A stretch of DNA of 64,000 nt from the NCBI RefSeq assembly GCF_024972735.1, contig NZ_CP087723.1, positions 1,426,001 through 1,490,000 on the forward strand, given 5' to 3'. The position numbers and the translations under genes are program-made. Origin of the DNA: Halalkaliarchaeum sp. AArc-CO (GTDB lineage Archaea; Halobacteriota; Halobacteria; Halobacteriales; Haloferacaceae). The notes under the pieces were generated by a model. The model searched no databases. It was not told the DNA's origin and worked only from the letters and a program-made list of their open reading frames with translations. Shown here in pieces: positions 1 to 64,000 of the stretch (the first letter of the stretch is position 1; each line of letters opens with the position of its first letter).

Positions 1-1256
1 GAACCGACGCGGTCGGTCCGTCCGCCGACGCGACAAGCGTCGCCGCTACCGTCCGGGAGGCATCGTTCCTGACGCTGCTTTCCGACACTGACGGCGATGC
101 GATCGCCGCTGCGGGACTCATCGCAGGCGCCGCACGGACCGCAGGGATCCCGTTTCAGGTCAGGTCGACCGACGACCCGAACGGCCTGCTTTCGACGGGA
201 CTCCCGAACGACGGCCCGGACGAGCGGACGCTGGTTGTGGGACGCGAGTCGGCGATCGCCGACGCGTCCCTGCCAGGGAAGGTGTCGACAGCCGACGGGG
301 AATCCGCTAGCGCGTCCGCCTACCGGACGGCAATCGAGCTCGACGACGATCCCGATCCGGTGCTCGCGCTCGCAGGCTCGATCGCGGCCGGGGCGGTACC
401 CGGAGACGACGGCACCGCGGCGATCCTCGAACGCGCACGGGAACGGGACCGCCTCGAACAGCGACCCGGCGTCGGGCTGCCGGTTCGGGAGCTCACGGAC
501 GGGCTCGGCCACTCTGTGCAGTTTCTCGCCCCGTTTTCGGGTGATCCCGATCGGACCGCGGAGATCCTCGACGAGTGGGGACTCCCGACGGACGCCGATG
601 CGGGAGAGCTGGAACCCGGCCAGCAGGAACAGCTCGCCTCACTGCTCGCAATCGAGGTGACGACCGCCGAGGGGGCGGTCCCGGAGGCGGCGGCCGCGAT
701 CGAGACAGCGTTGCGACCGTACGCGATCGACGGCCCGTTCGAAACGCTAGCCGGCTATGCGGAGGTACTCGACGTGCTGGCCCGCGAACGACCGGGAACC
801 GCGATCGCGATCGCACTCGATCGCGACGACCGAGAAGGGCCGAACAGCTCGAACCGATCTCCCCAGCTTCGCGAGAGCGCACTCGAGGCGTGGCGCGCCC
901 ACGCTCGAGGAACCCATCGAGCGATCGACGCCGCGACCACCGGGCGATACGACGGCTCGCTGCTCGCGCGCGTCGACGCCGACCCGGCCGTGCTGCCGAC
1001 GATCGCCAGACTTCTGTGCGACTACCGGTCGCCGGAGCCGGTCGTGGTCGTGATCCAGCAGGGCGCGGACGGTGCCGGCGGAGCAGCCGCCGGGGCGAAC
1101 CGGGATCCCGGGGGAGGTGGGCCGGCGCTCGGCGAGGCGTTCACGGACGTGGCTGCCGAATTCGACGGCACCGGCTCGGGAACGACCACAATCGCGACTG
1201 CGAGGTTCGACGGTGACCCCACCGAGTTCGCGGCCGCCATCAGGGAACAGCTATGA
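1..1256 (+). CDS. RecJ/DHH-like exonuclease homologue, 5' end outside the window
   Basis: The reading frame is open from base 3 to a TGA at 1254-1256 (about 417 residues) and enters from outside the window. Close to the edge it contains a stretch reading LSDTDGDAIAAAGLIAG. This resembles motif I of DHH phosphoesterases (a D-x-D-rich loop followed by a small-residue helix), so probably only a few dozen residues are missing. The middle is rich in acidic residues and Ala. The stop overlaps the pcc1 start (ATGA), so the genes are probably translationally coupled. In haloarchaea a RecJ-like gene commonly precedes pcc1 and rps3ae, and that context supports the name. A nuclease activity is inferred from family and context; the later DHH catalytic motifs are not obvious here, so it could be a degenerate paralogue. 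Confidence 0.6.
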   Translation, partial: TDAVGPSADATSVAATVREASFLTLLSDTDGDAIAAAGLIAGAARTAGIPFQVRSTDDPNGLLSTGLPNDGPDERTLVVGRESAIADASLPGKVSTADGESASASAYRTAIELDDDPDPVLALAGSIAAGAVPGDDGTAAILERARERDRLEQRPGVGLPVRELTDGLGHSVQFLAPFSGDPDRTAEILDEWGLPTDADAGELEPGQQEQLASLLAIEVTTAEGAVPEAAAAIETALRPYAIDGPFETLAGYAEVLDVLARERPGTAIAIALDRDDREGPNSSNRSPQLRESALEAWRAHARGTHRAIDAATTGRYDGSLLARVDADPAVLPTIARLLCDYRSPEPVVVVIQQGADGAGGAAAGANRDPGGGGPALGEAFTDVAAEFDGTGSGTTTIATARFDGDPTEFAAAIREQL

Positions 1257-1606
1257 CAGGAAACACCGCCGACGTCGACACCGAATGGGACCGCGGGGAT
1301 CACCGCCGGTTCGCGCGGATCGAGACGGCACACGACGATCCAACGGCCGTCGCGGCCGCGGTCGCGCCGGACAACACCGCCGACGTCGACACTGAGGCGG
1401 TCGAATCCGACGGCGTGGTTCGAACCAGAATCCGGCGGGAGACGACCGGCGGGCTCCAGTCGACGGTGGACGACTACGTCGTCAACCTGATCGTCGCAGA
1501 GCGGCTCTCCGGGATCGCCGCCGACCACGCCGACGCCCTCGGCTATGACGGAAACAGCACCGACAGACGAACACGACACGAGACAGACGACACACATCAT
1601 GAGTGA
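1253..1606 (+). CDS. pcc1: KEOPS complex subunit Pcc1
   Basis: Small subunit of the KEOPS complex, which makes N6-threonylcarbamoyl-adenosine at position 37 of tRNAs reading ANN codons; Pcc1 is the dimerisation subunit. The product is 117 residues. The conserved Pcc1 core runs from about residue 18 (RFARIETAH) through PDNTADVDTE and RRETTGGLQSTVDDYVVNL to about residue 90. The start overlaps the stop of the upstream RecJ-like gene by four bases, and its end overlaps the rps3ae start. One oddity is that NTADVDTE occurs twice, at residues 4-11 and 41-48, with nearly identical DNA. Only the second lies in the conserved core, so the N-terminal copy looks like a short duplication. Confidence 0.85.
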   Translation: MTGNTADVDTEWDRGDHRRFARIETAHDDPTAVAAAVAPDNTADVDTEAVESDGVVRTRIRRETTGGLQSTVDDYVVNLIVAERLSGIAADHADALGYDGNSTDRRTRHETDDTHHE

Positions 1607-2240
1607 ACGATCAGTAAGCAAGCAGAAGCGAGGTAAGCGATGGTACACCGTGATCGCGCCCGAGCAGTTCGACCGGGCGGAGATCGGCGAGACCGTCGCG
1701 GAGGAACCGGACATGGTCATCGGACGAACCATCGAGACGACGCTGGGCGACATCACTGACGACGCCGGCGCGAACAACACGAAGTTGACGTTCAAGATCA
1801 CGGATGTCGGCTCCGACTCGGCGTATACGGAGTTCGTCAAACACGAGCTCACGCGGGACTACCTGCGATCGCTCGTGCGTCGGGGCGCATCGAAGATCGA
1901 CGCGTCGATCACGGTGCTCACGACCGACGACTACCGACTGCAGGTCCAGCCGGTCGCGTTTACGACCAAGCGTGCGGACCGCTCCCAGGAGGAAGCGATC
2001 CGCCGGATCATGATCGATCAGGTCGAGGCAGCCGCCGAAGACCGCACGTTCGAACAGTACGTCGACAGCATTGTCGAAGGACGTCTCTCCTCGGCGATCT
2101 ACGGTGACGCGAAGGAGATCTACCCGCTTCGTCGCGTCGAGGTCCAGAAGCTGACGCTCGAGGCGCGTCCCGAGGAAGTCGCCGCAGAAGAGGAAGCCGC
2201 CGTCGACGTCGACGCCGAAGACGTCGCCGTCGACGAGTAA
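1599..2240 (+). CDS. rps3ae: 30S ribosomal protein S3Ae
   Basis: Archaeal/eukaryotic-type small-subunit ribosomal protein S3Ae (eS1), 213 residues. It begins MSERSVSKQKRGKRWYTVIAP, the family N-terminus, so the ATG at 1599 is preferred over an in-frame ATG 54 bases upstream, which would add 18 residues lying over the pcc1 tail. Family segments include VIGRTIETTLGDIT, YLRSLVRRGASKIDAS and YGDAKEIYPLRRVEVQK. The C-terminus is an acidic Glu/Asp/Ala tail, as usual for halophilic ribosomal proteins. It overlaps the pcc1 stop by eight bases and is the last gene of this operon; the next gene is on the other strand. Confidence 0.95.
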   Translation: MSERSVSKQKRGKRWYTVIAPEQFDRAEIGETVAEEPDMVIGRTIETTLGDITDDAGANNTKLTFKITDVGSDSAYTEFVKHELTRDYLRSLVRRGASKIDASITVLTTDDYRLQVQPVAFTTKRADRSQEEAIRRIMIDQVEAAAEDRTFEQYVDSIVEGRLSSAIYGDAKEIYPLRRVEVQKLTLEARPEEVAAEEEAAVDVDAEDVAVDE

Positions 2241-2282
2241 CCCTCGAGGATCTGCCGCAGACGAACATTCTTCGAGTCACTG

Positions 2283-2696
2283 TCAGTCTTCGACGAAGAC
2301 GCGGCCGGTCATGCCTCCAGTTTCGTGGGGAACACAGACGTATCCGTACTCTCCCGGCACCTCGAACGTGTGCGAGAAGGTGTCGCCCGATTCCATGATC
2401 CCGCCGTAGTCGTCCCACCACTCCTGACGGGCGGTCAACTCGTCGTCGTAGCCCCCGCTTGCGAAGTAGTCCGCGTCCTCGGGGATGAGGTTCTCGTAGG
2501 CGGTCACGGTGTGGGCCCGCGCGCTGGTGTTTTTCCACACCACCGTCGTTCCCACTTCGACGATCAGCTCCTCGGGAACGAACTCGGTTGCGGTCATCCC
2601 GACGTCGTACTCTTCGTCGCCCAGCACGCTCGAACAGCCCGCAAGACCCGTAACCGCGGCGGTGCCAGCGGCCGCGAGAACCCGACGCCGCTTCAT
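2283..2696 (-). CDS. Halocyanin-like blue copper lipoprotein
   Basis: Small periplasm-facing electron carrier of the plastocyanin/halocyanin family, 137 residues from the chosen ATG. The N-terminus (MKRRRVLAAAG) combines an arginine-rich start with a hydrophobic stretch and a lipobox LAGC at residues 18-21, indicating export and lipid anchoring at Cys21. Type-1 copper ligands are visible: His62 in RAHTV, then Cys121-x2-His124-x4-Met129. The start at 2696 puts the signal sequence at the very N-terminus; an in-frame ATG 21 bases upstream would add seven residues. The gene is convergent with rps3ae and is probably its own transcription unit. Confidence 0.85.
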   Translation of the reverse strand: MKRRRVLAAAGTAAVTGLAGCSSVLGDEEYDVGMTATEFVPEELIVEVGTTVVWKNTSARAHTVTAYENLIPEDADYFASGGYDDELTARQEWWDDYGGIMESGDTFSHTFEVPGEYGYVCVPHETGGMTGRVFVED

Positions 2697-2792
2697 AGCG
2701 ATCATTCGGGGCGTCACGGATAAAGGGTTCGCGGTTCAGCCGGATGGATCCCTTCGGTCCTCACGGGACCCCCGAACTGGCGGAACAACGGC

Positions 2793-3665
2793 CTAATCGC
2801 TCGCAGCCGGTTCCTCGGGATCCAGCGAGAACGTCTCCCCGACCATCTCCGTCGAGACGGGACGGCCGACCGACAGCGGCGAGACCGAAATCTCCCCGTC
2901 GACGGCCGCCCGACGGTCGGTCCCCACCGGGTCGGGAACGTCGAGGTTCAAAAACGAACGCCAGAACCGGTCGCGAAGTTCGATTCCCGCCTCCCCGCGT
3001 GCAGTCACTTCCGGATCAGTCGGATCGACGGTCGTCACGTCGTATCCGGTCGCCGGTCGGGTAAACCTCATCGGCGGGAAAGCCGACTCCGGCCACCCGT
3101 CTTCACCCCTGGGGTTGCCGAGGGTTCGTGCGGAGTCGGGGGCAGGTACGTTCACGTTCAGGTAGTCGGCTCCCTCGATCGGACCCGTAGAGAGCCACCG
3201 GTCGACAAGCCGGCAGGTGACGTCGGCGGCGACCGCGAAGTCCTCGACCGACGGGACCGCGTTCGTCGGCGGCAGATCGGAGAGATCGTACAGCGACATC
3301 GCGATCCCGGGAACCGAAAGCAGTGCCGCCTCGTGGGCTGCGCCGACCGTTCCCGACCGACCGAGGATGTGTGCACCGATGTTCGGTCCGTCGTTGCAGC
3401 CGGACACGACAAGCGACGGTTCGAGTTCGAGCCCGGCGAACGCGAAGGCCACGCAGTCGGCGGGCGTCCCCCGGACGGCGTAGCCGAGCTCGTGGTCGTC
3501 GTACTCGAGGGTGGTCTCCCACCAGGTGCGAGCGCCGCCGGCGCCGCTTTGGTTCGTGGCGGGCGCGACGACCGTCACGTCGTACTCCGAAGAGAGGGCG
3601 TCGTACAGCGCCCGAATCCCGGGCGCGTCGATCCCGTCGTCGTTCGTGAGCAGGAGTTCGGTCAT
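2793..3665 (-). CDS. surE: 5'/3'-nucleotidase SurE
   Basis: Metal-dependent survival-protein-E nucleotidase that removes phosphate from nucleoside monophosphates; 290 residues. The N-terminus MTELLLTNDDGIDAPGI has the family Asn-Asp-Asp metal-binding loop at residues 8-10. Further signatures are NQSGAGG near residue 38, RGTPADCV near 66 and VSGCNDGPNIG near 87. The C-terminal third is longer and more acidic than in bacterial homologues. It is transcribed on the minus strand ahead of carA with a 138-base gap, so co-transcription is possible but not shown. Confidence 0.92.
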   Translation of the reverse strand: MTELLLTNDDGIDAPGIRALYDALSSEYDVTVVAPATNQSGAGGARTWWETTLEYDDHELGYAVRGTPADCVAFAFAGLELEPSLVVSGCNDGPNIGAHILGRSGTVGAAHEAALLSVPGIAMSLYDLSDLPPTNAVPSVEDFAVAADVTCRLVDRWLSTGPIEGADYLNVNVPAPDSARTLGNPRGEDGWPESAFPPMRFTRPATGYDVTTVDPTDPEVTARGEAGIELRDRFWRSFLNLDVPDPVGTDRRAAVDGEISVSPLSVGRPVSTEMVGETFSLDPEEPAASD

Positions 3666-3773
3666 ACCTGTAGCTGTCGCCGGACGGTGATAGATGCACC
3701 GAGAACGGTTGGACGGGACGCCGATGCCGAGAGGCGCCGCTGCGGGAAACGAAACGAACGAAGCCTCACACCA

Positions 3774-3811
3774 ACCTCAATCTACCGACCTCAATCTACC
3801 GACCTCAATCC
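3774..3811. repeat. 14-bp tandem repeat running into the carA stop codon
   Basis: The unit acctcaatctaccg occurs twice in full (3774-3787 and 3788-3801) and a third time in part from 3802. The third copy contains the carA stop codon (3805-3807 on the minus strand), so repeat slippage here could alter the carA C-terminus or its downstream leader. Confidence 0.8.
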
Positions 3812-4866
3812 GCTGCAACCGGCACTCGACGCTCCGCCAGCTCGAGTACGTCGTCGAAAAAGCCCAGCGAGTCGTGCGGTCCCGGGTTGGCCTCGGGGTG
3901 GTACTGACGGGTGATGACGTCCGACTCGGCACACTCCAGCCCCTCGACCGTGCCGTCGTTGACGTTCACCTGCGTCACTTCGAGGCTGCCGACCTCGTCG
4001 ACGGTGTAGCCGTGGTTTTGAGTCGTCATCACGACCTGGTCGGTGCGGAGGTCGCGGACGGGCTGGTTGACTCCACGGTGACCGAACGCCATCTTCTCGG
4101 TGGTGCCGCCGAACGCCCGGGCGACGATCTGCTGTCCCAGGCAGATCCCCGCGATCGGGACGTCGCCGACGAACGACTCCACGAGCGACTGGGCCTGCTC
4201 GAAGTTCGCGGGATCGCCCGGCCCGTTCGAGACGAACAGCAGATCCGGATCCACCGCGGCGACCTCCGACTCGCTCGCGTCGTACGGGAGGACGTGGACG
4301 TCCGCACCGCGGGCGGTAAGCGACTCTATGATCGATCCCTTGACGCCACAGTCGACGAGCGCGACGTCGTACTCGCCGCCTCCATCGTAGGTCGTCGCCG
4401 AGGGAACGCTCACTTGTGAGCCGATATCTACGTGATCGCTCATCCCTTTCGCGTTCGCGAGCTCCTCGCGTGCGTCCGCCGGAGTCGCGTCCGGTCCGGC
4501 GGCGATCCCGCACCGCATCGCCCCTTCTTCCCGGACGGTCGTCACCAGTTCCCGCGTGTCGAGGTGGTCGATCGCCGGCACGCCCTCGTCTGCGAGCCAC
4601 GCCGCCGCCTCGTCGGTGAACTCGCGGGCGATCGCAGCACGGGGGTGGACGCGGTCGGACTCGAACCGCTCCGCTCGGACGCCGTAGTTTCCGATCAGGG
4701 GGTACGAGAACGTGAGGATCTGCTCTTCGTACGAGGGGTCAGTGAGCGACTCCTCGTACCCCGTATAGGCAGTCGTAAACACCAGTTCGCCACGGGTGCG
4801 CCCCGGCGCACGAGCACGTGCTTCGAACACGCGTCCGTCGGCCAGCGCGAGGTAGGCGTCCGACAT
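3805..4866 (-). CDS. carA: Carbamoyl-phosphate synthase small (glutaminase) subunit
   Basis: Supplies ammonia from glutamine to the large subunit CarB for carbamoyl phosphate, used in pyrimidine and arginine synthesis; 353 residues. The N-terminal CarA domain (FTTAYTGYEESLTDPSY, FSYPLIGNYGV) is followed by a class-I amidotransferase domain with nucleophile Cys242 in GICLGQQ and the His323/Glu325 pair in YHPEANPGP. carB is not in the window. A TATA element at 4891-4898, about 28 bases before the ATG, indicates a leaderless transcript. The divergent Lrp-type gene and the palindrome between them suggest that this regulator controls carA; that is inference. Confidence 0.95.
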   Translation of the reverse strand: MSDAYLALADGRVFEARARAPGRTRGELVFTTAYTGYEESLTDPSYEEQILTFSYPLIGNYGVRAERFESDRVHPRAAIAREFTDEAAAWLADEGVPAIDHLDTRELVTTVREEGAMRCGIAAGPDATPADAREELANAKGMSDHVDIGSQVSVPSATTYDGGGEYDVALVDCGVKGSIIESLTARGADVHVLPYDASESEVAAVDPDLLFVSNGPGDPANFEQAQSLVESFVGDVPIAGICLGQQIVARAFGGTTEKMAFGHRGVNQPVRDLRTDQVVMTTQNHGYTVDEVGSLEVTQVNVNDGTVEGLECAESDVITRQYHPEANPGPHDSLGFFDDVLELAERRVPVAAD

Positions 4867-4890
4867 TACGAGATACGAATGGACTCCCGG

Positions 4891-4898
4891 GTAATAAG
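4891..4898 (-). promoter_or_regulatory. TATA element of carA
   Basis: Reads CTTATTAC on the minus strand, centred about 28 bases before the carA start codon. This fits a leaderless haloarchaeal promoter. Confidence 0.6.
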
Positions 4899-4917
4899 TG
4901 CGTCGTTCGAAGCGACG

Positions 4918-4932
4918 TTACGAAATTCGTAA
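4918..4932. promoter_or_regulatory. Perfect palindrome, candidate Lrp operator
   Basis: TTACGAAATTCGTAA is a perfect 15-bp palindrome between the divergent carA and lrp-like genes, ending 31 bases before the lrp start. Lrp/AsnC proteins bind AT-rich palindromes as dimers and often autoregulate. A weaker related half-site (ttacgagatacgaa) lies at the carA start. Confidence 0.55.
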
Positions 4933-4963
4933 TCGGTAAGGGACTGGAAATACATTTTCGTAC

Positions 4964-5377
4964 ATGGACGACCTCGACCGTCGCATCCTGAACATCCTCC
5001 GGCGGGACGCTCGAACGCCCTACACGGAGATCGCAGAGTCGGTCGGAACCTCTGAAGGAACCGTCCGCAACCGGGTCGAACGCATGACCGAGGAAGGAGT
5101 AATCGAGCGGTTCACGGTTACGACCCGGACGGGGAACGTGAAGGCGATGATCGAGATCTCGGTGGCGATGGACGTCGACACCGCCGGCGTCTCCGAACGG
5201 ATGGCCGACTGGGCGGAGGTAGACTTTGTCTGGCAGGTGTCCGGGGAGGAAGACGTCGTGTTGATCGTCGACGCCGTCGACACGCGCGCGGTGAACGAAC
5301 TGATCTCTCAGGCCCGGGAGATGGACGAAGTGAAAAGTACCAAGACGCGGCTGATTCTCGACGAGCGGCTGGGATAG
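4964..5377 (+). CDS. Lrp/AsnC family transcriptional regulator
   Basis: A 137-residue protein with an N-terminal AsnC helix-turn-helix (MDDLDRRILNILRRDARTPY to about residue 45, including GTSEGTVRNRVERM) and a C-terminal RAM effector-binding/dimerisation domain (about 55-135). Such proteins sense amino acids and act locally or globally. It is divergent from carA across a 97-base gap with a perfect 15-bp palindrome, pointing to autoregulation and possibly carA control. The effector cannot be predicted from sequence alone. Confidence 0.9.
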   Translation: MDDLDRRILNILRRDARTPYTEIAESVGTSEGTVRNRVERMTEEGVIERFTVTTRTGNVKAMIEISVAMDVDTAGVSERMADWAEVDFVWQVSGEEDVVLIVDAVDTRAVNELISQAREMDEVKSTKTRLILDERLG

Positions 5378-5418
5378 CCGATCCGCTCACCCCTGGAACC
5401 CGGAGCAGACACCGAACC

Positions 5419-5425
5419 CTTATTG
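5419..5425 (+). promoter_or_regulatory. TATA element of the idi-like gene
   Basis: cttattg centred about 28 bases before the ATG at 5450. It supports that start over an in-frame ATG at 5423, which would overlap the element. Confidence 0.55.
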
Positions 5426-5449
5426 TGTCCGCTGTCCGTCACGGCGCAC

Positions 5450-6061
5450 ATGAGTTCCGAGCAGACGGACGCCGAGAGTGGGGCCGACTCCGGTGGCGCG
5501 GACAGCCGTTCCGGCGACGAGCCGGTCCACGAGAACGCGCGACAGGACGTCATTGCGGTCGATGCGGACGACAGTGCTACGGGGACGGTCAACAGACTCG
5601 AAGCACACACCGGGGACGGCGTCCGACACCGGGCGTTTACCTGCATGGTGTTCGACGGCGAGGGGCGGATCCTGCTCGCACAGCGGGCTCCCGAAAAACG
5701 ACTCTGGGACACCCACTGGGACGGAACGGTCGCCTCACACCCCGTCGAAGGGCAAAGCCAGAAGGAAGCGACGAGACAGCGCCTCGAGGAGGAGCTCGGC
5801 GTGACGCCGGACCAGTACAGCGATCTCCGTGTCACCGACAAGTTCGAGTACAAACGCTACTACCCGAACCAGGGCGTCGAGTGGGAGGTGTGTGCCGTGT
5901 TGCAGGTCACCCTCGAGGACACGACGCTGTCGCCGGACGACGCCGAAATCGGCGGGCGGATGTGGGTCGACTACGAGCACTTCCACGAAAACCCGAAACT
6001 GTACCGCCAGCTCAGGCTGTGTCCCTGGTTCGAGATCGCCGTACGTCGGGACGTCGCCTGA
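5450..6061 (+). CDS. idi: Type-1 isopentenyl-diphosphate isomerase homologue (Nudix fold), catalytic Cys replaced
   Basis: Type-1 IDI interconverts IPP and DMAPP for isoprenoid lipids. This 203-residue protein has the Nudix/IDI layout: VRHRAFTCMVFDGEGRILL (59-76), WDTHWDGTVASHPVEGQS (86-103), a Nudix-like helix REx-type segment (RLEEELGVTP, 111-120) and EWEVCAV (144-150). Aligned by eye to the E. coli enzyme, the metal-binding His (His97) and the essential Glu (Glu146) are kept, but the active-site Cys of the WTNSVCGHP motif is Ala95 here. The first 30 residues are a low-complexity acidic extension. Function as an isomerase is therefore uncertain; it could be a Nudix hydrolase. A strong hairpin follows the gene. 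Confidence 0.75.
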   Translation: MSSEQTDAESGADSGGADSRSGDEPVHENARQDVIAVDADDSATGTVNRLEAHTGDGVRHRAFTCMVFDGEGRILLAQRAPEKRLWDTHWDGTVASHPVEGQSQKEATRQRLEEELGVTPDQYSDLRVTDKFEYKRYYPNQGVEWEVCAVLQVTLEDTTLSPDDAEIGGRMWVDYEHFHENPKLYRQLRLCPWFEIAVRRDVA

Positions 6062-6082
6062 TACTGGTTATTGTAGTGATTG

Positions 6083-6120
6083 ACCGGACGATCGGCCACC
6101 GGATGGGCCGATCGTCCGGT
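6083..6120. terminator. 15-bp perfect stem-loop after the idi-like gene
   Basis: Arms 6083-6097 and 6106-6120 are perfectly complementary (15 bp, GC-rich) around an 8-base loop, 21 bases after the stop. There is no following U-tract. It may be an RNA 3' end or processing signal, or a protein-binding palindrome; the A+T-rich palindrome aataatcattat lies 11 bases further on. Confidence 0.5.
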
Positions 6121-6192
6121 AACGGCCGAGAATAATCATTATGAAAGCGCCGAATAAAGCGCCCGGAAGCGGTCTCTCTGTGCCTATTGGCT

Positions 6193-6200
6193 TTTATAAG
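6193..6200 (+). promoter_or_regulatory. TATA element of the NRDE gene
   Basis: tttataag, centred about 27 bases before the GTG at 6223. It would lie inside the gene if the upstream in-frame ATG at 6187 were used, so it decides the start. Confidence 0.7.
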
Positions 6201-6222
6201 TAGTGCCGTCGTACCCCGACCC

Positions 6223-7029
6223 GTGTGTACCCTGACACTCGCCTGGCAGGTGTTCCCCGACGCGCCCATCGTCGCGGCGGCGAACCGGGACGAGGCGACC
6301 GACCGCCCGTCATCGCCACCGAAGATTCGTTCGGACGGGATCGCAGCGTCTACGGGCGAACCCGGTCCAGCCGTGCTCGCGCCGGTCGACGACCGGGCTG
6401 GGGGAACCTGGATCGGCCTCAACGATCGGGGGGTGTTCGCTGCGATCACTAACCGCTGGAACGCGTCCGACCTGAAGGGGGACCGTTCGCGGGGGCTTCT
6501 GGTAGCGGACTGTCTCCGTTCGGATTCGGCAACGGACGCGGCGAGACACGTCGAACGGGAGCTCGACCGGACCGCATACGAGGGATTCAACCTCGTTCTC
6601 GCCGACGCCGAGAGCGCTCATCTCCTGGAGTGGACCGGCCGCTTCCAGGTTCGCAGCTTCGCTCCCGGCGTTCACGTCGTCGTCAACGTCGGCGCGGACG
6701 GGGTCTACGAGATTCCCCACGAGCGTGCCGAACTCGGTGAAACGCAGGCGCAAAACGCCGACGAACTCAGAGCTCGCCTCCAGCCCGAGCCGGGAGAGAC
6801 GGCCGACCGCTGGCTCGACCGGGCGGGCGGAGCCCTCGGGGATCACGAGGCGGGAGTCTGCGTACACGGCGACGGCTTCGGTACCCGGTCGTCGTCACTG
6901 GTTCGGCTTTCGAGCGACGGCGACGTACGGTACGACTACGCCGACGGACCCCCCTGCGAGACGCCCGCAGAACCGGTCGACCTCGACGGGACGTTCACGA
7001 TCGAAGCAGAGCGAGAGAGCAGGTTTTAA
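6223..7029 (+). CDS. NRDE (TANGO2-type) family protein
   Basis: A 268-residue member of the NRDE/TANGO2 family, named for the Asn-Arg-Asp-Glu motif seen here near residue 20 (AANRDEATDRPSSPP). The GTG start places Cys at position 2 (MCTLTLAWQVF), as expected for this N-terminal-nucleophile fold. GGTWIGLNDRGVFAAITNR (about 60-78) and SRGLLV are further family segments. The biochemical role is not settled; eukaryotic TANGO2 has been linked to heme and lipid handling. Its stop is 25 bases before the next gene, whose TATA element overlaps the NRDE stop codon. Confidence 0.85.
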   Translation: MCTLTLAWQVFPDAPIVAAANRDEATDRPSSPPKIRSDGIAASTGEPGPAVLAPVDDRAGGTWIGLNDRGVFAAITNRWNASDLKGDRSRGLLVADCLRSDSATDAARHVERELDRTAYEGFNLVLADAESAHLLEWTGRFQVRSFAPGVHVVVNVGADGVYEIPHERAELGETQAQNADELRARLQPEPGETADRWLDRAGGALGDHEAGVCVHGDGFGTRSSSLVRLSSDGDVRYDYADGPPCETPAEPVDLDGTFTIEAERESRF

Positions 7030-7030
7030 G
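7024..7030 (+). promoter_or_regulatory. TATA element of the winged-helix regulator
   Basis: ttttaag spans the NRDE stop codon and is centred 28 bases before the ATG at 7055. It supports a leaderless transcript starting at that ATG rather than the long upstream open frame. Confidence 0.55.
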
Positions 7031-7054
7031 CGACTCGCAGGCGGGTGTACGTGT

Positions 7055-7408
7055 ATGAGCGTCTCCGAGGAGGAAGCTGAACTGTCGGCCGACGAGCTCG
7101 CTGGACTCGAGCTCGTCCGAGAGACCGGGGGAATCCACCAAAGCGACTTCTGGAAGGAGCTGGACATCTCCTCGCGGAAGGGAAGCCGGATCGCGGACAA
7201 ACTCGAGAGTACGGATCTCATCGAGCGGGAAGAAACCGTCTACCAGGGACACAACACCTATCTCCTCCGACCCACGGCGCGCGACCTCGACTTCGAGCTT
7301 TTGATGGCAGGCGACATGCTCTCCCCGTTTATCGGCGAAGAGGAGGTCAACCCGCAAAGCGACGCCTTCTCGCAGTGGTTGATGAACCTCGCGTACGAGG
7401 AGTCCTGA
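7055..7408 (+). CDS. Small winged-helix transcriptional regulator
   Basis: A 117-residue acidic protein with a winged helix-turn-helix core. ADELAGLELVRETGGI leads to WKELDISSRKGSRIADKLESTDLIEREE (residues about 30-58, recognition helix SRKGSRIADKLES) and a wing ending NTYLLRPT. The pattern fits the MarR/TrmB-like regulators abundant in haloarchaea. The last 35 residues (FELLMAGDMLSPFIGEEEVNPQ) probably mediate dimerisation. No ligand-binding domain is visible and the target is unknown. The ATG is chosen from the TATA position; the longer frame upstream is not coding in character. Confidence 0.75.
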   Translation: MSVSEEEAELSADELAGLELVRETGGIHQSDFWKELDISSRKGSRIADKLESTDLIEREETVYQGHNTYLLRPTARDLDFELLMAGDMLSPFIGEEEVNPQSDAFSQWLMNLAYEES

Positions 7409-7427
7409 AACGGGACGCCGGCGGACC

Positions 7428-7901
7428 TCACTCAATGTAGCGTCCCATCCCTTTCGACCCCGGAGCGACGGGTTCGAACCCCCACTGTTCGTAAAACCCG
7501 TCGACGTCGGCGATCAGGTTCACGTACGCCCCCGTGGGCGCAGTCTCCTCGAGGTACGCCATCAACCGATCCATGATTTCCGTCCCGATCCCGTTGCCCT
7601 GGTGGTCGGGATGCACCGCCACGTCCGAGATCTGATACACTGCGCCGCCGTCGCCGACGATCCGCCCCATCCCGACGGTCGCCCCGTCGTTGCTCTCTTC
7701 GTGAACGTCGTCGGTAGTTGCGGTGCGTTCGGATGTGCCGTCGACGGTAACAACGACCCCGTACAGGGTGCCCGGCAGCCCGCGCCGGGCCGACTCGACC
7801 GTGCGGGGCGTCATCCCGGAACGGCGGCGGAGTTCGGTGAACCGTTCGGGGGAGGGCGTGCCGGGTTCGAACGCGTACGCGTCCGTTCGGTCGGCGACCA
7901 T
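7428..7901 (-). CDS. GNAT family N-acetyltransferase
   Basis: A 157-residue protein of the GCN5-related acetyltransferase fold. The acetyl-CoA motif A is clear near residues 105-125 (ISDVAVHPDHQGNGIGTEIMD), followed by AYVNLIADVDGFYEQWGFEPV, the usual C-terminal strand and helix. The substrate is unknown. The start at 7901 is the first ATG before conserved sequence. The gene follows psmA with a 26-base gap on the same strand and is probably the last member of the folCP-rnp-psmA run. Confidence 0.85.
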   Translation of the reverse strand: MVADRTDAYAFEPGTPSPERFTELRRRSGMTPRTVESARRGLPGTLYGVVVTVDGTSERTATTDDVHEESNDGATVGMGRIVGDGGAVYQISDVAVHPDHQGNGIGTEIMDRLMAYLEETAPTGAYVNLIADVDGFYEQWGFEPVAPGSKGMGRYIE

Positions 7902-7927
7902 GTGGGGCGGATGAGGTGAGCGGGCCG

Positions 7928-8743
7928 TTACTGCTCGGTGTCGTCGCTTTCGTCTGTGTCGTCTTCGCCTGCTTCTTCGTCGTCTTCGCCTGCTTCTTCG
8001 TCGTCTTCGTCGCTTGCAAGCAGATCGTGCTCCTCCAGAATCTCCTCGATCTCCTCGGGCGACCGATCGTGGAACTGTTCGTCCTCGACCGAGACGGTCG
8101 CGACGCCGACGCCCTCTGGCGTGAGCCCCTCGTCGTTGCTCTCGGCGATCGCCTCGAGCGCGAGACCGATCCCCTCCTCGAGGGTGATCTCGTCGTGGTA
8201 CCGCTCCTCGAGGAAGTTTCTGATCTCCGACCGGTTCGATCCGATCGACAGCGCCTTCCACTCGTAGGGTGTCCCGGAGGGGTCGGTTTCGAACAATCGG
8301 GGTTCGCCGTTGGAGACTCCGCCGATGATCAACGCGACGCCGAACGGGCGCGCGCCGCCGATCTGGGTGTACTGCTGGATGTGGTCTGTCACCGTTTTCG
8401 TCAGGGTCTCGATGCCGACCGCTTCGCCGTACCGGAGGTGGTTGATCTGGGCGAACCGCCGGGCGAAGTCGATCAGCTGCCGGGCGTCGGCGACGTGACC
8501 CGCCGAAGCGATTCCGACGTGGTCGTCGGCCTTGTGGATCTTCTCGATGCTCGCCGGCTCCATCAGCGAGGAGCGCGGGCGTTTGTCCGCCGCGAGCACG
8601 ACTCCGTCGGCCGTCCGGATGCCGACGCTCGCGGTGCCTCGCTTGACCGCCTCGCGTGCGTACTCGACCTGATAGAGCCGTCCGTCCGGCGAGAAGATGG
8701 TGATCCCGCGGTCGTACGCCTGCTGTTGGGCTTGTCCCTGCAT
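7928..8743 (-). CDS. psmA: 20S proteasome alpha subunit
   Basis: Outer-ring subunit of the archaeal 20S proteasome, 271 residues. The N-terminal gate segment reads MQGQAQQQAYDRGITIFSP, followed by GRLYQVEYAREAVKRG, the proteasome alpha signature. The pocket Lys that receives ATPase C-termini in Thermoplasma is present in ASIEKIHKADD. TQIGGARPFGVALI and ETDPSGTPYEWKA are also family signatures. The C-terminus carries an acidic tail made of 7-residue repeats. The gene starts four bases after the rnp2 stop. A second alpha paralogue is encoded at 49279-50055. Confidence 0.97.
   Translation of the reverse strand: MQGQAQQQAYDRGITIFSPDGRLYQVEYAREAVKRGTASVGIRTADGVVLAADKRPRSSLMEPASIEKIHKADDHVGIASAGHVADARQLIDFARRFAQINHLRYGEAVGIETLTKTVTDHIQQYTQIGGARPFGVALIIGGVSNGEPRLFETDPSGTPYEWKALSIGSNRSEIRNFLEERYHDEITLEEGIGLALEAIAESNDEGLTPEGVGVATVSVEDEQFHDRSPEEIEEILEEHDLLASDEDDEEAGEDDEEAGEDDTDESDDTEQ
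7959..8008. repeat. 21-bp tandem repeat in the psmA tail
   Basis: Two identical 21-bp units (7959-7979 and 7980-8000) and part of a third encode the repeated acidic peptide EDDEEAG near the C-terminus of PsmA. In-frame copy-number change would alter only tail length. Confidence 0.85.
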
Positions 8744-8747
8744 AGTA

Positions 8748-9227
8748 TCACTCGAAATCGAGTCCCGTCGCGCCCACGAACCCCTCGTCGGTCCGGACGT
8801 CGTACGCCTCGTCGCGTTTCCACGCGGACCGACGCTCGTTCGCGAACGCCACGTCTCTCTGGTTGGTTTTTCCGCCCGCACGTCCTAAATACCTTTCCGA
8901 ACACGCCCGGACTGTTCCCGAAACGCCCCGCACGCGGATGCCGACCGGCGCCCCGCCGATCTCGTCCACGCAGGCGATCGCCGCCCTGGCGGGGTCGACC
9001 TCGCCGCGCCGAACGCGAACGACCGCTTCACCGTCGCCGTCGGCGAACCGGAACGCGAACACTCGGAGGTCGGCGTCTGCGCTCCCCGGATCCCCCAGAA
9101 GGTTGCCGGCAGCGTACCACAGTTCGCGCTGGAACGCGCCCCGGTCGATCGACGTGTCCGGCCAGGACTCGATTCCGACAGCGAGATAGCGCCACCGGGG
9201 CTGGAGATGTTTCGGGAGGTGTTTCAT
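8748..9227 (-). CDS. rnp2: RNase P protein component 2 (Pop5)
   Basis: Protein subunit of archaeal RNase P, which removes tRNA 5' leaders; Pop5 pairs with Rpp30 to help the RNA catalytic core. The product is 159 residues. The N-terminus MKHLPKHLQPRWRYLAVGIE is the family start, and WYAAGNLLGDPGSADADLRVF and RCSG-like RVRGVSGTVRACSERYL match the Pop5/Rpp14 fold. The last 40 residues are a halophile extension rich in Arg and Asp. It lies between a methyltransferase gene and psmA in a tight same-strand run that also contains rnp3. Confidence 0.9.
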   Translation of the reverse strand: MKHLPKHLQPRWRYLAVGIESWPDTSIDRGAFQRELWYAAGNLLGDPGSADADLRVFAFRFADGDGEAVVRVRRGEVDPARAAIACVDEIGGAPVGIRVRGVSGTVRACSERYLGRAGGKTNQRDVAFANERRSAWKRDEAYDVRTDEGFVGATGLDFE

Positions 9228-9239
9228 CGGATCATCCTC

Positions 9240-9872
9240 TCATTCCAGTGTGCCGTTAGACCGCCCGTCCCCGGCGTACTCGCCGACGAGCACGCCCACC
9301 TGTGGATGGACGTGCTCGACGGCGGTGATCGCGAATCCCGCGTCGGTGAACGCGTCCGCAAGAACCCCCACCGTCGCCGGGTCGTCCACCTCCGGACTGT
9401 AAAACGGTTCCTCGGGGTCGGGCTCGCCGAAGAACATCACGTCACCGAGGACGAATCGCCGGGGTTCGAAGCCGGCAACGACCTCGATCGCCTCTCGCTT
9501 TTCCTCGTCGGCGAGGTGGTGCAACGCGAAGTTCGAGGTGACCACGTCGGCGGGGCCGTCGTAGTTCGGCTCCCGAAACGAGCCGGTTCCGAACGAGACG
9601 TTGTCGAGGGCGGCTTCCTCGCGTTTTCGCTCGGCCTCTTCGAGCATGCCCTCGCTTATGTCCCGACCGACGACCCGGTCGGCGTCGGGAGCAAGCGCCA
9701 GCGCGATCGCACCGGTACCGGTCCCCAGATCCAGGACGACGTCGCTGGATTCGGGCGCCGCGTGCTGTATCACCAGACCGGCGCAGGCGCGGTACTCCTG
9801 CGTGTTCGAGTCGTCGTACTCGTCGGCCTTCTGCGAGAAGCGCTCGGCGTGTTCCTCAATACTCCGTTTCAT
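9240..9872 (-). CDS. Class I SAM-dependent methyltransferase
   Basis: A 210-residue protein with the Rossmann-like methyltransferase fold. SAM-binding motif I is VLDLGTGTGAIALAL (about 46-60), the acidic end of strand 2 is in VVGRDISEGML, and motif IV-like ADVVTSNFALHHLADEEK lies near residue 110. The gene sits between the RNase P subunit genes rnp3 and rnp2; its start overlaps the rnp3 stop by 17 bases. The position suggests an RNA-related substrate, but no substrate-specific motif is visible. The ATG at 9872 is chosen because the longer frame upstream overlies rnp3. Confidence 0.85.
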   Translation of the reverse strand: MKRSIEEHAERFSQKADEYDDSNTQEYRACAGLVIQHAAPESSDVVLDLGTGTGAIALALAPDADRVVGRDISEGMLEEAERKREEAALDNVSFGTGSFREPNYDGPADVVTSNFALHHLADEEKREAIEVVAGFEPRRFVLGDVMFFGEPDPEEPFYSPEVDDPATVGVLADAFTDAGFAITAVEHVHPQVGVLVGEYAGDGRSNGTLE

Positions 9873-10617
9873 ATCTCCCACGTTCGATCCCCTCCCCAAT
9901 GAACGACTCGGAGAGCCGTCGTCGGTTTCGATCTGCGATCTCGCCCCAGCGCTCGAGCCCCTCTCGTATCTCCCCCTCATCGAACCCGATCTGTACACCG
10001 AGTGCACACAGCTCCCGAACCGAACGCACTCGGAGGTGGGAGTCTGGACGGACACTCACGACGAACGGCGCCCCGTAGTGCTCGGTCAGCTCCCGCAACT
10101 TCCGGAGCCGCCCGAGGGCTCGAACCCGGCGACCGCCGGAGAGCCGGACCACTGGAGAGAGGTCGTACTCGATGGCGACGTCGTTGTCGCGGGCCGCCTT
10201 CACGAGCACGTGATTTACGTCACCTCCCTCGGTTCCGCCAGCTCCGTCGTCGCCGAACGGCCGGGAGAGAACGTCGACCCGGGAGTCCTCGAGCGCGGCG
10301 CGGTTGACACCGGAATCGCCGCCGCGAACGATCACCACGACCGTTCGGTCCCGAACCGATGAGACGACCCCGCCGACCCGCGTCGGCGAATCGGGAACGA
10401 TTTCGACGCCGGAAACGACGTCGACGCCGTACGGATCCGATCTCTCGGAGTCAGGGGCCGGTAGAGTCGGGCTCCCGTCGGAACGACCCATCTGCGACCG
10501 CAGGATGACCCCACCGTAGCCGTACTCCCCAGCGGTTTTTGCGAACCTGTTCGCGGTGGCGTTCCCGTCGGGGTACGGGAGCACCGCCTCGTACGGTTCG
10601 CTCACGGAACTCACCAC
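9856..10617 (-). CDS. rnp3: RNase P protein component 3 (Rpp30)
   Basis: RNase P subunit with a TIM-barrel fold, 253 residues; it forms the Pop5-Rpp30 pair with the product of rnp2 encoded nearby. The start (YEAVLPYPDGNATANRFAKTAGEYGYGGVILR) and segments GVEIVPDSPTRVGG, VDVLSRPFGDD, NHVLVKAARDNDVAIEYDL and RKLRELTEHYGAPFVVS match the family order. The gene overlaps the folCP stop by seven bases and the downstream methyltransferase start by 17, so it is embedded in an operon. Confidence 0.92.
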   Translation of the reverse strand: MVSSVSEPYEAVLPYPDGNATANRFAKTAGEYGYGGVILRSQMGRSDGSPTLPAPDSERSDPYGVDVVSGVEIVPDSPTRVGGVVSSVRDRTVVVIVRGGDSGVNRAALEDSRVDVLSRPFGDDGAGGTEGGDVNHVLVKAARDNDVAIEYDLSPVVRLSGGRRVRALGRLRKLRELTEHYGAPFVVSVRPDSHLRVRSVRELCALGVQIGFDEGEIREGLERWGEIADRNRRRLSESFIGEGIERGRYETEY

Positions 10618-13124
10618 CTGTCGCTCTGTTTCGTCCCCTCGCGGGTTGCGGCCGCGACGTTCACGGCGGCGACGTTTTCGGGGACGTCGTGGACGCGCAC
10701 CACGTCAGCCCCTCGATCCGCTGCGATCGCGGTCCCGGCGATGGTCTCGGCGTACGCCTCGCCCGCCTCCCCGCCGGCGCGTTCGAACATCGACTTGTGA
10801 GAGTGTCCCACCAGTACCGGACAGCCAAGCGCCTGGAACTCCTCGATGCGGTCGAGCAGTTCGAAACTCTCTTCTGGTGACTTTCCGAATCCGAGTCCCG
10901 GATCGATCACGACGTTCTCCCGGGGAACCCCCGCCTTCTCGGCGAGCAGCACCCGCTCGCGGAGGTCGCTCAGTACGTCGTCGACGACGTCGTCGTACTC
11001 GACGTGTTGCCCCGGAACGACCGGCGCGTCGACGCTGTGCATCACCACGACCGGGACGTCCCGGTCTGCCGCCAGGAAGCGCATCTCCGGATCCTGGAGT
11101 CCGGTCACGTCGTTGAGAACGTCAGCGCCCGCATCGAGCGCCGCCTCGGCGACGGCGGCCCGACGACTGTCGACCGACACCAGTGCGTCGACTTCCGAGA
11201 CTGCCTCGATAACCGGAACCACGCGTCGAATCTCCTCCTCGACGGAGATCGGTTCGGCTCCCGGCCGAGTCGACTCGCCGCCGACGTCGACGACGTCCGC
11301 GCCGGCCTCGACCATCGTCTCGGCCTGGGCGACGGCGTCCTCGAGGTCGTAGTACTCGCCCCCGTCGTGGAACGAGTCCGGCGTGACGTTCAAGATCCCC
11401 ATTACTGCGGTCCCGTTCTCCCAGGGATAGGTTGGGTCGTCGACGCCGGAAGTTTGCGTCCGGCTTTTCGGTTCCGGTTCCGATTTGAGACGCCGACGCA
11501 GTTCGGCTGCGATCGTCGGGAGCCCGACGCGGTGGCTCTCGAGGGCGTCGATCAACCGGTCGAACTCGAGACGGGTCCCCGACAGGACAACGGACACCCG
11601 TTCGCCCGATTCGACATCCGAGACGCCACACTCGCCGCCGGCTCTGAGGAGTTCGGTACGGACCGTCCGGGCCTCGCCGGGCTCGAGCCGTGTGCGAACG
11701 ACGTGGTGTGTCATCCCGTCGGCCAGGCGATCGGCCGCGGATGGCGCAACGTCGGCGTCGGCGAGGAGCCGTTCGGCATCTGTACGGCTCTCGACGCGCG
11801 TCGGTATTTGAAGCCGCGTGTACGCCGATCTCGCCTCACGGACGGCCGACAGCGATCCAGTGAGCAACACGGCGTCGTCGTCGCCGGCACGTTCCCGGGC
11901 GTCGGCGAACGCCTGCGGGATCGAACTGGCCGTTTCGACGACGGTCTCCCGGTCGACGGTGGCCTCGGTCGCCCTCGCGAGGACGTCGGCGTCGGCGGCC
12001 CGTTCGAGGTCCGCCTCGCAGACGGTCACGCGCGCGGCGTCGGGCAGCGCTGCGGCCATTCCGGCGTGATCTTTGTCGTGCATCGCCGCGAACACGATCT
12101 CCAGGTCGTCGTACGCGAACGTCGAGAGCGTCTCGGCGACCGTCGCGCACGCGTCGGGGTTGTGGGCGCCGTCCAGCACCACAAGCGGTGACTCGGAGAA
12201 CACCTCGAAACGTCCCGGCCAGTTCGCCCGTCGGAGCCCTCGATGGAACGGGGTGTCGGAGCGCCCACCGTCGCTTTCTCCCGGTTCGGCGACCGAATCG
12301 AACCCGATCACCTGGCCGGCCAGGGCGACTGCGACCCCGGCGTTTGTGGCCTGGTAGTCACCCAGGAGAGGGATCCGTGCCTCGAACTCCCACCCGTCGC
12401 CGACGATCGACACCGCCGATTCCTGACTCGAGACGCGACCCTCCGGCCGCACGACGACGTCGCGGTCGGCCTCGACGCCGACGGTGAACAGCTCGCCTGC
12501 AACCTCTCGGAGCGTTTCGAGGGCGTCGCCGCTCGCGGCGGTGACGAGTGGGGCGTCGACAGGCGCGACGGCCGCCTTCGTCCGGGCGATCTCCTCGACT
12601 GTGTCGCCCAGCACGTCGGTATGCTCGAGGGACACGTTCGTCACACAGGAGGCGATCGGGTCGACGGCGCTGGTCGCGTCGTACTCGCCCCCCATCCCGA
12701 CCTCCAGGACCGCGACGTCGACGTCGGCGCGTTCGAACTGCCACAGCGCCATCGCGGTGACGACTTCGAAGAACGTAAGCGGATCGTCGGCGGGCGACCG
12801 GTCGACGAGCCAGGGTCGAACCTCCGAGACGAACTCCGCGATCGCGGCGTCGGCCATCGGCCGCCCGTCGATCCGGACCTCCTCGCCGAGATCTCCGAGA
12901 TGGGGGGAAGTGTACAGTCCGACAGTGTTTCCGTCCGCCCGGAGGATCGATTCGACCATCCGCGCGGTGCTTCCCTTGCCGTTGCTCCCGGCGACTTGGA
13001 TACTGTCGAACGAGTCCTGGGGGTTTCCGAGCTCCGCGAGCAGTTCCTTCACCGAGTCTGTACCCGGATCGATGGCGAATCGGCGGAGGCCGAAAAGGAA
13101 ATTCGCCGCCTCGTGATAGTCCAT
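10611..13124 (-). CDS. folCP: Bifunctional folylpolyglutamate/dihydrofolate synthase - dihydropteroate synthase
   Basis: An 837-residue fusion. The FolC part (about 1-425) has the ATP loop QVAGSNGKGST at 43-53 and the Mur-ligase-like segments FFEVVTAMA, VLEVGMGGEYDAT and LDGAHNPDA. The FolP part (about 560-837) begins with MGILNVTPDSFHDGG and contains DVGGESTRPGA and VIDPGLGFGK, the pterin and sulfa-site loops of dihydropteroate synthase. The intervening 130 residues (about 430-555) match neither domain clearly. The fused arrangement is established in haloarchaea and covers two folate steps in one polypeptide. It heads the minus-strand run that includes rnp3, rnp2 and psmA. Confidence 0.95.
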   Translation of the reverse strand: MDYHEAANFLFGLRRFAIDPGTDSVKELLAELGNPQDSFDSIQVAGSNGKGSTARMVESILRADGNTVGLYTSPHLGDLGEEVRIDGRPMADAAIAEFVSEVRPWLVDRSPADDPLTFFEVVTAMALWQFERADVDVAVLEVGMGGEYDATSAVDPIASCVTNVSLEHTDVLGDTVEEIARTKAAVAPVDAPLVTAASGDALETLREVAGELFTVGVEADRDVVVRPEGRVSSQESAVSIVGDGWEFEARIPLLGDYQATNAGVAVALAGQVIGFDSVAEPGESDGGRSDTPFHRGLRRANWPGRFEVFSESPLVVLDGAHNPDACATVAETLSTFAYDDLEIVFAAMHDKDHAGMAAALPDAARVTVCEADLERAADADVLARATEATVDRETVVETASSIPQAFADARERAGDDDAVLLTGSLSAVREARSAYTRLQIPTRVESRTDAERLLADADVAPSAADRLADGMTHHVVRTRLEPGEARTVRTELLRAGGECGVSDVESGERVSVVLSGTRLEFDRLIDALESHRVGLPTIAAELRRRLKSEPEPKSRTQTSGVDDPTYPWENGTAVMGILNVTPDSFHDGGEYYDLEDAVAQAETMVEAGADVVDVGGESTRPGAEPISVEEEIRRVVPVIEAVSEVDALVSVDSRRAAVAEAALDAGADVLNDVTGLQDPEMRFLAADRDVPVVVMHSVDAPVVPGQHVEYDDVVDDVLSDLRERVLLAEKAGVPRENVVIDPGLGFGKSPEESFELLDRIEEFQALGCPVLVGHSHKSMFERAGGEAGEAYAETIAGTAIAADRGADVVRVHDVPENVAAVNVAAATREGTKQSDRW

Positions 13125-13190
13125 ATCTCCGAATCCGCTGGCATCCGTTTAGCAGTAACGGACGCCGCCGACGCTTCCGCTACTCGTCGT

Positions 13191-13958
13191 TCACTGGGGC
13201 TCGCCGGTGTCGTCCTCGCCGGGATTCCCGCCAGGTTCCGTTTCGGGCCGTTCGCGCTGGACGACGACCACCGGGCCGAGGAACCGCTCTGCGACCTGTT
13301 TGGCCCGCATTCCGAACACGAACGTCGCGATCGACGGGTCCGACTCCCCCATCACGACCGCGTCGAACTCGTCTGCGGCGTCGGCGATCGCCTGCTTGGG
13401 ATCCTTGCCACGGCCGATGCGCGTCTGGACTGCGCTCTCGTCCATCCCCAGCTCTGTCAGGCGATCAGCGACGCCGTCTAAAAGGGTCTGGACGTCCTCG
13501 TCTGTTTCGTCTTCGGCTGCGAGGTGGTACAGCGTCACTCCGACCTCAGTGTCCGCGAACAGCCCCGCCACCACGCGGGCGATGCGGTCGACGCCGACGG
13601 TTCCGCGGACTGCGACGAGTACGTCCTCCGGCGGGCCGGTCGCCTTCGGAACGAGTGCGGCGACACAGTCGTGTTCGTAAATCATCCGGTCGATCGTCGT
13701 CTGCCCATCGTGTGTGAACACGAGTCGGGTTTCGACGGTCGCCCCGGACTCCTCGAGTATCTCCTCGAACTCGTCGAGGCGCTGTGAGGCGCGCTCTTCG
13801 AACTGCATCCGTGCCTGGCCGGGCGCAGTCTGGTCGGGGATGACGTGATAGCCCAGCAGGACGACGTGAGCGTTCGCGAGCAGGTCTGGGACGCCCTCCG
13901 GGATCGATTCCCCCTCGAGGATGCGGATCGGAACGAGTACGTTGGGTCTGTCTGTCAT
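13191..13958 (-). CDS. Universal stress protein family (UspA) protein
   Basis: A 255-residue UspA-type protein. An N-terminal Usp-like half (NVLVPIRILEGES, then VLLGYHVIPDQTAPG) and a second half (VLVAVRGTVGVDRIARVV, DAVVMGESDPSIATFVFG, LGPVVVVQRE) suggest a tandem or elongated Usp fold. The usual G-x2-G-x9-G ATP motif is not intact. The start is two bases from the stop of the upstream permease gene, so they are co-transcribed. Permease-plus-Usp pairs are common in haloarchaea, and the Usp protein probably modulates the transporter; that is inference. Confidence 0.82.
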   Translation of the reverse strand: MTDRPNVLVPIRILEGESIPEGVPDLLANAHVVLLGYHVIPDQTAPGQARMQFEERASQRLDEFEEILEESGATVETRLVFTHDGQTTIDRMIYEHDCVAALVPKATGPPEDVLVAVRGTVGVDRIARVVAGLFADTEVGVTLYHLAAEDETDEDVQTLLDGVADRLTELGMDESAVQTRIGRGKDPKQAIADAADEFDAVVMGESDPSIATFVFGMRAKQVAERFLGPVVVVQRERPETEPGGNPGEDDTGEPQ

Positions 13959-13960
13959 GG

Positions 13961-15412
13961 TCAGAAGTCACCTTTGAGTTCGACGGTTCCGGCGTAGTAC
14001 CGGTACCAGAGGTACGAGAGGATCATCACGCCGATGCCGATGACGATCGAGGCGGGCTGCATGAAGACGATCAGCCCGAAACTTGCGACCGCGCCGATTC
14101 CTGGCAGGACCGGAAAGCCGGGCATCCGGTAGCTCGGTTCGTACCACGCCGGGGCACGACGGCGCAGCACGATCACCGCAATGCAAATCAGCCCGTACAT
14201 GATCAAATGGAGGAACGAGGCCACCTCTGCGAGTACCTCGACCTGCCCGGTTGCGGTCAAAAGCAGGATCGGGCCACCGGCCGCCAAAAGCGCGACGTGT
14301 GGAGTGCCGTATCGGAGGTTGATCTCGCTTGCCTTCCGGGGCAACAGCGCGTCCCGGCTCAGCGCGTACACGGTTCGGGAGGCACTCAGGATCGAGGCGT
14401 TCGCGCTCGAGAAGGTCGCCAACAGCCCGGCAAACAGGATCGCGACCGCGCCAGGCAGTCCGACGAATTCGCGTGCAACTTCGACCATCGCCGTCTCTCC
14501 GAACCCCGCGAGTTGCTCCGCAGCGAACGCGCTGGTCGCAACGAAAATCGTCGCCACGTAAAAGACCGTCACGACGATCACCGAGCCGACCATCGCGAGC
14601 GGGAGGTTCCGGCTGGGCTGTTTGATGTCGCCGGCGACCGTCGCCACCTGTGCGAATCCGAGATACGAAGTGAACACGAGCGCGGCAGTGGTCAACACAG
14701 GCAGATAGCCCCGCGGGAAGAACGCTTCTGGCACCGTCTCCCGGCCGAAAACGCCCACCGCGTCCAGCGCACCGTACGACAGGAAGACCGTTAGGATCAC
14801 GAGCAGGATCCCGACGACTGCGTTCTGAATTTTGGCGGTGTTTTCGGTTCCGCCGATACTCAGCGCGGTCAACGCGACGGCAAACAGCAGTCCCAGCGGA
14901 ATCACCGGGCTGACCGGGAGTCCGATGCCGACCTCCGCGAACACTGCTGCGGCGTAGTGACCCAGTCCGACCAGGTAAAACGCGGAGGCGAAAACGAGTC
15001 CGAGCCACAGCCCGAGCCCGACGATTGCGCCGTACCCGGTGCCCATGCTCCGGGAGACGAAGTAATACCCCCCGCCACTTCGGGGCATGGCCGTCGCGAG
15101 TTCCGACGCCGGCAGGGCGACCAGCAGGGCGATGACGCCCCCGATGGCGAACGACAGGGCGGCCGCCGGCCCCGCATTCCCAGCAGCTAGCCCCGGGAAC
15201 ACGAAAATCCCCGCACCGATCATCGTGCCGATCCCGATCGCGAGCCCGCCCGCGAGCCCGATCGTCCGTTCGAGTTCGACGTCGTCGTCGTGAACTGTCG
15301 CGCCCTCGGTAACTGCCTCTGGTTCGTCTTCGGGCCGGACTCCTTCGACGTTCGCTCCCGTCCCGGCGACCTGTTCTCCGTCGATCGGCACCTCGACGTC
15401 CCGATCGGCCAT
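13961..15412 (-). CDS. APC family amino acid permease
   Basis: A 483-residue membrane protein with about 12 predicted transmembrane segments and a 55-residue acidic cytoplasmic N-terminus. TM1 carries the APC motif [15 protein letters not shown] (about 58-72), and [13 protein letters not shown] follows TM2, the typical substrate-cation loop. It probably imports amino acids or polyamines by secondary transport; the substrate cannot be called. A TATA element at 15435-15442 gives a leaderless start. It is followed immediately by the Usp gene. Confidence 0.9.
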
Positions 15413-15434
15413 ATCGAATTACTCACATAACAGG

Positions 15435-15442
15435 CCAATAAG
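15435..15442 (-). promoter_or_regulatory. TATA element of the APC permease-Usp operon
   Basis: CTTATTGG on the minus strand, centred about 27 bases before the permease ATG. Confidence 0.55.
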
Positions 15443-15569
15443 TGTGCCGTCAAAAGCAGGATTCGAACCCACCGCCCTGTCGTCGTCCCTAGTACGTGGG
15501 GTGGCGTTCGAACCGGCCGTCTCTCTCGGTACGCGGGGTTTGAAGTCGGCTGGCCGCACGGATAGCGAT

Positions 15570-16997
<1,428 letters not shown>

Positions 16998-17023
16998 AGG
17001 GTTCGTGTGTCGAACCGCCGATC

Positions 17024-17632
17024 ATGAGCGGATCCGAACCGACGCTTTCCGACGACGCACAGCGCAACTTCCCGGTGCCGGAGTTCGGCGAACTCCCCGC
17101 AGATCTGCAGGAACGAATCGCCCAGGAGACCGCCGACGCCGGCTTCACGCCGAACGTGTTCGCGGCGCTCGCGCACAGACCGGAGCATTTCCGGCCGTTC
17201 GTCGACTTCCACGACGCGATCGTCGAGGAGAGTGCGCTCGACCGGGCGGAAATCGAAATGATCGTCGTCGCCGTCTCGGGGGTCAACCACTGTCTGTACT
17301 GCAACGTTGCCCACGGCGCGCTGTGTCGGATCTACGCCGGCGATCCACAGCTCGCCGAGCAGCTGATCTCCAACTACCGTACCGCCGACGTAAGCGACGC
17401 CCACCGGGTCATGCTCGAGGTGGCCGTGAAACTTACCGAACGACCAGAGACAGTTACTCGCGAGGATCTCGACCGCCTGTACGACGCCGGATTCTCCGAG
17501 GCGGAAGTGTGGGACGTCGGCGTCGTCGCGGCGTTTTTCAACCTCTCGAACAGGCTCGCGACGTTCGCCGACTGGCGGCCCAACGACGAGTTTTACGAAC
17601 TGGGACGGGTCAAACCCGACGGCAGCGACTGA
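17024..17632 (+). CDS. AhpD-like/carboxymuconolactone decarboxylase family peroxidase-related protein
   Basis: A 202-residue protein of the AhpD/CMD superfamily. The redox signature is E-x(n)-C-x2-C-x3-H: acidic residues in AEIEMIVVAVSG, Cys90 and Cys93 in NHCLYC and His97. This is the pattern of alkylhydroperoxidase-type enzymes in which the cysteine pair is reactive. The flanking helices (TPNVFAALAHRPEHFRPF, VWDVGVVAAFFNLSNRLA) match the peroxidase-related subfamily. The ATG at 17024 is 26 bases after the serine hydrolase stop. Substrate and reductant are unknown. Confidence 0.87.
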   Translation: MSGSEPTLSDDAQRNFPVPEFGELPADLQERIAQETADAGFTPNVFAALAHRPEHFRPFVDFHDAIVEESALDRAEIEMIVVAVSGVNHCLYCNVAHGALCRIYAGDPQLAEQLISNYRTADVSDAHRVMLEVAVKLTERPETVTREDLDRLYDAGFSEAEVWDVGVVAAFFNLSNRLATFADWRPNDEFYELGRVKPDGSD

Positions 17633-17686
17633 TCGGAACCCGAGAACTGACGGAGGAACACCCCGCCGCGTCAGCAACCTGCTCTC

Positions 17687-18463
17687 CTACTGTTCCTCCA
17701 GAAGCTCCCTGCTGTGGGCGAGCGCCTCCGTCGCCCCGTCGACGACGTAGAGCAGATCGATGCCGGCGACGAGGTAGTCGACGCCCCACGCGAGCCGTTG
17801 CTCGCGTTCGGTCGCGTCGGTGGCTAACGTCCCGATGGCGACGTCGTTTTCCCTGGCCGCAGCAAGTGCCCGATCCACCGCGTTTTGAAACCTGTCGGTG
17901 TCGTACTCGCCGAGCTGCCCCATCGACAACGAGAGGTCCATCGGCCCGACGAACACGCCGTCGATCCCGTCGACGGCAGCGATCTCGGCTGCGTTGTCGA
18001 TCGCCTGCTCCGACTCGAGCTGGACGTGAAGCGCGAACGCGTCGTCGTTGGCCTCGACGGCCTCGGCGAGCGAGAGACTGTATCCCGTCGATCGCGCGGG
18101 TCCGATCCCCCGGCTGCCGGACGGCGGGTACCGGACGGCGCGAACGATGCGCTCGGCCTGTTCGGGGGTGTCGACCATCGGGACGAGAATCGCGTCGGGA
18201 CCGAGATCGAGTGTTCGCTGAAGCGTCGTGGGGTCGTCGTCGGCGACGCGGACCATCGTCTCGGCGTCGCCGTTGGCGGCGTCGATCGCCCGGAGCATCT
18301 CCGCTACGGTCTCGTCGGACATCGGCGAGTGCTCCGCGTCGACGACCACGAAGTCGTACCCGACGCTCGCTGCGAGTTCGGCCGTCGACGGGTGTGGAAT
18401 GAATCCCCAGCTTCCGATCAGTGCCTCTGCCGTGGCGCCGGCATTCTCGAAGCCTGGTTCCAT
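17687..18463 (-). CDS. HpcH/HpaI family aldolase
   Basis: A 258-residue class II metal-dependent aldolase of the HpcH/HpaI family, TIM-barrel fold. Signatures are GYDFVVVDAEHSPMSDE (the general base His region), MVRVADDDPTTLQRTLDLG, GSRGIGPARSTGY, QLESEQAI with the metal-binding Glu and VFVGPMDLSLSMG with the metal-binding Asp. These enzymes cleave or form 4-hydroxy-2-ketoacids; the physiological substrate is unknown. A good TATA element just upstream gives a leaderless start. No catabolic partner genes are adjacent. Confidence 0.87.
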   Translation of the reverse strand: MEPGFENAGATAEALIGSWGFIPHPSTAELAASVGYDFVVVDAEHSPMSDETVAEMLRAIDAANGDAETMVRVADDDPTTLQRTLDLGPDAILVPMVDTPEQAERIVRAVRYPPSGSRGIGPARSTGYSLSLAEAVEANDDAFALHVQLESEQAIDNAAEIAAVDGIDGVFVGPMDLSLSMGQLGEYDTDRFQNAVDRALAAARENDVAIGTLATDATEREQRLAWGVDYLVAGIDLLYVVDGATEALAHSRELLEEQ

Positions 18464-18488
18464 ACTACTCTCCCCGAGAGGGGGGCAC

Positions 18489-18495
18489 TATAAAG
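18489..18495 (-). promoter_or_regulatory. TATA element of the HpcH/HpaI aldolase
   Basis: CTTTATA on the minus strand, centred 29 bases before the ATG at 18463. Confidence 0.6.
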
Positions 18496-18540
18496 TCTCG
18501 GCCCGGCCCTCGGGCCGTGTCGAGAGATAGCAGAAACCGC

Positions 18541-18717
18541 TTACACCTCGCTCGTCGAGGTCCGTCGTCTCCCGAACCGACCGGGCGGGGTCGGACCTTG
18601 CGACTCGCCGCAGGCGGGACAGATCGGATAGCCGAGGTCGTCGTATTCGACCGACCGTCCCTTGAACGCGGCGGTGCAGTTCCCACACCGAAGGTTTGCT
18701 TCCCAGACGAACTCCAT
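18541..18717 (-). CDS. 58-residue zinc-ribbon micro-protein
   Basis: A short gene recognised from its translation: MEFVWEANLRCGNC... to a TAA at 18541-18543. Two CxxC knuckles are present, Cys11-Cys14 (RCGNC) and Cys33-Cys36 (CPAC), spaced as in a zinc ribbon, followed by a basic Arg/Pro/Thr tail. Small double-CxxC proteins are a recognised class in haloarchaea, often of regulatory or unknown function. It is divergent from nothing obvious and sits upstream of the aldolase on the same strand with its own spacing. No specific role can be assigned. Confidence 0.7.
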   Translation of the reverse strand: MEFVWEANLRCGNCTAAFKGRSVEYDDLGYPICPACGESQGPTPPGRFGRRRTSTSEV

Positions 18718-18859
18718 GAGCGTGAGATAGTCACGAAGCCCAATAGGTATGGGCCGCCTGAAGCCGATCGAGTTTCTCCGAGAGAACCAGCCCGCGTTCG
18801 CAATCGACCCCGTCGGAGTCTGGCGGTAATGTGACGTTACCGACCGTCGCTGTGACGGT

Positions 18860-19984
18860 TCACTCGAGGAGTCTGTCGGCGTCAGCGTGTTCGCGCAACA
18901 GTCCCCGCATCACTTCGACGGTCTCCGGCGACCGGGTACGCCCGCTACGCACGACGTTTTCGGCGCGCTCGATCGCGGTGAGCGTGTCGGTGTTCAGCGC
19001 GAGCACTGGCATGCCGGCTTCGGTGGCCTTCCCCAGCACGGCACTGGACGGGCGGTGACCGCCGGTGAGCACCAGACACCGCACGCCCGGCGCCTCGAGG
19101 GCCGCCGTCTGGACGTCGGAGCGATCGCCGCCGGTGATCACTGCCGCGTCCCGGGCGCGTCTGAAGTGGCGGAGCGCAGCATCCCCGCCCATCGCGCCCA
19201 CCAGGAACCGCTCGACAAAGGCGTCACCGGGCACATCCGTGAGCACGTCCGCGCCGAGTTCGTCCGCCAGATCGTCGACGGTGACCCCGGACAGTTCTTG
19301 CACCTCGGGGATCGCGCCGAAAACCTCGACCCCCTCCGCTTCGAGGAAGGGGATCGCGTCTCGTTCGAGCCCGTCGTAGGCGGCGTCGTCGACAGCGTTG
19401 AAGATGATCCCGGCCAGTCGGTCACCGAACGCGTCAGCCGCCCCCAGCAGTTCGTCGAGATCGCCCGGCTCCTCGTAGTCCGCCACGAGAACGACGCGGG
19501 CGTCGAGCAGCTCCGCGACGTCGACATCGGTCAGATCGATGACGCCGCCGGTCGTGTACCGACCGCCGCCCTCGATAAACATCAGGTCGTGTCCGGATCT
19601 GAGGGAGTCGAACGCCTCCCGGACGCGGTCGCGCAGCTCTGTGGGGTCCTCGCGTCCCTGGATCGCCCCCTCGATGAACGTCGGCGAGTAGACGACCGGC
19701 TCGAGGTCGTGCATTTCGGCCTCCAGCCCCAGCAGTTCTCTGGCCAGCATCGGATCCGTATCGAGCGTCTTGCCCACTTTGCTTTCGAGGCGGGTTCCCT
19801 TCGGCTTCATGTATCCGACCGAGCGTTCCTCCGTTGCGTGGGTCGCAAGCGCCAGCGTGACTGCCGTCTTTCCGGTCACGTCGTCGACGGCCGAGATCAG
19901 GATCGTCTCGATCTCGCCGTCCCGGTTCGACGCCGTGGTTTCAGTTTCGGTACCGCCGTTTTCCGTCGGTGTGTCGTCAGTCAT
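18860..19984 (-). CDS. Phosphotransacetylase-like P-loop/DRTGG-domain protein
   Basis: A 374-residue protein resembling the N-terminal, non-catalytic part of bacterial Pta: a BioD-like P-loop region (TILISAVDDVTGKTAVTLAL, about 28-47) with SVGYMKPKGTRLESKVG and MFIEGGGRYTTGGVIDL, then a DRTGG-type domain (about 215-330: IPEVQELSGVTVDDLADELGA, CLVLTGGHRPSSAVL). The catalytic Pta domain is absent, so acetyl transfer is not expected. The start overlaps the stop of the ADP-forming acetyl-CoA synthetase gene by eight bases. A regulatory or sensory role in acetate metabolism is a reasonable inference. Confidence 0.75.
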   Translation of the reverse strand: MTDDTPTENGGTETETTASNRDGEIETILISAVDDVTGKTAVTLALATHATEERSVGYMKPKGTRLESKVGKTLDTDPMLARELLGLEAEMHDLEPVVYSPTFIEGAIQGREDPTELRDRVREAFDSLRSGHDLMFIEGGGRYTTGGVIDLTDVDVAELLDARVVLVADYEEPGDLDELLGAADAFGDRLAGIIFNAVDDAAYDGLERDAIPFLEAEGVEVFGAIPEVQELSGVTVDDLADELGADVLTDVPGDAFVERFLVGAMGGDAALRHFRRARDAAVITGGDRSDVQTAALEAPGVRCLVLTGGHRPSSAVLGKATEAGMPVLALNTDTLTAIERAENVVRSGRTRSPETVEVMRGLLREHADADRLLE

Positions 19985-22124
19985 TGTGTTCCGCCTCTAG
20001 TTGCTCCGGATCGACAGTAAGTGCGATGTCGACGGCCGTAACGCCCGTCGTCTGCTGTTCGTCGTCCGCGTCTCCCGTGGCTTCGGGAAGCGCGACCAGT
20101 GGATTGATGTCGAGTTCGAGGATCGCCGGGAAGTCCGTCACGAGCTGTGAGAGCCGCTGGACAGTCTCGACGATGCCGTCAACGTCGACTGGGTCGCGTC
20201 CGCGAGCGCCGCGCAGCAACGGTGCTGTCTTCACCTCCTCGGTCATCTCGCGAGCTTCCGATTCCGCGACCGGCGCAACGCGGAAGGCGGTGTCTTCGAG
20301 TACCTCCACGAAGATCCCGCCCAGTCCGAACATCAACAGCGGCCCGAACTGTGGATCGCGGTTCATTCCGACGATGGTCTCGATGCCGTCCTCGAGGTCG
20401 ACCATCTCCTGAACCTGAACCCCGAGGAGATCCGCGTCGGGCTGGTAGTTGCGCGCCCGAGTGACGAGATCTTCGTACGTGTCGGCTACAGCTTCGTCTT
20501 CGACGCCGACGGCGACGCCGCCGATGTCGGATTTGTGAAGGATGTCCGGGGAGACGATCTTCATCACCACCGGCCCCTCGATATCGCGGGCGACCGACTC
20601 CGCTGTGTCGGGGGAGTTTACGATGTCGCCGTCGGGGATCGGAATACCGTAGGCGTCGAGGAGGCCCATCGCCTCCACGCCGAGCCGGTTGTCGTCGCGG
20701 CCACGGACAGCGCCGAGTATCTCCCGTGCGCGTTCTCGGTCGACGTCGAACTCCGTCGACGCTTCGTACTCCCGTTCGGTGATGCGTTTGTAGCGTGCTA
20801 ACGCATCGAGACTCGAGACCGCCCGTGCCGGATCGAAATACGAGGGGATCCCGTACTCCTGCAGTTCCCGTCCGGCGGCCCTGGCGTCGTCCCCACCCAT
20901 CAGACAAGTGGCGATCGGGAGACCGGTGTCGGCCTGGACGTCCGCGGCCGCCTCCGCGAGGTCGTCGAAGGAAAGCACTGCGGTCGGCGCCGACAACACC
21001 AGCGCCGACCCGACGTTGTCGTCGGCGAGCACGATCTCGAGCGCCTCCCTGAACCGGTCGATGTCCGCGTCCCCGATGATGTCCACCGGGTTGTGGATGT
21101 TCGCCTCCTCGGGCATCGACTCCTTGAGCCGGTCGGTGGTTTCCGGGGTGAACGCCGCCATCGAGAGGTCCGAGTCCCCGATCGCGTCGGTCGCCATCAC
21201 GCCCGGCCCGCCGGCGTTGGTGATCACCGCGACGTCCGCGGTCTCGGGAAGCGGCTGTCCGGCGAGCACTCCGGCGTAGTCGAACAGCTCCTGAACCGAC
21301 TCCGCGCGGAGCACCCCCGCCTGATCCAGCCCGGCCTCGTAAGCCCGGTCGGAACCCGCGAGCGTCCCCGTGTGGGATGAGGCGGCCTGCGCGCCAGCGC
21401 TCGTCCGGCCCGACTTGACGAGCACGACCGGCGTGTCGTTCGTCACCTCGCGTGCAGTGTCGATGAACTCCCGGCCCTCCTCGATCCCCTCGAGGTAGCC
21501 GATGACGACGTCGGTCTCGTCGTCGTCCCCCCACGTCCGGAGGAAGTCCGTCTCGTCGAGCACCGCCTTGTTCCCCAGCGAAACGACGTCCTTGAAGCCG
21601 ATTCCCTGATCGTTCGCCCAGTCCAGGACCGCGGTGATGAACGCGCCAGATTGGCTCATAAACGAGAGCCCCCCGGGAATCGCGTTCTCGGGGCCGAACG
21701 TGGCGTTCATACCCGACGGCGTAGACATGATCCCGAGACTGTTGGGCCCGACGAGGTTCAGCCCGTACTCCGTGGCGATCTCCTGGAGCCGCCGTTCGCG
21801 CTGTGCGCCGTCGGCGCCGGCCTCGCCGAAGCCGGCCGTGATGACGACGACGTTTCGAACGCCAGCCTTCCCGCACGACTCGATCGCGTCGATCACGATC
21901 GAGGGCGGGACAACGACCACCGCGAGGTCCGCGTCGGCGTCGTCGACGTCGCCGACCGCGGTGAGGCCGAGCACCTCGTCGTAGTTTGGATTCACCGGAA
22001 CCACCTCGCCCTCGAAATCGTCGAGGAGGTTCCGGGTGATGGCCCGGCCAATCGATCCCTCTCGGGGTGTGGCGCCGACCACCGCGACCCGGTCTGCCGT
22101 GAATAGTTCCGATACGACTCCCAT
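19977..22124 (-). CDS. acd: Acetate-CoA ligase (ADP-forming), fused alpha-beta subunits
   Basis: A 715-residue single-chain ADP-forming acyl-CoA synthetase, which makes ATP while releasing acetate from acetyl-CoA in haloarchaeal overflow metabolism. The alpha part has a CoA-binding Rossmann domain (VAVVGATPREGSIGRAI) and the phosphorylated His251 in SSHTGTLAGSD. The beta part (about 480-690) is ATP-grasp-like: GPVVMKIVSPDILHKSDIGGV, FGPLLMFGLGGIFVE, ILELDINPL. Related enzymes accept other acyl groups, so the exact acid is not certain. It shares an operon with the Pta-like protein. Confidence 0.92.
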   Translation of the reverse strand: MGVVSELFTADRVAVVGATPREGSIGRAITRNLLDDFEGEVVPVNPNYDEVLGLTAVGDVDDADADLAVVVVPPSIVIDAIESCGKAGVRNVVVITAGFGEAGADGAQRERRLQEIATEYGLNLVGPNSLGIMSTPSGMNATFGPENAIPGGLSFMSQSGAFITAVLDWANDQGIGFKDVVSLGNKAVLDETDFLRTWGDDDETDVVIGYLEGIEEGREFIDTAREVTNDTPVVLVKSGRTSAGAQAASSHTGTLAGSDRAYEAGLDQAGVLRAESVQELFDYAGVLAGQPLPETADVAVITNAGGPGVMATDAIGDSDLSMAAFTPETTDRLKESMPEEANIHNPVDIIGDADIDRFREALEIVLADDNVGSALVLSAPTAVLSFDDLAEAAADVQADTGLPIATCLMGGDDARAAGRELQEYGIPSYFDPARAVSSLDALARYKRITEREYEASTEFDVDRERAREILGAVRGRDDNRLGVEAMGLLDAYGIPIPDGDIVNSPDTAESVARDIEGPVVMKIVSPDILHKSDIGGVAVGVEDEAVADTYEDLVTRARNYQPDADLLGVQVQEMVDLEDGIETIVGMNRDPQFGPLLMFGLGGIFVEVLEDTAFRVAPVAESEAREMTEEVKTAPLLRGARGRDPVDVDGIVETVQRLSQLVTDFPAILELDINPLVALPEATGDADDEQQTTGVTAVDIALTVDPEQLEAEHND

Positions 22125-22146
22125 CTTTAGAAGCTTCGCAATCCGA

Positions 22147-22155
22147 GGTTAAAAG
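22147..22155 (-). promoter_or_regulatory. TATA element of the acd operon
   Basis: CTTTTAACC on the minus strand, centred 27 bases before the acd ATG. Confidence 0.6.
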
Positions 22156-22270
22156 CCTCCTGACGCCGAAGAACTTCAGCATCGATGATTATACGTTCGT
22201 CGAACTACGGCGGTTTTCGACGGGAGCCGCCGACTTTAACCGTTTGTCCCGTCCCAGTGGGGACGTACGT

Positions 22271-23809
22271 ATGAGCGAGGACCTCGCGGAGTCGGTTCGG
22301 GACGTGCTCGAGGTCGATCCCGAAGCGTTCCGCTCGCGTGCGGCCGCCGACGCGGAAGTTGTAAAGGAAGCCATCCACGAGGGGACCTTCGACAACCACC
22401 AGTCGATCGTCGGTCTCGAGTACGAATTCTACGCGGTCGCCGACGGACGCTGGTCCGGGGAATCACAGGGTGGGAAGTACGCGCTGATGCGGGTCCCGCG
22501 CCGATTGCTCGAATTGATCGGCTTCGAGAAGGAACTGGGGCTGCACAACGCCGAGATGACGACGAACCCACAGCCGTTCAACGCCCACGGGTTGCGGGCA
22601 CAGGAGGCGGAAGTTCGTGCCCGCCTCGAGGCCGCGTTGAACTGTACGAGCGCCGAGGGGATGCGGCTCGTCAGCGACGGGATGTGGACGATCCCGCCGG
22701 TGGGCGAGACCGCACGAGAGTATCTCACCGACAGCGTCACCGACAGCGGGATCCGGATCGCGACGAACATGAGTCGTGCGGTGCGGTATCACGCGATGGC
22801 AAACCAGACGGGCGACGGCCGGACAGTTTCCGTCGACGCACCGCTTGTCGATCTCTCGGCGGACACCGTGATGCCAGAGAGCCTCATCACCTCGATCCAA
22901 CCACACTATCAGGTGAAGCAAGCGGTTGACCTCGCCCTCGTGTTCAACTACGCTCTCCGGGTTGCCGGCCCGTTGCTCGCGCTGTCAGTCAACACCCCGG
23001 TGTTCCCCCCGGACCTGTACGCCGACGGCACCTCCGGCGATGACGTCCTCGCGGACGGGTGGCACGAGAACCGGATCGCCGTGTTCGAATCGGTGCTCAA
23101 CGCCGCCGCAGACGCCGAGAAGGTCCGATTCCCGAGAGATCTCACGGACGTCGAGGAGGCAGTCGATCGCGTCGCCAACGACGAGCCGTTCGTTCCGATG
23201 CTGCCGTCGTCAGGGGACCGGTTCGACGACTCCTTTTCCACCCTGCGGGAGAAACACGGCACCTACTGGCGGTGGGTTCGTCCGGTGTTCGACGGCGCGA
23301 CGAGATCGGAAGCCAACGCGCGAATCGAATTCAGGCCGATTCCCGCACAACCGACGGTTCGGGACACGACCGCGGTGCAGGCGGCATTCGCTGGTCTGAT
23401 GGAGGCGCTCCCCCGCCGGGAGCATCCGATCCGCGAACAGCCGTGGGAGAAGGCGCGCGAAAACTTCTATGCCGCCGTCCGCGACGGGTTCGAGGCAGAC
23501 ATGGTCTGGATCGACGCAGCCGGGGAGACGGTCACCGACACCGAACAGCTGTTCGGAGACCTCCTCGATCACGCGGAGATCGGTCTCCACGCTGCCGGCT
23601 GTAGCGAGCGCCAGGCTGAAGAGATCCTCCGACCGCTCCGGTTCCGGGTGGAGTCCGGGAGGACGCCCGCTGGCTGGAAACGCGAAAAGATACGCGAGTG
23701 GATCGAATCCGGTCGTTCGCTGAGTGCCGCGATCCAAGGAATGCAACGCGCGTACATCGAACACCAGGTCGACACGTTACTCGACGGGTCGTTCGAAGAG
23801 TGGATCTGA
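22271..23809 (+). CDS. Glutamate-cysteine ligase (GCS2)-like protein
   Basis: A 512-residue protein related to the GCS2 family of carboxylate-amine ligases. The N-terminal catalytic signature is GLEYEFYAV (near residue 50). HNAEMTTNPQPFN, IQPHYQVKQAVDLALVFNYALRV and ARIEFRPIPAQPTVRD correspond to the His/Glu-rich and Arg-containing active-site strands. GCS2 enzymes form gamma-glutamyl bonds, and haloarchaea use gamma-glutamylcysteine as a thiol. This protein is longer than classical haloarchaeal GshA, so it may use another amine. The ATG at 22271 follows a TATA-like tttaacc; an in-frame ATG nine codons upstream is less likely. Confidence 0.65.
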   Translation: MSEDLAESVRDVLEVDPEAFRSRAAADAEVVKEAIHEGTFDNHQSIVGLEYEFYAVADGRWSGESQGGKYALMRVPRRLLELIGFEKELGLHNAEMTTNPQPFNAHGLRAQEAEVRARLEAALNCTSAEGMRLVSDGMWTIPPVGETAREYLTDSVTDSGIRIATNMSRAVRYHAMANQTGDGRTVSVDAPLVDLSADTVMPESLITSIQPHYQVKQAVDLALVFNYALRVAGPLLALSVNTPVFPPDLYADGTSGDDVLADGWHENRIAVFESVLNAAADAEKVRFPRDLTDVEEAVDRVANDEPFVPMLPSSGDRFDDSFSTLREKHGTYWRWVRPVFDGATRSEANARIEFRPIPAQPTVRDTTAVQAAFAGLMEALPRREHPIREQPWEKARENFYAAVRDGFEADMVWIDAAGETVTDTEQLFGDLLDHAEIGLHAAGCSERQAEEILRPLRFRVESGRTPAGWKREKIREWIESGRSLSAAIQGMQRAYIEHQVDTLLDGSFEEWI

Positions 23810-24229
23810 TCAGTACTCCGGCCGCTGTGCCCGGAGCACCTCCGCGAGCTGTTGTTTCTCGTCGGCGATGAGTTCGATCAGATCGTCTGCCGAGATGATG
23901 CCCACGAGCTCGCCGTCCCGGCACACGGGTAGCCGCCGAATGCCGCGATCACTCATACGCGCCGTCGCCTCGTAGAACCCGGCGTTCCACTCGATCGTAC
24001 ACAGGTCCTCGGTCATCACGTCAGAAGCGGTGGCCGCCGTCGGATCACTCCCCTCCGCGAGGATCCGTACGGTCAGATCGCGATCCGTGACGATGCCGAC
24101 CGGCTCGGTTCCGTCCACGATGACGACGCTGCCGACGCTCTCGTCCCGCATCGTCGTTGCGAGCTGGGTCGCCGACGTGTTCGGTTCGGCCGTCACGACG
24201 TCGCTTCTTGCGAGATCGTCCACTGGCAT
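23810..24229 (-). CDS. CBS-domain pair protein
   Basis: A 139-residue stand-alone pair of CBS domains. The first ends VGSVVIVDGTEPVGIVTDRDLTVRIL; the second spans TASDVMTEDLCTIEWNAGFYEATARMSDRGIRRLPV and LVGIISADDLIELIADE. CBS pairs bind adenosyl ligands such as AMP, ATP or SAM and usually modulate a partner protein. No catalytic domain is fused. The stop directly abuts the convergent GCS2-like gene. An AT-rich region (24270-24290) with a TATA-like element precedes it, separating it from thiDN. Confidence 0.88.
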   Translation of the reverse strand: MPVDDLARSDVVTAEPNTSATQLATTMRDESVGSVVIVDGTEPVGIVTDRDLTVRILAEGSDPTAATASDVMTEDLCTIEWNAGFYEATARMSDRGIRRLPVCRDGELVGIISADDLIELIADEKQQLAEVLRAQRPEY

Positions 24230-24298
24230 GTTGTGTTCCCTCCCCCAGGTGAACGACGACTGGGTACCTTAATAAATTATCATTATTGTTCTTCGTAG

Positions 24299-25681
<1,383 letters not shown>

Positions 25682-25747
25682 GTGTGACGCTATAACGGGA
25701 AGATACTAATCGGTGGTGTCGGTGGTAACAACTGGATTGTATCACCT

Positions 25748-25755
25748 ACTTATTT
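25748..25755 (+). promoter_or_regulatory. TATA element of the NRAMP operon
   Basis: acttattt centred about 29 bases before the ATG at 25781. Confidence 0.55.
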
Positions 25756-25780
25756 CGGCATTGAGCTACGATCCTCCGGC

Positions 25781-27184
25781 ATGAGCAAAGCGGGACACGA
25801 ACGGGGCGAGTGTCTCGAAGACGCCAGCGGCGAAGTCGCGGGCGAAGCAACGCCGCCGGAGTCGGGTGAGCCGTCGACTGACGTGACAGCTGTCACTCGG
25901 GGCGCGATCCGTTCGTACCTGGGGGAGATGGGGCCCTCCTGGATCGCGGGCGCGATCGCTGCCGGGCCGGCGACGATGGCGAGCCTGATCACCGCGGGCG
26001 CACTCTTCGATTACGCCCTGCTGTGGGTGGTCGTTCTGTCGGCTGGAGCCGGCGCCCTCGCTCAGTACCTGGCGATGCGGTTGGGTCTGCTCACCGAACG
26101 AGGGATCGTCGGCGTCACGGAGGACCATCTCGGCGAAACGTGGGCGTGGATACTGGTGATCGACGTCGTCATCGCCGCCGGCCTCGCCCAGTTGGTGATC
26201 ATGAACACCCTCGCGAGCGTGTCGGCGACGCTCACGGGGATCGACGCCCGTGTGTGGGGCCTGCTGTGGGCACTGATCCTCGTACTCGGCCTCGCCGGGA
26301 GGGGGTACGACCTCCTGGAGTTCGCGGCCAAACTTCTGGTCGCATTGGCCGTGCTCGCGTTCGTCGCCTCGCTATTCGTGGTCCCGACCGACGCCGGTAC
26401 GGCTGCGACGGGGCTTGTTCCTACCCTCCCGTCCGGCGGTGCGCTGGTCGCGGCGGGCGTCCTCGGCGGCGCGGTCCACATCACGCTGATCACGATGCAC
26501 TCGTACACGATGCGGGCACGCGGGTGGACGGACCGAGAGTACGGGCTCGCGACGTTCGACGTCGGCGCGTCGATGCTCGTGGCGTTCGGGATCTACAGCG
26601 TCGCCATCTTTCTCGTCGCCGCGAGTGTCCTCTCGGATCCCGAACTGACCGCAGTGGGGGCCGCGGAGGCGCTCGGTCCGCTGGTCGGCGAACACGCGCG
26701 TCTGCTGTTCCTGCTGGGTCTGGGCGGTGCCGCGGTGTCGACGCTCGGCGGAAACACGGTGGTGCCGCCGTTCCTCGTCGCCGACAAACTCGGCTGGGAG
26801 ACGACCATCGCCGACACACGCTATCGCCTGTTGCTCGCGGGCTTTGCCGTCGTCTCCGGCGCCGGCGCGTTCATCGGCGGGGAGGTGCTCGGCCAACTCG
26901 TGCTCGTGCTCGCGCTGGGTACCGTCGGGACACCGTTCGCGATCGCGATCGTGCTGTACTTGCTGAACAGCGACGCGGTCCCCGAACCCAACTCCCGGCT
27001 GGCGAACTTCGGCGGCGTCACGCTGTTTGCCGTTACGGGAACCCTCGCGGCGAACTTCGTACGGGAGGAGGTTTCGACCGGCGTCGATCCGATCTCGGGA
27101 TTCGTACTCGCGTTCGCCATCGTGCTCGGAATCGCGATCGTCGGACTCCTCGGAAAATACGGGCTCGAGACGGTGGGCCGATGA
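25781..27184 (+). CDS. Divergent NRAMP-family transporter
   Basis: A 467-residue integral membrane protein with about 11-12 transmembrane segments, by overall pattern a member of the NRAMP divalent-metal transporter family (GPSWIAGAIAAGPATMASLITAGALFDYALLW corresponds in order to the first segment pair of that family, read in pieces). The metal-coordinating DPGN motif of TM1 is replaced by AAGPAT and the TM6 MPH motif by ITMHSYT, so the classical Mn/Fe site is not conserved. Another substrate, such as magnesium or an organic ion, is possible. An acidic 45-residue N-terminus precedes TM1. The downstream P-loop gene overlaps by four bases (ATGA). Confidence 0.8.
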   Translation: MSKAGHERGECLEDASGEVAGEATPPESGEPSTDVTAVTRGAIRSYLGEMGPSWIAGAIAAGPATMASLITAGALFDYALLWVVVLSAGAGALAQYLAMRLGLLTERGIVGVTEDHLGETWAWILVIDVVIAAGLAQLVIMNTLASVSATLTGIDARVWGLLWALILVLGLAGRGYDLLEFAAKLLVALAVLAFVASLFVVPTDAGTAATGLVPTLPSGGALVAAGVLGGAVHITLITMHSYTMRARGWTDREYGLATFDVGASMLVAFGIYSVAIFLVAASVLSDPELTAVGAAEALGPLVGEHARLLFLLGLGGAAVSTLGGNTVVPPFLVADKLGWETTIADTRYRLLLAGFAVVSGAGAFIGGEVLGQLVLVLALGTVGTPFAIAIVLYLLNSDAVPEPNSRLANFGGVTLFAVTGTLAANFVREEVSTGVDPISGFVLAFAIVLGIAIVGLLGKYGLETVGR

Positions 27185-27750
27185 CCGACCACGGCGAGCA
27201 AACTCGGGACGTTCCGCTTTCGGGATCGACGCTGATCGTCGGCCCCTCCGGCACGGGGAAAACCCGCCTCACAGCCGGGGCGCTTTCCGCATGGATCGAA
27301 CAGCACGGAACTGAGGGCGTCGCCCTCCTCGAATTTGGGCCGGAGGTCGAACGCGACGGTCGGGTTATCGGCGGTCGACTCGATCGGTTCCTCGAGGTTC
27401 CCGAGGGGGTCTGGCACGGCGTCCTCGTCGCACACGCGCCGCGGCTACAGGGGAAAACAGACGACGAGGCGCTACGGCTGGCACGGAACAACGCCGAGCG
27501 CGCCAGGAAACTGCTCGACGCTGTACCGTCGAATCCATCTGCGGTGTTCGTCAACGACGCCACAATCCCGTTCCAGCACGACGTGGGGAACCCGAATGAG
27601 CTAACTGCCTACTGCGATCGCGCCGAGTGTGCAGTGGTGAACGCCTACGAGGGTGGGGAACTGGGGAGAAACGATCCCGTCACCCGGCACGAGCGGGATT
27701 GTCTCTCGACGCTCAAGCGCTGGGCCGATCGGACGATCGAACTCGAATGA
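27181..27750 (+). CDS. P-loop NTPase coupled to the NRAMP-like transporter
   Basis: A 189-residue soluble protein with a perfect Walker A motif GPSGTGKT at residues 21-28, preceded by a beta strand (STLIV). A possible Walker B strand is GVALLEFGPEVE or AVFVNDAT. The rest (PSNPSAVFVNDATIPFQHDVGN, AECAVVNAYEGGELGRND) matches no family that I recognise. Its ATG overlaps the transporter stop, so the two are translated together. The pairing suggests that NTP binding regulates or assists the transporter, or that the protein is a metal- or nucleotide-dependent factor. This is inference. Confidence 0.7.
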   Translation: MTDHGEQTRDVPLSGSTLIVGPSGTGKTRLTAGALSAWIEQHGTEGVALLEFGPEVERDGRVIGGRLDRFLEVPEGVWHGVLVAHAPRLQGKTDDEALRLARNNAERARKLLDAVPSNPSAVFVNDATIPFQHDVGNPNELTAYCDRAECAVVNAYEGGELGRNDPVTRHERDCLSTLKRWADRTIELE

Positions 27751-27788
27751 CGATCGAGTTTTGAGTGAACCGTTTGTGAAGACAGCGC

Positions 27789-27932
27789 ATGGCACGTCGT
27801 TCGGAAACCTGCCCGAACTGTGGACACAGCTTCAACTACAACGCGGCGACGGGAACCGGGCCGACCGAGTTCATGGAAGAAGGTCAATGTCCGAACTGCG
27901 GACACCACGTGCGGACCCCGCCCGGAACCTGA
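27789..27932 (+). CDS. 47-residue double CPNCG zinc-finger micro-protein
   Basis: A very short gene, MARRSETCPNCGHSFNYNA... ending TPPGT before TGA at 27930-27932. Two CPNCGH motifs (Cys8-Cys11 and Cys34-Cys37) form a likely single zinc ribbon. The sequence between them is Gly/Thr-rich with EFMEEGQ. It lies 38 bases after the P-loop gene on the same strand and could be co-transcribed with it. Such micro-proteins are common in haloarchaea and mostly uncharacterised. Confidence 0.75.
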   Translation: MARRSETCPNCGHSFNYNAATGTGPTEFMEEGQCPNCGHHVRTPPGT

Positions 27933-27935
27933 CGT

Positions 27936-28313
27936 TCACCCGTGGAACCGGTAGAGGGAGGTCACGAACGGGAGTCGGTTCAGCATCCAGATCGCGATCG
28001 GGAGGCCGACGATCGTGATCGCAAGCAGGGCCGCGAAATTGGCCCACAGAAAGCTCAGCCACCAGCCGATCAGCACGAAGTAGATCGCCCTGAGGAGAAG
28101 CGAGTGCTGTCCCCGGCTCGAGGACTTGTCTGTAAGCGACCGCGGCTCCGCCAGCGTCAGCACCGTCGGGACGAGGTTTATGAGTTTGATCCCGATCGGG
28201 ATGAGGATCACGGTGGCGTTCAGCGCCCAGGCGACGTTGACGACGATCGGCGTCGTCCACCAGCCGACGAACAGGAACCACAGTGCACGTGTGAGGAGGG
28301 AACGTTGGGCCAT
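27936..28313 (-). CDS. YccF-domain membrane protein
   Basis: A 125-residue membrane protein with two YccF-type units: RALWFLFVGWWTTPIVVNVAWALNATVILIPIGIKLINLVP and, after a hydrophilic linker, RAIYFVLIGWWLSFLWANFAALLAITIVGLPIAIWMLNRLP (given only as landmarks RALWFLFVGWW and RAIYFVLIGWW). Each unit has two helices and the internal duplication is plain by eye. Function is unknown. Its stop is four bases from the convergent zinc-finger gene. Confidence 0.85.
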   Translation of the reverse strand: MAQRSLLTRALWFLFVGWWTTPIVVNVAWALNATVILIPIGIKLINLVPTVLTLAEPRSLTDKSSSRGQHSLLLRAIYFVLIGWWLSFLWANFAALLAITIVGLPIAIWMLNRLPFVTSLYRFHG

Positions 28314-28475
28314 TGTTGTTAGTACGCCATCGAGCGATAAACCGGTGTCGGAGCCGGGATCTTGATCCGTTCGCGTTCACGGGCCAGGCGTGCCAGGATC
28401 GCCAAAAATCATCGGTGAGAATCCGGGGCAGCCATTTAAGGGACGATCGAATCGAGAGTCCGATGGAGGAGACCG

Positions 28476-28928
28476 GTGCCACCGGAAACAGGACATGACG
28501 GCGACGACGTCGTGGTGAGTTGCGAGTTTAGAGATCGGATCGGGCTGTCGGGGTCCGGTAGCATAACCGCCCGGGTCCAGGAGTACTGGAGCTGGATCGC
28601 AGTCGCGCTGTTCCTGCTCGTCACCGTGGACATGATCACGACGACGTATGCGGCCTATCAGGTCGGGGTGATCCACGAGGCGAATCCCCTTGTTCGGTGG
28701 TCGCTCCTCCAGGGGCCGGTCATCTTTCTGGGGATAAATCTCGCTGCGGTCGTGCTCGTCACCGTGCTGTTCGACAGAGTCGTCGACGTTTTGCGCCGGA
28801 CACCCGCACCATACGACGGTTATCTCGCGGCCGGAATCGAAGCGTGGCTCGGGGGCCTACTCGCTGCAGGACTGCTCGTGTTCGCGAACAACCTGGCGGT
28901 CATCTTCTTCGGACAGAGCCTGTTTTGA
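28476..28928 (+). CDS. Small membrane protein, DUF5658-like
   Basis: A 150-residue protein with three or four hydrophobic helices after a 35-residue polar N-terminus: WSWIAVALFLLVTVDMIT, GPVIFLGINLAAVVLVTVLF and LLAAGLLVFANNLAVIFF. The arrangement, including TTTYAAYQVGVIHEANPLVRW, is like the DUF5658 family of uncharacterised archaeal membrane proteins. The GTG at 28476 is the first usable start; a later start before the first helix is possible. A TATA-like catttaag lies about 40 bases upstream. Confidence 0.6.
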   Translation: MPPETGHDGDDVVVSCEFRDRIGLSGSGSITARVQEYWSWIAVALFLLVTVDMITTTYAAYQVGVIHEANPLVRWSLLQGPVIFLGINLAAVVLVTVLFDRVVDVLRRTPAPYDGYLAAGIEAWLGGLLAAGLLVFANNLAVIFFGQSLF

Positions 28929-28944
28929 GTGCCGTCGCCCCTTG

Positions 28945-29086
28945 ACCGTCGGACGTGAGCTGACTCTGCCCAGTCGACGGTGTTCAGATAAGATGGCTGG
29001 CCCGTCCGACCGGTCGGGTGGGACTGAAAGAGGGCTTTCGAGGTCCGCTGAGTCACTGTCTCACTAGTTCCAGCCGTCTCTGAACA
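28945..29086. ncRNA. Candidate structured intergenic RNA or terminator array
   Basis: Between convergent genes there are three stem-loops in a row. The first has arms 28945-28951 and 28975-28981 (perfect 7 bp). The second pairs 29001-29010 with 29013-29022 (10 bp with two G-U pairs, near-zero loop). The third pairs 29026-29030 with 29035-29039 (5 bp, 4-base loop). A 7-bp pair 28981-28987/29080-29086 would enclose the last two. This may be a transcription-end structure for both neighbours or a small RNA; nothing proves transcription. Confidence 0.35.
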
Positions 29087-29101
29087 GTACCGCCCAGTTC
29101 C

Positions 29102-29803
29102 TCACGAGAACTCGCCCAGGCCGGACTGTTCGTGCTCGAGGGGTTCGATCACGCGCTCGTCGTCGTTTCCGGGATCGTTCACCCGCGTCGAGATTTCGTA
29201 CGCGTCGAGATCGTCTCCGGGATACGGACGGCACAGTTCCGCGCGGGCTGTCGGTCCCGCCTCGAGCCACTCGGATTCGACCTCGTTCGGCAAGACAACG
29301 GGCATCCGATCGTGGATCGGCTCCATCAACTGGTTCGCCTCGGTGGTCAGGATCGTTACTCTCGGCATCGACTCGCCGGTTTCGTCCCCATTGCCGTCGG
29401 GGTTTTCCCACAGTCCTGCCATCGCGAATGCGTCGTCCCCGTCCTGATAGATTCGATACGGCCGTTTCGATCCCCCGGCTTTCGACTGCCATTCGTAAAA
29501 CCCCGACGAGAGAACGAGACAGGGCCGGGACTTCCATGCGTCCCGAAACACACGCTTTTCAGCGACGGTCTCGCTGCAAGCGTTGACGAGCAGATCCCCC
29601 CGCCCGGAATCGTCGCTCCAGGGCGGGACGATCCCCCAGCGATAGCGGTCGATCTCGTCGGGGGCCTCGGCCGTGATCACTTCCAGCCCGTCTCCGGGAG
29701 CGACGTTGTATCGCGGTTCGTACCCACCGTCGGCGACGAGTTCGGCGTCGAACCGCGCTTCCAGTTGCTCCCGCGGGACGAACAGGGAGTTCCGTCCGCA
29801 CAT
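29102..29803 (-). CDS. SRAP-domain protein (SOS response-associated peptidase, HMCES/YedK family)
   Basis: A 233-residue SRAP protein, which shields abasic sites in single-stranded DNA by forming a covalent link through its N-terminal Cys2 (MCGRNSLF). Other active-site landmarks are RYNVAPGD (31-38), Asn74 in VNACSETV, Glu104 in GFYEW and the His in EPIHDRMPVVL. The NARxE motif of the family is NACSE here, so the DNA-contacting Arg is a Cys. A TATA-like element about 27 bases upstream gives a leaderless start with Cys at position 2 after Met processing. Confidence 0.92.
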   Translation of the reverse strand: MCGRNSLFVPREQLEARFDAELVADGGYEPRYNVAPGDGLEVITAEAPDEIDRYRWGIVPPWSDDSGRGDLLVNACSETVAEKRVFRDAWKSRPCLVLSSGFYEWQSKAGGSKRPYRIYQDGDDAFAMAGLWENPDGNGDETGESMPRVTILTTEANQLMEPIHDRMPVVLPNEVESEWLEAGPTARAELCRPYPGDDLDAYEISTRVNDPGNDDERVIEPLEHEQSGLGEFS

Positions 29804-29916
29804 GGTGTGTCATTTCTCGAGGAGCACCTTAACATTCGGCTATCGATACCGTTCACGCCGGAGCACCCGTCCTGCTGTCGGCGAGCCACTGGATACAAGA
29901 CCGGGCCCGCCGTACT

Positions 29917-30357
29917 GTGGCGGTAGTGACGCCATCACACGTGCTCGTTCCACTTGACGGATCGCCGCTCGCCGACGACGCGCTCGTGTATGCCCTCGAT
30001 GTGTTCGACTGCAGAATCACCGTTCTGAACATCGTGACGCCGATCGACGCGGAGATGAGCGAAGGCGGTGTTCTGGAACCCGAGACGCCGCGGATCGAGG
30101 ATGCCCGGGAACGTGCCGAACGACTGATCGAACGCGCCAGAAGGAGGGCCGAAGCCGCCGACCGGTCGGTCGAAACGGCAATCGAAACCGGCGAGCCGGC
30201 GGAAACGATCCTCGCGTACGTCGAGGCAGCCGACGTCGATCAGGTTGTGATGGGGAGCCACGGGGGCCCGCGGACCGGCATCGTTCGTCGGCTCCTGGGA
30301 ACCGTCGCGACAACCGTGACCGGCGAAGCGCCGGTTCCGGTGACTGTCGTTCGCTGA
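29917..30357 (+). CDS. Universal stress protein (UspA)
   Basis: A 146-residue single-domain Usp protein. The N-terminal strand HVLVPLDGSPLADDAL and the ATP-binding signature VVMGSHGGPRTGIVRRLLGTVATTV (G-x2-G-x9-G-S/T type) are both intact, so nucleotide binding is likely. The start is a GTG at 29917; a second in-frame GTG nine bases later is equally usable. It is a single gene, convergent with the PiT-type transporter, and has no evident functional partner. Confidence 0.87.
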   Translation: MAVVTPSHVLVPLDGSPLADDALVYALDVFDCRITVLNIVTPIDAEMSEGGVLEPETPRIEDARERAERLIERARRRAEAADRSVETAIETGEPAETILAYVEAADVDQVVMGSHGGPRTGIVRRLLGTVATTVTGEAPVPVTVVR

Positions 30358-30387
30358 CTGCACGGCTGCTTGCCAACTTCCTGACAC

Positions 30388-31590
30388 TCACTGAATCCCC
30401 AGGAGCGTCGAGAACAGTCGATAGAGCCCGAATCCGATCCCGATCGACGTTGCCAGCGTGAGCAGCCAAAACGTTATCGTCACTCCGATCTTCTTGCGGG
30501 AGACACCGGCAGTCCCGGCAGCCAGTCCGCCGCCGATGACTCCCGAGATGATGATGTTGTTAAAGGAGATCGGAATCCCGAGCGCGATCGCCGCCTGCGC
30601 GATGATGAACCCCGGGACGAGCGCCGCGATCGACCGGCGGACGCCCAGCTGGGCGTACTCCCGGGAGGTGGCCTGTAACAGTCTCGGGGCCCCCATCCAC
30701 GCTCCGGCGAGGATCCCCGTAGCACCGATGGTTAGGAGCACGATCCCTGGAAGGCCGAGCTCGACCCCGTACAGCTCCTCCAGTGGACCTGTCGCCAGTC
30801 CCACCTGACTGCCGCCGCTGCTGAACGCGACGATGCCACCGAGGACGAGGAGGAACGACCGGATCCCTCGATCGACGGACGCGGACACCTTCCGTCGGAT
30901 GAACAGGAATCCAACTGCGGCGAAGGCGACGGTCACGACGACGAGAGCCGGATCGATGCCGATGATGCTCGGACTCCCGACCAGGTGTGAGACGAACTCC
31001 GCAACCGACCCCTGGGCGCGGTCGGGGTGTGGAATCACCCCGAGTCGGATGTGGGCGAGAATGGCCGCGACGACCGCCGCCAACAGGGGAACGCCCACGG
31101 TTTCGGGAACGTCGTCTCGGCGGAGCAGCGTGGCGGTGGAATACGCGAGCCCGCCCGACACGGGCGGAACGAGCAGCCAGAACGTCCCGATCCGTCGGTA
31201 CGTGTCGAACGCGGGGGCGCCCCCCAGCGAGAGACCGACGCCCACCATCGCGCCGGTCGTCGCAAACGCCGCCGGGACGGGATACCCCGAATAGACGCCG
31301 AACGTCATGAACGACGCTGCGACGAGCAGCCCGGTCGTCGCCGCAAGCGGCGTGATGGTCGTCCCCAGAATGAGGTCTGTACCGACCGTTTCGGAGATAC
31401 TTCCCCCCTGTGTGACCGCGCCGGCGGCCGCGAGGATCCCGATCAGGAACGCCGCACGCATCGTCGAAACCGCGTTGGCGCCGATCGCCGGCGCGAAGGG
31501 AGGGGAGTTACTGTTGGCGCCCAGCGACCACGCCATAAACAGCCCGGTCGCCGTCGCGAGGGCCACGAGCACCCAGAACGCGAGTGTCAC
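30388..31590 (-). CDS. PiT family inorganic phosphate (or cation-phosphate) transporter
   Basis: A 400-residue membrane protein of the PiT family, with 10-12 transmembrane helices in two inverted halves. The first family motif is WSLGANSNSPPFAPAIGANA (residues about 21-40), and the second half repeats the theme in GIPISFNNIIISGVIGGGL. It probably takes up phosphate with H+ or Na+. Two 29-bp repeat units lie 108-165 bases upstream of its start and could be regulatory. No phoU-type gene is adjacent. Confidence 0.88.
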   Translation of the reverse strand: MTLAFWVLVALATATGLFMAWSLGANSNSPPFAPAIGANAVSTMRAAFLIGILAAAGAVTQGGSISETVGTDLILGTTITPLAATTGLLVAASFMTFGVYSGYPVPAAFATTGAMVGVGLSLGGAPAFDTYRRIGTFWLLVPPVSGGLAYSTATLLRRDDVPETVGVPLLAAVVAAILAHIRLGVIPHPDRAQGSVAEFVSHLVGSPSIIGIDPALVVVTVAFAAVGFLFIRRKVSASVDRGIRSFLLVLGGIVAFSSGGSQVGLATGPLEELYGVELGLPGIVLLTIGATGILAGAWMGAPRLLQATSREYAQLGVRRSIAALVPGFIIAQAAIALGIPISFNNIIISGVIGGGLAAGTAGVSRKKIGVTITFWLLTLATSIGIGFGLYRLFSTLLGIQ

Positions 31591-31697
31591 GTCCGCCCCC
31601 GGAGCCGATCGGGGCCGCCGAATTCACGGACGCCCCTGTCATCGATGATCCGCGACGGGAGTGGATGCTCCCTCGATACTCCGTTCACGAGTAAAGC

Positions 31698-31767
31698 GTT
31701 CGATCGGGAGCGACGAATAGTCTGTGATTCGACCGGGGACGACGAATAGTCTGTGATTCGACCGGGG
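31698..31767. repeat. 29-bp tandem repeat upstream of the PiT transporter
   Basis: Unit 1 is 31698-31726 and unit 2 is 31727-31755; a third partial copy runs to about 31767. The segment cgacgaatagtctgtg is identical in units 1 and 2. The stretch 31711-31738 is repeated exactly at 31740-31767 (28 bp). Each copy holds the inverted repeat CGAAT-8-ATTCG. There are no unique spacers, so it is not a CRISPR array. It may be a pair of protein-binding sites. Confidence 0.75.
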
Positions 31768-31789
31768 GGACCGACGACGGATCGGACAG

Positions 31790-32554
31790 TCACGGCCGGG
31801 CGTACACCATCTCCATCGGCAACCCGGCAGGGTCACCAGGACCGTCCGGACCGCTCTGATCGTCCGAATCGACGCCGGACCGATCGCCGGGGAGCGTCCG
31901 AAGGTCGCCAGTGAGCGGGCTGGCCGTCACCGCGAGTGCGAACGCGTCGGCGAGATCGTCGAGACCGACCTCGGCACCGAGATCAGTTCCGGCCGCCCGA
32001 AGGTGCGACATGACCTCTGGATCGATCGCCTCGAGCCGGTCGACGCGCTCGACGAACGCGGCAGCGGGTTGCCCCGTTTTCGAATATCGAGTTGCCTCCT
32101 CGCCGGCGAGCGCCCAGAACGCGACTTCTGGGTGGGCTTCCCGGACGACGCCGACCGCTTCCGGTCGCATCTCCCGAAGGAAGCGATCCACCTGTGCGAT
32201 CCCGTCGGCGATCCCCCACGTCTGGACCCCGAGGCTGCCGTCGGTGTGCTCCTCCTGAATACGCTTGGCTTCCTCGTAGCTGTCGGCGTGGACTGCCGCC
32301 CGGATCGGCGGGGCGAAGACGCTGGAGTGACGATCGGGGGACAGCAGCTTCCTGGCGGCGACGTCACAGGGACGTTTCGCGTTCGAGCGCTCCCGGAGAC
32401 CGATCGGGACGTCGACGAGGATTGTCTCCGCGTCGACGCCGTACTTCCCGTAGAGGTCTTCGATGTGAGAGTACAGCCCGGAATCGGCGTACCCGTGGTC
32501 GTCGTAGGCAACGGCAATCCATCCGTCCGGACAGCCGTCGACTCCGAGATACAT
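31790..32554 (-). CDS. DUF429 protein (RNase H-like fold)
   Basis: A 254-residue DUF429 protein. Acidic residues at the start (MYLGVDGCPDGWIAV, Asp6) and in ILVDVPIGLRE (near residue 48) match the RNase H/resolvase-like fold predicted for this family. RPCDVAARKLLSPDRHSSVFAPP, VQTWGIADGIAQVD and VREAHPEVAFWALAG are typical family blocks. A nuclease activity is predicted for the family but unproven. The C-terminal 40 residues are a low-complexity Asp/Gly/Pro tail. Confidence 0.88.
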   Translation of the reverse strand: MYLGVDGCPDGWIAVAYDDHGYADSGLYSHIEDLYGKYGVDAETILVDVPIGLRERSNAKRPCDVAARKLLSPDRHSSVFAPPIRAAVHADSYEEAKRIQEEHTDGSLGVQTWGIADGIAQVDRFLREMRPEAVGVVREAHPEVAFWALAGEEATRYSKTGQPAAAFVERVDRLEAIDPEVMSHLRAAGTDLGAEVGLDDLADAFALAVTASPLTGDLRTLPGDRSGVDSDDQSGPDGPGDPAGLPMEMVYARP

Positions 32555-32626
32555 ACGGGAAGAGACGACGGCACGTCGGTAAAGTGATCCGGGTTCCGGG
32601 ACGCTCCGAAAGAATTTTCAGCGTCG

Positions 32627-32646
32627 TTAACTGACCAGTCAGTCAA
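32627..32646. promoter_or_regulatory. Inverted-repeat operator of the TetR gene
   Basis: ACTGAC-CA-GTCAGT is a perfect 14-bp inverted repeat at 32630-32643, extendable to TTAACTGAC/GTCAGTCAA (one mismatch) over 32627-32646. It ends at the TetR start codon. A TetR dimer bound here would block transcription of the TetR-MATE operon. Confidence 0.7.
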
Positions 32647-33293
32647 TGGGTCGGGAATCGGCAGCGGACGAGGAGATACTGGAGGCGGTCGACCGCGCCC
32701 TGCGGAAACACGGCTACGCCGAATTGACCATGCAGAACATTGCCGACGAGTGTTCGAAGAGCAAGTCGCTTTTGCACTACCACTTCGATACGAAGGAGGA
32801 TCTGCTGGTGGCGTTCCTCGATGACCTCCTCGACTCCTACGAACAGCGGCTCGAATGTCGGTCGACCGAACCGCCGGGGGAACGACTGATGGAGTTTCTG
32901 GCCCGGTTCGTCTTCGCGCCGGGCGACGAGGACCGGGAGGCGTTTCACCTCGCACTGCTGGAAATGCGGTCGCAGGGCGCGTTCAACGAACGTATCCGCG
33001 AACGACTTGTCCGGAGCGACCGGCTATTGCGGACTACTGTGATCGACATCCTCGAGGACGGGATCGAGACCGGCGTCTTCGAACCGGTCGATCCCGAACG
33101 GACCGCAGCACTGCTGGTCGCGACGCTCGATGGCGCCAGAACCCGACAGATCACTCTCGGCGAGGAGAACGACAGTTACACCCGAACTGTCGTCGAGGAG
33201 CTCCTCGACCGGGTCATCGAACCGATCCTCACCCGGGACGCTGATCTCCCCACACTCGAGGAAACGCTCGACGAGCTCGACCGGCAGGCCTGA
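32646..33293 (+). CDS. TetR family transcriptional repressor
   Basis: A 215-residue TetR-type protein: N-terminal helix-turn-helix at about 8-55 (ILEAVDRALRKHGYAELTMQNIADECSKSKSLLHYHFDTKEDLL, landmarks LTMQNIADE and LLHYHF) and an all-helical ligand-binding domain. The last base of its stop codon is the first base of the MATE start codon (TGATG), so the two genes are coupled. The operator palindrome immediately upstream argues for autorepression relieved by an unknown ligand, probably a MATE substrate. Confidence 0.92.
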   Translation: MGRESAADEEILEAVDRALRKHGYAELTMQNIADECSKSKSLLHYHFDTKEDLLVAFLDDLLDSYEQRLECRSTEPPGERLMEFLARFVFAPGDEDREAFHLALLEMRSQGAFNERIRERLVRSDRLLRTTVIDILEDGIETGVFEPVDPERTAALLVATLDGARTRQITLGEENDSYTRTVVEELLDRVIEPILTRDADLPTLEETLDELDRQA

Positions 33294-34801
33294 TGTATCG
33301 GCTGCCGAACCCCGTCCGGCTGGTTATTCTGTGGATCGGACTCGGGCTGGCGAAGCTCGGGCTGATCGACCGGGAACGGGCGGTGAAGACGACGGCGCTG
33401 GCCTGGCCCCGCGTCGTGACCGGTATCGCCCGAATGTCGAAAAACGCCGTCGACGTCGCGATGGTCGGCGTCGCGGTGGGGACGTCGGCGATCGCCGGCG
33501 TCGGCTTTGCGAGTCCGTTCTGGGGGTTCGCGTTCGCCGTCGGCGGCGGCGTCGCCGGCGGGACGATCGCGCTGGTTTCCCAGCGATACGGCGCACAGGC
33601 GTGGGGCGAACTGGGACGGGCCGTCCGGTCGAGCACGCTGCTTGTCGTCGTCTTGACGGTTCCGCTGTCGGTCGTGTTCTGGACGTATCCCGAACAGTTC
33701 ATCTCGCTTTTGACCCGCAACGAGGCGGCGATCCGGGAGGGGGCGACGTATCTCAAGATCGTCGGGCTCGGTATCCCCTTTGCGGGGCTGAACCTCGTCG
33801 GAAGCCGCGTGCTCGTCGGCTGTGACGACGCCTACACGGCGATGCTGGTGCGTGCCGGCGGGGCGGTGGCGAACATCCTGCTCAACGCGGTGTTCATCTT
33901 CGGGTTCGGCATGGGCGTTGCCGGCGCCGCGCTCGGAACGGTGCTTTCCAACGTGGCGATCACGGCGGCGTTCGTCGTGGGGCTGCTTCTCGGTGGATTG
34001 CCGGGTCTCGTCCCGTTTCCCGTGCAGATCTCGGCGACCGGCAAGTGGGCCGAGCCGGGGATGATCGGTGATCTCATCGAGATCGGAACCCCGGTCGGAC
34101 TGCGTAATCTCGTCTGGACAGCCGCCGAATTTCCGATGCTGGGTATTCTCGACATCTTCGGGGAGAACACCGTCGCCGCGTGGGTGATCGCCCGGCGGAT
34201 CTGGGGCGTGATGAACGCGCCCGGCTGGGGATTCGGGCTCGCGGCGTCCAGCCTGGTCGGCCAGTCGCTCGGGCAGAACGACGAAACCGAAGCCGCCGCC
34301 TACGGCCGGGACATCACCCGGTTTTCGGTGGCGACGTACGTGGTGTCTGCGCTGCTCGTCGCCGCATTCGCCGAACAGATCGTGGTGCTTTTCGCCGACG
34401 ACCCGACGAGCGGCGAGATCCCGATCGCGATCAACCTCGTGTACGCGGCGTGTTTCGCGGTGGTGTTCCAGGGCGTGAAAAGTTCGGCTGCGGGCCTGCT
34501 GGACGCCAGCGGCGACACCCGGATAACGTTCCTGAGTCAGCTTCTCGGCATGTTCGGCGTGTCGATCCCGGTCGCCTATCTCGGTGCCGTCGGACTGGTC
34601 GTGCCGTCGATCGCGGTTCCGGTCCTGGGGGTGACCACGCCCGGGATCGCCGTGCCCGCGATCGGGCTGTGGGGACTGTATCTGGCGTTCGTCGCCGAGA
34701 CCGCGGTTCCGGCGGTAATTAACTACTGGCGGTTCCGCACGGACAAATGGCTGAAGATAAGCGAGGAGTACCGGCCCGACGCGGCAGTCGCCGACGACTG
34801 A
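33293..34801 (+). CDS. MATE family efflux transporter
   Basis: A 502-residue multidrug and toxin extrusion transporter with 12 predicted transmembrane helices in two halves (first half to about 240; second from LIEIGTPVGLRNLVWTAAEFPM). MSKNAVDVAMVGVAVGTSAIAGVGFASPF is the typical MATE TM1-2 region (landmark VDVAMVGV). It probably exports cationic or aromatic compounds using Na+ or H+. Control by the upstream TetR gene is suggested by overlap and operator. Confidence 0.9.
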   Translation: MYRLPNPVRLVILWIGLGLAKLGLIDRERAVKTTALAWPRVVTGIARMSKNAVDVAMVGVAVGTSAIAGVGFASPFWGFAFAVGGGVAGGTIALVSQRYGAQAWGELGRAVRSSTLLVVVLTVPLSVVFWTYPEQFISLLTRNEAAIREGATYLKIVGLGIPFAGLNLVGSRVLVGCDDAYTAMLVRAGGAVANILLNAVFIFGFGMGVAGAALGTVLSNVAITAAFVVGLLLGGLPGLVPFPVQISATGKWAEPGMIGDLIEIGTPVGLRNLVWTAAEFPMLGILDIFGENTVAAWVIARRIWGVMNAPGWGFGLAASSLVGQSLGQNDETEAAAYGRDITRFSVATYVVSALLVAAFAEQIVVLFADDPTSGEIPIAINLVYAACFAVVFQGVKSSAAGLLDASGDTRITFLSQLLGMFGVSIPVAYLGAVGLVVPSIAVPVLGVTTPGIAVPAIGLWGLYLAFVAETAVPAVINYWRFRTDKWLKISEEYRPDAAVADD

Positions 34802-34865
34802 CCGGGTCGAACTGTAAGATGCCATCCCCGTAACGCTATTGAGAGTTGGAGATCAAGACTTAAAT

Positions 34866-36377
34866 ATGACTACTCGCGAGTTCGGCGACGTCACGCTCGA
34901 GAAGATCCGGAAACACGTCTGGGAGATGCCCCGCGAGGGGGAGATGAACGTGCCGGCTCGCGTATACGCCAGCGAGCCCCTGCTCGAGGAGATCAGCGGC
35001 GACAAGACCCTCGAACAGCTGCGTAATTCGACTGAACTGCCGGGAATGACCTCCCACGCCGTCTGCCTCCCCGACGGCCACCAGGGGTACGGCTTCCCCG
35101 TGGGCGGCGTCGGTGCGATCGACGCCGAACACGGCTGTATATCCCCGGGGGCGATCGGATACGACATCAACTGCGGTGTTCGAATGGTGAAGACGAACCT
35201 CACCTACGAGGACCTCCAGGGCAAAGAGGAGGAACTCGTCGACGCGCTGTTCGCGAACGTCCCGTCCGGGCTGGGCGGGGGCGGGGTCGTGGAATCGGAC
35301 GTCGACACCGTAACCGCGGTGCTCGATCGGGGCGTCGACTGGGCGCTGGAGCACGGCTACGCCGTCGAGGAGGATCTCCGCCACTGCGAGGACGAGGGGA
35401 TGCGCCCCGACGCAGACCCCGGCGCAGTCTCGGCGGAGGCGAAGAACCGCGGGAAAAACCAGATCGGCAGCCTCGGGTCGGGGAATCACTTCCTGGAAGT
35501 CCAGCGGGTGACGGACGTCTACCGGGAGGACGTCGCCGACGCCTACGGGCTCACAGAGGATCAGATCGTCGTGTTGATCCACTGTGGCTCCCGCGGGCTC
35601 GGTCACCAGGTCTGTACGGACTACCTCCGGAAAATCGAGAAGCGACACGGCGACCTCCTGGCGGAGCTTCCCGACAAGGAGCTTGCGGCCGCACCGGCCG
35701 GATCCGAACTCGCAGAGCAGTATTACGGCGCGATGTGTGCAGCGATCAACTTCGCGTGGGTGAACCGACAGCTGATCACCCACCAGACTCGCCGGGTCTT
35801 CGAGCGCGTCTTCGACGACAGCTGGGAGGATCTCGGAATGGAACTGCTGTACGACGTCGCCCACAACATCGGCAAAAAGGAGGTCCACGAGGTTTCCGTC
35901 GACGCGAACGGGACTGCAGTTCCCCACGACTCGCCTGACGCCGTCGACACCGAGCAGCGGGAACTGTACGTTCACCGGAAAGGAGCCACGCGGGCGTTCC
36001 CGGCCGGCCGGCCCGAGGTCCCGTCGGCGTATCGCGACGTCGGCCAGCCCGTGATCATCCCCGGCAGCATGGGGGCCGGATCCTACGTCCTTCGGGGTGG
36101 AGAACACTCCCTTGAGCTCTCGTTCGGCTCGACGGCCCACGGCGCCGGCCGGTTGATGTCCCGGACCCAGGCGAAACAGGAGTACTGGGGCGGCGACGTT
36201 CGGGACGACCTCAGGGAGATGAACCAGATCTACGTGAAGGCACAGTCCGGCGCGACGATCGCCGAGGAGGCGCCCGGCGTCTACAAGGACGTCGACGAGG
36301 TGGTTCGCGTGAGCGACGAACTCGGGATCGGCGACAAGGTGGCCCGGACGTATCCGGTCTGTAACATCAAAGGCTGA
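34866..36377 (+). CDS. rtcB: tRNA-splicing RNA ligase RtcB
   Basis: Joins 2',3'-cyclic-phosphate and 5'-OH RNA ends using GTP and Mn2+, as in archaeal tRNA splicing; 503 residues. Active-site landmarks are PDGHQGYGFPVGG (69-81), the metal-binding Cys103 in GYDINCGVR, GSLGSGNHFLEVQ, HCGSRGLGHQV and the guanylylated His425 in STAHGAGR. YDVAHNIGKKEVHEV and VHRKGATRAFPAGRPEVP are family signatures. The ATG at 34866 follows a TATA-like cttaaatat that overlaps it, so another promoter further upstream is expected. Confidence 0.96.
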   Translation: MTTREFGDVTLEKIRKHVWEMPREGEMNVPARVYASEPLLEEISGDKTLEQLRNSTELPGMTSHAVCLPDGHQGYGFPVGGVGAIDAEHGCISPGAIGYDINCGVRMVKTNLTYEDLQGKEEELVDALFANVPSGLGGGGVVESDVDTVTAVLDRGVDWALEHGYAVEEDLRHCEDEGMRPDADPGAVSAEAKNRGKNQIGSLGSGNHFLEVQRVTDVYREDVADAYGLTEDQIVVLIHCGSRGLGHQVCTDYLRKIEKRHGDLLAELPDKELAAAPAGSELAEQYYGAMCAAINFAWVNRQLITHQTRRVFERVFDDSWEDLGMELLYDVAHNIGKKEVHEVSVDANGTAVPHDSPDAVDTEQRELYVHRKGATRAFPAGRPEVPSAYRDVGQPVIIPGSMGAGSYVLRGGEHSLELSFGSTAHGAGRLMSRTQAKQEYWGGDVRDDLREMNQIYVKAQSGATIAEEAPGVYKDVDEVVRVSDELGIGDKVARTYPVCNIKG

Positions 36378-36398
36378 GGCGGCCGAACCACCAGCGGT

Positions 36399-37736
36399 TC
36401 AGCAGTTTCGAGGCGGATCCCTCGGCCTCAAGTTTGTCGATAGATAGCCGGCACGTCGACGAACCACGAACACGATCCCCGCCCCGGCGACGACGAGACC
36501 CCCGGCCGTCCCGAACGCGAGGAGGTAGTCGATCGCGGCGAGATATCCCCCGAGGATACTACCGAACCCGCCGGCGAGCGCCCCGATCGCGGCGTACACG
36601 CCGAGCGCTTCCCCGCGGACGGTCATCGGCGCGAGCCGCGTGACCAGCGTCCCCGCAGTAACCGCGATAACTGCCCAGGTAAGCCCGATCACGGCGAAGA
36701 CGGCGGCAGTGGTGCCCAAACTCGCCGGCGTGGCGCCCAGCAGGAGACCGACGACCGCAACCGACGGGATCGCGACGCCACGGACGAGGAGACCGGCCGC
36801 CTGGAACACGCCGACGTCGAACCGGGTCGCGAGCCGTCCGGCGGTTCCGAACGCGACTGCCGCGCCGGCACTCGAGACGAGATACAGCAGGAATATTTCC
36901 CCTGACGTGAAGCCGGTGTCTGAAAGGAACGCCGGAAGGGGCGCGAAGAACCCGGAAAACCCGGAAAAGAAGACGAACACGGCACCGAAGTACAGCGCGA
37001 GTTCGGGCGTGAATCGGTCGACGAGGCGATCGAACCGGAGCCCACGGAAGTCACTCCGCGCCGGGGTGAACGGGAACGTCACCGTCCGGACGCTGAACCG
37101 GTCGGAGCGCCTGAGCGCCCGCCTGATTCGATCCCCCGAGAGTCTGGGAGTGCCGTCCGCCCTTCGGGTGGCGGGATTGACCGGAAACGTTCGAACCCCG
37201 ACGATCAGGCCGATGCCGGCGCAGATCCCCGTCAGGAGAAAGAACCCGTCGAACACCCACCCTGGAGAGAGGAACCGTTCGGCGGTCCCTGTCCACACCG
37301 CACCAAAGAGGAGTCCGAGCGCCCAGCCGACGCCCTGATACTTGTTCAAAATCGCGATCCGAGTGCTCCAGGAGTCGGGCGGAACATCGGAAACCGCAAG
37401 GAGTGTGAGAACGGGCGTTGCCGCCGCAAAGGCAAACCAGATCGCCCCGTTGGCCACCACCACCACGGCGATGGAGTCGACCGCCGGCATGAGCAGTAGC
37501 ATCGCCGCCACGAGTCCGAGAGCGCCCAGCACGAACAGCCGACGCTTGCCGGTTCTGTCCGCGAGCCGTCCGAAAACGAGCGCTCCCGGAACCCCGACGA
37601 ACGCGGCGATCCCCGCGAGCACGCCGAGCGTGAACGGCGTCCCGCCGAGGGCAACGACGTACAGCGGGATGATCAGCGACGCGCCGCCGAGGGCGACGGA
37701 GCCGAGCCCCCACGCGTACAGCCATCCCTTCGCCAT
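36399..37736 (-). CDS. Major facilitator superfamily transporter
   Basis: A 445-residue MFS protein with 12 predicted transmembrane helices and a long cytoplasmic loop in the middle (about 185-240, Arg-rich). The loop-2 motif is present as GRLADRTGKRRLFVLG. The substrate is unknown. It is convergent with rtcB, 21 bases apart, and stands alone in its orientation. Confidence 0.88.
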   Translation of the reverse strand: MAKGWLYAWGLGSVALGGASLIIPLYVVALGGTPFTLGVLAGIAAFVGVPGALVFGRLADRTGKRRLFVLGALGLVAAMLLLMPAVDSIAVVVVANGAIWFAFAAATPVLTLLAVSDVPPDSWSTRIAILNKYQGVGWALGLLFGAVWTGTAERFLSPGWVFDGFFLLTGICAGIGLIVGVRTFPVNPATRRADGTPRLSGDRIRRALRRSDRFSVRTVTFPFTPARSDFRGLRFDRLVDRFTPELALYFGAVFVFFSGFSGFFAPLPAFLSDTGFTSGEIFLLYLVSSAGAAVAFGTAGRLATRFDVGVFQAAGLLVRGVAIPSVAVVGLLLGATPASLGTTAAVFAVIGLTWAVIAVTAGTLVTRLAPMTVRGEALGVYAAIGALAGGFGSILGGYLAAIDYLLAFGTAGGLVVAGAGIVFVVRRRAGYLSTNLRPRDPPRNC

Positions 37737-37825
37737 GCCCGGTGGCTCTCCGGGCGCCGTGAAAAGGTCACCGCTCGGGGCGGTCGAGAACAGAACTCCT
37801 CGGATGGACAGTCAGCCGGAACCGC

Positions 37826-38791
37826 TTACGGCGTCAACACGAGCTTCCCGAGGAACGTATCCTCCATCACCGCACGCTGCGCCTCGGCGGCCTCCTCGAG
37901 GTCGTACGTCCGGGCGACCGACGTTTCGAAGTCGCCGGCGTCGACGAGCGTTGTCAGCCGCGCCAGCGGATCCGCAAGTCGGGGCGTGTTGAACATACTC
38001 ATGAAGGTCGCCTGCAGATCCTTGCTCCGGGCGGCGGACGACTGCGAGAAGCCGACCGACGGATCGTTCTCGCCGATGCCGACGAGTCGGGCGCCCGTCA
38101 CGGCGACCTCGGCGTCGAACTGGAGATAGTCGTCCAGCCGATGATCGAGGATAACGTCGACGCCATCCCCGACGGCCGCCTCCCGGACCGCGTCGGCGAG
38201 CTCGTCGCGCCCGTAATCGAGGACGACGTCCGCGCCGAGATCGGCGACCCGATCGTGATACTCGGGTGCGGCAGTCGTCACGACGTGTGCGCCCGCGGCG
38301 GCGGCGATCTGTACCGCCGCGTGGCCGACGCCGCCCGACCCGCCGTGGATCAGGCACGTCTCGGCCGGTTCGAGACCGGCGTGATCGATCAGCGCGCGCC
38401 AGGCGGTGACGCCGGCCACTCCCATTCCGCCCGCCGCCACGAGATCCGCACCCTCGGGCAGAACCGCGAGTTGGCTCTCGGGTACTGCGACGTATTCGGC
38501 GTACCCCCCGTATCGATCGTTGCCAAGGCCCGTCGCGACCACCGGGTCACCCTCCTGAACGGAGTCGACGTATTCGGACGTCTCGGCGACCGTGCCCGCG
38601 ACGTCGACGCCCGGGATCATCGGCAGCGTGAACGGCTCGTACGATCCCTCCCTGAAGTAGGTGTCGACCGGGTTCACTCCGGCCCCCGCGACCTCGATTA
38701 CGACGCTGTGACCCGTCGCCTCCGGGCGTTCGGTTTCGTCTACCTGCAGTACATCCGGCCCACCGTGTTCGTGAAAGCGAACTGCGCGCAT
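37826..38791 (-). CDS. NADPH:quinone reductase-like protein (MDR superfamily, zinc-free)
   Basis: A 321-residue medium-chain reductase of the quinone oxidoreductase group: GroES-like N-terminus (MRAVRFHEHGGPDVLQV, GAGVNPVDTYFREG, PGVDVAGTVAE) and Rossmann domain with the NADPH loop IHGGSGGVGHAAVQIAAAAG. There are no zinc-binding Cys residues. The ATG at 38791 lies 27 bases from a TATA-like GTTTATGG on the minus strand (38815-38822). That selects it over the longer frame, whose extra 24 residues do not match the family. Confidence 0.88.
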   Translation of the reverse strand: MRAVRFHEHGGPDVLQVDETERPEATGHSVVIEVAGAGVNPVDTYFREGSYEPFTLPMIPGVDVAGTVAETSEYVDSVQEGDPVVATGLGNDRYGGYAEYVAVPESQLAVLPEGADLVAAGGMGVAGVTAWRALIDHAGLEPAETCLIHGGSGGVGHAAVQIAAAAGAHVVTTAAPEYHDRVADLGADVVLDYGRDELADAVREAAVGDGVDVILDHRLDDYLQFDAEVAVTGARLVGIGENDPSVGFSQSSAARSKDLQATFMSMFNTPRLADPLARLTTLVDAGDFETSVARTYDLEEAAEAQRAVMEDTFLGKLVLTP

Positions 38792-38814
38792 GCCAGACGA
38801 GTCGGCCTCGGGAA

Positions 38815-38822
38815 CCATAAAC
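38815..38822 (-). promoter_or_regulatory. TATA element of the quinone reductase gene
   Basis: GTTTATGG on the minus strand, centred about 28 bases before the ATG at 38791; it supports the shorter start. Confidence 0.55.
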
Positions 38823-38865
38823 CCGCCCCCGGACAGTTGGTATCGGAACTTATTCGAGGACACCT

Positions 38866-38872
38866 TTTTTAA
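38866..38872 (+). promoter_or_regulatory. TATA element of the MscS-like gene
   Basis: tttttaa centred about 26 bases before the GTG at 38895; it supports this start over the upstream in-frame ATG at 38790. Confidence 0.6.
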
Positions 38873-38894
38873 GCGAGCGGGCGACTCGGCGCAC

Positions 38895-39848
38895 GTGAAA
38901 CGATCGCTCGGATATCTCGCGGTTCTTTCGGCAGTCCTCCTCGGCGCGGGTGCAGGGGTCGTGAGACGGACCGAGCCGCTACAGCGATCACTCTTCGACG
39001 TGCCGGCGAACGTAATAGCGGTTCAGCTACTTTCAGTCGCCGCGGTCGTCGTCGGGATCGTCGGCATCTACGTCCTCGTGACTCAGTTCCTCGTCGGTCG
39101 AGTCGGCGACAAACGCCGCCGACACAACCTCCGGAACCTGCTCCGGTTCGTCTTCGGGCTTGCTGCGCTCGTAGCCGTGTTCGCGGTGCTCACCCGGCAG
39201 TGGGCCGGCCTGCTCGTCTCGCTTGGCGTTGTCGGGTTCGCGATCACGTTCGCACTCCAGCAACCTCTCTTTTCGCTCATCGGCTGGATCTACATTATGG
39301 TCAAACGTCCCTACGGCGTCGGTGACCGGGTCGCAATCGAGGGCTCGAAGGGTGATGTGGTCGACGTCGACTTCTTCGTCACCACGTTGTGGGAGATCAA
39401 CGGAGAGATCGTCTCGAGCCACCAGCCGTCCGGCCGGGTCGTCACACTGCCGAACTCGGTCGTTCTCTCCTCGCACGTCCACAACTATTCGTATCAGGAC
39501 TTCCCACACATCTGGAACGAACTGTCCGTCCAGGTCGCCTACGAAACCGATTTGGCGTTCGCCCGCCAGCTGATGGTCGAAGAGGCCGACGATTACCTCG
39601 GGGCGGAGATGGAACGGGCGATCGAGCGGTACCGCGTGCGGCTCGCCGAGACGCCCGTCGAACTGGAGGTCCGCAGCCGCCCCTCGGTGAACATCACTCA
39701 AAAGGAGTCCTGGGTAGAGCTCAGGCTCCGTTATCTCGTTCATCCCCGACGCGGGCAAACGGTGCGAAACGAGCTGTACGAGCGAATACTCGACCGGATG
39801 AACGACAACCCGGACCGCGTCGCGTTTCCGGTCAGTCGGAGCCGGTGA
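38895..39848 (+). CDS. Mechanosensitive ion channel, MscS family
   Basis: A 317-residue MscS-type channel that releases solutes on hypo-osmotic shock. Three transmembrane helices (GYLAVLSAVLLGAGAG; VIAVQLLSVAAVVVGIVGIYVLV; LLRFVFGLAALVAVFAVL) precede the pore helix and the beta domain. GWIYIMVKRPYGVGDRVAIEGSKGDVVDVDF is the conserved MscS beta-domain entry (landmark RPYGVGDRV), followed by TLPNSVVLSSHVHNYS. The GTG start is set by the TATA position. Confidence 0.92.
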   Translation: MKRSLGYLAVLSAVLLGAGAGVVRRTEPLQRSLFDVPANVIAVQLLSVAAVVVGIVGIYVLVTQFLVGRVGDKRRRHNLRNLLRFVFGLAALVAVFAVLTRQWAGLLVSLGVVGFAITFALQQPLFSLIGWIYIMVKRPYGVGDRVAIEGSKGDVVDVDFFVTTLWEINGEIVSSHQPSGRVVTLPNSVVLSSHVHNYSYQDFPHIWNELSVQVAYETDLAFARQLMVEEADDYLGAEMERAIERYRVRLAETPVELEVRSRPSVNITQKESWVELRLRYLVHPRRGQTVRNELYERILDRMNDNPDRVAFPVSRSR

Positions 39849-39931
39849 TTGTCGACTGACCGACCGTCTCGGTGCCGATAGCCGTGGACGGAGAAGCCAA
39901 GAGCCATCTGTCCCGGGGTTCTATTTCACCC

Positions 39932-40453
39932 ATGGCACGATCCGACGCCGACTCGAGCCGCGAGTCACCCCAGGGATCCGACCGGGGACGCCACGCGGCT
40001 CTGGCGATCGTTTGCCTCGCAGTCGGCGTCGGTCTCATGGCGAACCCGCTTTACTTACCGGTCGCCGTGGGTCAGCCGACAGCCGAGTACGTCCACACGG
40101 TCCAGCCGGCCGACGCCTCCACGCCGGACTACGGAACAGAGCCGATCGCGTACGAACAGCTGCCGCCCGACGCCCAGGAGCTGTTCGAACAGACCCGCGA
40201 GAGCCGCGAGCTCTCTGTCGCCGATCCCGACGACCGGATCGACCGGTTCGCATATCCTGACGATCCCTCGCCGAATGACGGGTTCTATCTGATCGAATAC
40301 GACGGAGAAACGTACGAACTGTGGACCCGAACGATCGAATCTGATGGAGCTGTCGTGTTGCTGCAACGGCTCGTCGTTCAACCCGCCGCGTTCCTCCTGG
40401 GCTTTTTCGCGGTCTTCGCCGGCGGACTACTGGCGCGTCGCGCCGCTTCGTGA
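39932..40453 (+). CDS. Haloarchaeal hypothetical membrane protein
   Basis: A 173-residue protein with a Ser/Asp/Arg-rich N-terminus, a transmembrane helix at about 24-45 (ALAIVCLAVGVGLMANPLYLPV), an external acidic domain of about 95 residues (EPIAYEQLPPDAQELFEQ, YLIEYDGETYELWTR) and a second helix near the C-terminus (PAAFLLGFFAVFAGGLL). No family name is recognised with certainty. The two-helix, external-domain layout with a YELW motif recurs in haloarchaeal proteins of unknown function. Confidence 0.6.
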   Translation: MARSDADSSRESPQGSDRGRHAALAIVCLAVGVGLMANPLYLPVAVGQPTAEYVHTVQPADASTPDYGTEPIAYEQLPPDAQELFEQTRESRELSVADPDDRIDRFAYPDDPSPNDGFYLIEYDGETYELWTRTIESDGAVVLLQRLVVQPAAFLLGFFAVFAGGLLARRAAS

Positions 40454-40521
40454 GTCGTCGTACTTAAACATCCGGTAAATAGGGGGTAGTCCACTTTCCC
40501 GAGGAGGCCAATTCTCGAACA

Positions 40522-41709
40522 ATGAGTTCACCCCACCGCCGAGACGCCGGTTCCGGTAGCCACCCACACGCGGATCGCTCCTCCGATTCCGGTAGCCACC
40601 CACACGCGGATCGCTCCTCCGATTCCGGTAGCCACCCACACGCGAACAGGGCTGCAGACTCCGGAGGCCATCCCGGCGCCCGGGACTACAGCGAGTCCCC
40701 GCTCGTGGTCACCTGGGAGGTGTCCCAGGCGTGTGATCTCACGTGTGACCACTGTCGCGCGGAGGCGAACACGGACCGGGACTCCGGAGAGCTTTCCACC
40801 GAGGAGGGGATCGAACTGTTCGAGCAGGTCGCGGAGTTCTCGACGCAGCCGTTCATGGTTCTGTCCGGCGGCGACCCGCTCAAACGACCCGACATCTTCG
40901 AGCTGCTCGAGGGTGCGGTCGAGGCCGGCGTGACGCCGTCGATAACGCCGGCAACGACGCCGCTTTTGGATCGGGAGACGATCGAGCGGTTCGCCGACAT
41001 CGGGATCGGACGCATGGCGCTGAGTCTCGACGGGGCGACCGCAGAGAGCCACGACGCATTCAGAGGCGAGGAGGGAACTTTCGAGACGGCGATCCGGGCG
41101 GCAGAACACGCCCGTGATCTGGGTGTGTCGATCCAGTTCAACACTACCGTCACCGCCTCGACCGTGGACGAGCTCCCCGAGATCGCGGACCTCGTCGAGG
41201 AGTACGACGCCGCGATGTGGGAGGTGTTCTTCCTGATTCCCGTCGGTCGTGGGGAAGAACTCGAACAGCTGTCTCCCGAGCGTGCCCGGGAGGTCATGGA
41301 GTGGCTCTATCGCAGGGGACAGGATGCGCCGTTCCGGCTCATCACCGTCGAAGCGCCGTTCTACCGTCGGGTCGCCCGGGAACTTCAGGAACGGGAGGGC
41401 GTCCGTGGCGGTCCGGTCGGCTCCACCGGTGCCGGCAACGGCTTCGTGTTCGTGAGCCACACCGGGGAAGTGTATCCGTCGGGGTTCATGCCGCTGTCTG
41501 CCGGGAACGTTCGGGACACCCCGCTGCCGGAGATCTATCAGGAGTCCCCGACCCTGCAGAAGCTCCGGGACCGAAACTCCTTCAACGGTCCCTGCGGCGA
41601 CTGCGTCGTCACCGAGGAGTGTGGCGGCTCTCGCTCCCGGGCGTACGCCGCCACCGGTGATCCGATCGGGAGCGACCCGTTGTGTCCGTGGGCGATCGCC
41701 GACGACTGA
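40522..41709 (+). CDS. Radical SAM/SPASM protein (TIGR04053-like) with His-rich repeat N-terminus
   Basis: A 395-residue radical SAM enzyme. The 4Fe-4S motif is CDLTCDHC (Cys71-x3-Cys75-x2-Cys78), with VLSGGDPLKRPD as the SAM-binding GGE-like motif. The C-terminal SPASM-type cysteines (CGDCVVTEECGG, then DPLCPW) probably bind a second cluster. The protein resembles the AhbC/AhbD-related proteins of alternative heme synthesis, and the next gene encodes a protoporphyrinogen-oxidase-like protein, so a tetrapyrrole role is a reasonable inference. The first 52 residues are tandem SGSHPHADRSSD units not shared with the catalytic core. Confidence 0.82.
   Translation: MSSPHRRDAGSGSHPHADRSSDSGSHPHADRSSDSGSHPHANRAADSGGHPGARDYSESPLVVTWEVSQACDLTCDHCRAEANTDRDSGELSTEEGIELFEQVAEFSTQPFMVLSGGDPLKRPDIFELLEGAVEAGVTPSITPATTPLLDRETIERFADIGIGRMALSLDGATAESHDAFRGEEGTFETAIRAAEHARDLGVSIQFNTTVTASTVDELPEIADLVEEYDAAMWEVFFLIPVGRGEELEQLSPERAREVMEWLYRRGQDAPFRLITVEAPFYRRVARELQEREGVRGGPVGSTGAGNGFVFVSHTGEVYPSGFMPLSAGNVRDTPLPEIYQESPTLQKLRDRNSFNGPCGDCVVTEECGGSRSRAYAATGDPIGSDPLCPWAIADD
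40551..40644. repeat. 36-bp tandem repeat encoding a His-rich N-terminal tail
   Basis: Three copies (40551-40584, partial at its start; 40585-40620; 40621-40644, partial at its end) of a 36-bp unit encode 12-residue SGSHPHADRSSD peptides at the N-terminus of the radical SAM protein. Copies 1 and 2 are identical where they overlap. Confidence 0.9.
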
Positions 41710-41853
41710 CGGACGTCAGTCTCCAGGGAGTTCGATGCCTAAAAGGCCGTTCGGCGTGTGTCGAAGCGGTTATTGGCTCGACGCCGGTAGGCCGACACAG
41801 ATGGGTACGTCACCGATTTCACTGTTGTCGGGCGCCAGATCCGAGGTGGGCCG

Positions 41854-43137
41854 ATGACCGTCGGCGTCGTCGGTGCGGGCGTCTCCGGACTCTCGGTCGT
41901 CCGCGAGTTGTCGAACCGCGGCGTCGACGTGGTCGGATTCGAGGCGCGCGAAGAGCCAGGCGGCATCATGCGGAGCCGGCAGGTCGACGGACACGTCTTG
42001 GAGCTCGGTCCCCAGCGGCTCCGTCTTTCCGGACAGATCTCCGGGATGGTCGACGAGTTGGGTCTGCGCGAGGAACTCCGTATCGGCGACGACGACCAGC
42101 CGATGTACGTCTACCTCGACGGCGAGTTGAAGGTCGTCCCACTGTCCGTCCGCGAGGCGTTCACGACTGATCTGCTCTCGCTCGGAGGCAAGCTTCGGAT
42201 CCTGAAAGAGCCGCTCACCGGACCGCCCAGAGACGGTGAAACCGTCGAGGCCTTCCTCGCGCGGAAGTTCGGTCCGCAGGCCGCCCGTCGATATCTCGGG
42301 CCACTGTACAGCGGACTTTACGGGACGGATCCCGACGAGATGCTGATGGAATACTCGCTCGGGAAAGCGATTCGGGGCGCCGGGATCGAGGGAAGCATCT
42401 TGCTGTGGCTGATTCGAAAACTGATCGACGGACGGGAGGTCCCGGAAATCTGTACGTTCGAGGACGGTCTGGGTACGCTTTCGGACGCGTTGTACGAGGC
42501 GAACGCCGACGCGATCCGGCTCGGGACCGCGGTGACGGGGATCAGGCGTGACGGCGACGGGTTCGAGATCGTAACCGAGGACGGGGTCACGCCCGTCGAG
42601 CAAGTGGTGATCACGACGCAGGCGAACGCTGCAGCCGAGGTGCTGTCGAATCTCGACGAGGAGACCGCCGACACGCTGAGACGGTTCAACTACAACCCGA
42701 TCGCGATGGTGTATCTGGAGTCGTCGTTCGACCGACCCGGCATCGGGACGCTGGTTCCGTGGTACGAGTCCTCGAAGATCAGCGGCATGACCTGGAACTC
42801 GAGTTTCCTCGACCGGGACCGGCTGTTCACCTGCTACGTCGATCCGGGCAGCTATCCCGGACTGCTCGAGGTGTCGGACGGAACGCTCGGCGCGGAAATC
42901 GCCCGGGAGTTCGAAGCGGTGGTCGGCACGCCGGCGACGCCGATCGACGTCCACCTGATCGAACCAGGAATGCCCGCTTACGACCGGTCCTTCAAAGCGC
43001 TCGACGAGTTGAACCCCCCGGAGGGAATCCACTTCTGTACGGCGTTTACGGAACGGCCGGGGATCCCCGGCCGGCTCCGACACGCCGCCCGGATCGCCGA
43101 GCATATTGCAGAGGAGAGACCGGAATCCGGAACGTGA
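41854..43137 (+). CDS. Protoporphyrinogen oxidase-like FAD protein (HemY/HemG-like)
   Basis: A 427-residue FAD-dependent amine-oxidase-fold protein. The dinucleotide-binding motif GVVGAGVSGLS is at residues 4-14 (start MTVGVVGAGV), with FEAREEPGG as the conserved second strand. It aligns with HemY-type oxidases (GPQRLRLSG, SLGGKLRILKEPL, FGPQAARRYLGPLYSGLYG, GLGTLSDAL). It most likely oxidises a porphyrinogen or a similar substrate. The gene is 144 bases after the radical SAM gene; both may serve heme or siroheme-derived pathways. The precise substrate is not decided by sequence. Confidence 0.8.
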   Translation: MTVGVVGAGVSGLSVVRELSNRGVDVVGFEAREEPGGIMRSRQVDGHVLELGPQRLRLSGQISGMVDELGLREELRIGDDDQPMYVYLDGELKVVPLSVREAFTTDLLSLGGKLRILKEPLTGPPRDGETVEAFLARKFGPQAARRYLGPLYSGLYGTDPDEMLMEYSLGKAIRGAGIEGSILLWLIRKLIDGREVPEICTFEDGLGTLSDALYEANADAIRLGTAVTGIRRDGDGFEIVTEDGVTPVEQVVITTQANAAAEVLSNLDEETADTLRRFNYNPIAMVYLESSFDRPGIGTLVPWYESSKISGMTWNSSFLDRDRLFTCYVDPGSYPGLLEVSDGTLGAEIAREFEAVVGTPATPIDVHLIEPGMPAYDRSFKALDELNPPEGIHFCTAFTERPGIPGRLRHAARIAEHIAEERPESGT

Positions 43138-43192
43138 ACCGGGTCGAGAGCGGCAAAACAGCGACACCGAACGGTCGGCCTCCGACGACACT

Positions 43193-43199
43193 CTTATAG
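43193..43199 (+). promoter_or_regulatory. TATA element of the 43-residue membrane protein
   Basis: cttatag centred 26 bases before the ATG at 43222; it marks this tiny reading frame as a likely real gene. Confidence 0.6.
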
Positions 43200-43221
43200 G
43201 ACATCCCTCGAACCGTTAGAT

Positions 43222-43353
43222 ATGGAACTCTCCCAGTTCGAACACGACGCGTGGCAGACGGCCGGAGCGATGGTAGTGAGCTACGCCATCATTCTCGTGG
43301 CGATTTTCGTCGTCCTGTTCCTCGTGCCGTACGGCATTTTCGCGCTGTTTTGA
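43222..43353 (+). CDS. 43-residue single-span membrane protein
   Basis: A tiny gene encoding MELSQFEHDAWQTAGAMV followed by one hydrophobic helix (VSYAIILVAIFVVLFLVPYG, about 19-38) and FALF at the end. Its promoter is strong by sequence (cttatag at -26). It is too short to name; the polar N-terminus followed by a long helix suggests a membrane-anchored subunit or regulator. It lies between the hemY-like gene and a larger membrane protein gene, with separate promoter signals. Confidence 0.65.
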   Translation: MELSQFEHDAWQTAGAMVVSYAIILVAIFVVLFLVPYGIFALF

Positions 43354-43423
43354 GCGACGGTACGGAACTCCTTCCGGACGGTACGGTCACCATAACTACC
43401 CTGTGGAACGACCTCCGGAAGGT

Positions 43424-44272
43424 ATGATCGAGGTTATTTCTCGGACAGTGGCGTCGATAGCGAAGCCGGAGTACACTGGCGAGAACCGATGTCTGCCGTG
43501 CACTGGTGTCAATCTCGTGATCGCGGGGGGCCTTGCGATCGCCGCTGGTGTGTTCCAGCCGGTGCTGGGCGTGGCGGTTCTCGTTGTTTCCCTGGGGGCG
43601 ATCTATCTACGTGGGTACCTCGTTCCCGGGACGCCAGCACTCACGAAGCGATACCTTCCGGCTCGCGTGCTCCGGTGGTTCGGCAAAGAGACCGCTCGGC
43701 CGGTCGTGACGGGTGACTCGATCGACATCGGAGAGACGTTGCTCTCTGCGGGCGTGCTCGTCGAAGACCCCGACACGGAGGATTTCGTCGTCGAGCCCGC
43801 GTTCGCCGCCGAGTGGATAGATCGGGCCCGACAGTATTCCGACGCCGACACCGACGAGGCGCTGCTTGCCGACTTCCTGAAGGTCGAGGAGACCGATCCA
43901 TCGCGGCGTGAACTCGGCTTCGAGTGGCGCGGACTCGCGTTCGTCGCCCACCTGGGGAACGAACGGATCGGACGCTGGGAGTCCAGATCCGCGTTCGTCG
44001 CGGACATGGCTGCGGCCGACGCTCTCGCCCGGCGGTGGGAGGGCTGGACCGCAGTTCCGGTCGCACACCGGGGCGAACTGCTCGGCGGACTGCGACTGTT
44101 CCTGGAAACGTGTCCGAGATGTGACGACGTCGTGTCGCTGGATCAGCAGGTGGTCGAATCCTGCTGTCGCAGCTACGACGTCGTCGCGGCGACCTGCGAT
44201 GGGTGTGGCGATCGGCTCTTCGAAGCCGACGTCCCGCCGGCAGTCGCCGAGGCGAGTCGGCCCGCCAACTGA
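43424..44272 (+). CDS. Membrane protein with C-terminal zinc-ribbon-like cysteines
   Basis: A 282-residue protein that I do not recognise by family. A CLPC motif near residue 23 precedes two transmembrane helices (VNLVIAGGLAIAAGVF and VLGVAVLVVSLGAIYL). A soluble part follows with acidic helices, and it ends with cysteine pairs (TCPRCDD, ESCCRSY and TCDGCGD) that look like a zinc ribbon. The ATG at 43424 is preferred because a TATA-like cataacta lies about 30 bases upstream; an in-frame GTG at 43403 would overlap it. Such domain order suggests a membrane-tethered metal-binding protein, function unknown. Confidence 0.65.
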   Translation: MIEVISRTVASIAKPEYTGENRCLPCTGVNLVIAGGLAIAAGVFQPVLGVAVLVVSLGAIYLRGYLVPGTPALTKRYLPARVLRWFGKETARPVVTGDSIDIGETLLSAGVLVEDPDTEDFVVEPAFAAEWIDRARQYSDADTDEALLADFLKVEETDPSRRELGFEWRGLAFVAHLGNERIGRWESRSAFVADMAAADALARRWEGWTAVPVAHRGELLGGLRLFLETCPRCDDVVSLDQQVVESCCRSYDVVAATCDGCGDRLFEADVPPAVAEASRPAN

Positions 44273-44354
44273 TCTGTCTCCTCGCAGTGATCTCACCCGA
44301 CTTCTCCGTCCGGGAGCGGAACGTTAATGGGGACGGTATGCTGATACGTGCGTA

Positions 44355-44606
44355 ATGATTCCCCTGCAGTTCGTGGACAGCATCCTGCTGGAGTACCACA
44401 TCGGGCAGGTCCTTCTTCTGGTGTTCGGACTGGCGGTCCTCGGAAGCCTGCCGCTGGGTTCGAGAAAAGTACTCGCGTTGAACGTCACGGCGTTCGGGCT
44501 GGTATTCGCGCTGACCCCCCAGAGCCTGGTGCCGCTGTGGTACATGTTCTTCGGACTGGTGTTGCTGCTCGTGGGGCCCGTTCTGTGGTACACCGCGGAG
44601 GACTGA
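44355..44606 (+). CDS. Small three-helix membrane protein
   Basis: An 83-residue hydrophobic protein with three predicted helices: ILLEYHIGQVLLLVFGLAVLG, KVLALNVTAFGLVFALTP and VPLWYMFFGLVLLLVGPVLWY. A TATA-like cgttaatg lies about 28 bases upstream. The short loops leave little room for a soluble domain. The family is not recognised; it is not an obvious transporter. It precedes thrB with a 79-base gap but has no evident functional link. Confidence 0.65.
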   Translation: MIPLQFVDSILLEYHIGQVLLLVFGLAVLGSLPLGSRKVLALNVTAFGLVFALTPQSLVPLWYMFFGLVLLLVGPVLWYTAED

Positions 44607-44685
44607 TTCCCCCGACAGCCCGCGGACGCGGTCTCCGACTGCGTCGTTCGCTACATTTTTCCCCGGCGTTGTGGAACGGGTTGCT

Positions 44686-45567
44686 ATGATCGCGGTCCGG
44701 GCGCCGGCGACAAGTGCGAACCTCGGGAGCGGCTTCGACGTCTTCGGGGTGGCGTTGTCGCATCCTGCCGACGTCGTGGCGGTCGAACGCGCCGAGGAAA
44801 CGACGATCGAAGTGACCGGCACGGGGGCCCAGTACATTCCCGAAGACCCGGAATCGAACGTCGTCGGTGCCGTCGCGGAGGCGCTTTCCGCGCCAGCACA
44901 CATCCGCATCGACAAGGGGGTCCGTCCGGCGTCCGGACTCGGATCCTCGGCGGCCTCGGCCGCCGGCGCGGCGCTGGCGCTCGACCGGCTGTACGACCGT
45001 GGGAACAGCCTGGAAGAGTTGGTACCGATCGCCGCAAAGGGCGAGGCAGTAGTCTCGGGCACCGCACATACGGACAACGTCGCCCCGTCGCTGCTCGGCG
45101 GATTCACGGTTTCCTCGAGCGACGGGATCCGATCGGTTGACGCGTCGATTCCACTGGTAGCGTGTCTCCCAGACGTCGCAGTGTCGACCCGTGACGCCCG
45201 GCGCGTCGTGCCCGAGACCGTCGACATCGAGTCGCTCGTCGGCACGGTCGGACGGGCATCGACGCTCACGGTCGGGATGTGTCGGTCCGATCCGGAACTC
45301 GTCGGCGAAGGGATGGTCGACACAGTCGTGACGCCGGCCCGAGCCGAACTCATCACGGGCTACGCCGCCGTCAAAGACGCCGCCCTGAACGCCGGCGCGA
45401 CCGGTGTCACTGTAAGCGGAGCCGGTCCAGCAGTGCTCGCCTGCTGTCGGAAACCCGATCGACGATCCGTCGCCGGGGCGATGGTTGACGCGTTCGTCGA
45501 GGAAGGGGTGGACGCGCGGGCGTATCAGACCGAGATCGGTCCCGGTGCGACGGTGCTGGATCGCTGA
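44686..45567 (+). CDS. thrB: Homoserine kinase
   Basis: Phosphorylates homoserine for threonine synthesis; GHMP kinase fold, 293 residues. The ATP-binding motif is PASGLGSSAASAAGAAL (81-97). The N-terminal segment VRAPATSANLGSGFDVFGVAL and the C-terminal GATGVTVSGAGPAVLA match the family. The ATG at 44686 follows an AT-rich acattttt. Threonine synthase and homoserine dehydrogenase genes are not in the window. It is convergent with pdxS, 17 bases apart. Confidence 0.95.
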   Translation: MIAVRAPATSANLGSGFDVFGVALSHPADVVAVERAEETTIEVTGTGAQYIPEDPESNVVGAVAEALSAPAHIRIDKGVRPASGLGSSAASAAGAALALDRLYDRGNSLEELVPIAAKGEAVVSGTAHTDNVAPSLLGGFTVSSSDGIRSVDASIPLVACLPDVAVSTRDARRVVPETVDIESLVGTVGRASTLTVGMCRSDPELVGEGMVDTVVTPARAELITGYAAVKDAALNAGATGVTVSGAGPAVLACCRKPDRRSVAGAMVDAFVEEGVDARAYQTEIGPGATVLDR

Positions 45568-45584
45568 CTGGCGTTGCTTTCCGC

Positions 45585-46493
45585 TCAGACGCCGCGGTTC
45601 TGGAGGCGTTCGTCCTCGGGGAGGTCGGCGGTGGACTCGCCGCGCATACCGCTGCCGACGTCAGTGGCAATCTCGGCGAGCGTTTCCGGATCGTCCCAGT
45701 TGTTGACCGCCTCGACGATCGCGGTGCCCATCTTTTCGGGATGTTCGGCGCCGAAGATCCCGGAGCCGACGAAGATCCCATCACAGCCGTGGTGCATCAT
45801 AAGCGCCGCGTCGGCGGGCGTAGCGATTCCGCCGGCCGCGAAGTTGACCACCGGAAGTCGACCCATTTCGGCGGTTTCGTGAACCAGCTCCCGGGGTGCG
45901 CCGTGTTCGCGGGCCCACGCATCCCGTTCCTCGTGGTTCAGTCCAGTGAGCGTGCGGATCTGTTCTTTGATCGTGCGCTGGTGTTTGACTGCCTGGTTGA
46001 CGTCGCCGGTTCCGGCTTCGCCTTTGGTGCGGATCATCGCGGCGCCCTCGTTGATGCGGCGCAGTGCCTCCGGCAGATCGCGTGCGCCACAGACGAACGG
46101 GGCGGTGAACTCGCGTTTGTCGATGTGGTGGGCGTCGTCGGCGGGGGTGAGTACCTCGGATTCGTCGACCATGTCGACGCCGAGTGTTTCGAGAATCTCG
46201 GCCTCCTTTCGGTGGCCGATCCGGGACTTCCCCATCACCGGGATGGAAACCTCATCGATGATCTCGACGACGTTCGCCGGGTCGGGCATCCGGGCGACGC
46301 CGCCTCGTTTTCGGATGTCGGCCGGAACCGCTTCGAGGGCCATCACCGCGACGGCGCCGGCGTCCTCGGCGATGCGCGCCTGCTCGCGGTCGACGACGTC
46401 CATGATCACGCCACCCTTTTGCATGCGAGCGAACCCGCGTTTGATGAGTTCCGTCCCGTGCTCGAGCTCCTCGAGATCCGTTGCCTCCGACAT
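45585..46493 (-). CDS. pdxS: Pyridoxal 5'-phosphate synthase subunit PdxS
   Basis: Synthase subunit of the DXP-independent vitamin B6 pathway, combining ribose-5-phosphate, glyceraldehyde-3-phosphate and ammonia from PdxT; 302 residues, TIM barrel. [26 protein letters not shown] (landmarks DVVDREQA and AVMALE), [12 protein letters not shown] and [17 protein letters not shown] carry the two active-site Lys residues. pdxT is not adjacent. A TATA element at 46515-46523 gives a leaderless start. Confidence 0.96.
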
Positions 46494-46514
46494 GGTACGC
46501 CGTAGCGGAAGGAG

Positions 46515-46523
46515 CTATTTAAC
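46515..46523 (-). promoter_or_regulatory. TATA element of pdxS
   Basis: GTTAAATAG on the minus strand, centred 26 bases before the pdxS ATG. Confidence 0.6.
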
Positions 46524-46622
46524 GCGTGTCTTTTCAGCTCCAGATTGTCCCGTATCCAGCGTCGAGAATGACGTGAATTTCGAGTCCAAGCCTCCTCTTC
46601 AGAGTAGTTGCTGAAGTTCTCG

Positions 46623-46666
46623 CGTAAAACTCGTTCGCTGCAGTGCTCCGACGGGGATTTGAACCC
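46623..46666. repeat. Distal copy of the tRNA-Glu 3' end plus downstream flank (attachment-site-like)
   Basis: These 44 bases match 47840-47883 with one mismatch. They comprise 23 bases of the tRNA-Glu 3' end (46644-46666) and 21 bases of its downstream flank. Beyond 46666 the sequence no longer matches the tRNA, so this is a truncated copy, as expected for the distal attachment site of an element integrated at the tRNA. Confidence 0.8.
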
Positions 46667-46943
46667 ACGAACTTCCATCGTTGATTCAGCGACTGTGGGA
46701 CCACAGCGTCGAGGAGTCCGCGACGACCCTCGTCCGTCCCGGATCGGCGATCGGGATGATGGACGACCTCACACTCGATGGATGCGCCCCACTGTACGGT
46801 CGTATTTTACTCCAAGATGTCTATACTCGGGACAACCCCCGGTGTGAGTGGGTACAGGCATAATATTAGCACAAGCTATGCTATGGGGCATTAAACCCAT
46901 ATTTGGGATAAAACCTTTATCTATGCCATGCGAACGGATACTT
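46667..46943. other. AT-rich intergenic stretch inside the tRNA-Glu island
   Basis: A plus-strand frame (46681-46863) is open but matches nothing that I recognise and lacks a clear promoter. From about 46800 the DNA is AT-rich compared with the window (taatattag, attaaaccc, gggataaaacc), ending in the antitoxin promoter. No other feature was found. Together with 46494-46666 it forms the 450-base gap between pdxS and the antitoxin gene. Confidence 0.5.
46915..46922 (+). promoter_or_regulatory. TATA element of the VapBC-type operon
   Basis: ctttatct centred about 26 bases before the ATG at 46944. It supports that start over the in-frame ATG at 46848, which would place the element within the gene. 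Confidence 0.6.
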
Positions 46944-47219
46944 ATGTCAGTAGAAACAGATTCGCACGGGCGGCTGTACCTGTCCTCAGAACTGAGGCAA
47001 AAGTATGGTGAGAGATTTCACGTCGTTGAATACGAGGATCGCCTCGAACTCATCCCTATCGACGAAAACCCGCTTCAGGCAATTCGTGAAGCTGCCGGTG
47101 ACGCATTCGAGGGTGAGTCGGTAGAAGAACTCCGTGAAAGCGCGAGAGAGCAGGCGAAAAAAGATGCTGAAGCGGGATTTGATCGAGGAAAACGCGCAGT
47201 AGAGGATAGCGACGAATGA
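46944..47219 (+). CDS. AbrB/SpoVT-type antitoxin (VapB-like)
   Basis: A 91-residue protein. The first 40 residues (SVETDSHGRLYLSSELRQKYG, then FHVVEYEDRLELIPI) have the swapped-hairpin AbrB DNA-binding pattern; the remainder is a charged helix (REAAGDAFEGESVEELRES, REQAKKDAEAG) that would wrap the toxin. It overlaps the PIN toxin gene by four bases (ATGA). AbrB-PIN pairs are toxin-antitoxin modules in which the antitoxin also autorepresses. Its GC content is visibly below that of its neighbours, consistent with acquisition. Confidence 0.85.
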   Translation: MSVETDSHGRLYLSSELRQKYGERFHVVEYEDRLELIPIDENPLQAIREAAGDAFEGESVEELRESAREQAKKDAEAGFDRGKRAVEDSDE

Positions 47220-47602
47220 CTGCGTACGTTGAGACAGACTATCTCCTCGCCCTCGTCAAAGACTCTGACTGGCTAAAAAACCGAGCAGAGAAAGTGTTGA
47301 AAGAGCAGGACGTCGTCACCTCTACGTATTCATATTTGGAAGTGCTGCTCATCAGCGAGCGCCACGAATTCGACTACACCAAGCTGTTCTCGAATATGCT
47401 TGACGTCGTACCCGTTGAGACCGATGAAGAACGCCAGATTGTGCTAAAGGCTGTGAAATATTTTGAGGAGGGAATGACCGCGTTTGACTCCTTCCACGCT
47501 GCTACTGCCGAAACTCGCGGCCATCCCATCTTGAGCTCTGACAAAGCATACGAGGACGTCGATCCCGAGCGTATTCCATTGGAACCGCCCAAAGACGAAT
47601 AA
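47216..47602 (+). CDS. PIN-domain ribonuclease toxin (VapC-like)
   Basis: A 128-residue PIN-domain protein. The acidic residues expected for metal-dependent RNA cleavage are present: Asp8 (VETDYLLAL), Glu42 (SYLEVLL), Asp91 (TAFDSFHAA) and Asp109 (ILSSDKAY). It lies immediately downstream of its presumed antitoxin. Known VapC toxins cut tRNAs or rRNA; the target here is unknown. The gene belongs to the small lower-GC insert bordered by tRNA-Glu 3' end copies. Confidence 0.9.
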   Translation: MTAYVETDYLLALVKDSDWLKNRAEKVLKEQDVVTSTYSYLEVLLISERHEFDYTKLFSNMLDVVPVETDEERQIVLKAVKYFEEGMTAFDSFHAATAETRGHPILSSDKAYEDVDPERIPLEPPKDE

Positions 47603-47737
47603 ATCTGTTCGAGAAACCGAGGTTTTTGGAACAGCAAATGTAGAATAGTCATTTCATCTGAATCGAATTGCCCTGATGTTTTGGTGAGAAACGTACAATC
47701 TAGTAGAAGTAAACCTCCAGAAGGCGGAAGGAAAGGA

Positions 47738-47759
47738 GTGCTCCGACGGGGATTCGAAC
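47738..47759. repeat. Second partial copy of the tRNA-Glu 3' end
   Basis: Seventeen bases (47738-47754, gtgctccgacggggatt) are identical to the tRNA-Glu 3' end region, continuing with one change (cgaac versus tgaac) to about 47759. Its 5' flank differs from the other copies. This suggests more than one integration or recombination event at this tRNA. Confidence 0.65.
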
Positions 47760-47860
47760 TCGCCGAGACGTGCTCGCTCACTTCGTTCGCTGCGAGCGAC
47801 TCGTCTGCTCAAATCCCCTCTGTGCGCGCTTCGCTCACTCGTAAAACTGGTTCGCTGCAG

Positions 47861-47935
47861 TGCTCCGACGGGGATTTGAACCCCGGTCATTGCCTCGAGA
47901 GGGCAATATGATTGGCCGGACTACACTATCGGAGC
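47861..47935 (-). tRNA. tRNA-Glu, anticodon CTC
   Basis: A 75-base cloverleaf on the minus strand. The acceptor stem GCTCCGA/TCGGAGC is perfect (7 bp) with discriminator A. The anticodon stem is TTGCC/GGCAA with loop CTCTCGA, giving anticodon CTC. The T arm is CGGGG/CCCCG around TTCAAAT. CCA is not encoded and no intron is seen. A TATA-like TTTTAGGGG lies about 45 bases upstream. Its 3' end is duplicated twice nearby, marking it as an integration site. Confidence 0.95.
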
Positions 47936-48052
47936 GTCCACGTTCTCTCGAACGCAATAGCGAGTAGCGATGTGACCCCTAAAACGCTTCCGTTTCGCCG
48001 CCGCCGTGCGATCCGTCACCACCGTTCCACCGCGGTCGACCCCGCTCGACTC

Positions 48053-49222
48053 TCACCTGATCTTCGATCCGTCCTTATAAACTGCCGTCGGTGACTGCCA
48101 CGCCGTGGCATCCGTGTTCGGATCCGCATCCAACACCACCAGATCCGCACGATACTCCGACTCCACGCGCCCAACGTCGTCGAGCCCCAGTAGCTCCGCC
48201 GCGTTGACGGTCGCCGCCTCCAGCGCGGTCTCGGGGGCCATCCCGTACTCGACCATGTACGATAGCTCCCCCGGGATGTTCCCGAAGTAGTTGAACGGGG
48301 TCCCGGCGTCGGTGCCCATCGCCACCCGGACGTCCGCAGACAGTGCGTTCTCGAAGGCACTCCCGAACGCCTCGGCAGCCTCCTCGGCCTTCGCGACGGC
48401 CTCCTCGGGGATGCCCGCCTCGACGCCGTGTTCGACGATCCCCCGCAGGGCGCTCGCGGTCGGGACCCAGTAGGTTCCCCGATCGGCCATCAGTTCCGCC
48501 GTCTCGCGACTCATGAAGGTCCCGTGCTCGATGCTCGTGATCCCCGCCCGGACGGCGTTTTCGATCCCGCGGTCGCCGTGGGCGTGGGCGGCCGTCGGGA
48601 CGCCCTTCGCGCTCGCCGTCTCCACGAGCGCCTCGAGCTCTTCGGGGGTCAGCTCCGGGGCGCCAGTCTGGGCGCCGCTTGTCAACACGCCGCCGGTCGC
48701 CATGCACTTGATTACCTCTGCGCCGGCCTTGAGCTGCTCACGGACGGCCTTCCGGATCTCTGCCGGACCGTCGGCCTCCCGCCCGAACCAGTAGCCGTGT
48801 CCGCCGGTCATCACGACGTTTTCGCCTGCGGCCACCACCCTCGGCCCCTCGATCGTGCCCTCGGCGACGGCCGTTGCAGCGTCGACCGCCAGCGTCTCCC
48901 GCGAGCCGAGGTCCCGAACTACGGTCACACCCGCCGAAACCGCCGTCCGCAGGTTCTCGGCTGTGCGGTAGGAAGCCATGTACGCCGTGTCGTCGAGGTA
49001 CTCCTCGACGTCCGGACGGCCGTCCATCGGCAGGTGGACGTGACTGTCGATCAGCCCCGGCGCAATATACTCGCCGGAGACGTCTGTCACTCGCTCGGCG
49101 TTCGCTTCCTCGAGTGCGGGGTCGTCCGTACCGACCGCCGAAATCTGTCCGTCTTCGATCGCGACGTCGGCACGCCGTGTTCCGGACGCGTCCGCCACGT
49201 GGCCGCCACACAGAAGGTGCAT
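48053..49222 (-). CDS. Amidohydrolase family metal-dependent hydrolase
   Basis: A 389-residue protein of the amidohydrolase superfamily, of the type annotated as prolidase or imidazolonepropionase-like. Metal ligands are His61 and His63 in SHVHLP, the carbamylated Lys in EVIKCMATGG, the His residues in PTAAHAHG and SIEHGTFM, and Asp in MGTDAGTPFN. The substrate is unknown; relatives act on Xaa-Pro dipeptides, hydantoin-like rings or organophosphates. It follows the proteasome alpha-2 gene by 56 bases on the same strand. Confidence 0.9.
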   Translation of the reverse strand: MHLLCGGHVADASGTRRADVAIEDGQISAVGTDDPALEEANAERVTDVSGEYIAPGLIDSHVHLPMDGRPDVEEYLDDTAYMASYRTAENLRTAVSAGVTVVRDLGSRETLAVDAATAVAEGTIEGPRVVAAGENVVMTGGHGYWFGREADGPAEIRKAVREQLKAGAEVIKCMATGGVLTSGAQTGAPELTPEELEALVETASAKGVPTAAHAHGDRGIENAVRAGITSIEHGTFMSRETAELMADRGTYWVPTASALRGIVEHGVEAGIPEEAVAKAEEAAEAFGSAFENALSADVRVAMGTDAGTPFNYFGNIPGELSYMVEYGMAPETALEAATVNAAELLGLDDVGRVESEYRADLVVLDADPNTDATAWQSPTAVYKDGSKIR

Positions 49223-49278
49223 ACTCGCGAGTCGACTCCCGGAATCGTAAAATCACCGCAGCCGGCGGAACGGGCCGG

Positions 49279-50055
49279 TTATTCCGCGCTGTCGTCCTCG
49301 TCGTCGTCGGTCGCGTCGCCGTCGCCTGTGTCCTCGTCGTCTCCCAGGATCCGATCGAGCACGTCCGCGACGTCTTCGACTGGACAGTGGCGGTAGCCGT
49401 CCTCGGGCGTCACCGTCACCAGGTTCACGTGCTCTGCCTCGAGCTCCTCCGACCGGACCTGCAGCGCCCGAATCGCGAGTTCGATTCCGTCTTCGAGCGT
49501 GAGTTCCTCGTCCCACTCCTCCTCGAGGAGCGACTGGATCTCGCTTCTGTCGGCGCCGATGACGGTCGCGCGCCACTCGTGTGGCGTCCCCGAGGGATCG
49601 GCGCTGAACAGCCGGGGACGGCCGTCCTCGATGCCGCCGATCAGAAGGGCAGCCCCGAACGGCCGGGTACCACCCATCTGGGTGTTCTCCTGGATGTAGT
49701 CGGTGACGTGTTTCGTCAACGCTTCGACGCCGACCGGCTCGCCGTATCGCAGCTGGTTCCCCTGGGCGAACCGCCGTGCGTAGTCGATCAGGTTCCGAGC
49801 GTCGGCGACGTGGCCGGCGTTGGTCGTCCCCACGTGGTCGTCCAGCTTGTGGAGCTTCTCGATGCTCTCGGCCTCCATCAGCTCCGAGGAGGGCTGTGCC
49901 AGCGCCGCCAGGACGACCCCTTCGGGGGTCCGGATCCCGACGCTCGGCGCACCGCGCGAGACTGCCTCGCGGGCGTATTCGACCTGATAGATCCGTCCGT
50001 CGGGCGAGAACAGCGACGTTCCGCGATCGTACGCCTGCTGGTCGTTGCCCCTCAT
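49279..50055 (-). CDS. psmC: Second 20S proteasome alpha subunit (alpha-2, PsmC-like)
   Basis: A 258-residue paralogue of PsmA. The N-terminus MRGNDQQAYDRGTSLFSPDGRIYQVEYAREAVSRG is typical (landmark YQVEYAREAV). The pocket Lys in ESIEKLHKLDD is kept, but the ADKR segment of PsmA reads ALAQ here. The C-terminal tail is acidic. Haloarchaea such as Haloferax have two alpha paralogues that form distinct particles, which explains the name. The ATG at 50055 is set by homology; the upstream frame is longer but not conserved. Confidence 0.93.
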   Translation of the reverse strand: MRGNDQQAYDRGTSLFSPDGRIYQVEYAREAVSRGAPSVGIRTPEGVVLAALAQPSSELMEAESIEKLHKLDDHVGTTNAGHVADARNLIDYARRFAQGNQLRYGEPVGVEALTKHVTDYIQENTQMGGTRPFGAALLIGGIEDGRPRLFSADPSGTPHEWRATVIGADRSEIQSLLEEEWDEELTLEDGIELAIRALQVRSEELEAEHVNLVTVTPEDGYRHCPVEDVADVLDRILGDDEDTGDGDATDDDEDDSAE

Positions 50056-50203
50056 CGTCGGTCCTCCCGGGTCGTCGGCGACAGTGATCCGGCCGTCTGT
50101 TCGGTCATCGCGCACGGCTATGGCTGCCGCGGGGAAAAACCCTCGCGAATCGGCACGACTCCCGTCCGGCCCTGCTGTCGTCTCCGGAGCCGGTCTGCAC
50201 TCG

Positions 50204-50704
50204 CTACGACCGGCGTTCGTACGTCACGAACGAGAACGCTTCCCTGTCGTCCCGTTGGACCTCCCGCCAGTCCTCCCGGTCCCACGACGGGAACCGTGTG
50301 TCTCCCTCGTGTGACTCGTGGATCTCTGTCAGCTCCATTCGGGTCGAAAGCGGGCGGAACGCTTCATATACTGTCGCTCCGCCGGCGACGAACACCTCCG
50401 AGACGCCCATCTCCTCGGCCGCCGCCTCGGCGAGTTCGACCGCCTCGTCGACCGACTCCGCGAGGAGAACCTCGCCGGGGACGTCCGGGTCCGATCGCGA
50501 GAGGACGACGTTCCGCCGGTCGGGAAGCGGCCCACCGAGCCTGGCTTCGATCCCCTCGTATGTTCGACGGCCGAGTACCACCGGATGGCCGGTGGTAAGG
50601 CGCTTGAACCGACGGAGATCCTCGGGATACTCCCACGGGATCCCGCCCTCGTCGCCGATGACGCCGTTTTCTGCCACCGCGGCGATCAACGTGAACGTCG
50701 TCAT
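50204..50704 (-). CDS. folA: Dihydrofolate reductase
   Basis: Reduces dihydrofolate to tetrahydrofolate with NADPH; 166 residues. The catalytic acid Asp29 sits in PWEYPEDLRRFK. NADPH-binding segments are VVLGRRTYEGI and VFVAGGATVYEAF. The ATG overlaps the thyA stop codon (ATGA), so the two are coupled; thymidylate synthase generates the dihydrofolate that this enzyme recycles. The thyA-folA order is shared with other haloarchaea. Confidence 0.96.
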   Translation of the reverse strand: MTTFTLIAAVAENGVIGDEGGIPWEYPEDLRRFKRLTTGHPVVLGRRTYEGIEARLGGPLPDRRNVVLSRSDPDVPGEVLLAESVDEAVELAEAAAEEMGVSEVFVAGGATVYEAFRPLSTRMELTEIHESHEGDTRFPSWDREDWREVQRDDREAFSFVTYERRS

Positions 50705-51729
50705 TCTGCGACCGCGAAGTCGATGCCCGGTTCCGGGTCGTAGTCACGCAGATTGATGTCCTCGAAGCCCAACTCCTCGAGGGGTTTGTCCGCGATCTCG
50801 ATCTCCGGACGGGCGTTCGGCTCGCGGGTGAGCTGTTCGAGCAGCCCGGGGACGTGATCGTACCCCTCTTCGTCGGGCGCTTCCGTCGGTGCCTCCGACT
50901 CGATCCACGCGTTGAGCTCCGCGTAGTCGGCCGCCCGGTCGGCGTCGGCGAGGCGCCGTTGCAACTCCGGCAGGTTCTGGGCGTACCACTCTCCTCGATT
51001 CCCTTGCCCGCAGTAGACGTGGGCGTCGACGATCGTGTGACCGAACTCCCCGAGTTCGAACCCGGTACGCTGGGCGATCGCGTTCGCGAGCAGCGAGTAG
51101 GCGGCGATGTTGAAGGGCACTCCCAGCGCGATGTCGCCGGAGCGTTGCATCAGCTGACAGTGGAGCTTCCCGCCCTGAACGTTGAGGACGAACGTGTAGT
51201 GACACGGCGGCAGCGTCGACACCGCCGCGTTGGCGGGGTGCCACGCGTTGACCACGTAGCGCCGCGAGTGTGGGTCCTCCAGGAGTCCGTCCAGCACGTA
51301 CTGGATCTGATCGAACGTCCGCCGGACGCCCGTTCCCGACTCCGTCTCGACGGTGATCCACGGGTTGTCGTCGTCCGGCCACGACTCCCCCGGGAGCTGG
51401 CCCGCAGCTTCGGGGACGGGGTACCGTCGCCAGAACCGGCCGTAGGCGGTGTCGAGAGCCCCGTCCTCGTCGGCCCAGGCGTCCCAGATCCCTGTTTCCT
51501 CCGAGAGGTTCCGGACGTGTTCTTCCCCCGAGAGATACCACAGGACCTCGTGTATCAGCGAGTTCCAGCGGTAGCCGTCGAGTTTCTTGGTCGTGAGCAG
51601 AGGATACCCCGAGGCGAGGTCGATCGTGTAATGCTGGCTAAACGACGCGATCGTGTCGACGCCGGTTCGGTTCGGTTTGTACGTTCCGGTCGCGAGAGCG
51701 TCTTCGACGAGATCGAGGTACTGTTGCAT
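50701..51729 (-). CDS. thyA: Thymidylate synthase
   Basis: Methylates dUMP to dTMP using methylenetetrahydrofolate; 342 residues, longer than the bacterial enzyme because of insertions (about 100-130 and 255-290). RTGVDTIASFSQHYTIDL opens the family core, the nucleophile is Cys176 in LPPCHYTF, and QRSGDIALGVPFNIAAY and VDAHVYCG are dUMP/folate-binding blocks. The ATG at 51729 lies at the conserved N-terminus; an upstream in-frame start would add 13 residues without homology. Confidence 0.96.
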   Translation of the reverse strand: MQQYLDLVEDALATGTYKPNRTGVDTIASFSQHYTIDLASGYPLLTTKKLDGYRWNSLIHEVLWYLSGEEHVRNLSEETGIWDAWADEDGALDTAYGRFWRRYPVPEAAGQLPGESWPDDDNPWITVETESGTGVRRTFDQIQYVLDGLLEDPHSRRYVVNAWHPANAAVSTLPPCHYTFVLNVQGGKLHCQLMQRSGDIALGVPFNIAAYSLLANAIAQRTGFELGEFGHTIVDAHVYCGQGNRGEWYAQNLPELQRRLADADRAADYAELNAWIESEAPTEAPDEEGYDHVPGLLEQLTREPNARPEIEIADKPLEELGFEDINLRDYDPEPGIDFAVAE

Positions 51730-51777
51730 GGCTCGGTTGTCGGTGGAGACGACCGGGGCCAGATACAAATAGATGCA

Positions 51778-51786
51778 GATAATTGA
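51778..51786 (+). promoter_or_regulatory. TATA-like element of the MBL-fold hydrolase gene
   Basis: gataattga about 31 bases before the ATG at 51813; it supports the shorter start. Confidence 0.4.
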
Positions 51787-51812
51787 ACTACCGACCCTCC
51801 GTAGGGAGAGCC

Positions 51813-52439
51813 ATGATCCGTAACCTGGCAGCCGGCGTGCAGGCGTTCACGAGCAACGCGTTTCTCGTGGTGGGCGACCGGACAGTACTGGTCGACACCG
51901 GCGCCAACTTCGACATCGTCCCCCGAATCCGCCGAGAACTCGAGGAGCGAACAGTTGATGGGGACGACGGCGTCGACAGGGGTGGATCGACGACGCTCGA
52001 CGCCGTCGTGCTTACCCACACTCACCCCGATCACGTCGGCAACGTTCCGGAGGTGAAAGAGGCGTTCGACGTCGAGACGTGGGGGTTCGACACCGACCAG
52101 CCCGCCACCGACAATCCGATCGAAGACGAGGAAACCGTTCGACTGGGCGATCACGACTACCTTGCGGTCCACACGCCGGGGCACAAAAACGATCACCTCT
52201 GTTTTTACGCCCGCGAACCGGGAATCCTCTTCGCGGGAGACCTCGTGTTTCAGAACGGTGGATTCGGCCGAACCGATCTCGCAGAGGGCGACCGAGGAAA
52301 ACTGATCGAGAGCATCGACCGAATCCACGCGCTCGTCGGCGACGACGTCGCCGAGATGCACGTCGGTCACGGGCCGAGCCTCACCCGAAACCCGTCCCAC
52401 GACGTGGAACTCGCCCGCCAGGCGGCCCGGATGGGATAA
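51813..52439 (+). CDS. MBL-fold metallo-hydrolase
   Basis: A 208-residue metallo-beta-lactamase-fold protein. The metal-binding signature is THTHPDH (His69, His71, Asp73, His74), followed by the His in TPGHKNDH, the Asp in LFAGDLVF and the His in VGHGPS. Most proteins of this layout are glyoxalase II-like thioester or lactone hydrolases. It is divergent from thyA and lies 66 bases before the cobalamin operon on the same strand, with no evident shared function. Confidence 0.9.
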   Translation: MIRNLAAGVQAFTSNAFLVVGDRTVLVDTGANFDIVPRIRRELEERTVDGDDGVDRGGSTTLDAVVLTHTHPDHVGNVPEVKEAFDVETWGFDTDQPATDNPIEDEETVRLGDHDYLAVHTPGHKNDHLCFYAREPGILFAGDLVFQNGGFGRTDLAEGDRGKLIESIDRIHALVGDDVAEMHVGHGPSLTRNPSHDVELARQAARMG

Positions 52440-52505
52440 CCACCTTCTCGGGATTCGAACCGGATCCCGTACGTTCTTGTCGGACCACGACAGACGGACG
52501 GACAA

Positions 52506-54119
52506 GTGACCCGAACGATCCTCGTCGCCGGTACGGCGTCACACGTCGGGAAAAGCACTGTCGTTGCCGGCCTCTGTCGTCATCTCGCCGATCGCGGGTT
52601 CGACGTCGCGCCGTACAAAGCACAGAACATGTCGAACAACGCGCGTGCGGTCCCGAAGGCGACGGCTCCCCGTCCGGTGGACCGCGATGGTGCGACGGAT
52701 TCCGACGACATGCCGGAACGTGACGGGAACGCCTTCGGCGAGATCGGCGTCTCCCAGTACGTCCAGGCGCGGGCCGCCCGTATCCATCCGACGACCGATC
52801 ACAACCCGGTCCTTTTGAAGCCCCACGCCGAGGGCGCCTCCCAGCTGGTCGTCGACGGCGACGCGGTCGCGACGCTCGCGGCCGGAGAGTACTACAGCGA
52901 CTACTGGGATCGCGCCCTGGAGGCCGCCAGCCGAGCACACGGACGGCTCGCGGCCGATCACGAGGTGATCGTCGCGGAGGGGGCCGGCAGCGTCGGCGAA
53001 CCGAATCTGCGGGATCGCGATCTCGCGAACGTCGAAACCGCGCGCTTCGCCGACGCCGACGTGGTGCTCGTGGCCGACATCGAACGCGGCGGTGCGTTCG
53101 CGAGCGTCGTCGGCACTCTCGAACTCGCGCCCGATGACGTAACCGACCGGATTGCTGGCGTCGTCATCAGCAAGTTCAGAGGCGACCGGGAGATCCTGGA
53201 ACCGGCGATCGAGGAGCTGGAGGAACGCACAGGCGTCCCCGTATTGGGTGTCCTGCCCTACGACGATCCCGGTCTCCCCGAGGAAGACAGCGTCTCCCTG
53301 CCGGCGGTCGGCGAGCGCGCCGTCATCGGCGACGACGACGGCGTCCCCGAGCACCGAACCGTACAGGTTGGTGTCCCGCGGCTCCCTCGGGCCTCGAACA
53401 TGACCGATCTGGGGCCGCTGGCTCGAGAGCCCGGCGTCCGGGTGGTCTACCTCCCGCTTTCCGCGTCGCTCGACGGGATCGACGGCCTCGTACTCTCGGG
53501 GACGAAAAACACCGTCGACGACCTTATCGCCCTCGAATCCGCCGGCATGGTCGAGGAGATCGCCGACTTCGAAGGCCCGATCGTCGGCCTCTGTGGCGGC
53601 TACCAGCAGCTCGGCGAGCGCATCCTGAACGCGGACGTCGAGGGGACCAGGGGCGAAACCGAACTCGAGGGGATCGGTCGGCTCCCCGTCGAGACGCGAT
53701 TTTCCACCGAGAAACACGTCGAGGCCGTCGAGCGAACGCTCGCGCCGACGGCCGCACTCGGCGGCGCGACGGGGACCGTCTCCGGCTACGAGATCCACAT
53801 GGGGGACACCGCGCTCCGGGAGAGCAAAGGGAGTTCGACGGACGATATCGACCGGCCGGTCGGCCCGACGAGCGCGGCGATGGATGACGTACTCGGGACG
53901 TATCTCCATGGGCTGTTCGAAAACGAAACCGCCCGTCGGGGCTTTCTGACGGCAGTCTTCGAGGCGGCCGGTCGACGACCGCCCGAGGCTGCCGGAAGCG
54001 ACGCCGGCGTACCCGACCCGTACGACGCAGCCGCCGAGCTCGTCGCCTCGAACCTGGATCTCTCGCCGCTGAAGCTGTCGCCGGAGAAGCGACCTTCCCG
54101 GGAGGGAAAATACCCGTGA
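52506..54119 (+). CDS. cbiP: Adenosylcobyric acid synthase (glutamine-hydrolysing)
   Basis: Amidates four side chains of adenosylcobyrinic acid a,c-diamide; 537 residues. An N-terminal dethiobiotin-synthetase-like ATPase ([15 protein letters not shown], about 9-23) is followed by the CobQ-type glutaminase with nucleophile Cys363 in [10 protein letters not shown] and the distal His in YLHGLFEN. The GTG start lies at the head of the operon. It is the first of seven contiguous cobalamin genes, most overlapping the next by a few bases. Confidence 0.95.
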
Positions 54120-54805
54120 GCGACGATCGGTCGATCGCGATCACGTTCGATCTCTTTGGAACTCTCGTGTCGGCTTCCCGCCCGGACGATCCGGCGGAGG
54201 CCCTCGCGGAGGAACTCCGGACGCGGGACGTCTCCGTTCCAGAGAACTGGGAGGAACTGTACGCCACTCCGCAGGTCGACATCGAGCCGGGTCGGGAGCT
54301 CTCGCTTCCCGACCACGTTCGAGCGGCGCTCGAGGAGTCCGGGGTGGACACAGACTCCCCGGGGCAAAGCAGGCGCCCTGACGGGCCGGGATCTGGCGAA
54401 GCGGACGTCGTCACTGAGGCAGTTCGTGCCGCGTTCGACCGCCGAGTGAATCGTCGGGATGGAGCCGGGACAGCGATCGAGGCGGCATCTCGGAGGGGAC
54501 GGGTTGGCCTGCTCTCGAACTGCTCGGTACCGGGACTGGTCGACCGGACGCTCGAACGGGTCGCGCTCGACGGTCGGTTCGACGCCGTTCTCGCGAGCGT
54601 CGACGTCGGCTACCGCAAACCGGACCGACGGGCCTTCCAGGCCGCCGCCGACCGTCTCGGTGTCGACGTGACGGATCTCGTCCACGTCGGTGACAATCCG
54701 GAAACGGACGGCGGGATCGAGGACGTCGGTGGGATCGCAATCCTGCTCGAGAACGTGTCGCTTTCGGCAGTGCCGGATCGGCTCTCGGAGGTGCGGATCC
54801 AGTGA
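54116..54805 (+). CDS. HAD-superfamily hydrolase within the cobalamin operon
   Basis: A 229-residue HAD phosphatase-like protein: motif [11 protein letters not shown] (nucleophile Asp; the second acidic position is Phe), motif II LLSNCS, motif III Lys in YRKPDRR and motif [11 protein letters not shown]. The cap region carries Asp/Glu-rich insertions. It overlaps cbiP and cbiB by four bases each. No dedicated alpha-ribazole-5'-phosphate or adenosylcobalamin-5'-phosphate phosphatase is otherwise present in the cluster, so this is the obvious candidate; that is inference from position. Confidence 0.8.
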
Positions 54806-55755
54806 TCGAGCTCGCGTCACCGGCGAGTGTTCCCGCGGCCGTTTCCGTCGGCGTCTCGGCCGCCCTCGCGGTCGCGATCGCGTTCCTCCTCGATACGACC
54901 GTCGGAGAGCCGCCGAAACGGCTGCATCCGGTCGCCTGGTTCGGGCTGGCCGTCGCGGCGGTGGATCGCGAGTGGAGGCGTCCCCGAGTGGTCGGAACGC
55001 TCGCGCTGGGGCTTCCCCTGGGGGCCGCGGCGATCGTGTGGGCGGTCGTCTCCGTCGCGCCGGGTCCAGCAGAAGCACTGGTCGCCGGGCTCGTCCTGTT
55101 CGTGACGCTCAGCCGTCGGCTGCTCCGCTCGGAGGCGCGGGCGGTCATCGCCGCAAGCGAGTCGGATCCCGCCGCAGCGCGCGAGCGACTTCCCGCACTC
55201 GCCGGGCGCGATCCGGAGTCGCTCGCCCCCGAGGAACTTCGCAGCGCTGCTGTCGAAAGCGCCGCGGAGAACCTCGCGGACGGTCTCGTCGCCCCGCTTG
55301 CGGCCTTTGCGGTCGGCGCCCTCGTCTCGCTTCCGGTTGCCGCGGCGGCCGCCGCCTGGGTGAAAGGGGTCAACACGCTCGACTCGATGCTGGGCTACCG
55401 GTCGAAAGCCGTCGGCGGGCCGAGCGCACGTCTCGACGACCTCGTGATGGCGGTTCCAGCGCGGGCGAGTGCAGTGTTAATTGCAGGTGTTGCGCTGGAT
55501 CCCGCAGCGATCCGTCGGGCCGCTGGCTGGGCACGAACGCCCCCGTCGCCGAACTCGGGCTGGCCGATGGCGGCGCTGTCGGCCGCCATCGACGTCAGGC
55601 TCGAAAAGCCCGGATCGTACGTTCTCAACCCCGACGCGGCGTTTCCCGACGTCGGCTGCGGACTCGAGGGAGTCCGACTCGTCGACCGGGCCGCGATCGC
55701 GTCGTTTTTGCTTTCGGGCGGCTGGGTGTTGGGTCTGGGAGGTGTCCTCGGGTGA
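54802..55755 (+). CDS. cbiB: Adenosylcobinamide-phosphate synthase CbiB
   Basis: Attaches (R)-1-amino-2-propanol phosphate to adenosylcobyric acid; an integral membrane protein of 317 residues with four or five helices. The family blocks DTTVGEPPKRLHPVAWFG, ESAAENLADGLVAPL, VKGVNTLDSMLGYRSK and GWPMAALSAAI are present in order (read as separate landmarks). The GTG start overlaps the HAD stop. Its aminopropanol substrate comes from CobD, encoded downstream. Confidence 0.94.
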   Translation: MIELASPASVPAAVSVGVSAALAVAIAFLLDTTVGEPPKRLHPVAWFGLAVAAVDREWRRPRVVGTLALGLPLGAAAIVWAVVSVAPGPAEALVAGLVLFVTLSRRLLRSEARAVIAASESDPAAARERLPALAGRDPESLAPEELRSAAVESAAENLADGLVAPLAAFAVGALVSLPVAAAAAAWVKGVNTLDSMLGYRSKAVGGPSARLDDLVMAVPARASAVLIAGVALDPAAIRRAAGWARTPPSPNSGWPMAALSAAIDVRLEKPGSYVLNPDAAFPDVGCGLEGVRLVDRAAIASFLLSGGWVLGLGGVLG

Positions 55756-56528
55756 CTGACGGACTGTTGCCCGCAGTCCGGGGGGCGATCGGGTTCCTCT
55801 CTCGGATCCCGATCGGCAGGGAGACCCGGGACTGGGAGGCGTTCGAACGCACACCGACGGCGTTCCCGCTCTCGGGGTACGTCATCGGTGCGCTGATCGG
55901 CCTGCCGGTCGCCGTCGTCGCCGCGGCCGGGGTTCCCGCCGCGAGCGTGGCGGTCGTCGGACTGCTTGCCGTGTACGCGGTTGCAGGGATCAACAACCTG
56001 GACGGCTTGCTGGATCTCGGCGACGCGGCAGTCGTCCACGGCGACCCGGACGAACGGGTCGCGGTTCTGAAGGACACCACCGTCGGCGTCGGCGCGATCG
56101 CGGTCGCCGTTGCCGCGCTCGTCGCGCTCGCGTTCGGATTTTACGGGCTCGGACGCGTCGGCTCCACAGCAGTGTTCGCTGTCGTGATCGCCACCGAAGT
56201 CGGCGCGAAGCTGTCGATGGCGGCAGTCGCCTGCGTCGGCACAGCCAGACACGAGGGGCTCGGATCGGCGTTCACGACGAATGCGGACCGCAGCGACCTG
56301 GCGGTTCCGGTACTCGTGTCGCTACCGATCGTCGCGGTGGGTGCTCCCGTCGGGGCTGTTGTCCCCGTCGCCGCCGCACTCCTCGGCGCGTTTCTGGGAG
56401 GCGGATTCCTGGCGGCCTGGGCGAACCGCCTGCTCGGCGGCGTCAACGGCGACGTGTTCGGTGCGGCGAACGAAATCGCCCGTCTCGCCGGACTCCACGT
56501 GGGGGTGATCGCGTGGACGCTCTCGTGA
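55752..56528 (+). CDS. cobS: Adenosylcobinamide-GDP ribazoletransferase CobS
   Basis: Joins adenosylcobinamide-GDP to alpha-ribazole (or its phosphate) in the membrane; 258 residues with about six helices. FLSRIPIG near the start, INNLDGLLDLGDAAVVHGDPDERVAVLKDTTVG (landmarks NLDGLLDLGDA and VLKDTTVG) and GGVNGDVFGAANEIARL are the CobS signatures. The GTG start overlaps the cbiB stop by four bases. Its end overlaps cobY by 16. Confidence 0.94.
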   Translation: MTDGLLPAVRGAIGFLSRIPIGRETRDWEAFERTPTAFPLSGYVIGALIGLPVAVVAAAGVPAASVAVVGLLAVYAVAGINNLDGLLDLGDAAVVHGDPDERVAVLKDTTVGVGAIAVAVAALVALAFGFYGLGRVGSTAVFAVVIATEVGAKLSMAAVACVGTARHEGLGSAFTTNADRSDLAVPVLVSLPIVAVGAPVGAVVPVAAALLGAFLGGGFLAAWANRLLGGVNGDVFGAANEIARLAGLHVGVIAWTLS

Positions 56529-57136
56529 TGTGTGGCGGGCAGGGAACCCGCCTCGAATCGGACACTGAAAAACCCCTGGTGCCGATTTGCGGCGTTCCAA
56601 TGGTGGATCGGGTCCGGGAGGCCCTCCGGAACAGTCGCGTCGATCGGGTGTACGCTGTCGTGTCGCCACATGCACCGGAGACCACCGCTCACCTCGACGG
56701 CGAGCTCCCGTGCATCGAGACGCCGGGGAACGGCTACGTCTCCGACCTTCAGACTGCGCTCCAGGCGGGACCGGTCGAACCCCCAGTACTCACGGCCGTT
56801 GCCGATCTGCCGTTGCTCGCATCCCAACCAGTGAACCAGCTGATCGCACACGCCCGGGAAGACCCTCGAAACAGGAACGTCGACGAACGCCCCGAAGGCG
56901 GCTTTCGCGTGCGATCGGCCACGACCGTCGTTCCGGCTGCACTCAAACGGGAACTCGAAGCGAGCATCGACGGCGACACCCCCTGGATACCGGCGGGGCT
57001 CAACGTGGTCGCAGCGACCGAAACCGAACGGGAGGACAGTCTCTTCTACAGCTGGGACGCACGGCTCGCAGTGAACGTGAACCGCAAACGCGACGTACGC
57101 GTGGCCGAACGTCTTTGTACGGTGGAGGAACCGTAG
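56513..57136 (+). CDS. cobY: GTP:adenosylcobinamide-phosphate guanylyltransferase CobY
   Basis: Archaeal enzyme that activates adenosylcobinamide phosphate with GTP, replacing bacterial CobU; 207 residues, nucleotidyltransferase fold. The nucleotide loop is LVMCGGQGTRLESDTEKPLV near the N-terminus. GNGYVSDLQTAL and AVADLPLLASQ follow. CobY lacks kinase activity, so kinase-free routes through CbiB and CbiZ fit. The GTG start lies within the cobS end. Confidence 0.92.
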   Translation: MDALVMCGGQGTRLESDTEKPLVPICGVPMVDRVREALRNSRVDRVYAVVSPHAPETTAHLDGELPCIETPGNGYVSDLQTALQAGPVEPPVLTAVADLPLLASQPVNQLIAHAREDPRNRNVDERPEGGFRVRSATTVVPAALKRELEASIDGDTPWIPAGLNVVAATETEREDSLFYSWDARLAVNVNRKRDVRVAERLCTVEEP

Positions 57137-58228
57137 ATGGATCCACACTCGATCGACGGCGTCGAACGCGCGACCCACGGCGGAACCGAGCGGGATGACC
57201 TGCTGGATTTCAGCGCCAACACGAACCCCAACACCCCTGCGGGAACCCGTGCGGTTTACGAGGCCGCGTTCGACGACGCCCGCAGATATCCCGACGACGG
57301 ATACGACGCGTTCAGGCGGGCCGCAGCCGGCTTCCTCGAGCGGTTTCACGGCGAGGAAGAATCGGGTTCCGGCGACGCGTCCTCCGGCGACGTCGACCCC
57401 GAGGACGTCGTCGTGACACCGGGCGGGCTGGCCGCGATCAGACTTGCCGTCTCCGTTACCGTCTCGCCCGGCGACGAAGTCCTGATTCCAGCACCGAGTT
57501 TCGCCGAATACGAGCGTGAAGTCCGACTTCAGGGGGCAACACCTGAGTTTTACGGTCAGGACGAACTCCTCGGATTGGATCCGGAGCCGTACCCATTGGC
57601 CGTCGTCTGTACGCCGAACAACCCGACTGGGGAGCTTCCCGATCCCGATCGCCTGCGGGAGTTCACACACCGGTGTCGGCGCGCAGGGACGGTCCTCCTG
57701 GCCGACGAGGCGTTCCTCGGCTACCTGGATGCCCCGTCGCTTGCGGGCACGGAGGGCACCGTCGTCGCTCGATCGCTGACCAAACTGTTCGGCCTCCCGG
57801 GGATCAGGGTCGGCTACGCGGTCGCGACTGGCTGCCTCCGCGACCGGCTCGAAACAGCGAGGCGGCCCTGGAACCTCTCGACGCCGGCCGCCCGCGTGGG
57901 AACCCACTGTCTCACCGCCGACCGCCGGGGTGATCGGTTCGTCGAAGCGACCCGCGAGTCGGTCGCACTCGAACGGAAACGGATCCAGAAACGGCTCTCT
58001 ACGGCGTTTGAGGTCGTCTCACCGCCGTCATCGGAGCCTGCAGCGCCGTACGTCCTGTTCGACGTCAGCCCGTCGGGACGGACCGTCGAGGAAGTCGTCG
58101 AAACCGCCCGCGATCGGGGCGTCGAGATCCGGGACGCGAGGAGTTTCCGCGGACTCGATTCCCACGTACGGGTTGCGATAAAAGGGTCCGACGCGAACGA
58201 CCGGATGCTGGAGGCGTTGAATGTTTGA
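57137..58228 (+). CDS. cobD: L-threonine-O-3-phosphate decarboxylase-like CobD (PLP)
   Basis: A fold-type I PLP enzyme related to histidinol-phosphate aminotransferase; 363 residues. The PLP-binding Lys216 is in SLTKLFGLPGIRVGY. DFSANTNPNTP near the N-terminus and VCTPNNPTGELP are family blocks. In this operon it most likely makes aminopropanol phosphate from threonine phosphate for CbiB, although an aminotransferase role cannot be excluded by sequence. It starts directly after the cobY stop and overlaps cbiZ by eight bases. Confidence 0.85.
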   Translation: MDPHSIDGVERATHGGTERDDLLDFSANTNPNTPAGTRAVYEAAFDDARRYPDDGYDAFRRAAAGFLERFHGEEESGSGDASSGDVDPEDVVVTPGGLAAIRLAVSVTVSPGDEVLIPAPSFAEYEREVRLQGATPEFYGQDELLGLDPEPYPLAVVCTPNNPTGELPDPDRLREFTHRCRRAGTVLLADEAFLGYLDAPSLAGTEGTVVARSLTKLFGLPGIRVGYAVATGCLRDRLETARRPWNLSTPAARVGTHCLTADRRGDRFVEATRESVALERKRIQKRLSTAFEVVSPPSSEPAAPYVLFDVSPSGRTVEEVVETARDRGVEIRDARSFRGLDSHVRVAIKGSDANDRMLEALNV

Positions 58229-58949
58229 GACCAGCCTCACTGGTAGGGTCCTCGCGATCCGGCGACCGGAAACCGTCTGGTTGTCCACCGGCTGGCGCGG
58301 CGGGAGACGCGTCGCGGACGCCGCCTACAGCGTCACTGTTCCGGAGGGCTGGCATCCCGACGACCTCGCTGTCGACGTCGCCGACCGGTTGTCCGAGCCG
58401 GGAGTCGCCGACCTCCCGGCCGACGAGATCGGGCGAGCGGCACCGATACTCCTGACGGGAGTCGACGCCGAGAACGCACGCGGAGCCAGGCTGGGACCGG
58501 TGGAGGCGTACGCGACAGCGGGCGTGTCGAACCTCGCGGAGCTACCGATGGATCCGGAGGGCACCGAACTTCCGGACACTGGAAACGAGGACCGTCCGAT
58601 CGGAACGGTCAATCTCGTGGTCGGGACCACCGCCGCACTCTCGAAGGGGGCGCTCGCCAACCTGGTGGCGGTTGCCGCCGAGGCGAAAGCGGCGACGCTG
58701 CTGTCTGCAATCGGCGCGCCCGGAACGACCAGCGACGCGATCGTCGTCGCCTGCGATCCGTCCGGCCCGGAGACGACGTTTTCGGGGAGCGCGACCGTCG
58801 TCGGCAACGCGGCGCGCGCCTGCGTTCGGGAGGCGGTCCGGGCCAGCCTGGCTGCCCGATACGACGAGAACCCGCCGCCGACCGCGGTCGATCGCGCCGA
58901 GTACGGCGTCGTGACCGACGATCGGGCCGAGGTTTTCTCGCCCGAGTAG
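58221..58949 (+). CDS. cbiZ: Adenosylcobinamide amidohydrolase CbiZ
   Basis: Archaeal salvage enzyme that removes the aminopropanol chain of cobinamide to give cobyric acid, which CbiB can use again; 242 residues. Family signatures are VWLSTGWRGGRRVADAAYSV, VEAYATAGVSNLAEL, GTVNLVVGTTAALSKGALANLV and the C-terminal SDAIVVACDP (separate landmarks). Presence next to cbiB and cobY shows that this organism imports corrinoid precursors as well as assembling them. It is the last gene of the operon. Confidence 0.94.
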   Translation: MFETSLTGRVLAIRRPETVWLSTGWRGGRRVADAAYSVTVPEGWHPDDLAVDVADRLSEPGVADLPADEIGRAAPILLTGVDAENARGARLGPVEAYATAGVSNLAELPMDPEGTELPDTGNEDRPIGTVNLVVGTTAALSKGALANLVAVAAEAKAATLLSAIGAPGTTSDAIVVACDPSGPETTFSGSATVVGNAARACVREAVRASLAARYDENPPPTAVDRAEYGVVTDDRAEVFSPE

Positions 58950-58954
58950 CCGAG

Positions 58955-59326
58955 CTAGCCGTCGTTTTCCTCGATGAGCTCGATCGTGTCGCCCGGGTTC
59001 ACGTCGGCGGCCGTCCCGGCCGGCAACTCGAGTATCGTGTCTGCGGTTGCCCGTGCGAACCCGATCCAGGGACGGAGTCGCTCGACGCGGATCACCTCGG
59101 GACCTGTGAGCCAGACCGCGTCGATCGGGAACGGAACGAACAGCATGTGAAGCGTTCGCGTGTCCGGACGGTCGAACCGAAACACGAGGGCGTAGTCGTC
59201 GGGGATCGACCGGCGAAACATCAACCCTCTGGCCTGTTGGAGCGTCGTGTCGGCACGGTCGATTGCGGTGGCCAGTGTCCGTTCCTCGCGTGCGTCCGGC
59301 GGACCGCGACGATGAACGAGTCGCAC
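58955..59326 (-). CDS. DUF192 family protein
   Basis: A 123-residue DUF192 protein. RGLMFRRSIPDDYALVFRFDRP and LHMLFVPFPIDAVWL are the conserved blocks, with PAGTAADVNPGDTIEL at the end. The family is small, beta-rich and of unknown biochemical role. The GTG at 59326 (start of MRLVHRRG) is chosen by family length; a GTG eight codons upstream at 59350 is possible. The 119-bp inverted-repeat element starts 25 bases upstream of 59326 and probably contains the promoter. Confidence 0.8.
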   Translation of the reverse strand: MRLVHRRGPPDAREERTLATAIDRADTTLQQARGLMFRRSIPDDYALVFRFDRPDTRTLHMLFVPFPIDAVWLTGPEVIRVERLRPWIGFARATADTILELPAGTAADVNPGDTIELIEENDG

Positions 59327-59350
59327 GTTCTGGGCTCCTCCAGCGATCAC

Positions 59351-59469
59351 TTAACAGTTGTTGGCAATGTGATTTACTTTAGTTAGCTCGGAACGCGTAA
59401 ACTGGCGTTCCGAACTCGATTACCGCGGATTCGTATATAAACCTGAGTCATATTGCCAACTACTGTTAA
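59351..59469. repeat. 119-bp element with 22-bp inverted ends and an internal hairpin
   Basis: The left arm 59351-59372 and right arm 59448-59469 are inverted copies matching at 20 of 22 positions, with TTAACAG at each outer edge. Inside, 59388-59396 and 59405-59413 form a perfect 9-bp stem with an 8-base loop. A TATA-like tttatata on the minus strand (59434-59441) would direct transcription toward the DUF192 gene. It may be a miniature transposon-like element or paired operator half-sites. Confidence 0.7.
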
Positions 59470-59489
59470 CTGTACCTCGTCGCAATCGT

Positions 59490-60236
59490 TCACTCGGCGT
59501 CCGGGCCCGTCGCGTCGACGGCCGTCGATTCCGCGTGAGCGTCTTTCACGCCCTCGACAGTGTCGCGCACCGCATCGACCCCTTCCTCGTGGAGGAGATC
59601 CCCGACGACGACGACGTCCGCGTGTTTCCCCATACGGTAGGCGTCGTCGTAGTCGGCGATTCCGCCCCCATAAAACAGCGTCGCAGTATCGAGCGCGTCA
59701 GCGGCCGCAGACACCACGTCGGGGTCCCCGAGCGTCCCGGAGTACTCGAGATAGACGATCTCTTGACCGAACAGTTTCTCGGCGACTGCGGCGAAGGAGG
59801 CGACGTCTTCTGGGGCCTGGTCGCAGTCGGCGTCGGTGTATTCAGCTACTGCCGAGTCGGGGTTCAAGACGACGTACGCCTCGGTGTGGGTGCGATCCCA
59901 ATCGAGCCCGTTTTCGATCCGGACCCACTCCTTGTGGGCGCCGGTGATCCAGAAGCTGTCCTCTGCATTGAACACCGTCGGGATCAGGTAGCCGTCCAGT
60001 GCCGGCGAGTCGATGACCACCGACGGGTTCGACGGCTCCTGATACAGCGGAACGTCGTGTCGGGAACACGCTTCGATTACCCGCTGCATCTTCTCTTCGG
60101 TTATCCCGCGCGTACCACCGATCTCGATGGCGTCGGTGCCGGTCCGACAGACGTCCGCGAACGTCTCCCCCGCCACAAGATCCTTGTCGGGATCGACTTT
60201 CAGTACGTGGTCCCAGCCGTCCCACGGTGCACTCAT
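59490..60236 (-). CDS. Geranylgeranylglyceryl phosphate synthase
   Basis: Makes the first ether bond of archaeal membrane lipids from glycerol-1-phosphate and GGPP; TIM-barrel, 248 residues. [12 protein letters not shown] (start), [64 protein letters not shown] and [27 protein letters not shown] (landmarks) cover the sn-G1P- and isoprenoid-binding loops. A TATA element at 60261-60269 gives a leaderless start; the longer frame upstream is non-coding in character. Confidence 0.95.
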
Positions 60237-60260
60237 TGAACTGCTATTGTCCCCCAGGGG

Positions 60261-60269
60261 GTTAAAAAG
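60261..60269 (-). promoter_or_regulatory. TATA element of the GGGP synthase gene
   Basis: CTTTTTAAC on the minus strand, centred 29 bases before the ATG at 60236; it supports that start. Confidence 0.6.
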
Positions 60270-60306
60270 GGTCCGATAGGGATAGCTCGGGGTGCCGCGG
60301 TCGGAC

Positions 60307-60525
60307 TCACAGTTCGCCGGCGAGACGTTTTGCAACGGCTCGCGCTTCTTCGGGTCGGTCGACGTGGTGTCTCGGCGCCCGCTTCGTCGCGACGTCCCGA
60401 CCGCAGCCGTCTTCCGGATCACACGTCACGGAGATCTGCCAGCCGGTAGAGTCCTCGAGGTATCGGTAGTACAACGCTGAACCACACCGATTACAGGTCG
60501 CCGACGGGTGACGTCGAAGCACCAT
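60307..60525 (-). CDS. 72-residue cysteine-containing small protein
   Basis: A small acidic/basic protein. Cys residues in [12 protein letters not shown] (Cys11, Cys14) and [13 protein letters not shown] (two more Cys) make a possible single zinc-binding site, and WQISVTC suggests a beta-rich ribbon. The C-terminus ([16 protein letters not shown]) is a helix. It lies between GGGP synthase and glutamate dehydrogenase genes on the same strand, with no evident functional link. It belongs to the haloarchaeal zinc micro-protein class by appearance. Confidence 0.65.
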
Positions 60526-60587
60526 CGCGCCGGGATGGAGCCGGCTTCGGACTTAAGCGTTCGTGCGTCAGTCGCTCGAACGCTCGT

Positions 60588-61874
60588 TCAGGGCCACAGT
60601 CCCCGGGTCTCTTTGGCGGCGCCGATCCGTTCGAGCGCGACGACGTACGCTGCGTCCCGCCAGCTCACGTCGCCGGCCTCGACCTCCTCGCGGACCGAAT
60701 CCCACGCCGAGAGCATCTCCGACTCGAGCTCGTTGTACACGCGCTCTTTCGACCACTTCCGGCGGTTGATGTCCTGGAGCCACTCGAAGTACGACACCGT
60801 AACTCCGCCGGCGTTGGCGAGTATGTCCGGGATCACCGGAATCCCCCGCTCTTCGAGCACTCGATCCGCGCCGGAGGTCGTGGGACCGTTCGCCCCTTCG
60901 ACGACGACGTCCGCCTGGATCCGGTCGGCGTTCTCGAGAGAGAGTACGTTGCCGATTGCCGCCGGAATCACCACGTCAACGTCCAGTTCCAGCAGTTCCT
61001 CGTTCGTGACGGTGTTGGGCGCGTCCTGACGCATCACCGCTTCCGGTTCCTCTTCGTGTGACGGCACCGTTCGGGTGTCGAGGCCGTCGGGATCGTAGAT
61101 CCCCCCGTTTACGTCGCTTACAGCCACGACTGTTGCGCCCCAGTCGTCGAGGAGCCGGGCGGCGTTAGCTCCGACGCTACCGTACCCTTGAACCGCGACG
61201 CTGGTCTCGCGGATGTCCATGTCGTAGTAGTCTATCGCCTCCCGGGCGATAATCGCGACGCTGCGTCCCGGCGCCTCTTCCCGACCGTGGCTCCCGCCGA
61301 TGACGGGCGGTTTTCCGGTGACGACGCCGGGGGCAGTCTCGCCTTCCTGCATACTGTAGGCGTCCATGAACCACGCCATCGTCTTGCCGTCCGTCCCCAT
61401 GTCGGGGGCGGCAATGTCCTTGTGAGGGCCGACTTCGTCGCGGATCTCTTCTGCGAATCGGCGGGTGAGTCGCTCCTTTTCGCGCGTCGACAGCTCCTTC
61501 GGGTTCACGACCACGCCACCTTTCGCACCGCCGAACGGGATGTCCATCACGGCGCACTTCCAGGTCATCCACATTGCCAGTCCGACACACTCGTCGGCGG
61601 TGACGTCGGGATGATACCTGAGCCCACCCTTGTACGGGCCGCGGACGTCGTCGTGTTGTGCACGATAGCCCGTAAACACGTCGACGGTGCCGTCGTCTCG
61701 TTTGATCGGTACCGAGACCTCCACGACACGGGTCGGATGGTTGAGTCGCTCGATTACGCCAGGATCGACGTCGACGTGGGCAGCCGCCTCGTGCAGCTGA
61801 CGTCTGGCGGTTTCGAGTGCAGTTTCGTTTTCTGAATCTTCACCTGTAGCTTCCATCAGTGCTTTCTGAGACAT
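60588..61874 (-). CDS. gdh: Glutamate dehydrogenase (Glu/Leu/Phe/Val dehydrogenase family)
   Basis: A 428-residue dehydrogenase. [17 protein letters not shown] and [14 protein letters not shown] hold the substrate-binding and catalytic Lys residues, [16 protein letters not shown] the catalytic Asp, and [15 protein letters not shown] the dinucleotide-binding loop. Coenzyme choice (NAD or NADP) is not decided by sequence. It follows the rubrerythrin-like micro-gene by nine bases and probably shares its transcript. Haloarchaea usually carry several such paralogues. Confidence 0.93.
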
Positions 61875-61883
61875 GGAGGGTAA

Positions 61884-62030
61884 TTACTCGAACGGTGTCG
61901 CTCGGTTGCGCATCGGCGCTGCACACTCCGGACAGTCGCCCGGATAGCTCGCCGCGGTGACGGTCTGGCCGCAGTTCGGACATTCGTACTCCGAGCGCCC
62001 GTCGACGTCGTAGGCTGCGTCGCGACACAT
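61884..62030 (-). CDS. 48-residue rubrerythrin-like zinc-ribbon protein
   Basis: A very short gene, MCRDAAYDVDGRSEYECPNC... with a second pair CPEC, ending ATPFE before TAA. The two pairs (Cys17-Cys20 and Cys33-Cys36) and YECPNCGQTV pattern match the rubredoxin-like metal-binding domain found in rubrerythrins. A role as a small electron carrier or a zinc structural protein is possible. It lies nine bases upstream of gdh and downstream of a Bat-type regulator gene; the position suggests co-expression with gdh. Confidence 0.75.
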   Translation of the reverse strand: MCRDAAYDVDGRSEYECPNCGQTVTAASYPGDCPECAAPMRNRATPFE

Positions 62031-62122
62031 TGGTACAAATTTGGGTACGAACTACCTGCAGATAGGTGAGTTGGGTGAACTGTAAACCACCCTTCGGAAC
62101 GAAGGGGTTTACTATTCAACTT

Positions 62123-64000
62123 CTATTCAACTGTTATATACTCGTCCCCGCTGTCGAACAGCGACGTGAACAGTTTGTCCTGGACCCGACGGACGTGGTT
62201 GTAAAACGCGGTGTGTGAGATGTCCAGCGTGTCCGCGATCTCGCGGCCGGAGACGTTCCTGTTCGGTTCGAAGAAGCCGCTGTGATAGGCCACGCGGGCG
62301 ACCTCCTCCTGCCTCGCGGTCAACAGCGCGCCGACGTCGTGGTCGGTGTCTCTGGACCGGAGCTGCTTTTGGCGTGCGGTCAGTTCTACCTCCGCAAACT
62401 GTGTGGAGAGCAGTTCGTCCACCGATCGCGACGTCGCCGCGTCCGGGACGTCGACGACCAGATCGAGCGCTTCCGGCGTGGCCGTGAGTGTCCGGCGGGT
62501 CGCACCGTGGTTCGCCAGCAGCGAGGTCACGAACGGCTCGTCGACCGTCAGGCTGACGAGTCCTCCCTCCCCCGACTCCCGAATCACTTCACAGTCTCGG
62601 ACGGAAACGAGTTCGGTGGCCTCCGCAGCGACCGCCTCCGGGCTGGCCCCCTCGACGTCGACGAACACCACCGTGCTCTCGTCGGTGCGGGTCACCTCGC
62701 TTCGGACTTCCAGACGACAGTCCAGTGCCGTCGCCAGCCGCGAGAGGATCGATGCCGGATCCTCGAGCCGGTAAGAGAGCCTGAAGACGGTGTCGCTTTG
62801 AAGCGCTTCCTTCCGCTGGACGTCGTTGATGGCGGAGCCGATCGTGGCTCCCAGCTCCTCGAACACCGACCGAACAGTGTCGCTAAAGGAGTCCGGCTCG
62901 TCGTCGTAGACGGTTAGCGTCCCGAACAATACGTCGTCGTACATCAACGGAACCGACATAATCGAGTCGAACTGCCGAGACACAGCCTGCTTGCACCAGT
63001 CGGCCTCCTGGAGAACGTCCGCGACGTTCGGTACAACCGTCGTCGATCGGTTCCGTGCGGTCTGGAGTGTCGGTTCCTGGATCTCCATATCCTCCTGGAC
63101 GGACAGCGAGATGTCGTCGAGATATCCGCTTCCGTCGCCGGCCCACTCTCGGGGACGGAGGTGACGATCGCGTGCGGTTGCCTCCCCGATCCACACGAAG
63201 GTGAAGCGGTCGCTCGTGGCCAGCCGCTCGCAGACGCCGCGTTCGATCTCGGCTCTGGAGTCGGCGTTGACCAGGATCCGGTCGATCTCCCGAATAATCT
63301 CGTTGAGGCGGTTCGCTTCCGTCAGACGGCGGTTCCGCTTTTTGAGTGTTTCGTCCCGTTCTCGGAGCTGCGTTTCCCGCTCCAGGCGATCGAACGCCGC
63401 CTCCGTCGTGGCCGCAAGCAGCTCGGCGATCTCTTCGTCGACGTCGGCGAGCTCTGCCTCCCCCGTGGCGGCTGCCAGCAGAACACCGTGATCATCCAGT
63501 GGGACGGCAACGACCCCCGACAGGGTCCCGAGCAGGCTGTCCGGGAGGTCGCTTTTGTCCACGTCCGATCGCGTAGTCCTCCGGCCGTCCACGTACGCCC
63601 GGCTGATGCAGGTCTCCTGGTCGAGACTCACGTCGGGAAGCGATCCGGCCGCCAGCAAGAGCGGCTGTGACACTGCCATCGGGTACAGGACGTTTTCCTC
63701 CCTGTCGAACCGATACAGAGCGACGCCACCGTTCGAAAGCGCCGTGGTCGCGTCCTTCGCCACCCGGGTCGCGATCTCGGCTTTCGTCTCGGCGTACAGC
63801 AGTTCTCGGCTCGTCTCCTGTAGCTGCGTCAGTGCGGTCTCGCGCTGTTTCCGTTTGGTTATATCCCGACAGCTGTACAGCGTCGTTCCCCCCTGGATCG
63901 ACACCTGCCGGACGTTCACGAGCAGTGCGTGCTCGTCGCCGTCCTTGTCGGTCGCGGTACATTCGAGGTTCGTGAGCACACCCTCGGACTCCAATCGTTC
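62123..64000 (-). CDS. Bacterio-opsin activator (Bat)-type HTH-10 regulator, N-terminus outside the window
   Basis: The open frame reaches the window edge, so the N-terminus is missing; about 626 residues are visible. In order they hold the end of a PAS domain (LVNVRQVSIQGGTTLYSCRDITKRK), a first GAF-like domain (about 65-205), a coiled linker, a second GAF domain (about 250-390: FVWIGEATARDRHL, IMSVPLMYDDVLFGTLTVYDD), a Bat-specific segment, and the HTH-10 domain at the end (LTARQEEVARVAYHSGFFEPNR, SGREIADTLDISHTAFYNHVRR). Such proteins sense redox, light or oxygen. The target is unknown; gdh and the micro-gene are downstream on the same strand. Confidence 0.88.
   Translation of the reverse strand, partial: ERLESEGVLTNLECTATDKDGDEHALLVNVRQVSIQGGTTLYSCRDITKRKQRETALTQLQETSRELLYAETKAEIATRVAKDATTALSNGGVALYRFDREENVLYPMAVSQPLLLAAGSLPDVSLDQETCISRAYVDGRRTTRSDVDKSDLPDSLLGTLSGVVAVPLDDHGVLLAAATGEAELADVDEEIAELLAATTEAAFDRLERETQLRERDETLKKRNRRLTEANRLNEIIREIDRILVNADSRAEIERGVCERLATSDRFTFVWIGEATARDRHLRPREWAGDGSGYLDDISLSVQEDMEIQEPTLQTARNRSTTVVPNVADVLQEADWCKQAVSRQFDSIMSVPLMYDDVLFGTLTVYDDEPDSFSDTVRSVFEELGATIGSAINDVQRKEALQSDTVFRLSYRLEDPASILSRLATALDCRLEVRSEVTRTDESTVVFVDVEGASPEAVAAEATELVSVRDCEVIRESGEGGLVSLTVDEPFVTSLLANHGATRRTLTATPEALDLVVDVPDAATSRSVDELLSTQFAEVELTARQKQLRSRDTDHDVGALLTARQEEVARVAYHSGFFEPNRNVSGREIADTLDISHTAFYNHVRRVQDKLFTSLFDSGDEYITVE

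Follow-up and report, generated by a model that had tools for sequence, protein, structure and literature searches.

A family of hairpin repeats, apparently undescribed and widespread in haloarchaea, was found in which copies of the 3' end of a tRNA gene lie in tandem behind that same gene, and one unit of this family stands behind tRNA-Glu in the 64-kb stretch of DNA analysed here (the window). On balance, we favour a composite locus, in which an array of such units behind tRNA-Glu is combined with a decayed element carrying an AbrB/PIN gene pair, the units being a separate repeat family that is turned over by recombination and whose hairpins are matched to their own tRNA. No description of the units was found in the literature searched, which had most subscription papers outside its reach.

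The tRNA-Glu(CTC) gene was assigned to 47860-47935 on the minus strand by ARAGORN and to 47861-47935 by Rfam RF00005, and its 3' end lies at 47860. A direct repeat of 49 nt that contains this 3' end (46618-46666 and 47835-47883, 94% identity, 3 mismatches) is far beyond chance. The first-pass annotation had placed the AbrB/PIN operon between tRNA-Glu and a partial copy of its 3' end, which this repeat bears out; it had also stated that 44 bases at the tRNA end recur with one mismatch, as BLAST returned (44 nt at 97.7%), and that the pair is of lower GC than its neighbours, in agreement with 500-nt windows showing 0.48-0.53 within the AbrB/PIN segment vs 0.60-0.70 around it. Direct copies of the tRNA-Glu 3' end thus flank the segment at 46642-46666 on one side and at 47737-47759 and 47859-47881 on the other. 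The distal one (copy 3, 46642-46666, minus strand), obtained by repeat search, is the proposed attR, and the 24 nt beyond it (46618-46641, minus strand), which lie inside the 49-nt repeat and match the spacer that follows the tRNA, are the proposed start of a lost second unit. Copy 2 (47737-47759, minus strand) runs from the T-loop to the tRNA-Glu 3' end and is identical in 22 of 23 nt. It had been noticed before, near 47738, as a third partial copy, and it is indeed present, however not as a loose fragment, as it closes a palindromic unit of 122 nt that recurs throughout the genome; at the same time it would be the attL of the relic described below. Within the whole 3.18-Mb genome only these three copies of the tRNA-Glu end exist at up to 2 mismatches per 23 nt, while at 3 mismatches per 23 nt the ends of other tRNAs start to match.

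Unit 1 (47737-47859, minus strand; 122 nt) is composed of a spacer, an inverted T-arm (GGGGATTTGAGC), a GC-rich imperfect hairpin and a direct strand reaching from the T-loop to the acceptor end of tRNA-Glu. Its T-arm hairpin, from inverted to direct T-arm, was recovered as a pattern match at 47749-47817 on the minus strand (genome positions 1473749-1473817). The same architecture is found behind other tRNAs, with direct copies of 22-24 nt, and behind tRNA-Gly(GCC) of this genome four units stand in tandem, each closed by a copy of that tRNA's own 3' end. The inverted arm also follows the tRNA behind which it lies: in 41 units, which were defined by the direct copy only, the best inverted 12-mer showed 70 mismatches in total to the own T-arm, compared to about 198 for shuffled unit bodies. 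After permutation of the tRNA labels 120 ± 5 mismatches were obtained (minimum 98) and the observed 70 was reached in 0 of 10,000 permutations, a figure that overstates the number of independent cases, as tandem units of one tRNA are non-independent.

The hairpin is conserved as a structure. In 18 distinct hairpins of subfamily A1, 98.4% of the cells pair and 6 pairs are changed on both sides; the covariation was 0.193 compared to 0.095 for shuffled alignments (0 of 500) and at most 0.049 when slid, and since the A1 hairpins were preselected for intact T-arms, helices 2 and 3 constitute the independent part of this evidence. An apex of the form GCGA-NN-GNA-NN-GAGC has two complementary NN stretches in 30 of 31 cases. 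DNA hairpins with a GNA triloop are very stable, and the apex is a hint, albeit no proof, of a role of the units at the DNA level. By carrying an inverted T-arm that tracks the own tRNA together with a covarying hairpin, the unit differs from a plain duplication of an att core.

Of the 43 tRNA genes examined in this genome, 17 are followed by a copy of their own 3' end at a distance of at most 700 nt, and no such copy lies on the upstream side of any of them; a copy of the end of a different tRNA was seen for 6 of 1738 gene pairs. The corresponding values of the congener are 10 of 42 tRNA genes, none upstream, and 2 of 1638 pairs. The loci classed as unoccupied include some with degraded units that fall short of the copy threshold, e.g., Ala(CGC) and Arg(CCT) of the congener (G001), and one 104-nt intron-bearing tRNA called Gly(tcc) by ARAGORN may be of another identity, which leaves the counts unaffected. 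The occupied tRNAs mostly differ between the two congeners, so that occupied and unoccupied loci exist side by side. The T-arm hairpin pattern, searched without a tRNA reference, was detected in 155 of 195 genomes of the haloarchaeal order, the reversed pattern was detected in none, and the hairpin pattern was absent from 124 other members of the phylum (0/124). With a stricter pattern, at least 120 stretches were obtained from a collection of 84,980 species, and for all those listed the record title names a haloarchaeon or a haloarchaeal MAG. Among the matches listed, 111 of 127 hairpins lie at most 260 nt downstream of a tRNA on the same strand, and 94 of 113 copies fit that tRNA with at most 1 mismatch over 21 nt.

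It is slightly more likely than not that haloarchaea possess a lineage-specific, undescribed class of palindromic repeats in tandem, which derive from the 3' end of the preceding tRNA gene and are kept matched to it, which turn over fast between species and whose copies are able to act as landing sites for integrases. It appears rather improbable that the units instead encode a functional RNA transcribed behind the tRNA, the inverted arm of which competes with the tRNA T-arm or the hairpin of which guides 3'-end processing. The strong hairpin covariation and the fixed position behind tRNAs on the same strand would fit such an RNA; however, the presence of a unit at a given tRNA varies between the congeners, hence no tRNA needs a unit, and no Rfam family covers it (at the gathering score the tRNA itself matched and the unit did not). 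A possible, though doubtful, alternative is that the units are minimal non-autonomous integrative elements mobilised in trans by tRNA-targeting tyrosine recombinases. The copies begin at the T-loop GTTC, and integrases are known to target the T stem-loop as well as the 3' end (PMC8371274); furthermore, a common body is found behind different tRNAs, and the occupied and unoccupied loci differ between the congeners. In contrast, both arms fit the local tRNA, so that a transferred att would need later correction, no circular form was seen, and units are rare in viral contigs. Virus-borne units were rejected, as just 20 loci were obtained from 2.9 million viral contigs, most of them with a match in a single orientation.

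Next to unit 1 the segment looks like a decayed integrase element of tRNA-Glu, of which the left end survives and the integrase is lost. As pairwise comparison of left ends with integrase elements was too weak, a profile HMM was used, for which seven other genomes each contributed the sequence that directly follows tRNA-Glu (in G061, the unit copy). Its sole significant match in the window is 47736-47652 on the minus strand (E = 4.9e-5; next best 1.7), which begins one base past the copy at 47737 and remains the top match whichever single member of the profile is omitted; the profile is shallow, several genuine members scoring weakly when omitted, and 5 of its 7 sequences precede an integrase found by tblastn, while L038 and L040 are similar and showed no integrase match there. 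It is this sole match just past copy 2 that lets the segment be read as the relic of an element, and 47652-47736 would be its left end. The segment is without an integrase ORF, as the first-pass annotation had seen, and for this reason it is classed as a relic and not as an element. Integrase-bearing elements at the same tRNA, for which that annotation had proposed to search, do exist in relatives: PF00589 integrases lie 160-170 nt downstream of tRNA-Glu in the congener and in other haloarchaea. In the congener G001 the integrase (E = 4.9e-13) follows directly behind tRNA-Glu at a distance of 165 nt, in G009, G037, and G055 related integrases were located by tblastn 160-167 nt downstream, and in G061 the integrase is located behind a unit. 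In G009 (L349, positions 1-2668 downstream of tRNA-Glu) a tRNA-end copy of 37 nt stands behind the integrase element of 2.6 kb, and after this copy the same left end restarts in the manner of a tandem pair.

Excision through the distal copy would, as read from the sequence, restore an intact tRNA-Glu. The comparison covered 99 genomes with G001 as the only congener; there, tRNA-Glu and the amidohydrolase side of the locus are present and no AbrB/PIN pair is found at that tRNA. A clean empty site for the 1.2-kb segment was not found in this congener, as its tRNA-Glu holds another element and pdxS is 499 kb away from the tRNA, so that the segment spans a rearrangement breakpoint. Some further features of G001 were observed. 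Right behind its tRNA-Glu (L042 9736-20000, L057-L059) the GC content is low (0.52-0.59) over about 80-90 kb, a stretch that opens with two integrase-like ORFs, of which the first only has a Pfam match. The congener also encodes two pdxS genes about 152 kb apart (L043 9715-10620 and L044 9981-10886), both with 92.7% protein identity to pdxS of the window, the gene order of which is kept at L044 only.

The gene pair within the segment consists of an AbrB-like presumed antitoxin (46944-47219, plus strand) and a PIN-domain protein, a presumed VapC-like toxin (47216-47602, plus strand), the ORFs of which overlap at ATGA and are kept together in relatives. The PIN ORF matches PF01850 (E = 8.1e-9), and an alignment with nine relatives shows no variation at its acidic residues D8, E42, and D91. 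The AbrB-like ORF was assigned by ORF order, synteny and alignment, its match to MraZ being weak and below the cut-off (E = 0.014). The description as a VapBC-like pair agrees with the PIN domain, its catalytic acids and the overlapping order, the AbrB assignment being tentative. A phmmer search of the PIN protein against PDB sequences gave no meaningful match and PADLOC matched neither AbrB nor PIN. Between the distal copy and AbrB lies a 60-aa ORF (46681-46863, plus strand) that resembles the end of a broken gene; it is without a Pfam match and has weak DNA similarity to G030 (66.7% over 129 nt).

The closest relatives of the pair, with 79-83% DNA identity, were found in G068, G062, and G030, i.e., in three other genera, two of which belong to other families, and neither among these nor among the more distant relatives does any adjoin tRNA ends of such kind. 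An AbrB/PIN pair bound as cargo to tRNA ends was rejected, as the relatives are located elsewhere. Instead, the pair appears to be a wandering cassette, which need not have arrived with the integrase element and may be a late cargo of it, given that its relatives lie away from tRNA-Glu ends. In G062 (L046 824-8264) 16 tRNA genes are located about 1 kb from the AbrB/PIN relative, 15 of them within less than 3 kb and on one strand. With these relatives in varied places and lacking tRNA ends, the G030 copy beside apparent TnpB-type transposase ORFs, and multi-copy unit arrays common in the genome, it is conceivable that the pair entered a pre-existing unit array independently, by transposition or illegitimate recombination, the flanking copies being unrelated to its arrival; we hold this to be unlikely, as the sequence just past copy 2 fits the left end of an integrase element and not the usual spacer of a unit. 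The original proposal of a tRNA-integrated element pared down to its addiction module is hence retained in part: the left-end match, the integrases hosted by tRNA-Glu, the congener lacking AbrB/PIN there and the distal copy restoring the tRNA agree with it, whereas the AbrB/PIN relatives are not linked to tRNAs and the third copy belongs to a separate repeat family.

A parallel to the layout proposed for the window was found at tRNA-Gly of Natronolimnohabitans and Natrarchaeobius, where the unit copies are followed by fragments of decayed integrases and, past these, by another copy of the tRNA end. The decayed tRNA-Gly elements L296 and L319 have in common a pair of genes, one for a DUF7342 protein that has an HTH-like match and one for a protein that matches no Pfam family. 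In G018 a 14.7-kb integrase-bearing interval lies directly behind the tRNA, with a second partial tRNA-end copy 142 nt past the distal copy. The elements of G018 and G009 adjoin the tRNA itself and not a unit copy, so that a decoy-site model, with unit copies as the constant landing point of elements, is not general; together with the elements found behind units, they indicate that both the tRNA and the unit copies may be used. A 1,065-bp candidate element at tRNA-Asp of Salinadaptatus was discarded, as it ends in an apparent second tRNA-Asp gene.

In the composite reading, a few tRNA-end hairpin units would have stood in tandem behind tRNA-Glu, and a tyrosine-recombinase element of the tRNA-Glu-targeting haloarchaeal kind would have come to sit at the copy that separates unit 1 from the beginning of unit 2. 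In this order of events, which is tentative as it is drawn from single genomes, the integrase and the larger part of the element would later have disappeared, and its left end, the mobile AbrB/PIN pair as a presumed toxin-antitoxin operon, and the distal copy of the att site would be what remains. The units themselves are likely to gain and lose tandem copies by recombination between the direct tRNA-end copies of 22-24 nt, by which both tandem growth and clean loss would be explained. The match of the inverted arm, and thereby the register of the hairpin with its own tRNA, could be kept by hairpin-templated (quasi-palindrome) correction. To our knowledge, there is no excision product, transcript or enzyme known for the units.

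About 40% of the tRNA genes of the genome carry copies of their own end, often in tandem and interleaved with covarying hairpins, and among the genomes sampled the hairpin is present in most haloarchaea and, outside these, in no member of the phylum. This raises the questions of what copies tRNA ends in both orientations, and if the units are selfish, regulatory or protective against integrases. As a second tRNA-end copy is usually read as the mark of an att site, the units may also have an effect on how genomic islands and the ends of proviruses are called next to tRNA genes.

In comparison with known systems, the AbrB/PIN pair resembles VapBC-type operons with an AbrB-type antitoxin and a PIN toxin in gene order, overlap and the PIN domain with its acidic residues, and it differs in that the AbrB assignment relies on weak profile evidence and toxicity is presumed. 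Integron attC arrays are tandem imperfect palindromes and possible recombination sites. The units resemble them as tandem imperfect palindromes that may serve in recombination, whereas their repeat is tRNA-derived and neither an integron integrase nor regular gene cassettes were seen. Recurrent integration at haloarchaeal tRNA-Glu with truncated downstream copies has already been described (PMC3119063), as have the T-loop or T stem-loop and the tRNA 3' end among archaeal integrase targets (PMC8371274). The known tRNA-Glu elements and proviruses, such as those of Hfx. volcanii (HVO_2815A), Nab. magadii (Nmag_0465) and relatives, are alike in their insertion behind tRNA-Glu and in the truncated tRNA-end copy at the far side (PMC3119063). 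However, they span 5-48 kb compared to 1.2 kb here, in intact ones the integrase adjoins the tRNA while the segment has none, and here a hairpin unit separates the tRNA from the element. The MITEs, PATEs, and SMRs of Haloquadratum (PMC3119063) are, like the units, short, non-coding, palindromic and multi-copy; in contrast to these, the units sit behind tRNA genes, both of their arms copy the local tRNA end, and in their tandem arrays it is the tRNA end that is repeated.
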